47,918 nucleotides of DNA from NCBI GenBank assembly GCA_015665275.1, contig JADFAL010000027.1, positions 1 to 47,918 of the forward strand, in the 5' to 3' direction. The notes under the pieces were generated by a model that searched no databases, was not told the DNA's origin, and worked only from the letters and a program-made list of their open reading frames with translations. The stretch comes from Flavobacteriales bacterium. Its GTDB lineage: Bacteria; Bacteroidota; Bacteroidia; Flavobacteriales_D; Crocinitomicaceae. Both the position numbers and the translations under genes were made by a program. Positions within the stretch are counted from its first letter, which is position 1, and each line of letters begins with the position of its first letter. Of the stretch, positions 1-47,918 are shown piece after piece.

Positions 1-1
1 G

Positions 2-85
2 AGTGCAGATACCATAGGGCAACTTTATAAAGCACGCTGGACAATTGAAATATTCTTCAGAGATATAAAACAACTATTAACCTGA
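2..85 (+). mobile_element. IS4-family transposase C-terminal fragment
   Basis: The frame from base 2 to the TGA at 83-85 encodes the end of a DDE transposase. It contains Y-x2-R-x3-E-x6-K (YKARWTIEIFFRDIK), the YREK signature around the catalytic glutamate of IS4-type transposases. The upstream part lies outside the window. The frame stops straight after IKQLLT, earlier than the usual IS4 ending, where roughly 30-80 further residues follow. The stop lies inside the left arm of an inverted repeat, which suggests that a second event cut the transposase. The family is assigned from the motif alone. Confidence 0.75.
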
Positions 86-276
86 GTTCGGGATATAGGT
101 TGCTGTTTATCAGTCTGTTATCTCTTAGTGTGTTTTTTAAAACCCAATTTTTGAACTATTTGGGTTAAATTGTTGCAAATCAAGGCTATCTGAATTGAAT
201 TCTAGTTATACAAAACTGGGATAAACACCTGATAATCAGAAAAATTTGTTGAGTTTTTAATCCCGAACTCAGGTTA
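78..276. repeat. 199-bp inverted-repeat element (17-bp arms), MITE-like or IS end
   Basis: The 17 bases at 78-94 (core CCTGAGTTCGGGAT) are repeated perfectly in inverted orientation at 260-276. The 165 bases between them show no open frame. TATTAA occurs next to both arms (75-80 and 275-280) and could be a target-site duplication, offset by one base on the right. This could be a small non-autonomous element inserted in the transposase gene, or a duplicated IS end. Confidence 0.6.
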
Positions 277-359
277 TTAATAACCTCATATTTTTTTATT
301 CTAAATGTAAGCGTGTTCTTAATGACAGGAATATCAAAATGATAGAACCGCTTATCCAA
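277..359. other. A/T-rich stretch between IR element and gltD remnant
   Basis: No gene is seen here. The region is A/T-rich and matches neither the transposase nor GltD in any frame I read. It continues into the unrelated last ~31 codons of the gltD ORF. Confidence 0.4.
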
Positions 360-1516
<1,157 letters not shown>

Positions 1517-1532
1517 ATGGGTTAAAAAAATA

Positions 1533-2030
1533 CTACACCATCTTTAACAGTTGACGATAAAACCAATGCTCGTCCGAACGGATAAACTTGTCCATCAAAT
1601 CATCTGCTTTTTGGGTGAAGCTGTCAATATTTTCAATGAGTTCTTTAAACTCTTTCGTTTCCTTATCTTTTCCTTCTACGTCCTTTACCTCTTGCAAAAC
1701 GCGGAGCATAGGTTCGATTTCTCGCTGGCGACGTTGTTTTACGACTTGTCTTGCTAAGGCCCAGATATCTTTATCCGTTTGAAAAAACTCTTTTCTTTCG
1801 CCCGGCACATGTGTTTTAGTGACAATGCCCCATTCGATGAGCGTACGCGTATTCATATTGGCGTTCCCTCGTGAAATTTGAAGTTGCTCCATCATGTCTT
1901 CTGTAGAAATAGGTTCATTAGAAACCAACAACAAGGCATGAATCTGCGCCATGGTGCGATTTACACCCCAATTAGAACCCAATGTTCCCCATGATTGAAT
2001 GAAATGTTGTTTTGCTTCTTCGATTTCCAT
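1533..2030 (-). CDS. GbsR/MarR-family transcriptional regulator
   Basis: This 165-residue winged-helix protein resembles the GbsR branch of the MarR superfamily. Residues 1-20 contain FIQSWGTLGSNWGVNRTMAQ, typical of this group. The DNA-binding part (about 25-90) includes EDMMEQLQISRGNANMNTRT as the likely recognition helix region, followed by a wing. The C-terminal half (about 95-165) is a charged, helical dimerisation region. It lies 54 bases upstream of gltD on the same strand. Palindromes before both genes suggest autoregulation plus control of gltD. The effector is unknown; control of glutamate synthesis is an inference from context. Confidence 0.85.
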   Translation of the reverse strand: MEIEEAKQHFIQSWGTLGSNWGVNRTMAQIHALLLVSNEPISTEDMMEQLQISRGNANMNTRTLIEWGIVTKTHVPGERKEFFQTDKDIWALARQVVKQRRQREIEPMLRVLQEVKDVEGKDKETKEFKELIENIDSFTQKADDLMDKFIRSDEHWFYRQLLKMV

Positions 2031-2045
2031 ATTTCAAACATATGA

Positions 2046-2069
2046 AACTTTCAGAAATAATTGAAAGTT
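2046..2069. promoter_or_regulatory. Palindromic operator upstream of the GbsR/MarR regulator
   Basis: AACTTTCA-N8-TGAAAGTT lies 15 bases upstream of the regulator ATG at 2030. Both 8-bp arms are identical to those at 1493-1516, and the spacers differ at one position (GAAATAAT versus GTAATAAT). It is consistent with autorepression. Confidence 0.75.
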
Positions 2070-2177
2070 GTTGGTTGTTTTTTTTACACTGAAAGAATCG
2101 CAGAGAAGTAGGAATACTAAAATGTTTTTTGATGGAACGTAGCTGAGGAAGTTGAGGCCCGTAATATCAATTACAAA

Positions 2178-2891
2178 TTAACTAGAAAGTTTACTGAGTA
2201 ATATCCCCGTCGCTACCGCAACATTTAAGGACTCGGCACCGCCCGATCCTGGAATATGAATGGGGTGGGAGATAGCAGCAATGAGTTCTGAAGAAATACC
2301 ACTCCCTTCATTTCCCATGAGTAAAATGCCTTCTTTAGGCGGTGTGATGGTATGCATATTTTCACCTTCAAGCAGTGCTCCATAAATCGGACGAGATTCT
2401 TTATCGAAATACTCTTCTAGATTTTCATATCTCACATTTACCCTAAATATAGATCCCATCGTAGACTGAATCACCTTTGGATTGAAGCAATCTACGGTGT
2501 TTTGAGAACAAATAATTTCTTTAATTCCGAACCAATCCGCCGTGCGAATGATGGTTCCCATGTTACCTGGGTCCTGGACGCCATCGAGCGCTAAAGTCCA
2601 ACCAACTTCTTCGGTTTTTAATTCCGGTTTCCGTATGACGGCAAGTAAGGTTCCAGGAGTTGATAACCCACTAATTGATTTCATTGTAGACACGTCCGTA
2701 TGGAATGCTAGACTCATAGAATCAAACGATTCATCTGTGGTGACCAGACATTCTACATGTGCAAAATCACCGTCTAAAATTTCTTGCACCATTTTTGTGC
2801 CTTCTACGATGAAAAGTGCCTCTGCATCCCTATTTTTTTTCAGGCGCAGGGAACGGATCCATTTTATCTTGTTTTTTGAAAGAGCATCCAT
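2178..2891 (-). CDS. TrmH/SpoU-family RNA 2'-O-methyltransferase
   Basis: This 237-residue SPOUT enzyme uses S-adenosylmethionine to methylate ribose 2'-hydroxyls of tRNA or rRNA. An N-terminal substrate-binding region (about 1-90, with FIVEGTKMVQE) precedes the knotted catalytic domain. The three SpoU motifs are present: NMGTIIRTADWFG (motif 1), LLMGNEGSGIS (motif 2) and PGSGGAESLNVAVATGILL (motif 3). The length is normal for the RlmB/TrmH-like group. The target nucleotide cannot be read from the sequence. It is divergent from tamL, with only 38 bases between the starts. Confidence 0.9.
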   Translation of the reverse strand: MDALSKNKIKWIRSLRLKKNRDAEALFIVEGTKMVQEILDGDFAHVECLVTTDESFDSMSLAFHTDVSTMKSISGLSTPGTLLAVIRKPELKTEEVGWTLALDGVQDPGNMGTIIRTADWFGIKEIICSQNTVDCFNPKVIQSTMGSIFRVNVRYENLEEYFDKESRPIYGALLEGENMHTITPPKEGILLMGNEGSGISSELIAAISHPIHIPGSGGAESLNVAVATGILLSKLSS

Positions 2892-2929
2892 GAATGCTTT
2901 TATTAAATTTGCTTGAAGTATAACATTAA

Positions 2930-5575
2930 GTGCAGCGCACCAAACTTACATATATTCTGCCGATCCTGATTCTATTCATTGTCGGCTGCAACCAGACCAA
3001 GTATGTTCCCGAGTCACAATATCTTGTCCACAAGAACAAGATTAAGATCAAGGGGGACAAACTCGATAAGGATGATATAGCCTCTATTGTCCGCCAACCA
3101 GCGAATTACAAGCGACTTTGGATCAAGTGGAAACTCTATGCATATAATACATTTGACTCTACAAAAATTGCGGACAAACGTGCGAGAAAGGACATAGAGA
3201 TCAAATTAGAAAATGAAGAGCGCCTGGAAAAACAGATTCGAATCAACAAGAAGAGAATCGCGAAGGCAAAAGAGAAGGGGAAAGATTTCTATACGCATAA
3301 AAGCCTTCGATTAAAAGATACGCTCAATCCTTCGAAATTTCTTCGAGAATGGTACAAGTATGAAATTGGCGAACCTCCGGTTATATACGACAGTTCAGCA
3401 TTCAACAAGACCTTGGAGCAGATGACGGCTTATCTGAAACAGAAAGGTTATTACTACGGCAAAGCGGAAGGGCTCGTAAAATATAAGGGCCATAAAAAAG
3501 CTGTTGTTAGTTATGTAGTTACTTCCGGCGAACGATATTTTATTCGAAAAACCAATGTTGATTGTGAGAACGAGGAGGTATTGGCAGCTTACAACGATTA
3601 CGTTCGAACCCGCCATGACCCTCCGCTGATTGATAAGCCATTCGATTCGGAACTTTTGGACAGTTATAGATCGCGCGTTGCCAAGTTCATGCGAGATTCT
3701 TCTTTCTATGGCTTTAGCGCGAATCATATCACGTATTTAGCAGATACATCCAGTAGCGATATGTCCGTAGATCTAACGATTGTTTTTGGAGACAGAACCG
3801 TTAGGGCAGAGGAGTCATCGGATTCATTGATTCAAATTCGACATAAAAAATATATCGTTGATGAAGTATTCTTCCATTTGGCAGACACCTTGCAATACGA
3901 AGGGAATTTTACCAAAATGATGAAAAGTAACGGCTTCTCCTTGTATGAGGGACCCTTCCTAAATACAGTAGATACTTTGGTCTATGCGAAAGAGAAAGGA
4001 GGAAAGCGATTAATGAACCGCGAAGCCGTCTTTTATTATAATGGAAAGCCCTTCGTGAAACCTCAGGTGCTGGAATCACAAAACTTTTTAGAGAAGGATT
4101 CGCGCTATTCGAATAAGAATGCAGAAGATTCTTACGCGGCTTTGCTTCGAATGGATCTTTTCAAAGCAATTAAAACCGAGATTGTAGAATTGGGATCGGA
4201 TCGATTGCAAATTCACTATTACATCGCACCGAAGAAACGTCAGAGTTACTCGTTTCAACCGAGAGCAACGAATACAAACGGATATCTGGGGGCTTCAATG
4301 TCTATTAGCTATACAAATCGAAATTTATTTAGGGGAGGCGAACGCTTGACTTTCTCCATTTCAGGAGGATTTGAGTCGCAACCGGCCATTTTCGATGAAA
4401 CGCAAAGCGAACAAGTCGTAACTACGGGGCGAAGCTTTAACACTTTCGAAATTGGACCAAGCTTGCGTTTGACACTTCCGGGATTATTTCCACTTCGAAG
4501 CAGTGATATCTCAAAGAAACGCCGTCCTCAGACGATCATGTCAGCGGGATATAGCTATCAGAACCGTGAAGACTTTGAGCGCAGATCGTTTCAGTTGGAT
4601 TACGAGTGGAAGTTTATTGTAACTAAGACGTCTCTCTTCGAAGTGGGGCTTCCAGGGGTATCCGTAGTTCGATTCGTTAACATTAACAAGTCGGAAGAAT
4701 TCCAACAACGTTTGGATGACCTTGGAGATTTATTCCTACTGAATGCCTTCAGCAATCAATTCATCTGGCAGGATTGGCGTTTCCGTTACGAGTACAACAT
4801 CAAAGAAAAGCCGAATAGAAAAGGAAATTCTCAATTGTATTTCTCGTCTGTATTCGAACCTGCCGGAAATGTGCTAAGTGTATTCCGTCCATTCCAAGAC
4901 ACCACAGATATGGGACAATTTGCTATTAACGGTGTCGGGTATTCGCAATTTGCCCGCTTGGATAATGAGCTAATTATTTCTAAACCCTTCCGAAACGAGC
5001 GAAGTATCAACTTCAAGTTTGAAGTAGGAGGAGGGATTCCGTATGGAAACACAACCACGTCACTTCCTTTCGATTACAGCTTCTTCGCAGGAGGAGCCAA
5101 TGATAATAGAGGTTGGAGAGCAAGAACACTAGGCCCGGGAGGATACAAGTACTACCTCGATACATTGCGAAGTTCTACGCAAATTGGAGATTTACGATTA
5201 GGGGCTTATGGTGAATTTAGATTTGCGATCAACTCGTTCTTCAAAGGAGCTGTTTTTGTGGATGCTGGAAATATCTGGACGACTTCTGAAGATCCGAACC
5301 GTTTGAATGGACAAATTTCAGGAGATTGGTGGCGTCAAATTGCTGTGGCGACTGGAGTAGGATTGAGAATGGACCTTGAATATTTCATTATCCGTGTGGA
5401 TGTCGGGTTGCCCATACGGAATCCGGCCTTGCCAAGCGGTGAGAATTGGATCTTCCAAAATGAAAAACCAGCATTCGAAGCAGAAGCACAAGCGGCTTTC
5501 GGAACCGATTGGAGCAAATTCACTCCAAACCTATACACCCCGAACATTCATTTGGGAATCGGTTATCCCTTCTAG
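2930..5575 (+). CDS. tamL: TamL-type BamA/TamA-family outer-membrane lipoprotein
   Basis: This 881-residue protein of the Omp85 superfamily is inferred to act with TamB in outer-membrane assembly. The start is GTG. A lipoprotein signal ends at LFIVGC, with Cys20 as the lipidation site; this lipidated TamA form is characteristic of Bacteroidota. The N-terminal half carries POTRA-like segments (about 30-430, including TAYLKQKGYYYG and VTSGERYFIRK). The C-terminal half (about 440-881) is a 16-strand-type barrel ending in aromatic Phe, with the Omp85 feature FFAGGANDNRGWR (VRGF/Y-equivalent loop). No tamB follows. TamL rather than BamA is favoured by the lipobox and overall length. Confidence 0.85.
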   Translation: MQRTKLTYILPILILFIVGCNQTKYVPESQYLVHKNKIKIKGDKLDKDDIASIVRQPANYKRLWIKWKLYAYNTFDSTKIADKRARKDIEIKLENEERLEKQIRINKKRIAKAKEKGKDFYTHKSLRLKDTLNPSKFLREWYKYEIGEPPVIYDSSAFNKTLEQMTAYLKQKGYYYGKAEGLVKYKGHKKAVVSYVVTSGERYFIRKTNVDCENEEVLAAYNDYVRTRHDPPLIDKPFDSELLDSYRSRVAKFMRDSSFYGFSANHITYLADTSSSDMSVDLTIVFGDRTVRAEESSDSLIQIRHKKYIVDEVFFHLADTLQYEGNFTKMMKSNGFSLYEGPFLNTVDTLVYAKEKGGKRLMNREAVFYYNGKPFVKPQVLESQNFLEKDSRYSNKNAEDSYAALLRMDLFKAIKTEIVELGSDRLQIHYYIAPKKRQSYSFQPRATNTNGYLGASMSISYTNRNLFRGGERLTFSISGGFESQPAIFDETQSEQVVTTGRSFNTFEIGPSLRLTLPGLFPLRSSDISKKRRPQTIMSAGYSYQNREDFERRSFQLDYEWKFIVTKTSLFEVGLPGVSVVRFVNINKSEEFQQRLDDLGDLFLLNAFSNQFIWQDWRFRYEYNIKEKPNRKGNSQLYFSSVFEPAGNVLSVFRPFQDTTDMGQFAINGVGYSQFARLDNELIISKPFRNERSINFKFEVGGGIPYGNTTTSLPFDYSFFAGGANDNRGWRARTLGPGGYKYYLDTLRSSTQIGDLRLGAYGEFRFAINSFFKGAVFVDAGNIWTTSEDPNRLNGQISGDWWRQIAVATGVGLRMDLEYFIIRVDVGLPIRNPALPSGENWIFQNEKPAFEAEAQAAFGTDWSKFTPNLYTPNIHLGIGYPF

Positions 5576-5591
5576 TAAAGCGTCTGTTTGC

Positions 5592-6167
5592 TTACAGAAA
5601 GCTATTTTTCAAATACGTACTGATTTCGGTCCAAGGAACTTGAACAGGATTATTGCAGGCTCCACCGTTCGGATGAATTTCTATTCTGTCTTTGTACAAA
5701 CGCATCGTCATTGCTCCCCAGCCAGTACTTTCACCTTCAGTAACAATTTCCGCTTTGCAGGTATCGTCTCCAGCATCGGTAATTAATTTGTTGATTCGAT
5801 TCAAAGCTTTGTCCTTTTCTTTAGAATCAAATAGATCGCTATACGGGACTAACTGCCCCGTTTCCAAGCTGAAAAAGAGATAGCGATGATCTGTTTCTTC
5901 AAAATCGATACAATTGCAAACCAAATGCAGTTCAACATGATTTCCTTTTTGAACCAGCCCGTAATCTCCTACACAAAAATCGCTGATTTCAGCATCCATA
6001 AGGTTTCGCTTAATAATGGCGTTCATGGTATCAGCAACTGCTGGGTTCTTCGAATAATGAGCCACAGGATATCTCATTCCGTTGTCAAATGCTTTGTCGG
6101 AAAACTTAATTTGAGAGATTGCCGTTCCAGCGAACAGCAGCAAAATAATAGTAGTCAAAACTTTCAT
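5592..6167 (-). CDS. Exported hypothetical protein, possible RsiV/DUF3298-like C-terminus
   Basis: This 191-residue protein has a Sec signal peptide (MKVLTTIILLLFAGTAISQ) and is probably periplasmic. The mature part has a repeated pattern of short strands, and YSDLFDSKEKDKALNRI recalls the 'l-dLf' segment of DUF3298/RsiV-like proteins. Four Cys in the mature part (in DFCVGDYG, HLVCNC and GGACNN, plus DDTCKAE) could form disulfides. It is convergent with tamL (16-base gap), and the helicase is upstream on the same strand. The family match is weak and no function is claimed. Confidence 0.65.
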   Translation of the reverse strand: MKVLTTIILLLFAGTAISQIKFSDKAFDNGMRYPVAHYSKNPAVADTMNAIIKRNLMDAEISDFCVGDYGLVQKGNHVELHLVCNCIDFEETDHRYLFFSLETGQLVPYSDLFDSKEKDKALNRINKLITDAGDDTCKAEIVTEGESTGWGAMTMRLYKDRIEIHPNGGACNNPVQVPWTEISTYLKNSFL

Positions 6168-6220
6168 AACACCTCGTTATTTGAGTTAAGATACGCCAAA
6201 TCAATGAGAAAGGTTTCAGA

Positions 6221-8503
6221 TTACCCGTCTACTGTAAGGTTGGCAAATCGAAGAAGTACCGTTTTTGATCCATGTTTTGGGAAGAAGATGGTAGCCTTTT
6301 TGTCAGGTCCGTTACCTTCTAGCTTGATTACTTTTCCCTTACCAAATCGGTCATGACTAACATTGTAGCCCACCTTCAATTCCAAACTCCCACCCGTTTT
6401 TGGTGCGCTCGGTTTCGCATTCTCTACCCGCTTGAGTGAGGGCGACTTTGTAAAGCTTTTATTTAGCCCTCCCATACCAGATGGGTTTGCAAAAGAATTG
6501 CTCATACCTCCGCTTAGCGATTTGCCTCGTCCACGTTCTGGGGTCTCGAAATGTAGAAATTCTGGTGAGATTTCATCAATGAAGCGACTCGGTTCGGAGG
6601 TGATCAGATTCCCCCACTGAAAGCGAGAAGTAGCATAGGATAAAGTACACGTTTCTTTTGCCCGTGTTACTGCCACATAGAACAAACGACGTTCTTCTTC
6701 CAATTCTGTTCGGGAGTGCAGCGCCATTTGAGAAGGGAAGAGGTTTTCCTCCAATCCAACAAGATAAACATGCGGGAATTCCAATCCTTTGCTCGAGTGA
6801 ATGGTCATCAAAGTGATGTGATTTCTATCGTCCCCTTTGTCTTCATCGGCATCGGTGAGCAAGGCAACATCTAGCATGAATTCCGAAAGTGATTTCGACT
6901 CACCTTCTTGTCGAGATGCCGTAAATTCTTTAATACCGGCGAGTAATTCCTCTACGTTTTGATAGCGCTCAACTTCTTCCGGCCCCTTGTCCTTATCGGT
7001 ACGCATTTCTTTCAGAATTCCTGATGTCTTTGCAATTTCTTGAGCCAAAGAATAACCATCCATTTTATCCAATTGTGCTGCAAAACTTTTAATCATGATC
7101 ACAAAATCGATCATTTTATTTCGAGCGCCCGTTGTTAATTGAACAGGATATTTGGCAAAGTCGCTAATAACGTCCCACGGAGAAACATTGTAGTTGTTCG
7201 CAGCAACAATCACGTTTTGGAAGCTGGTTTGACCAATTCCTCTTTTCGGGTAGTTGATCACACGCTTCAAGGCTTCCGAATCATTTGGATTGGCCGTGAG
7301 TCGGAAATATCCCAACAAATCTTTGATTTCCTTGCGCTGGTAGAAGGACAAACCTCCGTAGATTTTGTATGGAATGTTCAGTTTTCGTAACGATTCCTCA
7401 AAAGAACGCGATTGTCGATTGGTTCGATACAAGATGGCAAAGTCGTTGTACGTCAATCCCGGCTCGCTGCTCTTGTCGAAAATTTTATTCGTTATGAGTT
7501 TGCCTTCTTCATTATCCGTTAATGTTCGAACTACGTTGATTTTTGAACCTTCTCCGTTTTCCGTCCAAACGTTCTTCTTGATTTGATCTTTGTTTCGTGC
7601 GATAACACTGTTCGCAGCTTCAACGATATTCTTCGTGCTTCGGTAGTTCTGCTCTAATTTGAAGAGTTTGAAATCCGGGTAATCTTTCTTGAAATTGAGT
7701 ATGTTTTGAATATTCGCCCCTCGAAAGGAGTAGATACTTTGTGCATCATCACCTACCACGCAAATGTTTTCGAATACTGCAGCTAACTTTTTCACGATGA
7801 GGTATTGAGCATAGTTGGTATCCTGATACTCATCCACCAGAATATATTTGAACTTATGCTGATAATGTGTCAATACATCTGGGAAATCGCGCAACAAAAC
7901 GTTTGTGTTGTAAAGTAGGTCGTCAAAATCCATTGCTCCTGCGTTAAAACAACGTTGAACGTATGTTTTGTAGATACGTCCTAATTCCGGGCGTTTCGCT
8001 AGGTTGTCTTCTGCTTGTATATCCGCATTCTGCATATAGGCATCGGCAGAAATCAAATTGTTCTTGGCAGATGAAATACGTCCGAGAACATTTCCAGGTT
8101 TGTACGCCTTATCATCTAGGTTGAATTGCTTGATGATTTCTCTGAGCAAACTTTTGGAATCCTGTGTGTCATAGATGGTAAAGTTGCTCGGATACCCTAA
8201 TCGGTCTGCATTGTAGCGCAAAATTCTAGAGAAAACTGAGTGAAAAGTTCCCATGGTAATGTTCCGGGCTTCTCCTGCACCTACAATAGTCCCGATCCGT
8301 TCTGTCATTTCTCTTGCGGCCTTGTTGGTAAACGTAAGGGCCATAATGTTGAACGGATCAACTCCATTTTCCATCATATATGCAATCCGAAAGGTCAAAA
8401 CACGTGTTTTTCCAGATCCCGCCCCGGCAATTACCATGGTAGGCCCTTCAATGTTTTGCACGGCTTTTAATTGACTTTCGTTTAGTTCTTCGAGGTAACT
8501 CAT
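6221..8503 (-). CDS. pcrA: ATP-dependent 3'-5' DNA helicase, PcrA/UvrD type
   Basis: This superfamily 1A helicase acts in DNA repair and removal of replication blocks. The start at 8503 (MSYLEELNESQ, 760 residues) is chosen because the Q motif normally lies this close to the N-terminus; an upstream in-frame ATG at 8557 would add 18 unrelated residues. Visible motifs are Walker A AGAGSGKTR, motif II LVDEYQDTN, motif III GDDAQSIYSFRG, motif IV LEQNYRS, motif V MTIHSSKGLEF and motif VI RRLFYVAVTRAKE. The C-terminal end (VGYNVSHDRFGKGKVI...) is the tudor-like domain typical of PcrA. It appears intact. Confidence 0.93.
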   Translation of the reverse strand: MSYLEELNESQLKAVQNIEGPTMVIAGAGSGKTRVLTFRIAYMMENGVDPFNIMALTFTNKAAREMTERIGTIVGAGEARNITMGTFHSVFSRILRYNADRLGYPSNFTIYDTQDSKSLLREIIKQFNLDDKAYKPGNVLGRISSAKNNLISADAYMQNADIQAEDNLAKRPELGRIYKTYVQRCFNAGAMDFDDLLYNTNVLLRDFPDVLTHYQHKFKYILVDEYQDTNYAQYLIVKKLAAVFENICVVGDDAQSIYSFRGANIQNILNFKKDYPDFKLFKLEQNYRSTKNIVEAANSVIARNKDQIKKNVWTENGEGSKINVVRTLTDNEEGKLITNKIFDKSSEPGLTYNDFAILYRTNRQSRSFEESLRKLNIPYKIYGGLSFYQRKEIKDLLGYFRLTANPNDSEALKRVINYPKRGIGQTSFQNVIVAANNYNVSPWDVISDFAKYPVQLTTGARNKMIDFVIMIKSFAAQLDKMDGYSLAQEIAKTSGILKEMRTDKDKGPEEVERYQNVEELLAGIKEFTASRQEGESKSLSEFMLDVALLTDADEDKGDDRNHITLMTIHSSKGLEFPHVYLVGLEENLFPSQMALHSRTELEEERRLFYVAVTRAKETCTLSYATSRFQWGNLITSEPSRFIDEISPEFLHFETPERGRGKSLSGGMSNSFANPSGMGGLNKSFTKSPSLKRVENAKPSAPKTGGSLELKVGYNVSHDRFGKGKVIKLEGNGPDKKATIFFPKHGSKTVLLRFANLTVDG

Positions 8504-8693
8504 GCAGTTTGTTGTTGAAAATCGGGATTTGACGGTTGATGAAACCCCTCCATACAAATGTAGGAAATGTAGCGGTAGGTAAATACAAATCTACAGATAA
8601 CTCATCCACAACCACTGTTGAAAAGGTGAGTAGCAGTTTGGCTTGTGAAAAGGGAAAGGACTCCATATACTGAATGGAAAACCACATTTACTT

Positions 8694-10385
8694 ATGAAAA
8701 ATTTTTCACTCTTATTTGCCTTATTCCTTGCTTTACCGGGATTAGCTCAATCGAGTTTCTATTCCGTGTACAAGGACAACTCAACTATCGACCAGACACA
8801 TCTGCATGTCCTGCCCTGGGACGAAACTAAGTTGATTCAAACCTATGAAATCCTTGATACAATATCGTGGACCCCCTATTACTTTATGGAGTTTGGTTTG
8901 AACGGCTTGCCATTCGGATTACCAGGTTGTGGTGTAATCACTGCGAAGCCGGAGTTTTTGGAAGAAGGAATTCTCGCAGCTGGAACTTCTTTTAGCGAGG
9001 GGGTTGAATTGCATTATTACAATGGTACTATCGATACGACCTTCAATATCAATTCAAATGGCGATTCTGATCCTTATATCATGAGGATTGACGAGAATAA
9101 GGTGTATCTCTCGGCGATTACAGGGAATGGTGTAAGGAATGCATTTGTATTCGACGAGTCATCATTGACATTAACGCAAAGAAGTTTTGAGACACAAAGC
9201 AACGACATGCGGGTTCTCATTGAGGTCAATGACGAAGTGTATGTTTCTAATGAAATCTATGACTACCAAGCTAATATTGTCACATTTGAATTGTTGAAAT
9301 ATGACACGCTTGGAGTGAAGACAGTGATCAAAAATGCATCTGCACCAATTGGAGTAGGCGAGAAATGGATGTGGTACAACCCAATTTATAAGTGGGGGGA
9401 ACTCTTTATTGTTGAGAGTTATTTGCTAACTAATTCAGGACCGCATCAGATTCGCATCTTACCGATTATTTCCAGTAATGAATACAATTCTTTAGACTAC
9501 TACTTGCCTAATTCTGGAGGTGCGGCATTCGCCCAGATGTTTGACGATGATCAAAAATTATACGCTTATTTGAACGGAACCGATAGTCTGTTTAGTATTG
9601 AAGAGCATATATCAGGATCTCCGACGCAATCGTTTCAGTTACAGCATCAATTTTCTGAAGGCGTTCTGGCTGAACATCATGTAAGTGAAAATAACCAACT
9701 TTATTTTAGAGTGATAGAGAATCCATCTTCGTTGAATAAAATTGTACGATTAAACGGTAATTTAGAAAATCTACTTCTGGCCGATGATCACATCCATTTT
9801 ATTCTTGAATCAGATGAGGTGATTTACGTTAATCGATATGACAAAAGTTGGATAGGTACCGATGAGCCGAGCGCGGTTTATTTGATTAATTCGGCTTATG
9901 ATGTGGTGGATAAAGTCGAGATTGAATTAGGACTACACGGTCCATTTATTGAGGCAGCGGTAATGTTTGAGAATAAGTACACATTCTTCTTCATTGAATA
10001 TAACGGTTCGGTAGATATCATTCAGCTAGACTCATCGCCGCTATTGTCCCTGCAGGAAATTGATGATGTCAACGTTTATCCGAATCCCATAAATAATGGG
10101 CAAGTACTTCTAGTAAATTCTCGAGCTGACACCTATTATGAAATTTGGAGTTTGGACGGAAGGGCTATCTCAAAAGGTGACTTTATAGCTGGAAAAAATT
10201 ATGTAGAAACAACTTCGCTTCCAGGGGGAACCTATCTTTTGAGAACGGAAACATTGAACACAAAATTCATTGTTTCTCCCTGGTTAAGTTTCTTTGGGAA
10301 TTACTCACAGGGAAGAGGTTCCCTAGTGAATCATGTTCACTTCACTAGTCAGAATATACTACTGAATACAGGATTAACTCGGTAG
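8694..10385 (+). CDS. T9SS type A sorting-domain protein with aberrant C-terminal tail
   Basis: This 563-residue secreted protein has a signal peptide (MKNFSLLFALFLALPGLAQ). The body is a beta-rich, probably propeller-like region resembling the following locus: the DETKLIQTYEI segment here matches DESRMLVVAGFES there. The Por sorting domain starts near VNVYPNPINNG and normally ends close to the stop, here at GGTYLLRTETLNTKFIVSP. About 37 unrelated residues follow, encoded by DNA with a hairpin (10323-10348). This suggests loss of the original stop. Such an extension could impair T9SS export, which depends on a C-terminal signal. Function is unknown. Confidence 0.85.
   Translation: MKNFSLLFALFLALPGLAQSSFYSVYKDNSTIDQTHLHVLPWDETKLIQTYEILDTISWTPYYFMEFGLNGLPFGLPGCGVITAKPEFLEEGILAAGTSFSEGVELHYYNGTIDTTFNINSNGDSDPYIMRIDENKVYLSAITGNGVRNAFVFDESSLTLTQRSFETQSNDMRVLIEVNDEVYVSNEIYDYQANIVTFELLKYDTLGVKTVIKNASAPIGVGEKWMWYNPIYKWGELFIVESYLLTNSGPHQIRILPIISSNEYNSLDYYLPNSGGAAFAQMFDDDQKLYAYLNGTDSLFSIEEHISGSPTQSFQLQHQFSEGVLAEHHVSENNQLYFRVIENPSSLNKIVRLNGNLENLLLADDHIHFILESDEVIYVNRYDKSWIGTDEPSAVYLINSAYDVVDKVEIELGLHGPFIEAAVMFENKYTFFFIEYNGSVDIIQLDSSPLLSLQEIDDVNVYPNPINNGQVLLVNSRADTYYEIWSLDGRAISKGDFIAGKNYVETTSLPGGTYLLRTETLNTKFIVSPWLSFFGNYSQGRGSLVNHVHFTSQNILLNTGLTR
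10323..10348 (+). other. Hairpin inside the C-terminal extension of the T9SS protein
   Basis: CTAGTGAA and TTCACTAG form a perfect 8-bp stem around a 10-base loop, 38 bases before the stop at 10385. No U-tract follows. It may be part of a former 3' untranslated region now read as coding sequence. Confidence 0.5.
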
Positions 10386-10437
10386 CTTGTAATTGGAGGG
10401 GATAAATGTTTAATTGCTCCTACAAATACTAACTATT

Positions 10438-11960
10438 ATGAAAAAGCGCTACCTGTCTCTTGTTTTAAGCGGGATGCTATTTCCTTCGCTAATAAACGCA
10501 CAATCAGTCAGTCAAATTTACGATTATGACTCTACAGATTTAACGCAACTGTATCACATGCCTTTTGACGAAAGTAGGATGCTTGTGGTTGCTGGGTTTG
10601 AAAGCATAGCGAGTAAATCCACCTTGTTCGAATATGATTTTCAAAACAATCAACTAAACGAAATGAGCTTTGCTGGCGTAGATACCATCTAAAGCCTTCC
10701 AAAATTGCAAGACGACAAAATATTTTTCGCTGCGGATGCAAATGGACTTGGAGTTGAACTCGCTGCCTACAATGGAACAAACACTTTTACATTCGATTTC
10801 AACTTAGGGGCGGGAAGTTCAAACCCCGAGTTAGTGCAGTTTGAAGACGATCTTTATGTAATCGCTAATGACGGCACCTACGATCAATTATACAAATACT
10901 TGTGCGGGACCAATTTCATGCAAATAACATCAGAAACCCAAGGTGATGTAACCCAATTTCTTGCCAATAGAGGCGATGAATATTTGTATACGGTTAGCAC
11001 GCAATTTGTCAAGCAAATTAAATCGACAATTGACAATAATGGCATTTAACGCACAGTATAATTACGCCGACAAATTTGCAGGAAACCGTACAAGATGTTG
11101 TTTTAATGAATGGAGATGTTTTTCTTCTTTCTGCGATATATTCCCTTGTTGATGCTGCCTACCGTGTTGATAAAATTGATGCAACGAGTACCATCACAAC
11201 AAATTATTATGAAACGGGAGGACAGTTTTCGTCAGCTCATTTATTAGCACACAATTCAAACTTACTTTATTACCGCACAGAACCAAACCATATTGAGGTA
11301 TTAGATATTACAACGAGTGGTCAACCTGCGCAGTATCTAACAATGGATCCAACTCAGTACAATTATATTGCTGGGCATGTGGTAAAAAATGGCAAGTTCT
11401 TTTTTTATGCTGAAACCTATATCGTAGAGGTCTCTTCGGGAATTTTCAACTTCACTTTGGAAGATGGAAATATGATTCAGCTGGTCAATATTTATGAAAC
11501 AGACGATGCAATTTATTTCTACGAAGTAAATCCAGTTGCCGGCAACAATTCAGGGGTTATAGAAGTGGATGTTAACACAAATGCAATGATGCGGCATGCG
11601 GTTTCTCAAGACGGTAGTTATATGTACTTAAATCATCCAATGGTGGAAAATAATGGAGAATTAAAGTTTATTTTTTCGAATTCTGAAACCATGATCAGTA
11701 CAGATATTTATAGTTTCTCTTCGTCACTTTCGCTTAGTGAATTGGAAGAAGAAACACTTTCGGTATTTCCCAATCCATCGGTAAATGGTGATGTTATTAT
11801 TGAACTTTCTGCCGCTGATCAAATATTGATCACATCTTTAGAGGGGAAATTGGTACAGAAATTCAAAGGAGTAAAAGGGGGTAATGCTATTCACCTACAT
11901 GAGTCAGGTGTTTACTTAATTCATTCGAACGGAAAAAGTCAGAAAGTAATTATTCAGTAA
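10438..11960 (+). pseudogene. Broken paralogue of the upstream T9SS sorting-domain protein
   Basis: This is one gene in three pieces. The ATG at 10438 opens a signal peptide (MKKRYLSLVLSGMLFPSLINAQ) and a body that parallels the upstream protein. An in-frame TAA at 10690-10692 interrupts it, and the same frame then continues (KLQDDKIFFAADANG...) to a TAA at 11047-11049. Homologous sequence resumes in another frame around 11035-11075 (...NLQETVQDVVLMNG) and runs to 11960. The C-terminus is a normal T9SS domain (VFPNPSVNGD ... VYLIHSNGKSQKVIIQ). One nonsense codon plus one frameshift explain the break. It was probably a tandem duplicate of the upstream gene before it decayed. Confidence 0.8.
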
Positions 11961-12590
11961 TTATTTACGTTTCTTACGGGGCTTGTACACCTTATACCTG
12001 TCGTAATCTTTGGTAGTGATCCAATGCTTCCAACCGAAGGAAAAGATCATTGCCAAAGGTACACCCGGAGTGAAGCTAACAGAGAATTGATCACGCGCCG
12101 TAATGGCATAATCGTATTCGAATTCCATTCCATAGGGGATAAATTTCCATTGGATATCTCCGTATCGATTCGTTTCAGCCACATTGAAAAAGCCGGAAGG
12201 CGTATAACTCTCCCCGAAACGCGTCCAGGAATTACGCACAATTAATGTCGGTCCAATCCCTACGTATACTTTGTGTTTTTTCAACTTCATTAAGTTAAGC
12301 CGAGGACCAAAATGAGTAACACTGGCCCATCCCGCCGAGCAATCGGTAAACAGGCCTTGGATCACTTTTACGGAAACCAAATCCCGATGAACAAACTTCT
12401 CGTATCCTGCAAAAGCTCCAAAATTCATCACAAAGCGCGCTTTATCATCAAATTTATACGGTTGCAGATGAGCCGTTGGATCGCCAAACGGATGTACCGT
12501 TAGTCCAAAATACTTTAGTGTGAAAGTACTTTGTGCCTGAGCGTATTGAAGCCCAAGCAAAAGAAAAAGAAGAAGCGTTACTTTTCTCAT
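11961..12590 (-). CDS. Exported hypothetical protein, probable small outer-membrane barrel
   Basis: This 209-residue protein has a clear signal peptide (MRKVTLLLFLLLGLQYAQAQ). The mature part alternates hydrophobic and polar residues in strands (FVMNFGAFAGYEKF, KVYVGIGPTLIV, QFSVSFTPGVPLAMIFSFG), as in small outer-membrane barrels. It ends in a basic tail KPRKKRK. Its ATG overlaps the stop of the CFI-box lipoprotein gene as ATGA (12587-12590), so the two are likely co-translated. Its stop directly abuts the stop of the convergent pseudogene at 11960. No family was recognised. Confidence 0.7.
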   Translation of the reverse strand: MRKVTLLLFLLLGLQYAQAQSTFTLKYFGLTVHPFGDPTAHLQPYKFDDKARFVMNFGAFAGYEKFVHRDLVSVKVIQGLFTDCSAGWASVTHFGPRLNLMKLKKHKVYVGIGPTLIVRNSWTRFGESYTPSGFFNVAETNRYGDIQWKFIPYGMEFEYDYAITARDQFSVSFTPGVPLAMIFSFGWKHWITTKDYDRYKVYKPRKKRK

Positions 12591-13396
12591 TTCACCTTAA
12601 AGAACGGAGAAAGAATAAATACCATTCCATTTAGAAAAACACGCAAAGATTTATGAAGCCATAATTTGCCTTGGTGCTGTGCTACAAAGCTCGGTGAATT
12701 ATTGTAATACCACCGTACAAAGGCTCTACCCAATCCAAATTTTTGAAGAAATCCGTCTCTGAACCTACGCAGCACAAGTACTTCATTAGCCTCGTACGAT
12801 CCATATGCCATTGTGGCAATAAAACATCCACTGGTCCCAGAACTTGAATCGCTTCCACCGGAATCACTTCCGTCTGAATCGCTTCCGCCTGAATTAGATC
12901 CGCTTCCGGCCGATGAAATCGCTAGAACTAAGATTAGTATTAGAGCCAATATGACTCCAATAACTACAAGGAATGCAGTTCCAATAGCGCCAATGGCACC
13001 CTGGTCTTCTTTAGCGTAAACCTCAACTTCTTGAACGTTTTCAGGAGAAATAGTAGTTAATTCACCGTTCTCGGTTTCCAACTCCATGTCATCATCAACA
13101 CGTACAATCATGTCGTCGCGCATTTCTTTGGTGACCTCAGAGTTATTCTCCGAAGCCGTTTCTGCGGAAGCAACACGTTTTGTAGTTCCTTTTAGTACAT
13201 CTCCTTCGCGTTCAGTGACGTCAAACTCATAGGTTTTATCCCCCTTCTGAATATAGAGGTCGTAGTCGTCCATCTTCTCAACGACTTTACGTTTCTTGTA
13301 GAAATCGACTTTTTTGTAAGATACTTTGCGGTAATTATTACAGCCACTAAATAAGATGGTAAGTGCACCTAATGCGAGGATAATTGACTTGTTCAT
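12587..13396 (-). CDS. CFI-box-CTERM domain lipoprotein
   Basis: This 269-residue protein starts with a lipoprotein signal (ALTILFSGC, Cys19). Residues 20-130 form a polar region. A hydrophobic helix follows (about 138-162, IGTAFLVVIGVILALILI), and then a Gly/Ser/Asp linker of about 25 residues. The C-terminus begins CFIATMAYGSYEANEVLVLR and continues with LGRAFVRWYYNNSP, the pattern of the CFI-box-CTERM domain, whose role is unknown. A lipid anchor plus an internal transmembrane helix is unusual and leaves the topology unclear. It is the first gene of a two-gene unit (ATGA overlap) with an outer-membrane-type protein. Confidence 0.85.
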   Translation of the reverse strand: MNKSIILALGALTILFSGCNNYRKVSYKKVDFYKKRKVVEKMDDYDLYIQKGDKTYEFDVTEREGDVLKGTTKRVASAETASENNSEVTKEMRDDMIVRVDDDMELETENGELTTISPENVQEVEVYAKEDQGAIGAIGTAFLVVIGVILALILILVLAISSAGSGSNSGGSDSDGSDSGGSDSSSGTSGCFIATMAYGSYEANEVLVLRRFRDGFLQKFGLGRAFVRWYYNNSPSFVAQHQGKLWLHKSLRVFLNGMVFILSPFFKVK

Positions 13397-13524
13397 AGCG
13401 TATTGGTATTTGCCAAAGATATGTAAAAGTATGCTCAGCTCCGATTATTTAATTGCAATTTAGGCCTTGTGTGAGGAGAATATGAAGGAATAACAACGGA
13501 GCGTTAAAATGGTGTATTCGCCTT

Positions 13525-13553
13525 TTGCAGTATGCGATTAATCGTTAACTTTG
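13525..13553 (+). promoter_or_regulatory. Bacteroidota-type promoter for fba-accD
   Basis: TTG (13525-13527), an 18-base spacer and TAACTTTG (13546-13553) match the flavobacterial -33/-7 consensus TTG-N17-19-TAnnTTTG. The -7 box covers the GTG at 13551, which argues that this GTG is not the fba start codon. Confidence 0.8.
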
Positions 13554-13583
13554 TGCACCTTAAATTTAAAGACACAGCTACAA

Positions 13584-14651
13584 ATGAGTCACGGAATTAA
13601 GCCCGGTGTGGCAACAGGAGATGAAGTTCAGCAGATTTTTGCCTACGCCAAAGAGAAAGGCTTTGCTTTACCAGCCATTAACGTAACGAACACCAGTACT
13701 GTAAATGCGGTAATGGAAGCAGCAGCCAAAACAAATGCTCCAGTAATTATTCAATTTTCGAATGGAGGGGCGCAATTCTTTGCAGGTAAGGGATTGAGTA
13801 ATGAAAACGAAAAAGCAGGAATTGCCGGTGCTGTCTCTGGTGCACGTCATGTACATGCCATGGCCGAATTATATGGAGCTACAGTTATTCTTCATACGGA
13901 TCACGCAGCGCGAAAACTGTTGCCTTGGATCGACGGTTTGTTAGATGCTGGTGAGCAATTCTATAAAGAAACGGGGAAGTCTTTATATAGTTCGCACATG
14001 ATCGATCTTTCAGAAGAACCTTTGGAAGAAAATATTGAGACGTGCAAAGCGTATTTAGAGCGCATGGATAAAATCGGAATGACGCTTGAAATTGAATTAG
14101 GAATTACCGGTGGAGAAGAAGATGGCGTTGATAACACGGACATTGATACATCGAAATTGTACACCCAACCGGAAGAAGTAGCCTATGCATACGAGGAATT
14201 GAGCAAAATCAGCAATCGATTCACTGTAGCAGCATCATTTGGAAATGTGCACGGAGTCTACAAACCCGGAAACGTGGTTTTGACACCGAAGATTTTATTA
14301 AACTCTCAAGAATATATTCAAAACAAATACGAAATAGGATACAATCCCGTTGATTTTGTATTCCATGGAGGATCAGGTTCCACACTTGAAGAAATTCGTG
14401 AGGCGATTGGATACGGTGTAATCAAAATGAACCTCGATACGGATTTACAGTTTGCATTTACAGAAGGGTGTCGCGATTATATCGGAGAGAAAATGGATTA
14501 TTTGAAAACACAGATCGGAAATCCAGATGGAGACGATCTGCCGAATAAAAAATACTACGATCCACGTAAATGGATTCGTGAAGGAGAATTAACGTTCATC
14601 AAGCGATTGGAAAAAGCATTCGAAGACTTGAACAACGTAAACACATTGTAA
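13584..14651 (+). CDS. fbaA: Class II fructose-bisphosphate aldolase
   Basis: This zinc-dependent aldolase interconverts fructose 1,6-bisphosphate with dihydroxyacetone phosphate and glyceraldehyde 3-phosphate in glycolysis and gluconeogenesis. The 355-residue length and the [15 protein letters not shown] start are typical of the long E. coli-like subclass. An upstream GTG at 13551 falls inside the promoter and is rejected. Metal and substrate motifs are visible: [38 protein letters not shown] and KMNLDTD. It is 11 bases upstream of accD on the same strand, which suggests co-transcription. Confidence 0.95.
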
Positions 14652-14662
14652 GGATTTATTAT

Positions 14663-15508
14663 ATGGGCTGGTTTAAAAGAGAGAAAGAGGGAATTACAAC
14701 CTCTACGAAAGAGAAGAGAGAAACCCCAGAGGGACTTTGGGAGAAGTGTTCAAACTGTAAGACCATCTTTTCGAAAGATGAGTTGGCGGGGATGTCATAC
14801 GTTTGTAATCGATGCAATCACCACGAGCGCATTGGTTCCCAGCAGTATTTCGAAATACTTTTCGATGACGGTAAATACACGGAGCTTGACACGAAAGTGA
14901 AAGCAGGCGATCCGTTGAAGTTCGAGGACACAAAGAAATACACCGATCGAATCAAAACGACGCAGAACAAAACTGGGTTGACAGATGCTATCCGAACTGC
15001 GAAAGGTGATTTGGGTGGTAATAAGATCGTTATTGCTGCTATGGATTTCTCTTTTATCGGAGGTTCCATGGGATCGGTAATGGGAGAGAAGATTGCACGT
15101 GCAATTGATGTCGCTATCAAGGAGAAAGCACCATTCATGATTATCTCAAAATCAGGTGGTGCTAGAATGATGGAAGCTGGCTTGTCGTTAATGCAAATGG
15201 CAAAAGTTTCCGGGAAGCTAGGACAACTTTCCGAAGCAAAATTACCGTACATCTCTTTCCTAACAGACCCTACAACAGGAGGGGTAACTGCATCCTTTGC
15301 CATGCTAGGAGATATTAATATCGCTGAGCCAGATGCATTGATAGCCTTCGCCGGACCGCGCGTAGTTAGAGAAACAATTGGTCGTGATTTGCCAGACGGA
15401 TTCCAGAAATCAGAATTTGTTCTAGAACATGGATTCCTCGATTACATTGTAGATCGAAAAGAATTGAAAGATACACTGGCGCTCTCGTTAGAGTTGTTCA
15501 GATCTTAA
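14663..15508 (+). CDS. accD: Acetyl-CoA carboxylase carboxyltransferase subunit beta
   Basis: With AccA, this subunit transfers the carboxyl group from carboxybiotin to acetyl-CoA, giving malonyl-CoA for fatty-acid synthesis. The N-terminal zinc ribbon has Cys29, Cys32, Cys48 and Cys51 (CSNC ... CNRC). The crotonase-like core has [18 protein letters not shown] and [16 protein letters not shown], which form the acyl-CoA and oxyanion region. Its 281 residues are normal for the family. It follows fba by 11 bases, and a terminator follows at 15516. Confidence 0.95.
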
Positions 15509-15515
15509 ATAATGG

Positions 15516-15541
15516 AAGGGAGGCGAGAGTTTCCCTTTTTT
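15516..15541 (+). terminator. Rho-independent terminator after accD
   Basis: AAGGGA (15516-15521) pairs with TCCCTT (15532-15537) across a 10-base loop. The sequence continues as a T-run to 15541. It lies 8 bases after the accD stop. Confidence 0.65.
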
Positions 15542-15577
15542 GTTTCTAATAGAATCTCCTTCCAAATCAGAGGTGCG

Positions 15578-16565
15578 CTAATATTGGTTTAAGCTGTCCC
15601 TAATTTCACGAATCCGCCGTATCCTAGTGTTAATTGAGTCGATTTCTTCTTTAGTATAAATACGACGGTTGCGCTGTTGATTATTGTTCTCATTTTGTCG
15701 TTCCATGAATTGTCTGATTACCTGGTCTTGAGACGGATCAGGAGCAGTGTCAGGTCCGCCCATACATTTAACTAGAATGAAAATAATTTTAATCGGAAGT
15801 ATGAAAGCAAAGTAAATTGTTCTCCAAGAAATCTCTCCGTTACTTCCAAGGCTGTTGCCATTGTAGCTTTTAGAGGATTGGCCTTTCTTTTCGTTGAAAA
15901 AGTTTGTTTCGTCGTTTTCAATTTTTGATTTGAACGATTCACTGAAGTTCAAAGTCAATTGGCGTTTAAAAAACGTACTGCCTTGATCGTATGAAAAGTT
16001 TCCCAACTGCTCAAAGCCTTTATGGTATTGTTTCTCCAGGTGCGTATTATCGCTTTCAGAGATGATTTGCAAAATCTTATAGTAGGGCTCCCATGTAATG
16101 AATTGAAAATTCGTTTTATCTGATTGTAGAATCTCGGATACTTTGTTTTTTTATGTTTTCTTTTATTCGCTTTTGAGTTTCAGCAGTAAAGGCAAAAAGA
16201 TGTGTCACTCTCTGCGCAGCCGGCATGAATTCAAATTTATCAAGATGAGAGTTGATCTCTTCTTCAAAAATATCGGAGTAGTTCGAGGTGAGATAGTCTT
16301 GAGCTTCAGTTTGATGCTCATAACTTTGGAATGCGTCTAAATCTCCCTTGAAATATGAATGTATTTTACCTTCAGAGGTAATGGCTTTTAGTTCAGGAAA
16401 AGTAGCGAGAAAACTTTCTGGGTTAAAGGATCGCGAATTTTTCGAATTGTTGGCATCAAGAATGCGCTGGATGTCTTCTTCATTATAAGTCGTACCCATT
16501 ACATCTATTGTGCCGTCGCTACTTGATTTTAGCTCACGCAGCAAGATGTGTTTGAGTGTATCCAT
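15578..16565 (-). pseudogene. Hypothetical membrane protein gene split by a frameshift
   Basis: Two frames form one protein. The first (ATG 16565, stop near 16116) gives 149 residues ending at the A7 run 16152-16146. The second is open from just after that run to 15578, reading KVSEILQSDKTNFQFITWEP and onward. Removing one A from the run joins them into about 328 residues. The product would have an acidic, helical N-terminal half, one hydrophobic helix near residue 255 (TIYFAFILPIKIIFILV) and a charged, Asn/Gln/Arg-rich tail. No family was recognised. The cause may be a genuine +1 mutation, phase variation at the homopolymer, or a sequencing error. Confidence 0.65.
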
Positions 16566-16695
16566 GGTTCCAGAACTAAGACTGAAGTCAATTCTGGCGT
16601 AATCGAAAAGTGATTTAAGTTGATCTTGTGACGTTGAGTCCGCGAATATAAGTGATTTGTTTTTTTGTGATTATCCATGATTTTTCTGGAAAGCC

Positions 16696-16724
16696 TTGTC
16701 AATTCCAACAAAAACGTATCTTTG
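16696..16724 (+). promoter_or_regulatory. Bacteroidota-type promoter for rpsO
   Basis: TTG (16696-16698), an 18-base spacer and a perfect TATCTTTG (16717-16724) match the flavobacterial -33/-7 consensus. It lies 58 bases before the rpsO ATG. Confidence 0.85.
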
Positions 16725-16782
16725 CAGCGTTGTTATCGATGGTCGATAGCAGTACATAAAAATCATTTACAAAAATATTGGC

Positions 16783-17052
16783 ATGTATTTAGACGCAGAA
16801 AAGAAGAAAGAAATCTTCGCAAAGCACGGAGGGTCAGATGCTAACACTGGTTCAGCCGAAGGACAAATTGCATTGTTCACTTACAGAATTTCACACTTGA
16901 CAGAGCACTTGAAAAAGAACCGTAAAGATTACGGAACACAGCGTGCACTTCAATTGATGGTAGGTAAACGTCGTAGTTTGCTTGATTACTTGAAAAACAA
17001 AGATATCGCAAGATATCGTGCAATCGTTAAAGAATTAGGACTTCGTCGTTAA
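16783..17052 (+). CDS. rpsO: 30S ribosomal protein S15
   Basis: This is an 89-residue primary 16S rRNA-binding protein of the small subunit platform. The family pattern is clear: GSAEGQIALFTYRISHLTEHL, the HLKKNRKDYG turn, and the RRSLLDYLKNKD and RYRAIVKELGLRR helices. Its length is standard. It has its own promoter and a strong terminator, and pnp follows. This is the conserved rpsO-pnp neighbourhood seen in many bacteria. Confidence 0.97.
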   Translation: MYLDAEKKKEIFAKHGGSDANTGSAEGQIALFTYRISHLTEHLKKNRKDYGTQRALQLMVGKRRSLLDYLKNKDIARYRAIVKELGLRR

Positions 17053-17075
17053 TTCTTTGCGTATACATCTTGGAG

Positions 17076-17109
17076 GGGACAGTCGAATTCGTTCGGGTGT
17101 CCCTTTTTT
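17076..17109 (+). terminator. Rho-independent terminator after rpsO
   Basis: GGGACA (17076-17081) pairs with TGTCCC (17098-17103) and is followed by six T. It lies 23 bases after the rpsO stop and separates rpsO from pnp transcription. Confidence 0.85.
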
Positions 17110-17121
17110 GCGTGTACTTCG

Positions 17122-17158
17122 AGAGCCTCAGTACACGAATGAGACAATAAGAGGCTCT
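17122..17158 (+). promoter_or_regulatory. Hairpin in the pnp leader
   Basis: AGAGCCTC (17122-17129) and GAGGCTCT (17151-17158) can pair perfectly around a 21-base loop, about 80 bases before the pnp start. In enterobacteria a pnp leader hairpin is cut by RNase III and mediates autoregulation. A similar role here is only an analogy. Further GAGG/CCTC pieces downstream (17169-17187) could give alternative pairing. Confidence 0.45.
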
Positions 17159-17236
17159 ACTACCATTGCTGAGGTTGAGGTCTGAGGCTTTCGAAGACCG
17201 AAACAAGGCAAGAATTAAATTAGTAAACAATTAAAA

Positions 17237-19369
17237 ATGAATATAGGAATAAAAAAGACCATCACTACGGGTGGGAAAGAGATTTCCATCGAAACCGGAA
17301 GGTTGGCCAAACAAGCCGACGGAGCCGTAGTGTTACGAATGGGCGACACAATGATTTTAGCAACAGTGGTTGCTAACAAAGAAGCAAGAGAAGGAGTTGA
17401 TTTCCTTCCTTTGACAGTAGATTACAAAGAAAAATTCGCGGCAGATGGTCGTATCCCGGGAGGTTTCTTCCGTCGTGAGGCTCGTCCTTCGGAGCGCGAA
17501 ATTTTGGTGATGCGTATTGTAGACCGCGCGTTGCGTCCACTTTTCCCGGACGATTATCACGCAGAAGTACAGCTAATGATGCAATTGATTGCATACGATG
17601 GAGTTAATAGTCCAGATGCATTGGTTGGATTCGCAGCATCTACAGCGATTGCCGTATCAGATATACCTTTCAATGGACCAATGTCAGAGGTTCGAGTAGG
17701 ACGCGTTGACGGTCAGTTTATCATTAACCCAACATTGGAAGAGCAAGCAGCATCAGATCTTGATTGTATGATTGCAGGAACCATTGATAACATCGTTATG
17801 TTGGAAGGTGAGATGGAAGAAATCTCAGAAGACGAAATGGTGGAAATCATCAAGATTGCGCACGATTCGATTAAAGAGCAGTGTCAATTCCAGTTGGATT
17901 TGGCGGCTGAAATTCCAGGAACTTCGCCAAAACGTGAGTACTCACACGAAGATCACAACGATGAAATTCGTGAGAAAGTACACGCATTCGCTTACGATAA
18001 GTGTCGTGAGATTGCAAAGCAAGGAACTGCTGACAAAGCGAAAAGAGGCGAATTGTTCGGTGGAGTAAAAGAGGCGTACATCGCATCTTTGTCTGAAGAA
18101 GAATTAGAAGCTGAAGAAAAATATATTGGTGTTTACTTTAAAGCAGCGATGAAGAAAGCCGTTCGCGACACAATGTTGCATGACGGAGTTCGTTTGGATG
18201 GTAGAGCGTTTAACGAAATTCGTCCAATTTGGTCAGAAGTAGATTACTTACCAACTGCTCACGGTTCTGCCGTATTTACACGTGGTGAAACACAAGCTTT
18301 GATGTCATTGACATTGGGTGGTAAAATGGACGAGCAAATGATTGATGACGTTACCTTCAAAGGAACAACGCCATTTATGTTACATTATAACTTCCCTCCA
18401 TTCTCGACAGGAGAAGCACGACCAATTCGTGGAACATCTCGTCGTGAGATTGGACACGGTAACTTGGCATTGCGCGCATTGAAGCCAGTTCTTCCAGACG
18501 ATAATTCATACACGATTCGATTGGTGTCTGAGATTTTGGAATCAAACGGTTCGTCTTCCATGGCAACAGTTTGTTCAGGAACATTGGCATTGATGGACGG
18601 AGGTGTTCAAATCAAAGCGCCAGTTTCTGGTATTGCAATGGGATTGATTGCTGGAGACGGTAAATTTGTTGTATTGTCAGATATCCTTGGAGATGAAGAT
18701 CACCTTGGAGATATGGACTTCAAAGTAACTGGAACGGCTGCTGGTATTACTGCTTGTCAGATGGATATCAAAGTAGACGGTCTTCCTTACGAAGTTTTGA
18801 TTCAAGCATTGAACCAAGCGAAAGAAGGACGTTTACATATCTTGAACGAGATGGCAGGAACGATTTCAGCGCCTAATACAGAGTTGAAACCGCATACGCC
18901 ACGTATCGAGGCATTTAACGTGCCTAACGATGCGATTGGAGCAATCATCGGGCCTGGAGGAAAAATCATTCAGCAATTGCAGAAAGATACCAACACGAAT
19001 ATCACAATTGAAGAGTTGGAAACTGGAGAAGGAAAGGTACAAGTAATGTCAAACAACGCGGAAGACATGAATGCTGCAGTAACTTCTATCAAGCAAATTG
19101 CATTCCCACCAACAGTTGACGAAGGAGCCGAATACGAAGGAAAAATCAAGTCGCTTCAAGCGTACGGAGTCTTCGTAGAAATCGTTCCAGGAACAGACGG
19201 ATTGATTCACATTTCTGAATTTGCTCACGAACGCATCAACAAGATGGAAGACGTGTGTAAAGAAGGAGATTTGGTGAAATTCAAAGTGGTTGGACGTGAT
19301 CCAAAAACGAAGAAATGGAAACTTTCTCGTAAGGTATTGCTTCCAAAACCAGAAAGAAGTGAAGCTTAA
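17237..19369 (+). CDS. pnp: Polyribonucleotide nucleotidyltransferase (PNPase)
   Basis: This 3'-5' phosphorolytic exoribonuclease degrades mRNA and is usually part of degradosome-type complexes. The 710 residues contain two RNase PH domains (about 1-225 and 320-540, with RPLFPDDYHAEVQ and TRGETQALMSLTLG), an all-alpha linker, a KH domain (AIIGPGGKIIQQLQ, about 570-630) and an S1 domain (YEGKIKSLQAYGVFVEI, about 635-705). All domains are complete. The leader has a hairpin, and a terminator follows the gene. Confidence 0.97.
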   Translation: MNIGIKKTITTGGKEISIETGRLAKQADGAVVLRMGDTMILATVVANKEAREGVDFLPLTVDYKEKFAADGRIPGGFFRREARPSEREILVMRIVDRALRPLFPDDYHAEVQLMMQLIAYDGVNSPDALVGFAASTAIAVSDIPFNGPMSEVRVGRVDGQFIINPTLEEQAASDLDCMIAGTIDNIVMLEGEMEEISEDEMVEIIKIAHDSIKEQCQFQLDLAAEIPGTSPKREYSHEDHNDEIREKVHAFAYDKCREIAKQGTADKAKRGELFGGVKEAYIASLSEEELEAEEKYIGVYFKAAMKKAVRDTMLHDGVRLDGRAFNEIRPIWSEVDYLPTAHGSAVFTRGETQALMSLTLGGKMDEQMIDDVTFKGTTPFMLHYNFPPFSTGEARPIRGTSRREIGHGNLALRALKPVLPDDNSYTIRLVSEILESNGSSSMATVCSGTLALMDGGVQIKAPVSGIAMGLIAGDGKFVVLSDILGDEDHLGDMDFKVTGTAAGITACQMDIKVDGLPYEVLIQALNQAKEGRLHILNEMAGTISAPNTELKPHTPRIEAFNVPNDAIGAIIGPGGKIIQQLQKDTNTNITIEELETGEGKVQVMSNNAEDMNAAVTSIKQIAFPPTVDEGAEYEGKIKSLQAYGVFVEIVPGTDGLIHISEFAHERINKMEDVCKEGDLVKFKVVGRDPKTKKWKLSRKVLLPKPERSEA

Positions 19370-19383
19370 GTAAGCTAAAAATA

Positions 19384-19419
19384 AAAAAAAGCGCATATCG
19401 AAAGGTCTGCGCTTTTTTT
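19384..19419 (+). terminator. Rho-independent terminator after pnp
   Basis: Seven A plus GCGCA (19384-19395) pair with TGCGC plus seven T (19408-19419) across a 12-base loop. The symmetric A/T flanks make it potentially bidirectional. Confidence 0.9.
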
Positions 19420-19566
19420 GTGTCCCTATTGAAAAAGGTGAACTTCATTTTATATTATTTAGTGCTTGTTGTGGAATTCGATTTTTAGCTGCATCTTAGT
19501 AAGGATCGTCAATTACTTGGCTTCAATTTTTATGTTAGCTCGCGTGTTTTTTGCTGAAAATCATAG

Positions 19567-21036
19567 GATAAGAATCTATTACTTTGCTTCGTTTGGCTTC
19601 TGCTTTCCCAAAACGTTTTTGCTCAGGAAGTCGACGTTACTGGAGAAGTTCTTAATTCTGATCGTCGCCCAATTAGTGGCGCAGTTGCCATAAATGAGCG
19701 CGGACAAACAATTTCAGATACTACAGATGCGTCAGGTAAATTTTCATTTACGGCATTAGAAGGGCAGAGGTTTGCGATTGAAAAGGTAGGATTTGAATTG
19801 GAATGGCGTACCGTTAGCCTTAAAGAAAAAAGCTATCTCATAATTCTTGATACAAAAGTTCAAGAAATAGAATCAGTTGTGATAACTCGAAGAAATTCAG
19901 AAGAGGCACTAGACATTCAAAATGTAAACATCATTGACTATCAACCCTTAGACGGCGCTATCCTAACGCTAAAAAAGAAACAGCGTAATTACTATTTGGG
20001 AATGGACAGCATCAGAAGAGAGGGGGAAAGTTATTTACTCGATATTGATAGGCCACAAGAGTTGTTTTTTGATTGTTTGAAAAGTGCATACATTTTGTCT
20101 TCAGACTCTGCGCACCAATTTGTGTTAACGGATTCTGGACTTGTAATGCTCTCTGTAGTGCCAATGTCCTTGTTTGATTTATACATTCGGCCTTGTGTTT
20201 CTCACTTTGATAATCGTCTCGTTTACGAAAGCTTTAAGAGGCTCAACAAAGAATATAGTTTGACCATTCATAGTAAGATGCCTACAAAATTGATCTTTCA
20301 AAAATTTGATTTGATAGGGTATCAAGGAGCCTATGAAGCGAGTGTAGCAATAGGGAAGATGGTAGATCCATTAGACGGAGATACGCTCAAAGATCCTTTC
20401 TATCTAGCAACAAAACAAAAGCGCGATGTTTATGGACGTCATGATAGCGAAGGGGCTTTTTCAAGAGCAAGGTCCGAACAACGCATTGCTGAAATGAAAG
20501 AAGAGGCAATGGCCAAGGCAACTTTTACAAAAGAGAGTCCGAACAATTCTGACAATCCACCAACAACATCTGGACCAAGAACAAGTGCCTGGACGAATTC
20601 GAGCGGCAAATCCTATGCGAGCGCCATGGCAGCGTATATTCTGCTATCGAAGCCGTTAGAGATTACTACCTTTCAATTAAATGATTTCTCTGTAGTGGTT
20701 GATTATGATTCTAACGTTGTGCATGTATTAGATCATTATGGTTTTCTAATTACCGAATCGTCCTTCGAAGTCTCAGGCGATGTTAAAAATGTCCTTCAGG
20801 ACAAGGCAACCGGAGAGCTCTATTTGTACACTCGTGATGGTAAGAATCATAAAGTTTATGGGATCGACCCGTTCACAGGGCGCACCGTTTACCTGAAGAA
20901 TTTTGGTGGAATGCCGCATACGAAGCACGCGATCATTTACGACGGTTACTTGTATTACAAATTGCTCGAACGTGACTTCTATGGTATAAACAGGGTCCGA
21001 TTGCCTAACTCAATCTTCTATGCAGAAGAAGATTAA
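19567..21036 (+). CDS. Exported carboxypeptidase-regulatory-like domain protein; start codon not found
   Basis: The reading frame opens directly after a TAG (19564-19566) and encodes KNLLLCFVWLLLSQNVFAQ, a convincing signal peptide. A CarboxypepD_reg-like beta-sandwich follows (VTGEVLNSDRRPISGAVAIN ... ISDTTDASGKFSFTALEG). No ATG, GTG or TTG precedes the signal peptide: the bases read AGG-AT-AAG where AGG-ATG-AAG would be expected, as if the G of ATG were deleted. The first usable start is TTG at 19798, which would remove the signal and most of the domain. The C-terminal part (about 390-490, DYDSNVVHVLDHYGFL, GRTVYLKNFGG) looks propeller-like. Its stop overlaps the convergent dioxygenase stop. 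Confidence 0.7.
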   Translation, partial: DKNLLLCFVWLLLSQNVFAQEVDVTGEVLNSDRRPISGAVAINERGQTISDTTDASGKFSFTALEGQRFAIEKVGFELEWRTVSLKEKSYLIILDTKVQEIESVVITRRNSEEALDIQNVNIIDYQPLDGAILTLKKKQRNYYLGMDSIRREGESYLLDIDRPQELFFDCLKSAYILSSDSAHQFVLTDSGLVMLSVVPMSLFDLYIRPCVSHFDNRLVYESFKRLNKEYSLTIHSKMPTKLIFQKFDLIGYQGAYEASVAIGKMVDPLDGDTLKDPFYLATKQKRDVYGRHDSEGAFSRARSEQRIAEMKEEAMAKATFTKESPNNSDNPPTTSGPRTSAWTNSSGKSYASAMAAYILLSKPLEITTFQLNDFSVVVDYDSNVVHVLDHYGFLITESSFEVSGDVKNVLQDKATGELYLYTRDGKNHKVYGIDPFTGRTVYLKNFGGMPHTKHAIIYDGYLYYKLLERDFYGINRVRLPNSIFYAEED

Positions 21037-21659
21037 ACTTTATTCAAATAAATGTTGAACTGAACCGCCAAATTTCCCTTGGTGTCCTCAAGAATAATAG
21101 GTAGAATTCTTGCCTTTGCTTTCTCCTGTGAAGCCCATGGATCTTCTACAATATGTGGGTCACCAGAGAAATAAATTTGAGAAATCAATTCCTGATGATC
21201 CTTATGCGAAACGCGAAAGTGAATATGCGCAGGACGGTATAATTTTCCATTCAGATATTTCCCCGGTAGAATGGTTTTGAACTGATATTCTCCATTCTTA
21301 TCGCTGGTTTGCTGAGCGCGATGACGGAAATCACTTGAGTCATTGTCATAATCTCCATGGGTGTCACAATGCCATATTTCTACTTTTACATCTTCAAGTG
21401 CAGTAGTGCAATCATCCGTGTAAACCATTCCTTTTATGGTGACCTGAGAACCGTCCAATCCGGCGAAAGTCATATCCGATTGGTCCGGCGCATCTGGTCG
21501 ATAGAAAGGGCCTAAAATATCATTCGTTGTTGCACAGTCTCCAGTGTGAGTAGATTCCGGTAATTCTTCTGATTCAGCGTTTCTTTTCACAACACAGCCC
21601 ATGGTTGTGATGGCGAAGGCTGCCATTGTGCTACTTTTTATAAATTCTTTTCTATTCAT
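21033..21659 (-). CDS. Intradiol ring-cleavage dioxygenase-like lipoprotein
   Basis: This is a non-haem Fe(III) enzyme fold of the protocatechuate 3,4-dioxygenase family. The start at 21659 gives 208 residues with a lipoprotein signal (MNRKEFIKSSTMAAFAITTM, then Cys22; the NRKEF start is weakly Tat-like). An upstream ATG at 21716 would bury this signal. The four expected iron ligands are visible: Tyr in CDTHGDYDND, and Tyr, His, His in LYRPAHIHF. LGPFYRPDAPD and PGKYLNGK are also family features. The substrate is unknown. Exported intradiol-type proteins are common in this phylum, and aromatic breakdown is not supported by any neighbour. Confidence 0.87.
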   Translation of the reverse strand: MNRKEFIKSSTMAAFAITTMGCVVKRNAESEELPESTHTGDCATTNDILGPFYRPDAPDQSDMTFAGLDGSQVTIKGMVYTDDCTTALEDVKVEIWHCDTHGDYDNDSSDFRHRAQQTSDKNGEYQFKTILPGKYLNGKLYRPAHIHFRVSHKDHQELISQIYFSGDPHIVEDPWASQEKAKARILPIILEDTKGNLAVQFNIYLNKV

Positions 21660-21835
21660 GCAATGCTTTTTATTGAGTACAAGAGAACCAAACCAAGGTT
21701 CATTCCAAAAATGCATAAAAATGTTAAATGAGTCTTATGAATGAACATTACAAGGTATTGAAATTGGTTATCTTCGGCACAATTTTTGAAAAGAATTCTG
21801 CCTACAAGAATAAGATATACTGTCACTACAATACA

Positions 21836-23671
21836 ATGAAAGCTAACAAGCGTCTACAATCCATTTTTGCATTCGCATTTTTTATTTTTTCGGCTATTAA
21901 TGGAATGGCTCAAACACAAATCGGTACTGACATTGACGCAGAATCGACAAACGATCGATCTGGATGGTCCATATCCATGGGAAATGACACCACGGTAGCA
22001 ATTGGAGCCATTCTTAATGATGGAGGCGGCAGTAATTCGGGACATGTTCGTATTTACGATTATAACGGTGCTGCTTGGGTGCAACGCGGTTCGGATATTA
22101 ATGGAGAGTCTTCCAATGATAATTCCGGATATTCAGTATCCATGCCACACGGTAATTTTGTAGGAATTGGAGCATATAGAAACGATGACAATGGAGGTAA
22201 TTCGGGCCATGTTAGAGTATATAAATGGAATGGAAGCACATGGACGCAACGTGGAGGTGATATCGACGGGGAAGCAATAGGCGACGAATCTGGAAGTACG
22301 ATAATTATGCCTGACACAAATACGGTGGCTATTGGTGCGCGAAACAACGATGGTAATGGAAGCAATTCTGGTCATGCGCGCGTATATAGGTGGAACGGGA
22401 GTGACTGGGTACAAAAAGGTATAGATTTAGACCGTTTCGCTGCTGACTATGAATTTGGAACAGCGGTTTCCATGGCAGATTCAAACACACTTGCAGTCAG
22501 CTCCGTTGGAAATATTTTTGAACCAGGAGAAGTTTACATTTATGATTGGAACGGTACTGCCTGGATCCAACGTGGGGCAACAATTGTAGGGGAGTCTTCC
22601 TTTGATTTGTCAGGAATTTCATTGTCAATGCCCTCTCCGAATTATGTAGCCATTGGCGCTGCAAATAATGCGGGAAATGGTTCTCAATCAGGACACGTGC
22701 GAATCTATAATTGGAATGGTGCAAACTGGGTGCAAGTTGGGAGTGATTTGGATGGCGAAGCGGCAAACAATCGGTTCGGTGCTTCTGTGAGTATGCCTGA
22801 CTCCATAACTCTTGCTGTTGGAGCAAACTGGAATAATGAGGTTGGTAACATGGCAGGACACACCCGCATTTTCGAGTGGGATGGCGTTAACTGGAACCAG
22901 AAAGGGATTGATATCGATGGCGAAGCTGCTGACGATCAGTCGGGGTATTCCGTTGACATGCCGTCAAATAAAGTTGTTGCTATTGGAGCGTTGTTCAATG
23001 CAGGCACTGGATTTGGTGCTGGGCACACGCGTGTTTATAGCCTATGCGAAAGCAATTCTGTAGATCTTATTTCAGCATGCGATTCATATACTTGGATTGA
23101 TGGAAATACGTATACGTCGTCGAGCAATACAGCAACACACGTCATCCCTAATGCAGCGGGTTGTGATTCTACTATCACCTTGGATTTAACAATCAATAGT
23201 GTGTCGGATTTGAGCACATCAGTGAGTGGAATTACCATTTCGGCGAACAACACGAACGCTACTTATGTTTGGTTGGATTGTGACGATAACTTCGCTATGA
23301 TAAATGGTGAGACCAATCAATCATTTATTCCAACAGCAAATGGGAATTACGCAATCGAATTGACTGAAAATGGGTGTGTAGATACTACGGCATGCGTCGC
23401 AATTACCACAATCGGAGTTTTAGAATTGACAATTGGGAAGGAATTTGTACTCATGCCAAATCCAAGCTCTGGACTATTCGAAATTGAGTTGGTAGCAACC
23501 TTTGGTAATGTCAGTGTTGCGATTACGGACGTTCATGGAAGCATCGTTACGGAATTAAGCGCAAATGCAACAGATTCTGTTCAAGTGGAAGTAAAACAAC
23601 CAGCCGGTGTTTATTTTGTGCAAGTCATTGCTGACGACCAATCTCAAGTGCTTCAGTTGATCATAAAGTAA
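21836..23671 (+). CDS. T9SS sorting-domain protein with seven propeller-type repeats
   Basis: This is a 611-residue secreted protein. The start at 21836 (MKANKRLQSIFAFAFFIFSA) gives a clean signal peptide; the frame extends upstream without one. Seven repeats of about 52-55 residues follow, each with a pattern like GYSVSMP-x-AIGA ... SGHVRIYKWNG-x-WVQ, which probably closes a seven-bladed beta-propeller. A short linker (CDSYTWIDGNTYTSSSNTAT) leads to a Por sorting domain (LMPNPSSGLFEI ... GVYFVQVIADDQSQVLQLIIK). It is predicted to be exported by T9SS and attached to or released from the surface. The ligand is unknown. Confidence 0.88.
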   Translation: MKANKRLQSIFAFAFFIFSAINGMAQTQIGTDIDAESTNDRSGWSISMGNDTTVAIGAILNDGGGSNSGHVRIYDYNGAAWVQRGSDINGESSNDNSGYSVSMPHGNFVGIGAYRNDDNGGNSGHVRVYKWNGSTWTQRGGDIDGEAIGDESGSTIIMPDTNTVAIGARNNDGNGSNSGHARVYRWNGSDWVQKGIDLDRFAADYEFGTAVSMADSNTLAVSSVGNIFEPGEVYIYDWNGTAWIQRGATIVGESSFDLSGISLSMPSPNYVAIGAANNAGNGSQSGHVRIYNWNGANWVQVGSDLDGEAANNRFGASVSMPDSITLAVGANWNNEVGNMAGHTRIFEWDGVNWNQKGIDIDGEAADDQSGYSVDMPSNKVVAIGALFNAGTGFGAGHTRVYSLCESNSVDLISACDSYTWIDGNTYTSSSNTATHVIPNAAGCDSTITLDLTINSVSDLSTSVSGITISANNTNATYVWLDCDDNFAMINGETNQSFIPTANGNYAIELTENGCVDTTACVAITTIGVLELTIGKEFVLMPNPSSGLFEIELVATFGNVSVAITDVHGSIVTELSANATDSVQVEVKQPAGVYFVQVIADDQSQVLQLIIK

Positions 23672-23791
23672 GAGAAATACGGGGTAATAGGTGAGGGCTG
23701 GAAAGATTGATTCTTACTCTGATGGATTCATTATGGAATTCCGCTATATTTAAAGGTGTATAAATTCAATATTTACTCAAATTAATCCTCC

Positions 23792-24049
23792 ATGGCAAGC
23801 AAGAAACTACTGAAAAAACGCGTTAAACGAAAGGTATACGAAGTATTGGATACTTGTGATTACCATATTGTGAACGAACATCCTTCTGCAGATGCAGCAG
23901 ATAAGTTAATTGATGAAGCAGTTGACTTTCACGATAAAATGGTCTTTCGCATCAACAATGCTAACAACAAAAAAGATTTCAATGAGATTTCTTCTGAGGT
24001 TGACAAAGCAATTGTCGATTTCATAGAAAAGCTGAACGGACTGAGATAA
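23792..24049 (+). CDS. Small hypothetical cytoplasmic protein
   Basis: This 85-residue protein has no signal or membrane segment. It has a basic N-terminus (MASKKLLKKRVKRKVYEV) and two predicted helices (DAADKLIDEAVDFHDKMVFR and NEISSEVDKAIVDFIEKLNG). It lies 13 bases upstream of the SLC13 transporter gene, so co-transcription is likely. Similar small helical proteins occur in Bacteroidota, but I know of no function. Confidence 0.7.
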   Translation: MASKKLLKKRVKRKVYEVLDTCDYHIVNEHPSADAADKLIDEAVDFHDKMVFRINNANNKKDFNEISSEVDKAIVDFIEKLNGLR

Positions 24050-24062
24050 AAATTAGCTTTTA

Positions 24063-25448
24063 ATGACTAGAACGACCATGAATCACATGATCATGGGGCT
24101 TACCGTCTTCGTTGCGGCCCTGATGATGTTGTTAGCACCTCCTAAGGATTTTCATTTTTGGGCTACGCTCGGAATAGCCACAATAATGGTCGTTTTCTGG
24201 ATTTTTGAGGTGTTACCCATTTATGTTACTGCATTGCTGCCATTATTATTGGCGGTGCCTTTGGGTGTTTTAGATACCCAAGAGCTTGCCCAGGCCTACG
24301 GGCATAAATTCGTTTTCCTCTTTTTCGGTGGATTTATGTTGTCGCTGGCATTGGAAAAATGGAGCGTGCACAAACGTATTGCCGAATTAATCATTAGAGC
24401 CATTGGAAATTCCAAGTCCCGGATTCTCTTAGGTTTTCTCTTGGCAACGGCACTTTTGAGTATGTGGGTTTCTAATACAGCAACAGCTTTGATGATGCTT
24501 CCTATGGCAATGGCCGTAATAGATAAGATTCCTCAAAAAAAGAACTCCAAGTTTTCATTATATCTTCTCCTTGCAATTGCATACGGAGCGAGTATTGGAG
24601 GTATGGGAACCTTGGTTGGATCGCCTCCAAATGTAGCAATGGCAGGGGCCTTAAGTGAAACTTATAACATCAACATAGAGTTCATAGATTGGTTCAAATA
24701 CGGATTCCCTTTGAGCATGATCATGATTTTTATTGTCTATTTCTATTTCCGCTTGTTGCTGAGAAAAGAACGCAAGGAGAAAATAGAAGAGTTAGAATTT
24801 GAAAAGGAGCCTTGGACGAAAAATCAAATCCGTGTTTTGGCATTGTTTGGGGTTATCGTGGTGCTGTGGTCTTTTAAATCATTGATTGAACCGAGTCTGG
24901 GAATTAAATATGGGGATGAAATCCCAGCCGTTTTAGGTGCGATTTTACTATTCATCGTTCCAAGCACAACCAAAGGGAAGACTTTGCTCGAATGGAAGGA
25001 TACACGGAAAATGGCTTGGGGAATCCTTCTTTTATTCGGAGGAGGAATGGCTTTGGCTAAAATGATGGATGTGAATGGGGTAGTGGACCAACTTTCTTTG
25101 GCATTCGAAAACTATCAAGAACTCTCTCTCGGAGTAATCCTGCTCATATTCGTATCATTTTCGATCTTTGGTACGGAAGTAATGTCCAACCTCGCCTTGG
25201 TGCAAGTTTTAGTTCCAATTGTGGCCGTATTTGCGGTGAGTTCCAATGATTTCTCCATTCTCCAACTCTGCATGCCAGTTACGCTTGCAGCTTCTTGTGC
25301 GTTCATGCTACCTGTTAGTACTCCGCCAAATGCAATTATCTTCTCATCTGGCCGGATCACAGTTAATCAAATGGTTCGCGTAGGGTTTATTTTGAATGTG
25401 GTTGGTGTACTTATAATTACGCTCTTCTCCCTGATATTCATCCGATAA
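24063..25448 (+). CDS. SLC13/DASS-family sodium-coupled anion transporter
   Basis: This 461-residue inner-membrane protein has about 11-12 hydrophobic segments. The family's two substrate-binding signatures are visible: SNTATALMMLPMA in the first half (about 137-149) and STPPNAIIFSSGRI near the end (about 418-431). It probably imports dicarboxylates, citrate-like anions or sulfate with sodium; the substrate cannot be told from sequence. It follows the 85-residue gene by 13 bases, and a hypothetical gene follows it by 9 bases. Confidence 0.9.
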   Translation: MTRTTMNHMIMGLTVFVAALMMLLAPPKDFHFWATLGIATIMVVFWIFEVLPIYVTALLPLLLAVPLGVLDTQELAQAYGHKFVFLFFGGFMLSLALEKWSVHKRIAELIIRAIGNSKSRILLGFLLATALLSMWVSNTATALMMLPMAMAVIDKIPQKKNSKFSLYLLLAIAYGASIGGMGTLVGSPPNVAMAGALSETYNINIEFIDWFKYGFPLSMIMIFIVYFYFRLLLRKERKEKIEELEFEKEPWTKNQIRVLALFGVIVVLWSFKSLIEPSLGIKYGDEIPAVLGAILLFIVPSTTKGKTLLEWKDTRKMAWGILLLFGGGMALAKMMDVNGVVDQLSLAFENYQELSLGVILLIFVSFSIFGTEVMSNLALVQVLVPIVAVFAVSSNDFSILQLCMPVTLAASCAFMLPVSTPPNAIIFSSGRITVNQMVRVGFILNVVGVLIITLFSLIFIR

Positions 25449-25457
25449 AACTAACCA

Positions 25458-25955
25458 TTGACTAAGCAAGAACTGAAAGAATTTTTGTTTCATTCCATGC
25501 GGTTGTGGGCAGATTTTTTGCCCAATCATAATATTAAACTTGATTTTGAATGTGAGATGCTGGACGAGTTCGAGTTTAATCGGTTTATAGATGATATTCA
25601 GAATCTACTTACATCGGATGCACTCGGCGAGATTTTAATGTTTGGTATTGATGAAGACCGAAGAGCTGGCGTTATAATAATACGATGTTCCGATCCTAAC
25701 AAAATTAGGCTTACCATGGAGCGGATAAAGCCAATAATTGATAAGGTTAATTTCTTTAAATTCGGATGGGAGACGTTGATTATTCCTACAAAATCTGGAG
25801 GGTACAAGAAGGATGGAGAAGTTATCGGTAAATTGGGAGAATCGCGCGAAGACGAATATGAACTCAATGCCGATTTGCCCATTCCAGAAGGCTTTGAAGT
25901 TTCTAAAAGGAGCAGTTTCTTCTCATTTCTTTCAAAGCTCTTCGCAAGATCATAA
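25458..25955 (+). CDS. Hypothetical protein
   Basis: This is a 165-residue soluble-looking protein with a TTG start 9 bases after the transporter stop; an ATG at 25497 would remove 13 residues. The middle has alternating strands and helices (LGEILMFGIDEDRRAGVIII, NKIRLTMERIKPIIDKVNFF), and the C-terminal tail is SFFSFLSKLFARS. No domain was recognised. Position suggests it is the last gene of the 23792-25955 unit. Confidence 0.6.
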   Translation: MTKQELKEFLFHSMRLWADFLPNHNIKLDFECEMLDEFEFNRFIDDIQNLLTSDALGEILMFGIDEDRRAGVIIIRCSDPNKIRLTMERIKPIIDKVNFFKFGWETLIIPTKSGGYKKDGEVIGKLGESREDEYELNADLPIPEGFEVSKRSSFFSFLSKLFARS

Positions 25956-25988
25956 ACTTTCCAGGAGCAACCTTCTGCTTTTTACAGT

Positions 25989-26036
25989 CAACCTTTAGCC
26001 TTCAACAATCACTTTTTCTTATTCATTATTCATAAT
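25989..26036. repeat. Dispersed intergenic repeat, copy A (C/T-rich plus TTCATAATT part)
   Basis: CAACCTTTAGCCTTC at 25989-26003 is shared, with one change, with copy B at 28982-28996. The CATTATTCATAATT at 26023-26036 resembles the TTCATAATT units of copy C. The same module order (C/T-rich, then TTCATAATT) occurs in copies A and C. Confidence 0.5.
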
Positions 26037-26044
26037 TTTAGAAT

Positions 26045-26803
26045 ATGAAAGTTTTATTATCTCCAGCGAAGGCGATCGACATGACCAAACGATTGGGAAC
26101 AGAGGAAGTTCACCAACCCATGTTTATTACAGAGGCAGAAGGATTGATGAAGAAAATGAGCAAGTTTTCCGCGAATAAAATCGGGAAGATGATGCATTTA
26201 TCGAAGGAGTTGTCCCAATTGAATTACGAACGTAACCAGAAATGGGAGCCCTCAGTTAAATTGACCGAAGAAACGGGCCATGCAATGGCAATCTTCAATG
26301 GTGAAGTATACCGTGGATTGGATGCATTAACTCTAGACGAAAAAGGGATTCAACGGGCTCAAGATAAAGTGCGAATTCTTTCTGGATTGTATGGGGTGCT
26401 GCGTCCCTTGGATGTTGTTCGTCCGTATCGTTTGGAAATGGGAACCTCATGGGCGGTCACTGCGGCGAAGAAGAACTTGTATCAATTCTGGGGTTCTAAA
26501 ATATGTGATGCATTGAATGCAGAAGAGCAAGAAGTGATTGTTAATTGTGCCTCAGCGGAGTATTTCAAAGCGGCGCAATTGAAAAAAGTTAAAGCACGCG
26601 TAATTACCCCCGTATTTAAAGATTTCAAGAACGGAGATTACAAAGTGATTATGGTTTTTGCAAAGCAATCGCGCGGGGCAATGGCGCGTTACATCATAGA
26701 TAATAACATTGAAGAACCGGAAGAGATCAAAGGATTTAATGTTGGTGGTTATCAATTTGATGCAAATTTATCAACGGAAAACGAGTGGGTGTTCACTAGA
26801 TAA
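26045..26803 (+). CDS. yaaA: Peroxide stress protein YaaA (DUF328)
   Basis: This is a 252-residue member of the UPF0246/DUF328 family, which in E. coli limits free iron and oxidative DNA damage during peroxide stress. It begins with the family hallmark MKVLLSPAKAIDM. LSGLYGVLRPLDVVRPYRLEMG and the late NCASAEYFKA and KQSRGAMARYIIDNNI motifs follow. The length is normal. It stands alone, with dispersed repeat copy A before it. Confidence 0.95.
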   Translation: MKVLLSPAKAIDMTKRLGTEEVHQPMFITEAEGLMKKMSKFSANKIGKMMHLSKELSQLNYERNQKWEPSVKLTEETGHAMAIFNGEVYRGLDALTLDEKGIQRAQDKVRILSGLYGVLRPLDVVRPYRLEMGTSWAVTAAKKNLYQFWGSKICDALNAEEQEVIVNCASAEYFKAAQLKKVKARVITPVFKDFKNGDYKVIMVFAKQSRGAMARYIIDNNIEEPEEIKGFNVGGYQFDANLSTENEWVFTR

Positions 26804-26884
26804 TTTCAACGACCATCAAACAGTCTAGCAGTTAAAAAATCGAACCAATTCCATCTTGAACTGTACAAATAATTAAACAAATCT

Positions 26885-28789
26885 ATGCGATGGTTAACCG
26901 TGCTTCCCTTACTATTTCTGCTGAGTTGCTCGGGGAATTCTCAGGTAGATGCACATACGCCAGTTCTTAGCAGTCAGAAGCAGTTCGATTCCTGGAGTTC
27001 AACTCCCCTGTATCAAAAGTACGGACAGGTAGCTTCTTTGAAGATTGTTTACGATAATCAAGCCGACAAGCTTCATTTTGTATCCTCGGAAAAATATGAG
27101 TTTCACTACCAGTTCTGCATGGCGGAATTAAATTTCCCCAACGATCTTTCTCGGTTTAATGAAGAAGCATATTCGGATAGGGTAGATCGCAGATTTCTAA
27201 TTGCTAACATAAACCACTACAAAGCCCTCGATAAATTTACGCTTGAATTAGGCCCTTCGGATCGAATGAATAAAAAGCACTTGAACAAACTCTTCGAAGC
27301 GGTTAAAAAGGATGTATTTTTTGATGATCGATTGTACTTGATGCTGAACACAGCGCACGTCAACAACTTAGATTTAGAGGAGTACGATATTCCAACGTTA
27401 GGTCCTTCCGAAATCTATAATGGACAAAGGTATCAGCCAATATCCAAATACGCATCTTTTGGTCGTGTCAGAGTAATTGAAGATTGGGACAAGCAGAGAG
27501 ATTCCATTCGTCCCGAGGACATTATCATTATTGACGATATTCCACAGGTTTTCCCGATGGTTCAAGGGGTAATAGTGACCCAGTTTCAGACACCATTGAG
27601 CCATGTCACCTTGCTTGGGCAAAATAGAAAAATTCCCATTTGCGCGTTTACCGAAATATTCAAAGATCAGCGTGTACTGGATTTGGATGGTGAGATAGTT
27701 TCATTCTCCGTGCGTCAAGATACGTTTGATATTCGCCCATCACCCAGCGCCGATTTAAGTAAGATTTGGGACAAAGGAAAGCCGATTAAGCTAGCTAAGA
27801 ATGTAAAAGTAGACTCATTGATTCCAGTAGAGTTCCTTCGCGAAAAGCTTAGCAATATTGTGGGGTGCAAAGCAGCAAATTTTGGAGAGTTGAATCAGTA
27901 CGCGAAGAAGATGGATTTTTTGGTGCCGGAAAGTGCGTTCGCAATCCCATTTCACTTTTACGATCAACATGTTCGGAATAATGGAATTCAGTCAAAGATT
28001 GATGCTTTATTGGTAAAAGACAATCGATCGAGGAATAGCGCTGAAATTCGAAATGAACTCAAAGAAATCCGAAGGCTCATCAAAGGCGCACCCATTAATG
28101 AAACCTTAGAGCGAAACGTAAAGGAGAAAATCATGCAACTTGGTGATTTCAGAAGAATGCGTTTTCGCTCTTCTACCAATGCTGAGGATAGAGAAGGGTT
28201 CTCTGGAGCAGGGATATATACTTCGAAGACAGGCGAATTAGGCAATCCAGAAAAGCCTGTCGATAAAGCAATTTTGAAAGTTTGGGCGAGCTTGTGGTCG
28301 TACAATGCGTTTATGGAAAGAGAGGCATTTAACCTGGATCACAGTACTGTGGCGATGGGAGTCTTGGTGCATCGGTCATTCCCGGATGAAGCAGTAAACG
28401 GAGTTGCAATTACCTCCAACTTATACCGCCATGATTATCTCGGTTTTGTCCTCAATGCGCAATTGGGAGACGAAAGTGCAGTGCAACCAGATGGGGGAGT
28501 GCAATGCGACGAACTTATTTGCTACCCCGATGAGTCGGTGTCCGTTTACGGTAGGCAAGAAGCGGGAATAGATATTATTAATTATTCATCACTCAATAAC
28601 GGCAAATTGGTAATGACCGAGGATGAAATCCAGCAATTGGCCAATGTTCTTGAATTGATAAAGAGAAGATACGCCAGAACACATTATTCGAGACAGAGCT
28701 ACTTTAATTTGGCGCTCGACCTTGAATTCAAACTCGATAAGGATACCCGTCAGTTGTATATCAAACAAATGAGAATTTACAATCGATAA
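26885..28789 (+). CDS. PEP/pyruvate-dikinase-like lipoprotein with GWD-type domain order
   Basis: This 634-residue protein has a lipoprotein signal (LPLLFLLSC, Cys15). The phosphohistidine swivel motif lies first (VIVTQFQTPLSHVTLLGQ, His240). The ATP-grasp-like PEP/pyruvate-binding domain lies C-terminal (GCKAANFGEL; RFRSSTNAEDREGFSGAG at about 425; AMGVLVHRSFPDEAVNGVA). This swivel-then-ATP-grasp order is that of alpha-glucan water dikinase, the reverse of PEP synthase. The LSHV swivel motif also resembles the glucan dikinase form. Export of an ATP-dependent fold to the periplasm or surface is puzzling, because ATP is absent there. A tiny exported ORF overlaps its stop. Confidence 0.85.
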   Translation: MRWLTVLPLLFLLSCSGNSQVDAHTPVLSSQKQFDSWSSTPLYQKYGQVASLKIVYDNQADKLHFVSSEKYEFHYQFCMAELNFPNDLSRFNEEAYSDRVDRRFLIANINHYKALDKFTLELGPSDRMNKKHLNKLFEAVKKDVFFDDRLYLMLNTAHVNNLDLEEYDIPTLGPSEIYNGQRYQPISKYASFGRVRVIEDWDKQRDSIRPEDIIIIDDIPQVFPMVQGVIVTQFQTPLSHVTLLGQNRKIPICAFTEIFKDQRVLDLDGEIVSFSVRQDTFDIRPSPSADLSKIWDKGKPIKLAKNVKVDSLIPVEFLREKLSNIVGCKAANFGELNQYAKKMDFLVPESAFAIPFHFYDQHVRNNGIQSKIDALLVKDNRSRNSAEIRNELKEIRRLIKGAPINETLERNVKEKIMQLGDFRRMRFRSSTNAEDREGFSGAGIYTSKTGELGNPEKPVDKAILKVWASLWSYNAFMEREAFNLDHSTVAMGVLVHRSFPDEAVNGVAITSNLYRHDYLGFVLNAQLGDESAVQPDGGVQCDELICYPDESVSVYGRQEAGIDIINYSSLNNGKLVMTEDEIQQLANVLELIKRRYARTHYSRQSYFNLALDLEFKLDKDTRQLYIKQMRIYNR

Positions 28790-28956
28790 GGAGACTTCAA
28801 TTACTTCTACCGTGCATTTTGCTTTATTCCGCATTGGCGCAAAGAGATACAGCCTATCGAAGATTTGCCGAATTAGAAAATGCTATCGAATACGAAAATG
28901 GGGTTCCAGTCCGCGAATGGGAAAAAATCTACGGAGAATTCCGACTTAAGGAGTAG
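28786..28956 (+). CDS. Tiny exported protein (56 residues) with apparent ATA start
   Basis: The frame read from ATA at 28786 encodes RRLQLLLPCILLYSALAQ, a textbook signal peptide. A mature part of about 37 charged residues follows (RDTAYRRFAELENAIEYENG ... GEFRLKE) and ends at TAG 28954-28956. ATA overlaps the upstream TAA as ATAA, where ATGA would be a usual coupled start. No ATG or GTG is available before the signal; the only in-frame TTG is inside it. It may be a real coupled gene with a weak start or one that lost its ATG by a G-to-A change. Confidence 0.45.
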   Translation: MRRLQLLLPCILLYSALAQRDTAYRRFAELENAIEYENGVPVREWEKIYGEFRLKE

Positions 28957-28960
28957 CCAT

Positions 28961-29005
28961 CAACCTTTCACCTTCAACTTTCCACCTTTAGCCTTCTGCT
29001 TCCGC
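28961..29005. repeat. Dispersed intergenic repeat, copy B (C/T-rich)
   Basis: CAACCTTTCACC, CAACTTTCCACC and TTTAGCCTTCTGCTTCC follow each other. Closely related phrases occur in copies A (25989) and C (29519). It directly abuts the stop of the DUF2452 gene. Confidence 0.55.
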
Positions 29006-29458
29006 TTAAAACTCAAACTCGTCATTCTTCTCCAGAATCTCCCAAGTATGATCCGCTAGTAAACGCACTGTTGCTACAAATTCAAAACTCTTTTTAGATC
29101 TTCCCCATTGATCAGGCGCAATTAACGACAAGAGAAAACTCTTATTCTCCTTCTCGTATAGATGATACACATGGTTGATTAAAGGCTCAAACCGCATTTC
29201 TGCTCCATAAATGATTTCAGAAATCACCTTTCGATCCTGCAACGCTTTGGCTTGATCCGCCAATAACTGCATTTGCTCTCTAATTTGGTCTAGTTGCATA
29301 TCGGTCTGATGTTCCATCGCAGCAATCGCTCTCCCTTTCACCTTTCCTTGATCCTCGGGTTTCACAACAGCCGAACCTGCATGATGACCGTATTCTAAGG
29401 AATGAGGTGTCTCAGTAACCTTGTCGGGATCAATTGGATTTTCAAATTCTTCAGACAT
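29006..29458 (-). CDS. DUF2452 domain protein
   Basis: This is a 150-residue cytoplasmic protein. The start at 29458 (MSEEFENPIDPDKV) is chosen because the upstream extension to 29560 is translated from the C/T-rich repeat. The DUF2452 pattern is visible: PHSLEYGHHAGSAVVKPEDQ, a central helix (MQLDQIREQMQLLADQAKAL), FEPLINHVYHLYEKEN and SLIAPDQWG. The family is shared with eukaryotes (human C1orf50) and has no assigned function. The gene is bracketed by repeat copies B and C. Confidence 0.85.
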   Translation of the reverse strand: MSEEFENPIDPDKVTETPHSLEYGHHAGSAVVKPEDQGKVKGRAIAAMEHQTDMQLDQIREQMQLLADQAKALQDRKVISEIIYGAEMRFEPLINHVYHLYEKENKSFLLSLIAPDQWGRSKKSFEFVATVRLLADHTWEILEKNDEFEF

Positions 29459-29518
29459 ATCCCAAAGATACGAAAGAACAACGGCTAATCCATATCTCCC
29501 TAATAAAAGACAAACAGC

Positions 29519-29640
29519 TTTCCGCTGTCCACCTTCCACCTTCCACCTTCCACTTTCCACCTCCCACCATTAACTCATAACTCCAATTCATAATTCATAA
29601 TTCAACATTCATAATTCCTTATCCCTAATTCCTATCTTCA
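29519..29640. repeat. Dispersed intergenic repeat, copy C (CCACCTT units, then TTCATAATT units)
   Basis: At least three CCACCTT/CCACTTT units run in tandem (29529-29562). They are followed by TTCATAATTCATAATTC and a further TTCATAATT (29587-29616). The arrangement is the same as in copy A but longer. No gene is seen here. Confidence 0.6.
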
Positions 29641-29645
29641 CGGCG

Positions 29646-31826
29646 ATGAAAAAAACGCTAATTCCAGAAAATCTGCAGGTAGTAGTTTTCGCAATGGTTG
29701 TGTTACTGCTGTATGTTGTAGCATTAATCTATCCGGACAATTGGTGGGGACTGCATTATCCCGCATTTCTTAGTAGTGGTAGGGGATGGCTGATCGTTCT
29801 TTTGGCAATTGGATTCACTTTGTTTGGTCAGAAATATAGCTTTTGGGAAGATTTGTCCGGTAAAAATATTGGAGGAAACCGTTGGATTTGGACAATTGCT
29901 TTAACAATTATCGCAGGCATATTCTTTTATCAAATGCCCATTTTTAAGGATGTTTATGGTGACGCCTTAAGTATTATTGACTATCCGGAGTATGTTATTC
30001 AGGAGTTCGATGAGCGCAATATCCCTATACTTTTCAGTTTTGATTTCACGAACCTCAAGATAGGTACGGATACAACTTTGGCAATAGTTGTATGGCTTTC
30101 ATATGTGAGAGAGATAAGTCTGCAGGAGTCGTTTCAATTGGTAGGCGTTATTTCTGGAATGGGTTATGTCTTTTTCATGTTGGCTACGGTGTATCGTTTG
30201 GCAAAAGACAGCCAACAAAGGCTTCTGTTTACTTTCGTTGTACTGGGGAGTCCATTGGTTTTAGTTTTCTGCGGACATATAGAGATTTACGCGCCAGTCC
30301 TTTTTATGCTCTCAGTATTTTGGTACACATTGATTCGATTCATGGAAAAGCCAAGTTGGATTTCTGCGCTAATCGTCTTTCTTGTGTGTTTGTTGAATAT
30401 GAAATTTCACATTACTGGAGCCTTGACTTTATTGATTTTTAGTGTAGCTGCGATCGTTGCTATTGGGAAATCAAAAGGCAAGGATTTCAAATGGAGGAAC
30501 CTCGGGGGAGTTGTCTTGACAGTTTTTATGGCAGGGGGCTTTATGGTGTACGCGTTTATTACCAAAAGTATTTTTGCAACAAGGAAATATGATGTAGATA
30601 ATTTAACCGACGCCATTTTTCTTCCCATAAAAGCTGCCGAACCCGCACCGTATGATCGCTACAACCTTTTTAGTTGGAATCACCTTTTTGATTATTTCAA
30701 TATGTCGTTTCTATGGTCGGCAATTGCATTAATTATTATTCTCGTGGCAATTGTGTTCAGGAGAAAATCAACTAACTGGAACAATCCTTTGGTATTGATT
30801 TCAGGTCTTGGTTTCATATTCTACCTGATGGTATTCTTTGTCTTTAATCCGCTTTTGGGAATGCCTACAGATTGGGATATTATGAGTATTCCTGCAGTAG
30901 CTTTAATGTTTTTCGCTGTTGCCATTGTAATAAACTCTTCTTCTGAAGAAAAAGATAGTAGAACCCATGCTTCTTTTTTGATTGGCCCCGCTATTGGTTT
31001 GTTTCTCATTGGTTTAACAGGGGTCTTTGTCAATGCAAATCAAGATCCTTTCGCAAATAGGGTAATTACCATTGGTAAATACAGCTACAAAACCTATTGG
31101 ATTGGTTCCATTACTCCAATTCGAAATGGGATAGCGCTCAAGGATACTGAAGATCAATATGAAGAACTCAATAAAGCAATATTAGAACTTGAGCCATTCA
31201 GTATTCCCGGTAATGATATACAGTATGCCGCAATCCTAAATAAAATGGGGAATTACTATGAACAAGTCAAGAGAGATACCACGGAGGCACACCGTTTCTA
31301 TGTGAAGTCAGAATCGTACGAAAGGTTTCTTTTACCGAACATGTACGACATAACCCGTACATATCTTTACGCCGGTGATCACAACAATGCAATGGCTCGA
31401 GTTGAAAACTTAATATATAACGGTTATCCAAGTGATGTAGAGGCGATCAACATCGCAATGGAAATTGCGAAAAAGATAGAAGATAAGGATGCTTTAATGT
31501 ACTATTCGTATGAATTACTGCGTGTCAAACCAGATGAAGTAAGTATTATTTTTGACTTGACCGTTGAACATTTTGTAAGGCGCAACTTCGCAGAGGCGCA
31601 ACGCTTAGCTTCTATTTTGATTCAGTATAAGCATCCGAATGAAGTAAAATCGCTCCGAATGGGGGTCCACATTTCGCTGGAGGCAGAAGATTACGCAGCT
31701 TCGGCTGAATATTGCAAGCAGTTATTGCAAATTAAACCTGAAGATACTTTTATTCAGAAGGTTCTTCATTTGTTGAATACTGCTGAAGATAAATCAAGCA
31801 TTAAAAACTTGTTCCGTCAATCATAA
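29646..31826 (+). CDS. Multi-pass membrane protein with C-terminal TPR-like region (GT-C-like)
   Basis: This 726-residue protein has about 11-12 hydrophobic segments in residues 10-460 with short acidic loops (for example FKDVYGDALSIIDYPEY at about 100-116). This layout recalls GT-C glycosyltransferases and related membrane proteins. Residues about 490-726 are soluble and repeat-like (NKMGNYYEQVKRDTTEAHRF, YLYAGDHNNAMARVENLI, YAASAEYCKQLLQIKPEDTF), typical of TPR repeats. It may add sugars to lipid-linked or secreted substrates, but the catalytic residues are not certain. Confidence 0.75.
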   Translation: MKKTLIPENLQVVVFAMVVLLLYVVALIYPDNWWGLHYPAFLSSGRGWLIVLLAIGFTLFGQKYSFWEDLSGKNIGGNRWIWTIALTIIAGIFFYQMPIFKDVYGDALSIIDYPEYVIQEFDERNIPILFSFDFTNLKIGTDTTLAIVVWLSYVREISLQESFQLVGVISGMGYVFFMLATVYRLAKDSQQRLLFTFVVLGSPLVLVFCGHIEIYAPVLFMLSVFWYTLIRFMEKPSWISALIVFLVCLLNMKFHITGALTLLIFSVAAIVAIGKSKGKDFKWRNLGGVVLTVFMAGGFMVYAFITKSIFATRKYDVDNLTDAIFLPIKAAEPAPYDRYNLFSWNHLFDYFNMSFLWSAIALIIILVAIVFRRKSTNWNNPLVLISGLGFIFYLMVFFVFNPLLGMPTDWDIMSIPAVALMFFAVAIVINSSSEEKDSRTHASFLIGPAIGLFLIGLTGVFVNANQDPFANRVITIGKYSYKTYWIGSITPIRNGIALKDTEDQYEELNKAILELEPFSIPGNDIQYAAILNKMGNYYEQVKRDTTEAHRFYVKSESYERFLLPNMYDITRTYLYAGDHNNAMARVENLIYNGYPSDVEAINIAMEIAKKIEDKDALMYYSYELLRVKPDEVSIIFDLTVEHFVRRNFAEAQRLASILIQYKHPNEVKSLRMGVHISLEAEDYAASAEYCKQLLQIKPEDTFIQKVLHLLNTAEDKSSIKNLFRQS

Positions 31827-31866
31827 TGTGAAGCTTTCGCATGTTTCGATAGATTCCCGATTTCAC

Positions 31867-31898
31867 TTTTTTTAACAAGTTTAAAATGCCTACCTTCG
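31867..31898 (+). promoter_or_regulatory. Probable Bacteroidota-type promoter for the surface-protein operon
   Basis: A T-rich -33 region (31867-31873) and TACCTTCG (31891-31898, one mismatch to TAnnTTTG) are suitably spaced. They lie 41 bases before the ATG of the tail-fiber-like gene. Confidence 0.45.
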
Positions 31899-31938
31899 GG
31901 CTTGTAAATTTACAATACCTCTATCTAAATTACTCAAA

Positions 31939-33915
31939 ATGAAATTACTTTCTAAAGTAGCTTTGAGCGCTTTTACTATCCTTTGTCTAGGTGCTAGTAC
32001 AAACGCTCAAATCAATAACGAAACTCAGGGTACTGGTTCCGGTGCAAGTATGACAACAGGTGACTATAATACCTTTTACGGAGATTCTTCGGGAACGTCG
32101 AATACATCAGGCTTAAATAACACCTTTATTGGTGAAAACGCTGGTCAAGGTAATACCACAGCATATGATAATACTTTTATCGGTCAGGATGCCGGTAGAA
32201 CCAATACAACTGGAACCGATAACGTGTACATCGGTAAATTAGCTGGAGCCAAAAGTACATCAACTGATAACGTGTTTATTGGTACAGAAGCAGGACAGAA
32301 TAATACAACTGGTTCTGACAATACCTTTATTGGAGAAGAAGCTGGTGAGAACAACATTGATGGTCGTGACAATACATTCCTTGGTGAGGATGCCGGATTC
32401 AATAACCTCGGTACTGCCGGAGGGATTTATGGTGGTTGGGAAGGAGACGACAATACCTTTATCGGAAGTACGGCTGGACGCTCAAACACCCATGGAGGTC
32501 GCAATACTTTCGTGGGAAATGAGGCAGGATATGATAACACTGTCGGATGGTGGAATACTTTTGTAGGAGATTCTGCCGGAATAGATAATGGAGTCGGTAT
32601 TTGTAATACTTTTTTAGGGCACGGAGCTGGAGCAGCAACTGAGCATGCAGATTACAACACATTCGTTGGGAACTACGCTGGCTGGGATAACAACCGAACA
32701 AACGTTACCACTAACGCTAACAGAAATACCTACCTTGGTGCGAACGCAGGATTCTCAAATCGTATTGGAGAAGACAACGTTGTGATTGGGGCCTTTGCAG
32801 ACTTCAGCAGCACGAGTAGAAGCCGCTGTATTGTAGTTGGTGCTGGAGGCTCTGCCTATGCTAATGCAACTACGAATGGTGGTTTCTCTATGGCAGACAA
32901 CAATGATGTCATTGTAATTGGTCATGCTGCCGAAAATAGCGGTCAATATGGTATTTACCTCGGGCACTTTGGAGACAATAATGGTATTTATACCGTCAGT
33001 ATGGGATATAACAACTTCACTGAGAATGCTGGAGACTATGGAGTTCAAATGGGAGCCTTAAGTTATATGTCGGAAGACAGGAGTGTCAGTGTCGGGTATT
33101 TTGATTCCATTACGGGGGCTGGTTCATCAGCTCTGGGCTCTGAAATATCGATATTAGGAGATTCTTCTGTTGGAATTGGAACTACTACAAGAATTACTGG
33201 AAATTATGCAGTTGGTATTGGATTAGCTTCTAGCGTAACGGCAGATCATGGTATCGCCATTGGCGATGGGGCAACTGTTACTGGATTAAACTCAATTGCA
33301 ATTGGTCAAGGAACGAACGTCTCTGCTTCAAACGAAATATTTATAGGTAACGCAGCTTCTACATCGATTGGAGGCACAGTTAACTGGACCGCCACTTCAG
33401 ATGGTCGATTTAAAACAAATGTTCAATCGAATGTTCCGGGATTGGATTTCATCAATAAGTTGGCCCCAGTTACGTATAACTTCGATGTCAATAAACTGAA
33501 TAGTTTTAATGGAACAGATGGATTGGATGCAGCTGATAAATCAGAAGGAACCTATTCAGGATTCATCGCTCAAGATGTTCAGAAAGTAGCAGAAGAATTA
33601 GGCTACGATTTCTCAGGAGTAAAAGTGCCAGAGAACGCTGAAGATGAAATGTACGGATTGCGTTATGCAGAATTCGTAGTTCCATTGGTGAAAGCTACGC
33701 AAGAATTGGATGCGAAGATTGCAGCGCAAGATGTTCAAATAGAGAAACAACAAGAAATTCTTGCAGCACAGCAAGATTTGATGCAGAAATACGGCGCACA
33801 GTTAGAGGAATATAACGCAGCCGTTGAGTCTTTAAAAGCTGAAATTGAAGCATTAGAAGTGGAAGTGAAAACTCAAAGCACTGGGTTCTCAGCATTCACA
33901 AAAGAGAATAAGTAA
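31939..33915 (+). CDS. Tail-fiber-type surface protein with S74 (endosialidase-type) chaperone domain
   Basis: This 658-residue exported protein has a signal peptide (ALSAFTILCLGASTNAQ). About 13 repeats of about 17 residues follow (pattern NTFIG-x2-AG-x2-NTTG-x-D), and then YadA-head-like AIG repeats (IAIGDGATVTGLNSIAIGQG). A Peptidase_S74 intramolecular chaperone domain starts at SDGRFKTNV (about 491), with FIAQDVQKVAEELG and YAEFVVPLVKATQELD. A coiled coil ends the protein (about 595-650). S74 domains drive trimerisation and then cleave themselves off. There is no T9SS domain. It lies 18 bases upstream of the giant HYR gene. Confidence 0.88.
   Translation: MKLLSKVALSAFTILCLGASTNAQINNETQGTGSGASMTTGDYNTFYGDSSGTSNTSGLNNTFIGENAGQGNTTAYDNTFIGQDAGRTNTTGTDNVYIGKLAGAKSTSTDNVFIGTEAGQNNTTGSDNTFIGEEAGENNIDGRDNTFLGEDAGFNNLGTAGGIYGGWEGDDNTFIGSTAGRSNTHGGRNTFVGNEAGYDNTVGWWNTFVGDSAGIDNGVGICNTFLGHGAGAATEHADYNTFVGNYAGWDNNRTNVTTNANRNTYLGANAGFSNRIGEDNVVIGAFADFSSTSRSRCIVVGAGGSAYANATTNGGFSMADNNDVIVIGHAAENSGQYGIYLGHFGDNNGIYTVSMGYNNFTENAGDYGVQMGALSYMSEDRSVSVGYFDSITGAGSSALGSEISILGDSSVGIGTTTRITGNYAVGIGLASSVTADHGIAIGDGATVTGLNSIAIGQGTNVSASNEIFIGNAASTSIGGTVNWTATSDGRFKTNVQSNVPGLDFINKLAPVTYNFDVNKLNSFNGTDGLDAADKSEGTYSGFIAQDVQKVAEELGYDFSGVKVPENAEDEMYGLRYAEFVVPLVKATQELDAKIAAQDVQIEKQQEILAAQQDLMQKYGAQLEEYNAAVESLKAEIEALEVEVKTQSTGFSAFTKENK
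32068..32775 (+). repeat. ~51-bp tandem coding repeats in the tail-fiber-type gene
   Basis: About 13 units encode N-T-F-I-G-x2-A-G-x2-N-T-T-G-x-D. Two units carry insertions (about 32410-32450 and 32700-32730). The DNA has diverged, so recombination between units should be limited. Confidence 0.75.
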
Positions 33916-33933
33916 CCCTTAAATCATTTACTT

Positions 33934-36900
33934 ATGAAATGTAAATTGATGACGGGGGCATCCTTAGGATGCGCATTGTTGCTTTCCGCTGCTTCATTTG
34001 GGCAGTTGTCAATATCCAATGCGGAAACTCTCGTAAATAACACAACAACGAGTGCACAGCAGCACCCGGCGGTATCTCAAGATACGTCTGGTCGCTATGT
34101 AGTTGTTTGGGAAAGCGAACTGCAAGACGGTGATGGTTTCGGAATTTATGCCGAAATCTACAATGCCGATCATACAGTTCGTGTTCCGGAATTTCAAATT
34201 AACACGAACGATCAAACGGACGATCAACGTCACCCAGATGTTGACATGGATGTAAATGGGAACTTCTGTGTCGTTTGGCAGTCCAATGAAGATGACGTTC
34301 TAAGCGATCAAGAATGGGATGTGTATCGTAAGATTTACGACATCGACGGAACCGTTATTGCAACCCGGTCTCGCGTAAACTCAACAACTTCACGAAACCA
34401 GCAACGACCTTCAGTAGCAATGAATGAAAACTATGTGGTTGTTGCTTATATGTCGCAGTTTGGACAAGACGCATACAGTGTTCGAGGTCGATTTTACGAT
34501 GCCACCACGGGTGCTGCATTGCAATCGCCTTTCGATGTTATGGCAAACGCTGCTGATCACGTGGCACATGTTGATGTGTCCATTGATGATCAGGGACAGG
34601 CGCTATTTGTATGGCAAGCGGACAATTTGGATGGTGACCGAAAGGGAGTTTTTGCCTCTGGATATGAACAGCCAAATACGCAGGTGTTTGCGGAAGTACA
34701 GGTTAATACAACAACAGCAGGGAACCAGCAGGAACCTGCTGTAGCAGCTGACTCGGCAGGTAATGCAATGGTGGTTTGGTCGTCGTTTGGACAAGACGGA
34801 GATCACTACGGTATATACAGTCGTTTGATGAACACGTCAGGTACGTTTTCAGGTTCAGAGGTACAAGTAAATTCCACATCAGCAGATTCTCAGGATCATG
34901 CCCGAGTAGAAGCTTCTCGACAAGGAACGAGATTCGTTGTTACATGGACAGACGAAACAGCAGCAGGCGATGGTAATTGGGGAGTCATGGCGCGTCATTA
35001 TGAGGCAGGTGCCTTTCAGGGGTCGGATTCCTTAATAAACGCGACAACGAGTGGAAGGCAGATGTTATCAGATGTTTCCGTTGGTAGCGACAGTTATGAT
35101 GCCATTATTGCATGGCAAGGAGGGAACAGAAAAGGAACTTCAAGTGGATCAGATACCGACGACTTCGGTGTATACGTAGCAGCGGCAGCACTTGCCGATA
35201 ATACACCTCCAAATGCGGTATGCCAGAATATTACGGTGTATTTAGACGGAACCGGAAACACGACGATCACAGCAACGGATGTTGACGGTGGAAGTACAGA
35301 TAACGTTGGAATCGTAAGCTATTCTGTAAGTACCAGTTCATTTACATGTGCTGATATTGGAACGAATTCGGTCGTCCTAATTGTAGCTGATGCCGCTGGA
35401 AATAGTGCCGCCTGTGGAGCTATTGTAACTGTTTTGGATACAGTTACACCTACCGCAGTGTGCCAAAATTTGACAGCCTACCTTGATGGTGCTGGAAATG
35501 CTACAATTACTACAGGGGATGTAGATAATGGAAGTTCGGATAACTGTTCAGTTAGTAGTTTGGCAATTTCTCAATCGGCATTTACATGTGCAGATGTTGG
35601 AGCCAATTCAGTTACACTAACAGTTACAGATCCTTCAGGTAATATTGGTACGTGTACAGCAACAGTAACTATTATTGATTCTGTAACTCCTGCGGCTGCT
35701 TGTCAGAACATAACAGTGTATCTGGATGGAACTGGTAACGCAACGATTACAGGAGCAGATTTAGACAACGGGTCAACTGACAACTGTAGTGGAACACTAA
35801 CTTATACACCTTCTCAATCATCGTTTACATGTGCTGACATCGGAGCCAATTTGGTGACTTTAACTGTAACGGATCCAGGAGGGAATAGCTCAGCATGTTC
35901 TTCTACGGTAACAGTAATTGACTCTGTAACTCCGACAGTAGTTTGTCAGGACATCACAGTGTATCTGGATGGAGCAGGGAATGCTAGTATTACTTCGGCA
36001 GATGTTGATGGAGGATCATCAGACAATTGTGGAACGCCAACATTGGGAATCGATATTTCATCATTCACATGTGCGAATATCGGTCCGAACACAGTGACTT
36101 TAACTGCGACGGACGGATCAGGAAATATAGGTTCATGTACTGCAATGGTTACTATTGTTGATTCAGTTACGCCAACTGCAGTTTGTCAAGACTTGACCGT
36201 GTATTTGGACGGTGCTGGAAATGCAACGATTACTACTGGAGATGTTGACAACGGAAGTTCTGACAACTGTTCTATCGCAGGATTGTCTCTTTCTCAGTCT
36301 AGCTTCACATGTGCAAACGTTGGAGCAAACACCGTAACGCTTTCCGTAACAGATGGATCCGGTAACATTGGAACATGTACCTCGACTGTAACAGTAATTG
36401 ATTCAGTGACACCGACTGCATCTTGTCAGAACTTGACAGTATATCTGGATGGAGCGGGTAATGCGACAATCACGTCGGGTGATGTAGACAATGGAAGCTC
36501 AGACAATTGTTCTATTGCTTCATATGCACTGTCTCAGTTATCATTTACATGTGCTGACATTGGAGCAAATACGGTTACTTTAACTGTAACAGATGCTTCA
36601 GGAAATACAGACGCTTGTACATCAACCGTTACAATTATTGATTCAGTAACACCAACAGCGGTTTGTCAGGATATCACAGTATACCTTGATGGAACAGGTA
36701 ATGCTGCAATCACTGCAGCAGATGTTGACGGTGGATCGACAGATAACTGTGGAACTTCAACATTAGGAATTGATGTTTCATCATTCACATGTGCTAACAC
36801 AGGAGCGAATACAGTAACATTGACAGTAACAGACGGAAGTGGAAATGTTGGTTCATGTACGGCAACGGTAACTATCGTTGATTCAGTTACGCCAACGGCG

Positions 36901-39900
36901 GTGTGTCAAGATATTACAGCCTACCTTGATGGAGCAGGAAATGCAACAATCACTGCGGGAGATATTGATGGTGGTTCAACGGACAATTGTGGAACGCCAA
37001 TACTATCAGCTTCTCAAACAGCCTTTACTTGTGCTGATGCTGGAGCTAATACGGTAACACTTACTGTTACAGATGGATCAGGGAATTCATCGGCTTGTAC
37101 GGCAACAGTTACAATCATTGATTCAGTGACACCGGTTGCTGTTTGTCAGGATATCACAGTATACCTGGATGGAACAGGTAACGGCACAATCACTGCTGCA
37201 GATATTGATGCAGGTTCAATAGACAATTGTGGTACACCAACATTATCAGCGTCTCAAACAAGCTTTACATGTGCAGATGCCGGAGCAAATACAGTAACAC
37301 TTACTGTAACCGATGCTTCAGGAAATACAGATGCTTGTACATCAACAATAACGGTTATTGATTCTGTAACACCAACGGCAGTCTGTCAAGATCTTACCGT
37401 ATACCTGGATGGATCAGGTAATGCAACTATTACCGCAGCAGATGTCGACGGAGGTTCTTCCGACAACTGTGGAACGCTAACACTAGGAATTGATGTTTCA
37501 TCGTTTACGTGTGCTAACGTCGGAGCCAATACAGTAACATTAACAGCTACGGATGCTTCAGGAAATGTTGGTTCATGTACAGCAACGGTTACAGTTCTGG
37601 ATACAGTTTCTCCAACCGCAACGTGTCAGGATATCACTGTTTATTTAGATGGAACAGGAAGTGCAACAATCACCGCTGGAGATATCGACGGTGGATCAAC
37701 GGATAACTGTGGAACGCCATCATTGTCAGCTTCCCTTACAAGCTTCACATGTGCAAACATTGGTGCCAATATGGTAACATTGACGGTAACGGATGCTTCA
37801 GGAAACACATCAACATGTACTTCAACAGTAACGGTGGCTGATACAACGTCACCAATGGCTTCTTGTCAAGACTTGACCGTTTACTTAGATGGAACAGGAA
37901 ATGTAACCATCACATCGGGTGATGTAGACAATGGAAGTTCAGACAACTGTTCTATTGCTTCATACGCGCTGTCTCAGTCGTCGTTTGATTGTTCAAATGT
38001 TGGAGCAAATTCAGTGTCATTATCTGTTACGGATGTTAACGGCAATGTAGGATCATGCACATCAACAGTTACGGTAATTGATTCAGTGACTCCAACGGCA
38101 GTTTGTCAGGACATTACAGTATACCTTGATGGTTCAGGGAACGCAACCATTACCGCAGGAGATGTAGACGGTGGATCAACAGATAATTGTGGAACACCTA
38201 CTCTTGGAATTGATATCTCATCATTCACATGTGCTAATATTGGAGCGAACAACGTTACTTTATCCGCTACGGATGCTTCAGGAAATGTTGGTTCGTGTAC
38301 TGCGGTAGTAACAGTTGCAGATACAACTAGCCCTGTGTTACCAACATTGGCAGACGTCAATTCAGAGTGTTCGGTAACGGTAACCGCGCCGACGACAACT
38401 GATAACTGTGCGGGGACAATTAATGGAACAACTACAGACCCTCTGACATATTCTGCAGAAGGTACCTACGTAATCACGTGGACGTTTGATGATGGAAACG
38501 GTAACACAACAACAGCAACGCAAAATGTAATCATTGACGATGTTACAGCACCGGTAGCTCCAACCTTGGCGGATCTTACGGATGAATGTAGTGTGACGGC
38601 AACGGCCCCAACAACCACGGATAACTGTGCTGGAACTGTTACTGGAACAACTACGGATCCATTGACATACAATACCCAAGGAACATTCGTAATCACTTGG
38701 ACTTTTGACGATGGAAATGGAAACGCATCTACGGCAACGCAAAACGTAATCATTAATGATATTACATTGCCAACTGCTTCGAACATTGATACTGCTTTTG
38801 CAGAATGTATTGGAGATGTGGCTGTTGATATTACGTTGGTAGATGACGAGGCCGATAACTGTGCAACACCAACAGTTACTTACGTAGGAGATATTGCTTC
38901 GAACGGCACAGGTTGTGGAGATACAATTACACGTACGTATAATGTAGCAGATGACGCAGGAAACAATATCGATGTAACTCAGATTATTATATTGAATGAT
39001 GTTACACCACCTACGGCTTCGAACCCAGTAACGTTGAACGTAGTTTGTTTGGCAGATGTGCCTACATCTACGGGAGCAACAGCGTGGGTTACGGATGAAG
39101 CAGATAACTGTGGAACACCTGCAGTTGCATGGGTAAGTGACGTTTCTACTAACGGGACAGGATGTAATGATACCATAACGAGAACCTTCAGTGTGACGGA
39201 TGCTTGTGGTAACTCGATTACTGTACAACAGTTGATCATTATTAATGATGATATCTCTCCTGTTGCAGATGTTGCAACGTTGTCAGATATTACTGAAACA
39301 TGTGATGCGATTCCAGCAACGCCAACGGCTACAGATAACTGTGCAGGAACATTGAACGGGGTACCTGATGTTACTTTCCCAATCAGTACAGTTGGAACAA
39401 CAGTTGTTACGTGGACGTACACTGATAACTGTAGTAACACAACAACTCAAACTCAAAACGTAACTGTTACGGGAGTAGATGTTGGAACAACAATGGCTAG
39501 TGACGGTATTACGATGATCGCGACGAACAACAATGCAGGTGTTACTTACCAATGGATTGATTGTGAAACAAACGCACCAGTGGCCGGAGCAACCAATGTT
39601 AACTTCACACCAACGTATGGTAGTGATTTCGCTGTAATTGTTACGGAAAACGGATGTTCAGACACATCGGCATGTGTAAACAGTACGGTTGGATTGACGA
39701 ATATTTCAATTGATGAGTTCAACTTGTTCCCGAACCCTACTACCGGACAGTTTACGGTAAGTTTCGATGGAGAGATCAAGTCGATTGAAATGATTGATGT
39801 GACTGGCCGAATTGTTATGAAAGAAACAACCTTGAACGAAGGAATGGTAGATGCAAGTATACTTGCACCAGGTAAGTACATGGTTCGCTTGACTGCGGAG

Positions 39901-39948
39901 AATGGAAACATCCTGACCAAACCGATTGTAATAGGTCAAAGCGAATAG
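33934..39948 (+). CDS. Giant T9SS-exported surface protein with 7-bladed propeller and HYR-type repeats
   Basis: This 2004-residue protein has a signal peptide (ALLLSAASFGQ). Residues about 25-425 hold seven repeats like QQEPAVAADSAGNAMVVWSS ... YGIYSRLMN, probably a seven-bladed propeller. Thirteen 80-residue repeats follow (about 426-1466; PTAVCQDITVYLDG ... DNC ... FTCA ... GSCTATVT), each usually with four Cys. Five HYR-like Ig domains come next (about 1467-1850). The C-terminus is a Por sorting domain (FNLFPNPTTGQFTV ... GKYMVRLTAENGNIL). Similar SprB-type proteins are adhesins in gliding flavobacteria; adhesion is the likely role here. It is co-oriented with the upstream S74 protein. 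Confidence 0.9.
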   Translation: MKCKLMTGASLGCALLLSAASFGQLSISNAETLVNNTTTSAQQHPAVSQDTSGRYVVVWESELQDGDGFGIYAEIYNADHTVRVPEFQINTNDQTDDQRHPDVDMDVNGNFCVVWQSNEDDVLSDQEWDVYRKIYDIDGTVIATRSRVNSTTSRNQQRPSVAMNENYVVVAYMSQFGQDAYSVRGRFYDATTGAALQSPFDVMANAADHVAHVDVSIDDQGQALFVWQADNLDGDRKGVFASGYEQPNTQVFAEVQVNTTTAGNQQEPAVAADSAGNAMVVWSSFGQDGDHYGIYSRLMNTSGTFSGSEVQVNSTSADSQDHARVEASRQGTRFVVTWTDETAAGDGNWGVMARHYEAGAFQGSDSLINATTSGRQMLSDVSVGSDSYDAIIAWQGGNRKGTSSGSDTDDFGVYVAAAALADNTPPNAVCQNITVYLDGTGNTTITATDVDGGSTDNVGIVSYSVSTSSFTCADIGTNSVVLIVADAAGNSAACGAIVTVLDTVTPTAVCQNLTAYLDGAGNATITTGDVDNGSSDNCSVSSLAISQSAFTCADVGANSVTLTVTDPSGNIGTCTATVTIIDSVTPAAACQNITVYLDGTGNATITGADLDNGSTDNCSGTLTYTPSQSSFTCADIGANLVTLTVTDPGGNSSACSSTVTVIDSVTPTVVCQDITVYLDGAGNASITSADVDGGSSDNCGTPTLGIDISSFTCANIGPNTVTLTATDGSGNIGSCTAMVTIVDSVTPTAVCQDLTVYLDGAGNATITTGDVDNGSSDNCSIAGLSLSQSSFTCANVGANTVTLSVTDGSGNIGTCTSTVTVIDSVTPTASCQNLTVYLDGAGNATITSGDVDNGSSDNCSIASYALSQLSFTCADIGANTVTLTVTDASGNTDACTSTVTIIDSVTPTAVCQDITVYLDGTGNAAITAADVDGGSTDNCGTSTLGIDVSSFTCANTGANTVTLTVTDGSGNVGSCTATVTIVDSVTPTAVCQDITAYLDGAGNATITAGDIDGGSTDNCGTPILSASQTAFTCADAGANTVTLTVTDGSGNSSACTATVTIIDSVTPVAVCQDITVYLDGTGNGTITAADIDAGSIDNCGTPTLSASQTSFTCADAGANTVTLTVTDASGNTDACTSTITVIDSVTPTAVCQDLTVYLDGSGNATITAADVDGGSSDNCGTLTLGIDVSSFTCANVGANTVTLTATDASGNVGSCTATVTVLDTVSPTATCQDITVYLDGTGSATITAGDIDGGSTDNCGTPSLSASLTSFTCANIGANMVTLTVTDASGNTSTCTSTVTVADTTSPMASCQDLTVYLDGTGNVTITSGDVDNGSSDNCSIASYALSQSSFDCSNVGANSVSLSVTDVNGNVGSCTSTVTVIDSVTPTAVCQDITVYLDGSGNATITAGDVDGGSTDNCGTPTLGIDISSFTCANIGANNVTLSATDASGNVGSCTAVVTVADTTSPVLPTLADVNSECSVTVTAPTTTDNCAGTINGTTTDPLTYSAEGTYVITWTFDDGNGNTTTATQNVIIDDVTAPVAPTLADLTDECSVTATAPTTTDNCAGTVTGTTTDPLTYNTQGTFVITWTFDDGNGNASTATQNVIINDITLPTASNIDTAFAECIGDVAVDITLVDDEADNCATPTVTYVGDIASNGTGCGDTITRTYNVADDAGNNIDVTQIIILNDVTPPTASNPVTLNVVCLADVPTSTGATAWVTDEADNCGTPAVAWVSDVSTNGTGCNDTITRTFSVTDACGNSITVQQLIIINDDISPVADVATLSDITETCDAIPATPTATDNCAGTLNGVPDVTFPISTVGTTVVTWTYTDNCSNTTTQTQNVTVTGVDVGTTMASDGITMIATNNNAGVTYQWIDCETNAPVAGATNVNFTPTYGSDFAVIVTENGCSDTSACVNSTVGLTNISIDEFNLFPNPTTGQFTVSFDGEIKSIEMIDVTGRIVMKETTLNEGMVDASILAPGKYMVRLTAENGNILTKPIVIGQSE
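35209..38331 (+). repeat. Thirteen tandem 240-bp coding repeats with 720-bp higher-order period
   Basis: Units start at 35209, 35449, 35689 (243 bp), 35932 and then every 240 bp to 38092. Units 4, 7, 10 and 13 share GT-x-TLGID-[IV]-SSFTCAN and SGN-[IV]-GSCTA. Units 5, 6 and 12 share DNGSSDNCSIA. Units 8, 9 and 11 share the LSAS centre. The regular spacing of the first type suggests three-unit amplification. Confidence 0.9.
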
Positions 39949-39967
39949 AATTAATTTAATTCAATAG

Positions 39968-39994
39968 AGGGAGTTCGGAAGAACTCCCTTTTTT
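39968..39994 (+). terminator. Rho-independent terminator after the HYR gene
   Basis: AGGGAGTTC (39968-39976) pairs perfectly with GAACTCCCT (39981-39989) around a GGAA tetraloop and is followed by a T-run. It lies 20 bases after the stop. Confidence 0.95.
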
Positions 39995-40041
39995 GTTTCG
40001 GTCTTATTCTTGTTAATCAGAAGAAAGAATAGTGTAATTTT

Positions 40042-40794
40042 ATGACGATGAAAGCATTTCTTTTTACTGCGTTTGTTCTTATTCAAGCGAGTGTTTCATT
40101 CGCTCAGGATAGCACGGGTACAACAGAGTGGTTCCGATCCAAGTCCTTGCCGGAGTTTTGTGATACCTTCCCAACTGATAAATGCGCGGATCGTCATAAT
40201 TTTCTGGAAATCTACGAACCCTTATTCGAACCCATGCGAGATGATTCAATTCGATTTTTTGAGATAGGAATACTCTCTGGACTTTCGCATTTGATGTGGG
40301 TGAATTATTTTCAAAATGCGGAGGTATTCGGAATCGATATTCGCGATTACATTGAGGCTGCAGAAGGGTCGGGAATTAAAACATATGTTGCAGATCAATC
40401 AAATCGACAGGATTTATACGCATTTATGCGAGCAAGCGGAGCAAACTTTGATGTAGTTTTAGACGATGGAGGCCATGCAATGGATCATCAACAAATAAGC
40501 TTGGGTTGTTTGTTTCAATCAGTAAACCCCGGTGGAATATTTATCATTGAAGATGTACATACTTCGCTTCCCCAAATTTATCAGGATTCTTCATTCCACG
40601 TGAATGAACTGGAAACCAATACAACGTTGCTGATGATTGAAACCTTCATACGAACAGGGGAAATTTCAAGCGAATATATGTTAGATGTAGAAGCTGAATA
40701 CCTCGAACAGCATATTGAACGAGTGGAATTACATTACCGCCGGAACGATCGACATTCCATTACATGCGTAATCCACAAAAAAGAAGGCAATTGA
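40042..40794 (+). CDS. Exported class I SAM-methyltransferase-like protein
   Basis: This 250-residue protein has a signal peptide (MTMKAFLFTAFVLIQASVSFAQ; a second ATG at 40048 is also possible). The mature part has the Rossmann methyltransferase pattern: EIGILSGLS (motif I, E-x-G-x3-G), VFGIDI (acidic end of strand 2), FDVVLDDGGHAMDHQQ and GGIFIIEDVHTS. It resembles sugar O-methyltransferases of the CmcI/MycE type. SAM is not expected in the periplasm, so an exported enzyme of this kind is odd. The following haloperoxidase gene overlaps its 3' end by 31 bases. Confidence 0.8.
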   Translation: MTMKAFLFTAFVLIQASVSFAQDSTGTTEWFRSKSLPEFCDTFPTDKCADRHNFLEIYEPLFEPMRDDSIRFFEIGILSGLSHLMWVNYFQNAEVFGIDIRDYIEAAEGSGIKTYVADQSNRQDLYAFMRASGANFDVVLDDGGHAMDHQQISLGCLFQSVNPGGIFIIEDVHTSLPQIYQDSSFHVNELETNTTLLMIETFIRTGEISSEYMLDVEAEYLEQHIERVELHYRRNDRHSITCVIHKKEGN

Positions 40795-42752
40795 AACTGA
40801 ATAAAAGTGCTTATCTAAGTCCTATATTTTTCCTTTTCATTGGGTTTTCAGTATCTGCGCAAGTCGCTGAGAAAAGTGCTGCAAAAATCTGGATGGACGC
40901 CCATTTAGAAGCTATTAAGCAAGATGGTCAAGGACCAACCATTCACTCTAGAAACTTATATCAACTATCATTAGGGATGTATGATCTATGGACGGTATTT
41001 ATGGGAGAAGCTGAGGAAACCATTTTTCTTGGTAAAGGATTCGGGGAGTTCCCCTGTCAATTTGAACCCTATCCAGTTCCCGAAAACCGTGATAGTGCTG
41101 CCATTGTTGCAATCCATTATTACGCATATCGTTTAACTACGGCAAGATTTGGCGAATACTCAAGTAAAGGAAGAACGTACGACATATTTGTATTTCTCTT
41201 CGATTCTTTAGGGCTTGATCCTTCATTTAAGAGTGTAGATTACTCTGAGGGATCTCCGGCAGCGCTTGGTAATTATCTCGCTGAGAGAATGATTGAGTTT
41301 GCTTGGGAGTTTGATCCTGCGGAAGAGTTAGAAGGGTATGAAGGGATTGATTATGAGACGGCAAATCCTCATATTGAACCAAACAAATCAGGAGTGCAGC
41401 AGTTGGAAGATCCGGACCGATGGCAGCCCATTTCAACGAGAGGATATATTGCAGAGAAAGGGTGGAGTGAGAACTTGTTAGATTGGCATATATTATTGGC
41501 ACCAACCGAGGACATATTTTTAACGCCAAATTGGTCAGAAATTCAACCGTTTGCTTTAAGCGATTCTCACGTAGCCTGGGTCGAAAAAGATGGCCGTAAT
41601 TTCCGGATTTACCTTGACCCTGGAGCGCCACCATATACGCGTAATTCACAGGAGGAATTTGATGCCTACCGTTGGAATTTTGAGATTGTCGCTAAGTGGA
41701 GTCAATTTAATACGCCTTTAGATGAAACATTAATAGATATATCCCCAGGGGCTGTTGGAAGCACCGCAGGGTTATTACCGAATACTTTCGAGGAATACAA
41801 AATATTTTACAATGAAGAAGATGGGGGTACGGAAAGCAATCCCACGCGCTTGAACCCTTCTACGAAGAAACAGTACTCAAAACATATGGTGAAACGTGGT
41901 GATTATACACGCTGCATTGCCGAATATTGGGTTGATGGTGTTGGTACGTATACACCACCCGGTCATTGGGTAAGTATTCTTCAAGAGGTTAGCGATCACC
42001 CGGATTTTGTAAGGAAATGGCGTGGAAAAGGAAAGGAAATCCCCCAACTGGAGTGGGATGTGAAGTCATACATGGCTCTGACCGGTGCACTCCACGATGC
42101 TGGAATTGCTGCATGGAGTTCAAAAGTTGCATATGATTACGTGCGACCGATCACAGCAATTCGTTGGATGGCATCAATGGGGCAAGCGAGCGATAGTTTA
42201 GCACCTAGGTATCATCCCAAAGGATTAAAACTTGTTCCAGGAAGTATTGAGCAGATTGCTGAAGGAGATTCTTTAGCAGGAGAGAATGGTGAAAATATTG
42301 GGAAGATTAAACTCTTCACTTGGAAAGGTCCAGAAAGTGTAGTAAACCAAAGAGAAGACGTTGGAGGAGTTGGTTGGATTCTGGCAGAGAATTGGTGGCC
42401 CTATCAGCAGTATGCATTCCCAACACCGCCATTCGCAGGATATGTTTCTGGACATTCCTGTTTTTCTACCGCGGCATCAAGGATCATGACGTACATAACA
42501 GGGGATCCTTATTTCCCTGGAGGAATTTCTACCCATACGTTCAAAAAGGACAGTTTTCTAAACTTTGAAAAAGGGCCTTCAGAGGATTTAACATTGCAGT
42601 GGGCAACTTATAGAGAGGCTTCCGATGAGACGTGCCTGTCTCGAATTTATGGAGGAATTCATCCTCCAATTGATGATATTCGCGGACGTCAAATGGGTGA
42701 AAAAGTAGCTGAAGTGTCTATTGATAAGATTGAAGCCTTACTTGGTAAGTGA
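40764..42752 (+). CDS. Exported vanadium-dependent haloperoxidase
   Basis: This is a 662-residue member of the vanadium haloperoxidase/PAP2 superfamily, which oxidises halides with hydrogen peroxide. The vanadate-binding residues are visible: K-x6-R in KVAYDYVRPITAIRW (about 455-469), SGHS in FAGYVSGHSCFSTAA (about 558-572; acid-base His), and R-x5-H in RIYGGIHPPIDD. A signal sequence precedes it (LSPIFFLFIGFSVSAQ). The ATG at 40764 overlaps the methyltransferase gene by 31 bases. An alternative TTG at 40791 overlaps its TGA as TTGA. Halide specificity cannot be read from the sequence. Confidence 0.9.
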   Translation: MRNPQKRRQLKLNKSAYLSPIFFLFIGFSVSAQVAEKSAAKIWMDAHLEAIKQDGQGPTIHSRNLYQLSLGMYDLWTVFMGEAEETIFLGKGFGEFPCQFEPYPVPENRDSAAIVAIHYYAYRLTTARFGEYSSKGRTYDIFVFLFDSLGLDPSFKSVDYSEGSPAALGNYLAERMIEFAWEFDPAEELEGYEGIDYETANPHIEPNKSGVQQLEDPDRWQPISTRGYIAEKGWSENLLDWHILLAPTEDIFLTPNWSEIQPFALSDSHVAWVEKDGRNFRIYLDPGAPPYTRNSQEEFDAYRWNFEIVAKWSQFNTPLDETLIDISPGAVGSTAGLLPNTFEEYKIFYNEEDGGTESNPTRLNPSTKKQYSKHMVKRGDYTRCIAEYWVDGVGTYTPPGHWVSILQEVSDHPDFVRKWRGKGKEIPQLEWDVKSYMALTGALHDAGIAAWSSKVAYDYVRPITAIRWMASMGQASDSLAPRYHPKGLKLVPGSIEQIAEGDSLAGENGENIGKIKLFTWKGPESVVNQREDVGGVGWILAENWWPYQQYAFPTPPFAGYVSGHSCFSTAASRIMTYITGDPYFPGGISTHTFKKDSFLNFEKGPSEDLTLQWATYREASDETCLSRIYGGIHPPIDDIRGRQMGEKVAEVSIDKIEALLGK

Positions 42753-42753
42753 T

Positions 42754-43512
42754 CTATTGCTTCCACCAATCACCAATAAGTTGTATCACAGCGTCTGATT
42801 GTTCCAAATGAGGGTGATGTCCACAGTTTTGAAGCATAATGGTTTCATGTTGGCCTGAGTAATTCTGCGAAATCAACTCCAATTGTTTTACCGTTCCGTA
42901 TTGATCATCTGCACCCTGAATGAACAATCCTTTAGCATCTGACTCTGAAATCTCAGCTGAGATGTCCCAGCTAGCAAACGCATCTGATCGCCAAATATTC
43001 GCCCAGGCGTAAAACAATGCTTCGGTTTTATCACCGTGATATTTCTTCAATCCATCTAGTTTTCCGGCATCAAAGGCCAGTATAGCCGGAGCAATACCTT
43101 GAATCGTTTCCGGTTCATTGATAACGTGTGCGGCCATTGTCACAATTCCAGCAACTCGATTTGGATAAGCAGAAGCGAAAAGCAATGCGATTGTGCCTCC
43201 ATCTGAGTGTCCTACGAGGACGATAGAACGATCTTCATGAATAGCATCCAAAAATGCGGGAAGTTCTGTTAGCGCGTAATTATGAAGGTAATTGGCATCT
43301 CGACTCACCAGAAGTGGGGAAGAGGAGCCGTGCCCTTGACGTTCGTATACAATTCCCGGTAGATCCAACTCGTTGCAAAGTTTCTCAGGAAAATCCTTCC
43401 ATTGCGGTATACTTCCCAAAGCTTCGTGCAGAAACAATAGCACTGGACCTTTTGTGGACGTATTTCCAATTTGCTTACAATGAAGGGTGATATTGTTGAA
43501 AGTTGCTACCAT
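42754..43512 (-). CDS. Alpha/beta-fold hydrolase
   Basis: This is a 252-residue serine hydrolase. The start at 43512 (MVATFNNITLHCKQIG) gives the usual first beta-strand; an upstream in-frame ATG at 43542 adds 10 unlikely residues. The nucleophile elbow is GHSDGG (Ser98). LLFLHEALGSIPQWKDFPEK holds the oxyanion region, FIQGADDQYG carries the acid Asp, and GHHPHLEQ carries the catalytic His. Substrate is unknown. It is convergent with the haloperoxidase, with their stops one base apart. Confidence 0.88.
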   Translation of the reverse strand: MVATFNNITLHCKQIGNTSTKGPVLLFLHEALGSIPQWKDFPEKLCNELDLPGIVYERQGHGSSSPLLVSRDANYLHNYALTELPAFLDAIHEDRSIVLVGHSDGGTIALLFASAYPNRVAGIVTMAAHVINEPETIQGIAPAILAFDAGKLDGLKKYHGDKTEALFYAWANIWRSDAFASWDISAEISESDAKGLFIQGADDQYGTVKQLELISQNYSGQHETIMLQNCGHHPHLEQSDAVIQLIGDWWKQ

Positions 43513-43568
43513 AAAAAATGAGTTACAAACCCAAGTCTGCAACTCACTTCAAGTTTTTATCTAAACAC

Positions 43569-44132
43569 TTACTTTACGCGCTCAACGTAAACTCCTGTGC
43601 GTGTATCTACTTTGATTGTCTCTCCGTTATCAATAAACAACGGAACACGAACTTCTGCACCCGTATCAATCGTAGCTGGTTTCATTGTGTTCGTTGCTGT
43701 ATCACCTTTCACGCCTGGTTCTGTATAGGTAATGGTTGCTATAACGTGCATCGGCAATTCAAGTACCAATGGCATTTCTTCTTCTGCGTGAAACAAGATG
43801 CTACAGATCATTCCTTCCTGAAGAAACTCTGGCTTCTCAACCATTGCCTTCTCAATATTCACTTGCTCAAATGTTTCGCTATGCATAAATACGTAGCTGC
43901 TTCCTTCCTGATACAAATATTGGTAGTCGCGATTCTCGATTCGAACCGGTTCAATCTTATGCCCAGCGGAAAAAGTGTGATCAATAACGCGCCCAGACTC
44001 AATTGCCTTCAATTTGGTTCTTACGAATGCGGGGCCTTTTCCGGGCTTCACGTGTTGAAATTCTTTGATTTGGTACAATTTCCCGTTATGGTTAATGCAC
44101 ATTCCATTCTTTATATCTGAAGTGTTTGCCAT
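43569..44132 (-). CDS. efp: Elongation factor P
   Basis: EF-P relieves ribosome stalling at polyproline stretches. The 187 residues form three domains: an N-terminal KOW-like domain and two OB folds. The tip loop is HVKPGKGPAFV, with Lys32 as the residue modified in many bacteria. The C-terminal signature region VDTRTGVYVERVK is complete. No modification enzyme is encoded nearby. Confidence 0.97.
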   Translation of the reverse strand: MANTSDIKNGMCINHNGKLYQIKEFQHVKPGKGPAFVRTKLKAIESGRVIDHTFSAGHKIEPVRIENRDYQYLYQEGSSYVFMHSETFEQVNIEKAMVEKPEFLQEGMICSILFHAEEEMPLVLELPMHVIATITYTEPGVKGDTATNTMKPATIDTGAEVRVPLFIDNGETIKVDTRTGVYVERVK

Positions 44133-44151
44133 GTTTCTTTAGTTATGTCGA

Positions 44152-44182
44152 CGAATATAGGAATTCTATTTTTTTCTTTCAA
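44152..44182 (-). promoter_or_regulatory. Probable Bacteroidota-type promoter for efp
   Basis: On the minus strand, TTG (44182-44180), a 20-base spacer and TATATTCG (44159-44152) match TTG/TAnnTTTG with one mismatch. It lies 19 bases before the efp ATG. Confidence 0.55.
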
Positions 44183-44211
44183 ATCGAAGCTATTATAGCC
44201 ATCTTTGTTTC

Positions 44212-45087
44212 ATGACCTGGCAGGATTACAACGAGTTCATGAGTGTTGAAGTGGGCCACATTGGAAGTACAAAAATTCTGATGGAGGGCGTACTCGGTAC
44301 TTTCGGAGTTTTTCTCATTACGTTTATCTCGGTAAAAATTTGGCGTCGTACGATACTCAAGCCGAGAATCATCATGAATAAAATTGATGAGAAACGAAGA
44401 ATTTCCATTTTTCTTATCGTCAAATACATAGGTTGGGTTGTTACGATTCTGATTGCAATTAAAGTTCTTGGATTCAACATTACGCCTTTACTTTTTGGTT
44501 CTGGTGCCCTCTTAATTGGATTGGGATTTGGATTGCAGAATATTTTCCGTGATTTCGTTTCGGGATTGTTTTTACTGTTTGAAGGATCTTTGAAAATTGG
44601 CGATGTCATTGAGGTTGACGGCGAAGTAGGACGTGTGAAGGAAATCAATCTCAGAAGTTCGGAAATGATTACCGTGGATGACGTTACACTCGTCATTCCC
44701 AATTCAAAATTTGTTTCTGAACGAATAGTAAATTGGTCAACAGATAATGAACTTGTGCGCTTCGAAGTAAATGTGAGCGTGGCCTATGGATCAGATGTCG
44801 ATGAGGTTTACAGGTGTTTGGAAGAAGCGATGATAGAAAACAAAGACACCGTAGCCAAGCCAAAACCATTTGTGCGATTTAAAAACTTTGGCGATTCCGC
44901 TCTGGAGTTTGAAATGATTTTTTGGTCGAAGAAAGGATTTATCATTGAGAATGTGAAGTCCGACCTACGGCGAACGGTCTATAAAAAATTAACAGATAGC
45001 GGATTGGCAATTCCATTCCCACAAAGAGACGTCCATATAAAGGGACTAGAGCACTTAAAAGATTTAAAGAAAACAACCGAACAATGA
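44212..45087 (+). CDS. MscS-family mechanosensitive ion channel
   Basis: This 291-residue small-conductance channel releases osmolytes during hypo-osmotic shock. Two N-terminal helices (about 24-45 and 65-85) precede the pore helix, which has the Gly/Ala-rich GSGALLIGLGFGLQNIFRDF pattern typical of TM3. The cytoplasmic beta domain has GDVIEVDGEVGRVKEINLRS and VIPNSKF, and an alpha/beta C-terminal domain follows. Its stop overlaps the next ATG as ATGA. Confidence 0.93.
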   Translation: MTWQDYNEFMSVEVGHIGSTKILMEGVLGTFGVFLITFISVKIWRRTILKPRIIMNKIDEKRRISIFLIVKYIGWVVTILIAIKVLGFNITPLLFGSGALLIGLGFGLQNIFRDFVSGLFLLFEGSLKIGDVIEVDGEVGRVKEINLRSSEMITVDDVTLVIPNSKFVSERIVNWSTDNELVRFEVNVSVAYGSDVDEVYRCLEEAMIENKDTVAKPKPFVRFKNFGDSALEFEMIFWSKKGFIIENVKSDLRRTVYKKLTDSGLAIPFPQRDVHIKGLEHLKDLKKTTEQ

Positions 45088-45428
45088 AAGACTACTGGAA
45101 CAAATTATCATTTGGAGAAAAAGCAAAGTTGATCTTCTTTGCCATTTGCGGATTGCTGATTCTCATTTTTGCGTTACTCAATTGGAAAGTATATAACCTA
45201 AATCTCATCTTCGGAAAGGTAGAAGTCCCAGTGACCATTCTTATTTTGGTAAGTATGTTCGGTGGGTACGCGTATGCACGTATTTATAGCTGGGTAAAGT
45301 CGCGCCAACAAGACAAAGAAATCAGCTATTTGAAAGGGGAGTTGGCAGCAACGCGTGAAAAACTTCGGAAAGAGCCATTGGAATCTAAGAAGAAGATAGA
45401 GGACAATAAATCGGACGAAGAAGCGTAA
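45084..45428 (+). CDS. LapA-like two-helix membrane protein with coiled-coil tail
   Basis: This 114-residue protein has two transmembrane helices (about 14-35, LIFFAICGLLILIFALLNW; about 45-65, VPVTILILVSMFGGYAYA). A cytoplasmic coiled coil follows (QQDKEISYLKGELAATREKL), with an acidic tail. This layout matches the LapA (DUF1049) domain of lipopolysaccharide assembly protein A. It is translationally coupled to mscS (ATGA). Confidence 0.75.
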   Translation: MKDYWNKLSFGEKAKLIFFAICGLLILIFALLNWKVYNLNLIFGKVEVPVTILILVSMFGGYAYARIYSWVKSRQQDKEISYLKGELAATREKLRKEPLESKKKIEDNKSDEEA

Positions 45429-46344
45429 TTAAATATATGCGAAATCTACTGCTAATCATCTTCTTAAGTAGTTCGATATTTTCATTCGGACAAGAAAAAG
45501 GAGCGCTTTCATTTGAAGTAGAGATTCCATCTTCATTTCCCCATTCGGCTGCGTTCCCGCGTGAATTTTGAATCAGTTTAAACTTATTTCGTGGGTCAAG
45601 TCCATGATCGACCATTCTGAAAACCTCCTGTGATATGCTGTCACTTATACAAGGATCATGAGCTAGCAAGAATGGGACGTTTTTTTCACGCCACTTTTCA
45701 TATCTACGTGCTTTCTTAGCGTGAAATTGTGCATCCGTTGAGTCGATGTAGTCTAAAATTAATAGACGTTGTTCTGCGGTCGGTAATGAGTAAACGGGGT
45801 GGGGTATTGAAAAGTCAGGTTCTATTTTCTTATATCCAAGGGTATCTTTCTTTTCGACAATTGGTTGAGAGTACTTTCCTTTAAAATAGTTCTCAATGCT
45901 GAAATGCACGGAATCCATCGGAGTAATGTAGTAATCAATAACTCCCACTCGAATTAAATTCCACTCGAAAACACGATCCGATCTCCATTTACTGAATGCT
46001 TTTGCTTGTCCCTGCGAAATTCCAACGATGGGGTATTCACGATTGTTTGGATGCCTGTAATTGAAGCTGTTGCATTCCTCGGCACAGGTAAGTATGGACC
46101 AATCCAATGTGTCTGGTAAAGTGGCCTTGTATTCATCGGAGTCTTCCCCATAAGCTCGTTTGGTCCAATACATGTATTCCATCCAATTGAAATTTGTTAA
46201 TTCCCTTTGGTCGCACATCAGTTGTTCGTTAATGGCAACAACTCCAGCGGTTTGGCTCACACCTCCAGTAATCTTTCTTTTTGAAGCACAAGAGCCAATT
46301 GTAAGTAGCGAAATAGTAAGGATAAAGAAGAAGAGTTTTTTCAT
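45385..46344 (-). CDS. SUMF1/FGE-like lipoprotein, C-terminally truncated
   Basis: The start at 46344 (MKKLFFFILTISLLTIGSC, lipid Cys19) gives 319 residues. The body resembles formylglycine-generating-enzyme-like proteins of the GldJ/GldK style: NFNWMEYMYWTKRAYG, YPIVGISQGQAKAFSKWRSD, YSLPTAEQR and NSRGNAAEWGNEDGI. In this family RGN-x-AEW is followed by a long segment with GGSW and a final GFR motif. Here the protein runs into about 40 unrelated residues read antisense through the 45437 fragment and the end of the lapA-like gene. The true gene probably breaks near 45520. Confidence 0.75.
   Translation of the reverse strand: MKKLFFFILTISLLTIGSCASKRKITGGVSQTAGVVAINEQLMCDQRELTNFNWMEYMYWTKRAYGEDSDEYKATLPDTLDWSILTCAEECNSFNYRHPNNREYPIVGISQGQAKAFSKWRSDRVFEWNLIRVGVIDYYITPMDSVHFSIENYFKGKYSQPIVEKKDTLGYKKIEPDFSIPHPVYSLPTAEQRLLILDYIDSTDAQFHAKKARRYEKWREKNVPFLLAHDPCISDSISQEVFRMVDHGLDPRNKFKLIQNSRGNAAEWGNEDGISTSNESAPFSCPNENIELLKKMISSRFRIYLITLLRPIYCPLSSS
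45437..45571 (+). pseudogene. 5' fragment of an exported protein gene, truncated at a junction
   Basis: ATG at 45437 opens a clear signal peptide (MRNLLLIIFLSSSIFSFGQ) and the start of a beta strand (GALSFEVEI). The frame then reads the opposite strand of the SUMF1-like gene and stops at TGA 45569-45571 (44 codons). The gene lies 8 bases after the lapA-like gene and was probably its operon partner. The rest is gone. Confidence 0.6.
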
Positions 46345-46458
46345 GTTGCACATACAATACGAAGAACAATTAATGGTTACAATTCGGTCTAATTTACGTA
46401 CCTTTAATGTACAATGTCTCCAACAAAGTTTGGACAGCACATTGACTCCGTAAGGAGG

Positions 46459-46630
46459 ACCCGTACAGTCACAATTTGAAGCTTAGGAAAAAAATCTTAA
46501 GGTGCGTCTTTGGAAATAGTATGGAAGGCCGCAATCTTTATGATAGAGGGAAACCAAACAGCGGAACCCAGATCATTTTCAGCAAACCTAAACGTGTTAA
46601 TTGAGGCTTCAATTAACTTCCTGTACGGGT
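46459..46630. repeat. 172-bp inverted-repeat element (MITE-like)
   Basis: ACCCGTACAG (46459-46468) recurs in perfect inverted orientation at 46621-46630. Reading inward, both ends continue with similar TTGAAGC/TTGAAGC sequence, so the imperfect terminal repeats reach about 26 bases. No open frame lies inside. An internal 9-bp stem (GTTAATTGA / TCAATTAAC, 46596-46617) sits next to the right end. No clear target duplication was found. Confidence 0.5.
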
Positions 46631-46634
46631 TTTT

Positions 46635-47228
46635 TTAATCTTTCAATTCAACCATTACCTCATTTTTTCGGTTCACCATTTCATACGGTGCGTTGTATCC
46701 CAGGAAAAAGAAGTTATCAGTGTGCTCAATTCCTTCTTCTTTCAAACTTGCAACAAGCTTACTTTGGTACTTGTCAATGCGCGTTTGGCTGGCCCATCCG
46801 CCGAATTTTATTACCGCTACGCGCTTCGGTTGAATTTCGTCCAATTGAACTTCCTGATTGTTTGGAGTAGGTAAGTTGTCAAGATCGTAACCATTTGGCA
46901 TAAAGAAGTGCATGGTTGAAGAATCACCTAACTCCATCATTACTGGTGAAGTCATGGCAATTTGTTGCGATTCGTTGTTTCCACCGAAAATATATCCGGC
47001 GAGTTTTCGAAATCCCCGGCTTGAATTATCATCGTAGGTCCCATTGCCAAGTTCGACGCTTGCAACAATAGAAGTTCCGTAGTTTCGAATTTCAAATTTA
47101 TCATTGCTAGATTCCACAGTATAATTTTTTTCTTCGCTCTTCTTCCCAGCCTTGTTTGAGATCACTCTTGCGAAAACAAACGATGCCATTAACAGACATA
47201 CGATCAATAATATTTTTCCATAAGTCAT
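46635..47228 (-). CDS. SOUL-family haem-binding protein
   Basis: This 197-residue protein starts at 47228 (MTYGKILLIVCLLMASFVFA), with an N-terminal signal or anchor helix; an upstream ATG at 47300 would put this helix inside. The SOUL/HBP signature is visible: FEIRNYGTSIVASVE, GFRKLAGYIFGGNNESQQIA followed by MTSPVMME, and late VAVIKFGGWA and LGYNAPYE. The family binds haem or other porphyrins. It is probably periplasmic or membrane-tethered. The stop lies 5 bases from the right end of the inverted-repeat element. Confidence 0.9.
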   Translation of the reverse strand: MTYGKILLIVCLLMASFVFARVISNKAGKKSEEKNYTVESSNDKFEIRNYGTSIVASVELGNGTYDDNSSRGFRKLAGYIFGGNNESQQIAMTSPVMMELGDSSTMHFFMPNGYDLDNLPTPNNQEVQLDEIQPKRVAVIKFGGWASQTRIDKYQSKLVASLKEEGIEHTDNFFFLGYNAPYEMVNRKNEVMVELKD

Positions 47229-47316
47229 AATACGTTTGTTTAATGTTTCAGCGTAAAGATAAAACAAAATGTTTAACAAATCAATTAAAAGGTTAAACAA
47301 AAAGTTTTAAGGCATT

Positions 47317-47347
47317 AAAAAAGAGCATATTATTATCATGCTCTTTT
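47317..47347 (-). terminator. Rho-independent terminator downstream of the MoxR gene
   Basis: AAAAGAGCAT (47319-47328) pairs with ATGCTCTTTT (47338-47347) around a 9-base loop. On the minus strand a T-run follows, 24 bases after the MoxR stop. A/T flanks make it potentially bidirectional. Confidence 0.85.
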
Positions 47348-47370
47348 ACGTATTATGAGATTCGAACTGC

Positions 47371-47918
47371 TTACAAAAGCGTTTCGATGATCTTATCCAT
47401 TGAGTATCCTTCTGCTTCTGCACGGTAGTTTCGCACCAAACGATGACGTAGAATCGGTTTCGCAACAGCCTTTACATCTTCGATATCTGGAGAGTACTTT
47501 CCGTTCAGGGCCGCATGACATTTCGCGCCAACAATAAGGTTTTGAGATGCTCGTGGTCCTGCTCCCCACGTAATGAAATTCTTAGTGATTTCCGGTGCTT
47601 CAGGACTGTTTACACGTGTTTTTCCAACCAATTTAACCGCATATTCCAACACATTATCTGCAACCGGAATGCGACGAATCAAATCTTGGTACTGCATAAT
47701 TTGATCTCCAGAAATGACTTGCTTCAAGTCTACTTGCTGATCTGACGTTGTTGATTTCACAATCGCCAACTCTTCTTCATAACTTGGATAATCTACCCAA
47801 ATATTGAACATGAAACGGTCCAATTGCGCCTCGGGTAGAGGATAGGTACCTTCTTGTTCAATCGGGTTTTGCGTTGCCAATACAAAGAATGGCTGCGGTA
47901 ACTTGTATGTTTTACCTG
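47371..47918 (-). CDS. MoxR-family AAA+ ATPase, 5' end outside the window
   Basis: This is the C-terminal about 180 residues of a MoxR-type ATPase, which acts as a chaperone often paired with DUF58 and von Willebrand A proteins. The frame runs off the window end, so the Walker A part is missing. Visible are [36 protein letters not shown] (sensor/arginine-finger region) and [15 protein letters not shown] with [13 protein letters not shown] in the lid domain. It ends 24 bases before a strong terminator. Confidence 0.93.

Follow-up and report, generated by a model that had tools for sequence, protein, structure and literature searches.

What would a methyltransferase do outside the cytoplasm, and does a haloperoxidase encoded beside it take any part? 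Class I methyltransferases depend on SAM, which is normally cytoplasmic, and Sec export delivers an unfolded protein, so that SAM is not carried along. In the stretch of DNA analyzed here (47,918 nt, the window; contig C30 of a 3.64 Mb genome in 115 contigs), a methyltransferase gene with an apparent export signal runs directly into a gene for a vanadium-dependent haloperoxidase. The original prediction saw a probably co-translated pair of exported proteins, and offered a repurposed fold, a maturation factor or a joint pathway as explanations. Among named genomes, its near relatives include 'Fluviicola sp. XM-24bin1' as well as 'bacterium isolate bin.55', each at 82% protein identity.

Both open reading frames were found where they had been predicted, on the same strand (Table 1). 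The proposed overlap of 31 bases exists only if the haloperoxidase starts at ATG 40764, but this ATG is not conserved. It is missing from the syntenic contig of bin.55 (L005), where the haloperoxidase frame has its furthest upstream start at a TTG, the counterpart of TTG 40791 in an alignment with the window. Counted from the TTG starts, the overlap is 4 bases in the window and 14 in L005, and a putative co-translation of the two genes is plausible. Pairwise synonymous differences are near saturation (pS 0.81–0.89) between the methyltransferase copies of the window, L005 and L006 (paralogue A) and between the haloperoxidases of the window and L005, and they are near saturation within three copies of a second paralogue (B) too. 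Non-synonymous differences amount to about 7–11% among the orthologues of A (n = 3) and of B (n = 3), and to about 10% when A copies and haloperoxidases are each compared among themselves, so that methyltransferase A and the haloperoxidase are both real genes under constraint. Upstream, at 33934–39948 of the window, lies a gene for a 2004-aa protein with HYR repeats and a T9SS C-terminal sorting domain, and similar repeat-protein genes were seen by eye upstream of A in genomes G153 and G187. An operon of this cargo gene with A is unlikely, as a terminator-like hairpin intervenes in the three genomes compared.

Table 1. Coordinates of genes, motifs and other features discussed in the text (window positions unless a locus is named).
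Feature	Position	Strand	Remark
Terminator-like hairpin and T run, separating the T9SS-cargo gene upstream from the methyltransferase gene	39969..39995	+	by eye; similar in L005 and L006
Methyltransferase, MycE/SpnK-type, predicted exported, paralogue A, 250 aa	40042..40794	+	
Predicted Sec signal peptide, residues 1-21, cleaved between MTMKAFLFTAFVLIQASVSFA and QD	40042..40104	+	cleavage site placed by eye
Cys40-X7-Cys48, candidate disulphide, clade A	40159..40185	+	both Cys in 6/6 A copies, neither in 6/6 B copies
Motif I, E74-I-G76...G80-L-S82, presumed SAM-binding loop	40261..40287	+	E74, G76, G80 and S82 invariant
D141-D142-G-G-H145; D142 and H145 correspond to MycE Asp275 (metal) and His278	40462..40476	+	alignment to 3ssm
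E170-D171; D171 corresponds to MycE Asp304 (metal)	40549..40554	+	alignment to 3ssm, invariance
Vanadium-dependent haloperoxidase (predicted), 662 aa if started at ATG 40764, 653 aa if started at TTG 40791, which is better supported	40764..42752	+	
Motif K445-X6-R452-P (numbered from TTG 40791)	42123..42149	+	K445 and R452 invariant in 11/11 aligned genus sequences
Motif S553-G-H555-S	42447..42458	+	invariant in 11/11
Motif S617-R618-X5-H624-X3-D628	42639..42674	+	S617, R618, H624 and D628 invariant in 11/11
Alpha/beta hydrolase, convergent neighbor	42754..43542	-	Pfam Abhydrolase_1
AhpD-like peroxidase-related genes in G200 and G313	L057:6345-6905, L055:445-1005		

Export signal and active site of the methyltransferase

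The N-terminus of the 250-aa methyltransferase, MTMKAFLFTAFVLIQASVSFAQD, has the appearance of a typical Sec signal, both by eye and by a simple signal rule. The same rule finds a signal peptide or lipobox at the start of all 12 intact copies, which come from six genomes with one A and one B copy each. A methyltransferase fold with an export signal, as originally predicted for the window, is thus conserved in orthologues and paralogues, and no orthologue among the intact copies lacks the signal. Lipobox-like cysteines are present in the A copies of G200 (GGC) and G313 (ASC), and by the rule L005 has one also. The rule is crude, given that 25/222 internal pieces of window ORFs pass it as well. 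As a control, the PF13847 matches of the same genome were used: 17 of the 21 are in closed ORFs that offer an ATG ahead of the match, and none of these (0/17) passes from its first ATG, while three pass only from a later Met. Outside the exported clade, 28 relatives were compared, and 24 of them have a testable ATG (L064, L069, L077 and L082 are without one by the rule); 0/24 pass. At the columns of Cys40 and Cys48, cysteine does not rank with the five most frequent letters in the 28 relatives, and the restriction of this pair to clade A suggests a putative disulphide formed outside the cytoplasm. On the strength of these signals, every intact A and B copy is predicted to be exported and should work outside the cytoplasm.

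Only sub-threshold Pfam matches and no NCBIfam family were obtained for the window methyltransferase, and its family placement therefore relies on PDB and fold comparisons. At an E-value of 0.01, Methyltransf_24 matches 12/12 and Methyltransf_31 7/12 of the exported set. The window protein matches the catalytic domain of MycE (PDB 3ssm, phmmer E 1e-16) and SpnK (8ia9, E 2.5e-16), the sugar O-methyltransferases of mycinamicin and spinosyn (3ssm/3ssn/3sso and 8ia9/8iaa), with which it shares the catalytic-domain fold and the residues D275, H278 and D304. The phmmer match begins at residue 180 of the 3ssm chain; in the structure comparison 3ssm_C aligns from residue 155, and some other chains add a few residues from 42–45. 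Foldseek also lists 3ocj, a structure titled 'possible exported protein'. MycE and SpnK, at about 400 aa, serve antibiotic pathways of actinobacteria and possess both an N-terminal domain and a Tyr208 loop, whereas A has neither and carries an export signal instead. The auxiliary domain is absent from a window protein that measures 250 aa with its signal, compared with 397–419 aa, and the loop, which follows motif I, is an insertion of 3ssm relative to the query (the offset of 20 in MycE numbering and the placement of Tyr208 were counted by hand). The sequence comparison makes the protein a predicted homolog of the MycE catalytic domain, not a member of the MycE subfamily.

Motif I is presumably the SAM-binding loop, as in class I methyltransferases generally. 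In the alignment, E74, G76, G80, S82, D99, D142, H145, E170 and D171 are identical in 12/12 exported proteins and 28/28 others, so that the residues for SAM binding, whose conservation the original prediction had proposed to check, are fully kept. The Bacteroidota relatives of cytoplasmic type thus share the SAM and metal positions of A and B (28/28) but carry no signal (24/24 testable). Two positions are peculiar to the exported set, namely H83 (12/12; Leu in 25 and Ile in three of the others) and A117 (12/12; Gly in 27 and Leu in one of the others). For MycE, PMC9275233 gives Asp275 and Asp304 a role at the metal and assigns a role to His278. The equivalents of all three residues are present in the window protein.

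The haloperoxidase and its inconstant place beside the methyltransferase

The ORF ending at 42752 narrowly passes the cut-off of Pfam PF22778 (VCPO_2nd; 29.6 bits against 27). Single-sequence searches of the PDB matched 9l8x (E 4e-8) and 4cit (E 2e-6), and a profile search matched 9l8x with an E-value of 3.5e-15. The motifs KX6RP, SGH and SRX5HX3D, which mark the vanadate site, are all present. With the known vanadium haloperoxidases (9l8x, 4cit, 8cxl and 9ptr) the window protein shares these motifs and the profile match, but it belongs to a distant Bacteroidota group. Its AF2 model has a pLDDT of 35.6 and is unusable for recognizing a fold of two helical bundles. Signal peptides had been predicted on both proteins, and while this stands for the methyltransferase, the haloperoxidase passes the signal rule only when started at TTG 40791, where its signal reads MKLNKSAYLSPIFFLFIGFSVSAQ, and fails from ATG 40764. 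By these features it is an ordinary exported enzyme, predicted to be vanadium-dependent.

The same genome encodes a second haloperoxidase, 43% identical and in a longer frame (L004:1480-4866, open for about 1290 aa, well beyond the length of the enzyme). Across the 34 genomes of the genus, haloperoxidase matches occur in 17, nine of them with full-length sequences and eight with weak partial matches only. The nine full-length genomes hold 12 sequences, which form two clades in a tree. The short clade is found in four of the 34 genomes (G000, G153, G200 and G312); the G312 gene (L053:3692-5725) has one in-frame TGA.

Across these 34 genomes the pair is not conserved, an outcome that the original prediction had named as counting against it: A and the haloperoxidase adjoin in two of the six genomes with intact A (G000 and G153). 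In G187 (L006), an A that is 82% identical ends one base before the convergent hydrolase, with no haloperoxidase between them. The A genes of G200 and G313 each share 8 bases with a peroxidase-related gene of AhpD type (TIGR01926). In G312 the contig ends soon after A and the haloperoxidase is on another contig, and in both G200 and G312 the haloperoxidase adjoins a divergent ABC transporter gene. Eight further genomes of the genus have a hydrolase match of at least 59% over most or part of its length, and at seven of these loci, read by eye (all except G301), neither A nor a haloperoxidase lies beside the hydrolase; the hydrolase site therefore looks special to the lineage of the window. The closest kin of G187 is G000 on the PorW tree and G153 on the A tree, neither with starred support. 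All four genomes with the short haloperoxidase belong to the six with the methyltransferase (34 searched), and on the tree this co-occurrence comes down to three independent contrasts, too few for significance. No short haloperoxidase was found in G187 and G313, which carry A and B. As both paralogues persist there, a role of the methyltransferase in maturing the haloperoxidase is unlikely. The haloperoxidase is an inconstant neighbor and the pairing is mostly incidental.

Paralogues, probable losses and viral relatives

Methyltransferase matches were found in nine of the 34 genus genomes. Six have intact A and B (G000, G153, G187, G200, G312 and G313), and G313 holds additional pieces of A that are truncated where contigs end. 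The remaining matches are a degraded A in G303, fragments in G290, and a signal-less relative of another clade in G311. The G303 copy (L056:4052-4633) is missing an internal stretch, and motif residues are changed. The B paralogue of L002 (1399-2151), like the other B copies, sits in an otherwise direct yebC-porW junction. These two genes, of which porW is a type IX secretion gene (identified on the G312 copy by NF052312, 559 bits), are neighbors in 30/30 loci; B stands between them in 5/30 and also in G187, and in G290 a fragment is left. On the PorW tree, which covers 31 of the 34 genomes, the genomes with the methyltransferases occupy three separate positions (G000/G153/G187; G200/G313; G312), requiring at least three changes. 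The occupation of the same slot in separate lineages, together with the fragment, argues for an old A/B pair that was lost together several times rather than gained repeatedly. An independent-contrast test of A against B has identical codings and says only that three contrasts exist. From these distributions, A and B probably go back a long way and were inherited, and lost, jointly, and their presence in 6/34 genomes indicates that they are dispensable.

In a tree with bacterial relatives, all 12 exported copies fall into a single clade (99/96), within which A and B are each single. The other Bacteroidota relatives are on a separate side of the tree, with the exception of L080, a very long branch next to the exported clade. 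L080 and two other very long branches, L014 and L077, were dropped for a second tree. Every match above 200 bits is inside the genus, in searches of 240 genomes of the family, 399 of the order (a sample) and 395 of the phylum (a sample). A plasmid collection gave 32 records, all distant and below 60% identity (25–36% among the 15 matches listed). No multi-gene glycan cluster was seen by eye around A or B; genes resembling glycosyltransferases do occur singly, a few genes away from A in G200 and G313 and close to the degraded copy of G303.

Relatives of the methyltransferase are encoded at 20 loci of IMG/VR. The nearest, L184:1941-2603 on a 78-kb contig, is 45–49% identical to each exported copy over 198–211 residues, which is about the closeness of A to B; no bacterial relative found beyond the genus comes as near. 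No signal peptide was recognized in it by eye. L185 is a close copy of L184 whose frame is open only downstream. The window A, the B of L002, L184 and L186 (4/4 scanned) all match PHROG 21658, annotated as 'methyltransferase', so that A and B share a family match with phage methyltransferases but differ from the nearest of them in carrying a signal. L186-L188 lie, by eye, among sugar- and glycosyltransferase-like genes. Nine of the 20 viral loci were taken into the second tree, where L184/L185, L186/L187, L188 and L189 join the exported copies (100/98), with some long branches and an uncertain branching order. A and B are again each single, and their joint origin takes two changes on the best tree and one in 55% of bootstrap trees. 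The exported family may have come from a phage-carried glycan methyltransferase, or phages may have taken it from bacteria.

What the predicted exported enzyme may do

Comparisons of sequences and models show a match in fold, predicted signals, identical SAM and metal positions, one exported clade among the bacterial relatives and an inconstant neighborhood. As to function, the reading we favor, tentatively and at somewhat less than an even chance, is that A represents an exported, genus-restricted branch of the MycE/SpnK type that is still a SAM- and Mg-dependent methyltransferase, likely for envelope sugars. The A/B branch would have gained Sec signal peptides (with a lipobox in at least two genomes) and would act outside the cytoplasm, methylating a hydroxyl, most likely of a sugar. 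The substrate would be a cell-envelope sugar or a surface glycoconjugate handled by type IX secretion, and SAM would have to reach the periplasm or the surface. Type IX-secreted glycoconjugates are suggested by the position of B beside porW, which makes them a candidate and no more, as the neighborhood may carry no functional meaning. This reading of A as an exported enzyme is weakened by the lack of the MycE N-terminal domain and Tyr208 loop, by the crudeness of the signal rule, by the lack of a visible multi-gene glycan cluster around A or B, by the dispensability seen in 6/34 genomes, and by a single origin that is not firm once viral sequences are added. A wider proposal, which we consider unlikely, is an extracytoplasmic SAM methylation system, in which A and B, of a phage glycan-enzyme lineage, would methylate glycans of the envelope or of type IX secretion, the SAM being either passed through the inner membrane or picked up from the environment. 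No source of SAM beyond the cytoplasm is known to us, and the matches listed in our literature search describe neither such a source nor a route.

The normally cytoplasmic location of SAM is itself an argument for a rather doubtful alternative, the repurposed fold of the original prediction, in which methyl transfer is lost and the pocket binds a nucleoside-like or sugar ligand, as in a sensor, adhesin or scavenger. The exported-only changes from Leu to His at 83 and from Gly to Ala at 117 flank the SAM motifs and would agree with this, but not only the SAM binders are identical in 12/12 copies, the catalytic D142, H145 and D171 are as well, and a different ligand is not favored with the SAM- and metal-binding positions fully kept. 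It is improbable that the protein stays inside as an ordinary cytoplasmic enzyme, through an uncleaved N-terminal anchor or a downstream start. Export was judged from sequence, and a TTG codon (Leu36) does lie just ahead of the domain in the window; against this stand the signal in 12/12 copies, the paired cysteines of clade A and the lipobox-like sites of two A copies (GGC in G200, ASC in G313), and the positive-inside rule would place the domain outside even with such an anchor. Least of all do we expect a functional pair or operon, in which both enzymes would modify the same exported substrate or would make methyl halides or methylated halophenols. The genes do overlap in G000 and G153, the short haloperoxidase clade (4/34) is confined to the six methyltransferase genomes, and a peroxide theme recurs where A overlaps the AhpD-like gene in G200 and G313. 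Yet a working pair, as the original prediction allowed for, is not supported by adjacency in 2/6 intact-A genomes, by G187, where A has no haloperoxidase beside it, by the lack of a short-type match in G187 and G313, by G200 and G312, where the haloperoxidase keeps company with an ABC transporter, or by three contrasts that give no significance.

The methyltransferases that the pathogens Plasmodiophora brassicae and Mycobacterium tuberculosis secrete are likewise described as leaving the cell, but they probably work within host cells, which contain SAM. Proteins of COG4798 also have the look of exported methyltransferases, and a literature search for COG4798 found nothing. Among the matches listed, the papers on secreted methyltransferases concerned clubroot and protists, mycobacteria, and host epigenetics. 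For Fluviicola and haloperoxidase the sole match concerns the lipocone superfamily, and in PMC12188728 'haloperoxidase' occurs in the reference list only.

By sequence comparison, the exported methyltransferases are a real and unusual branch of the known MycE-like family. With the whole active site kept and a predicted export signal on every intact copy, they make the question of whether usable SAM exists outside the inner membrane directly testable. If they are active, methylation would become a further modification carried out in the Gram-negative envelope, perhaps on products of type IX secretion; if they are inactive, they would clearly exemplify a catalytic pocket that is retained to bind a ligand.
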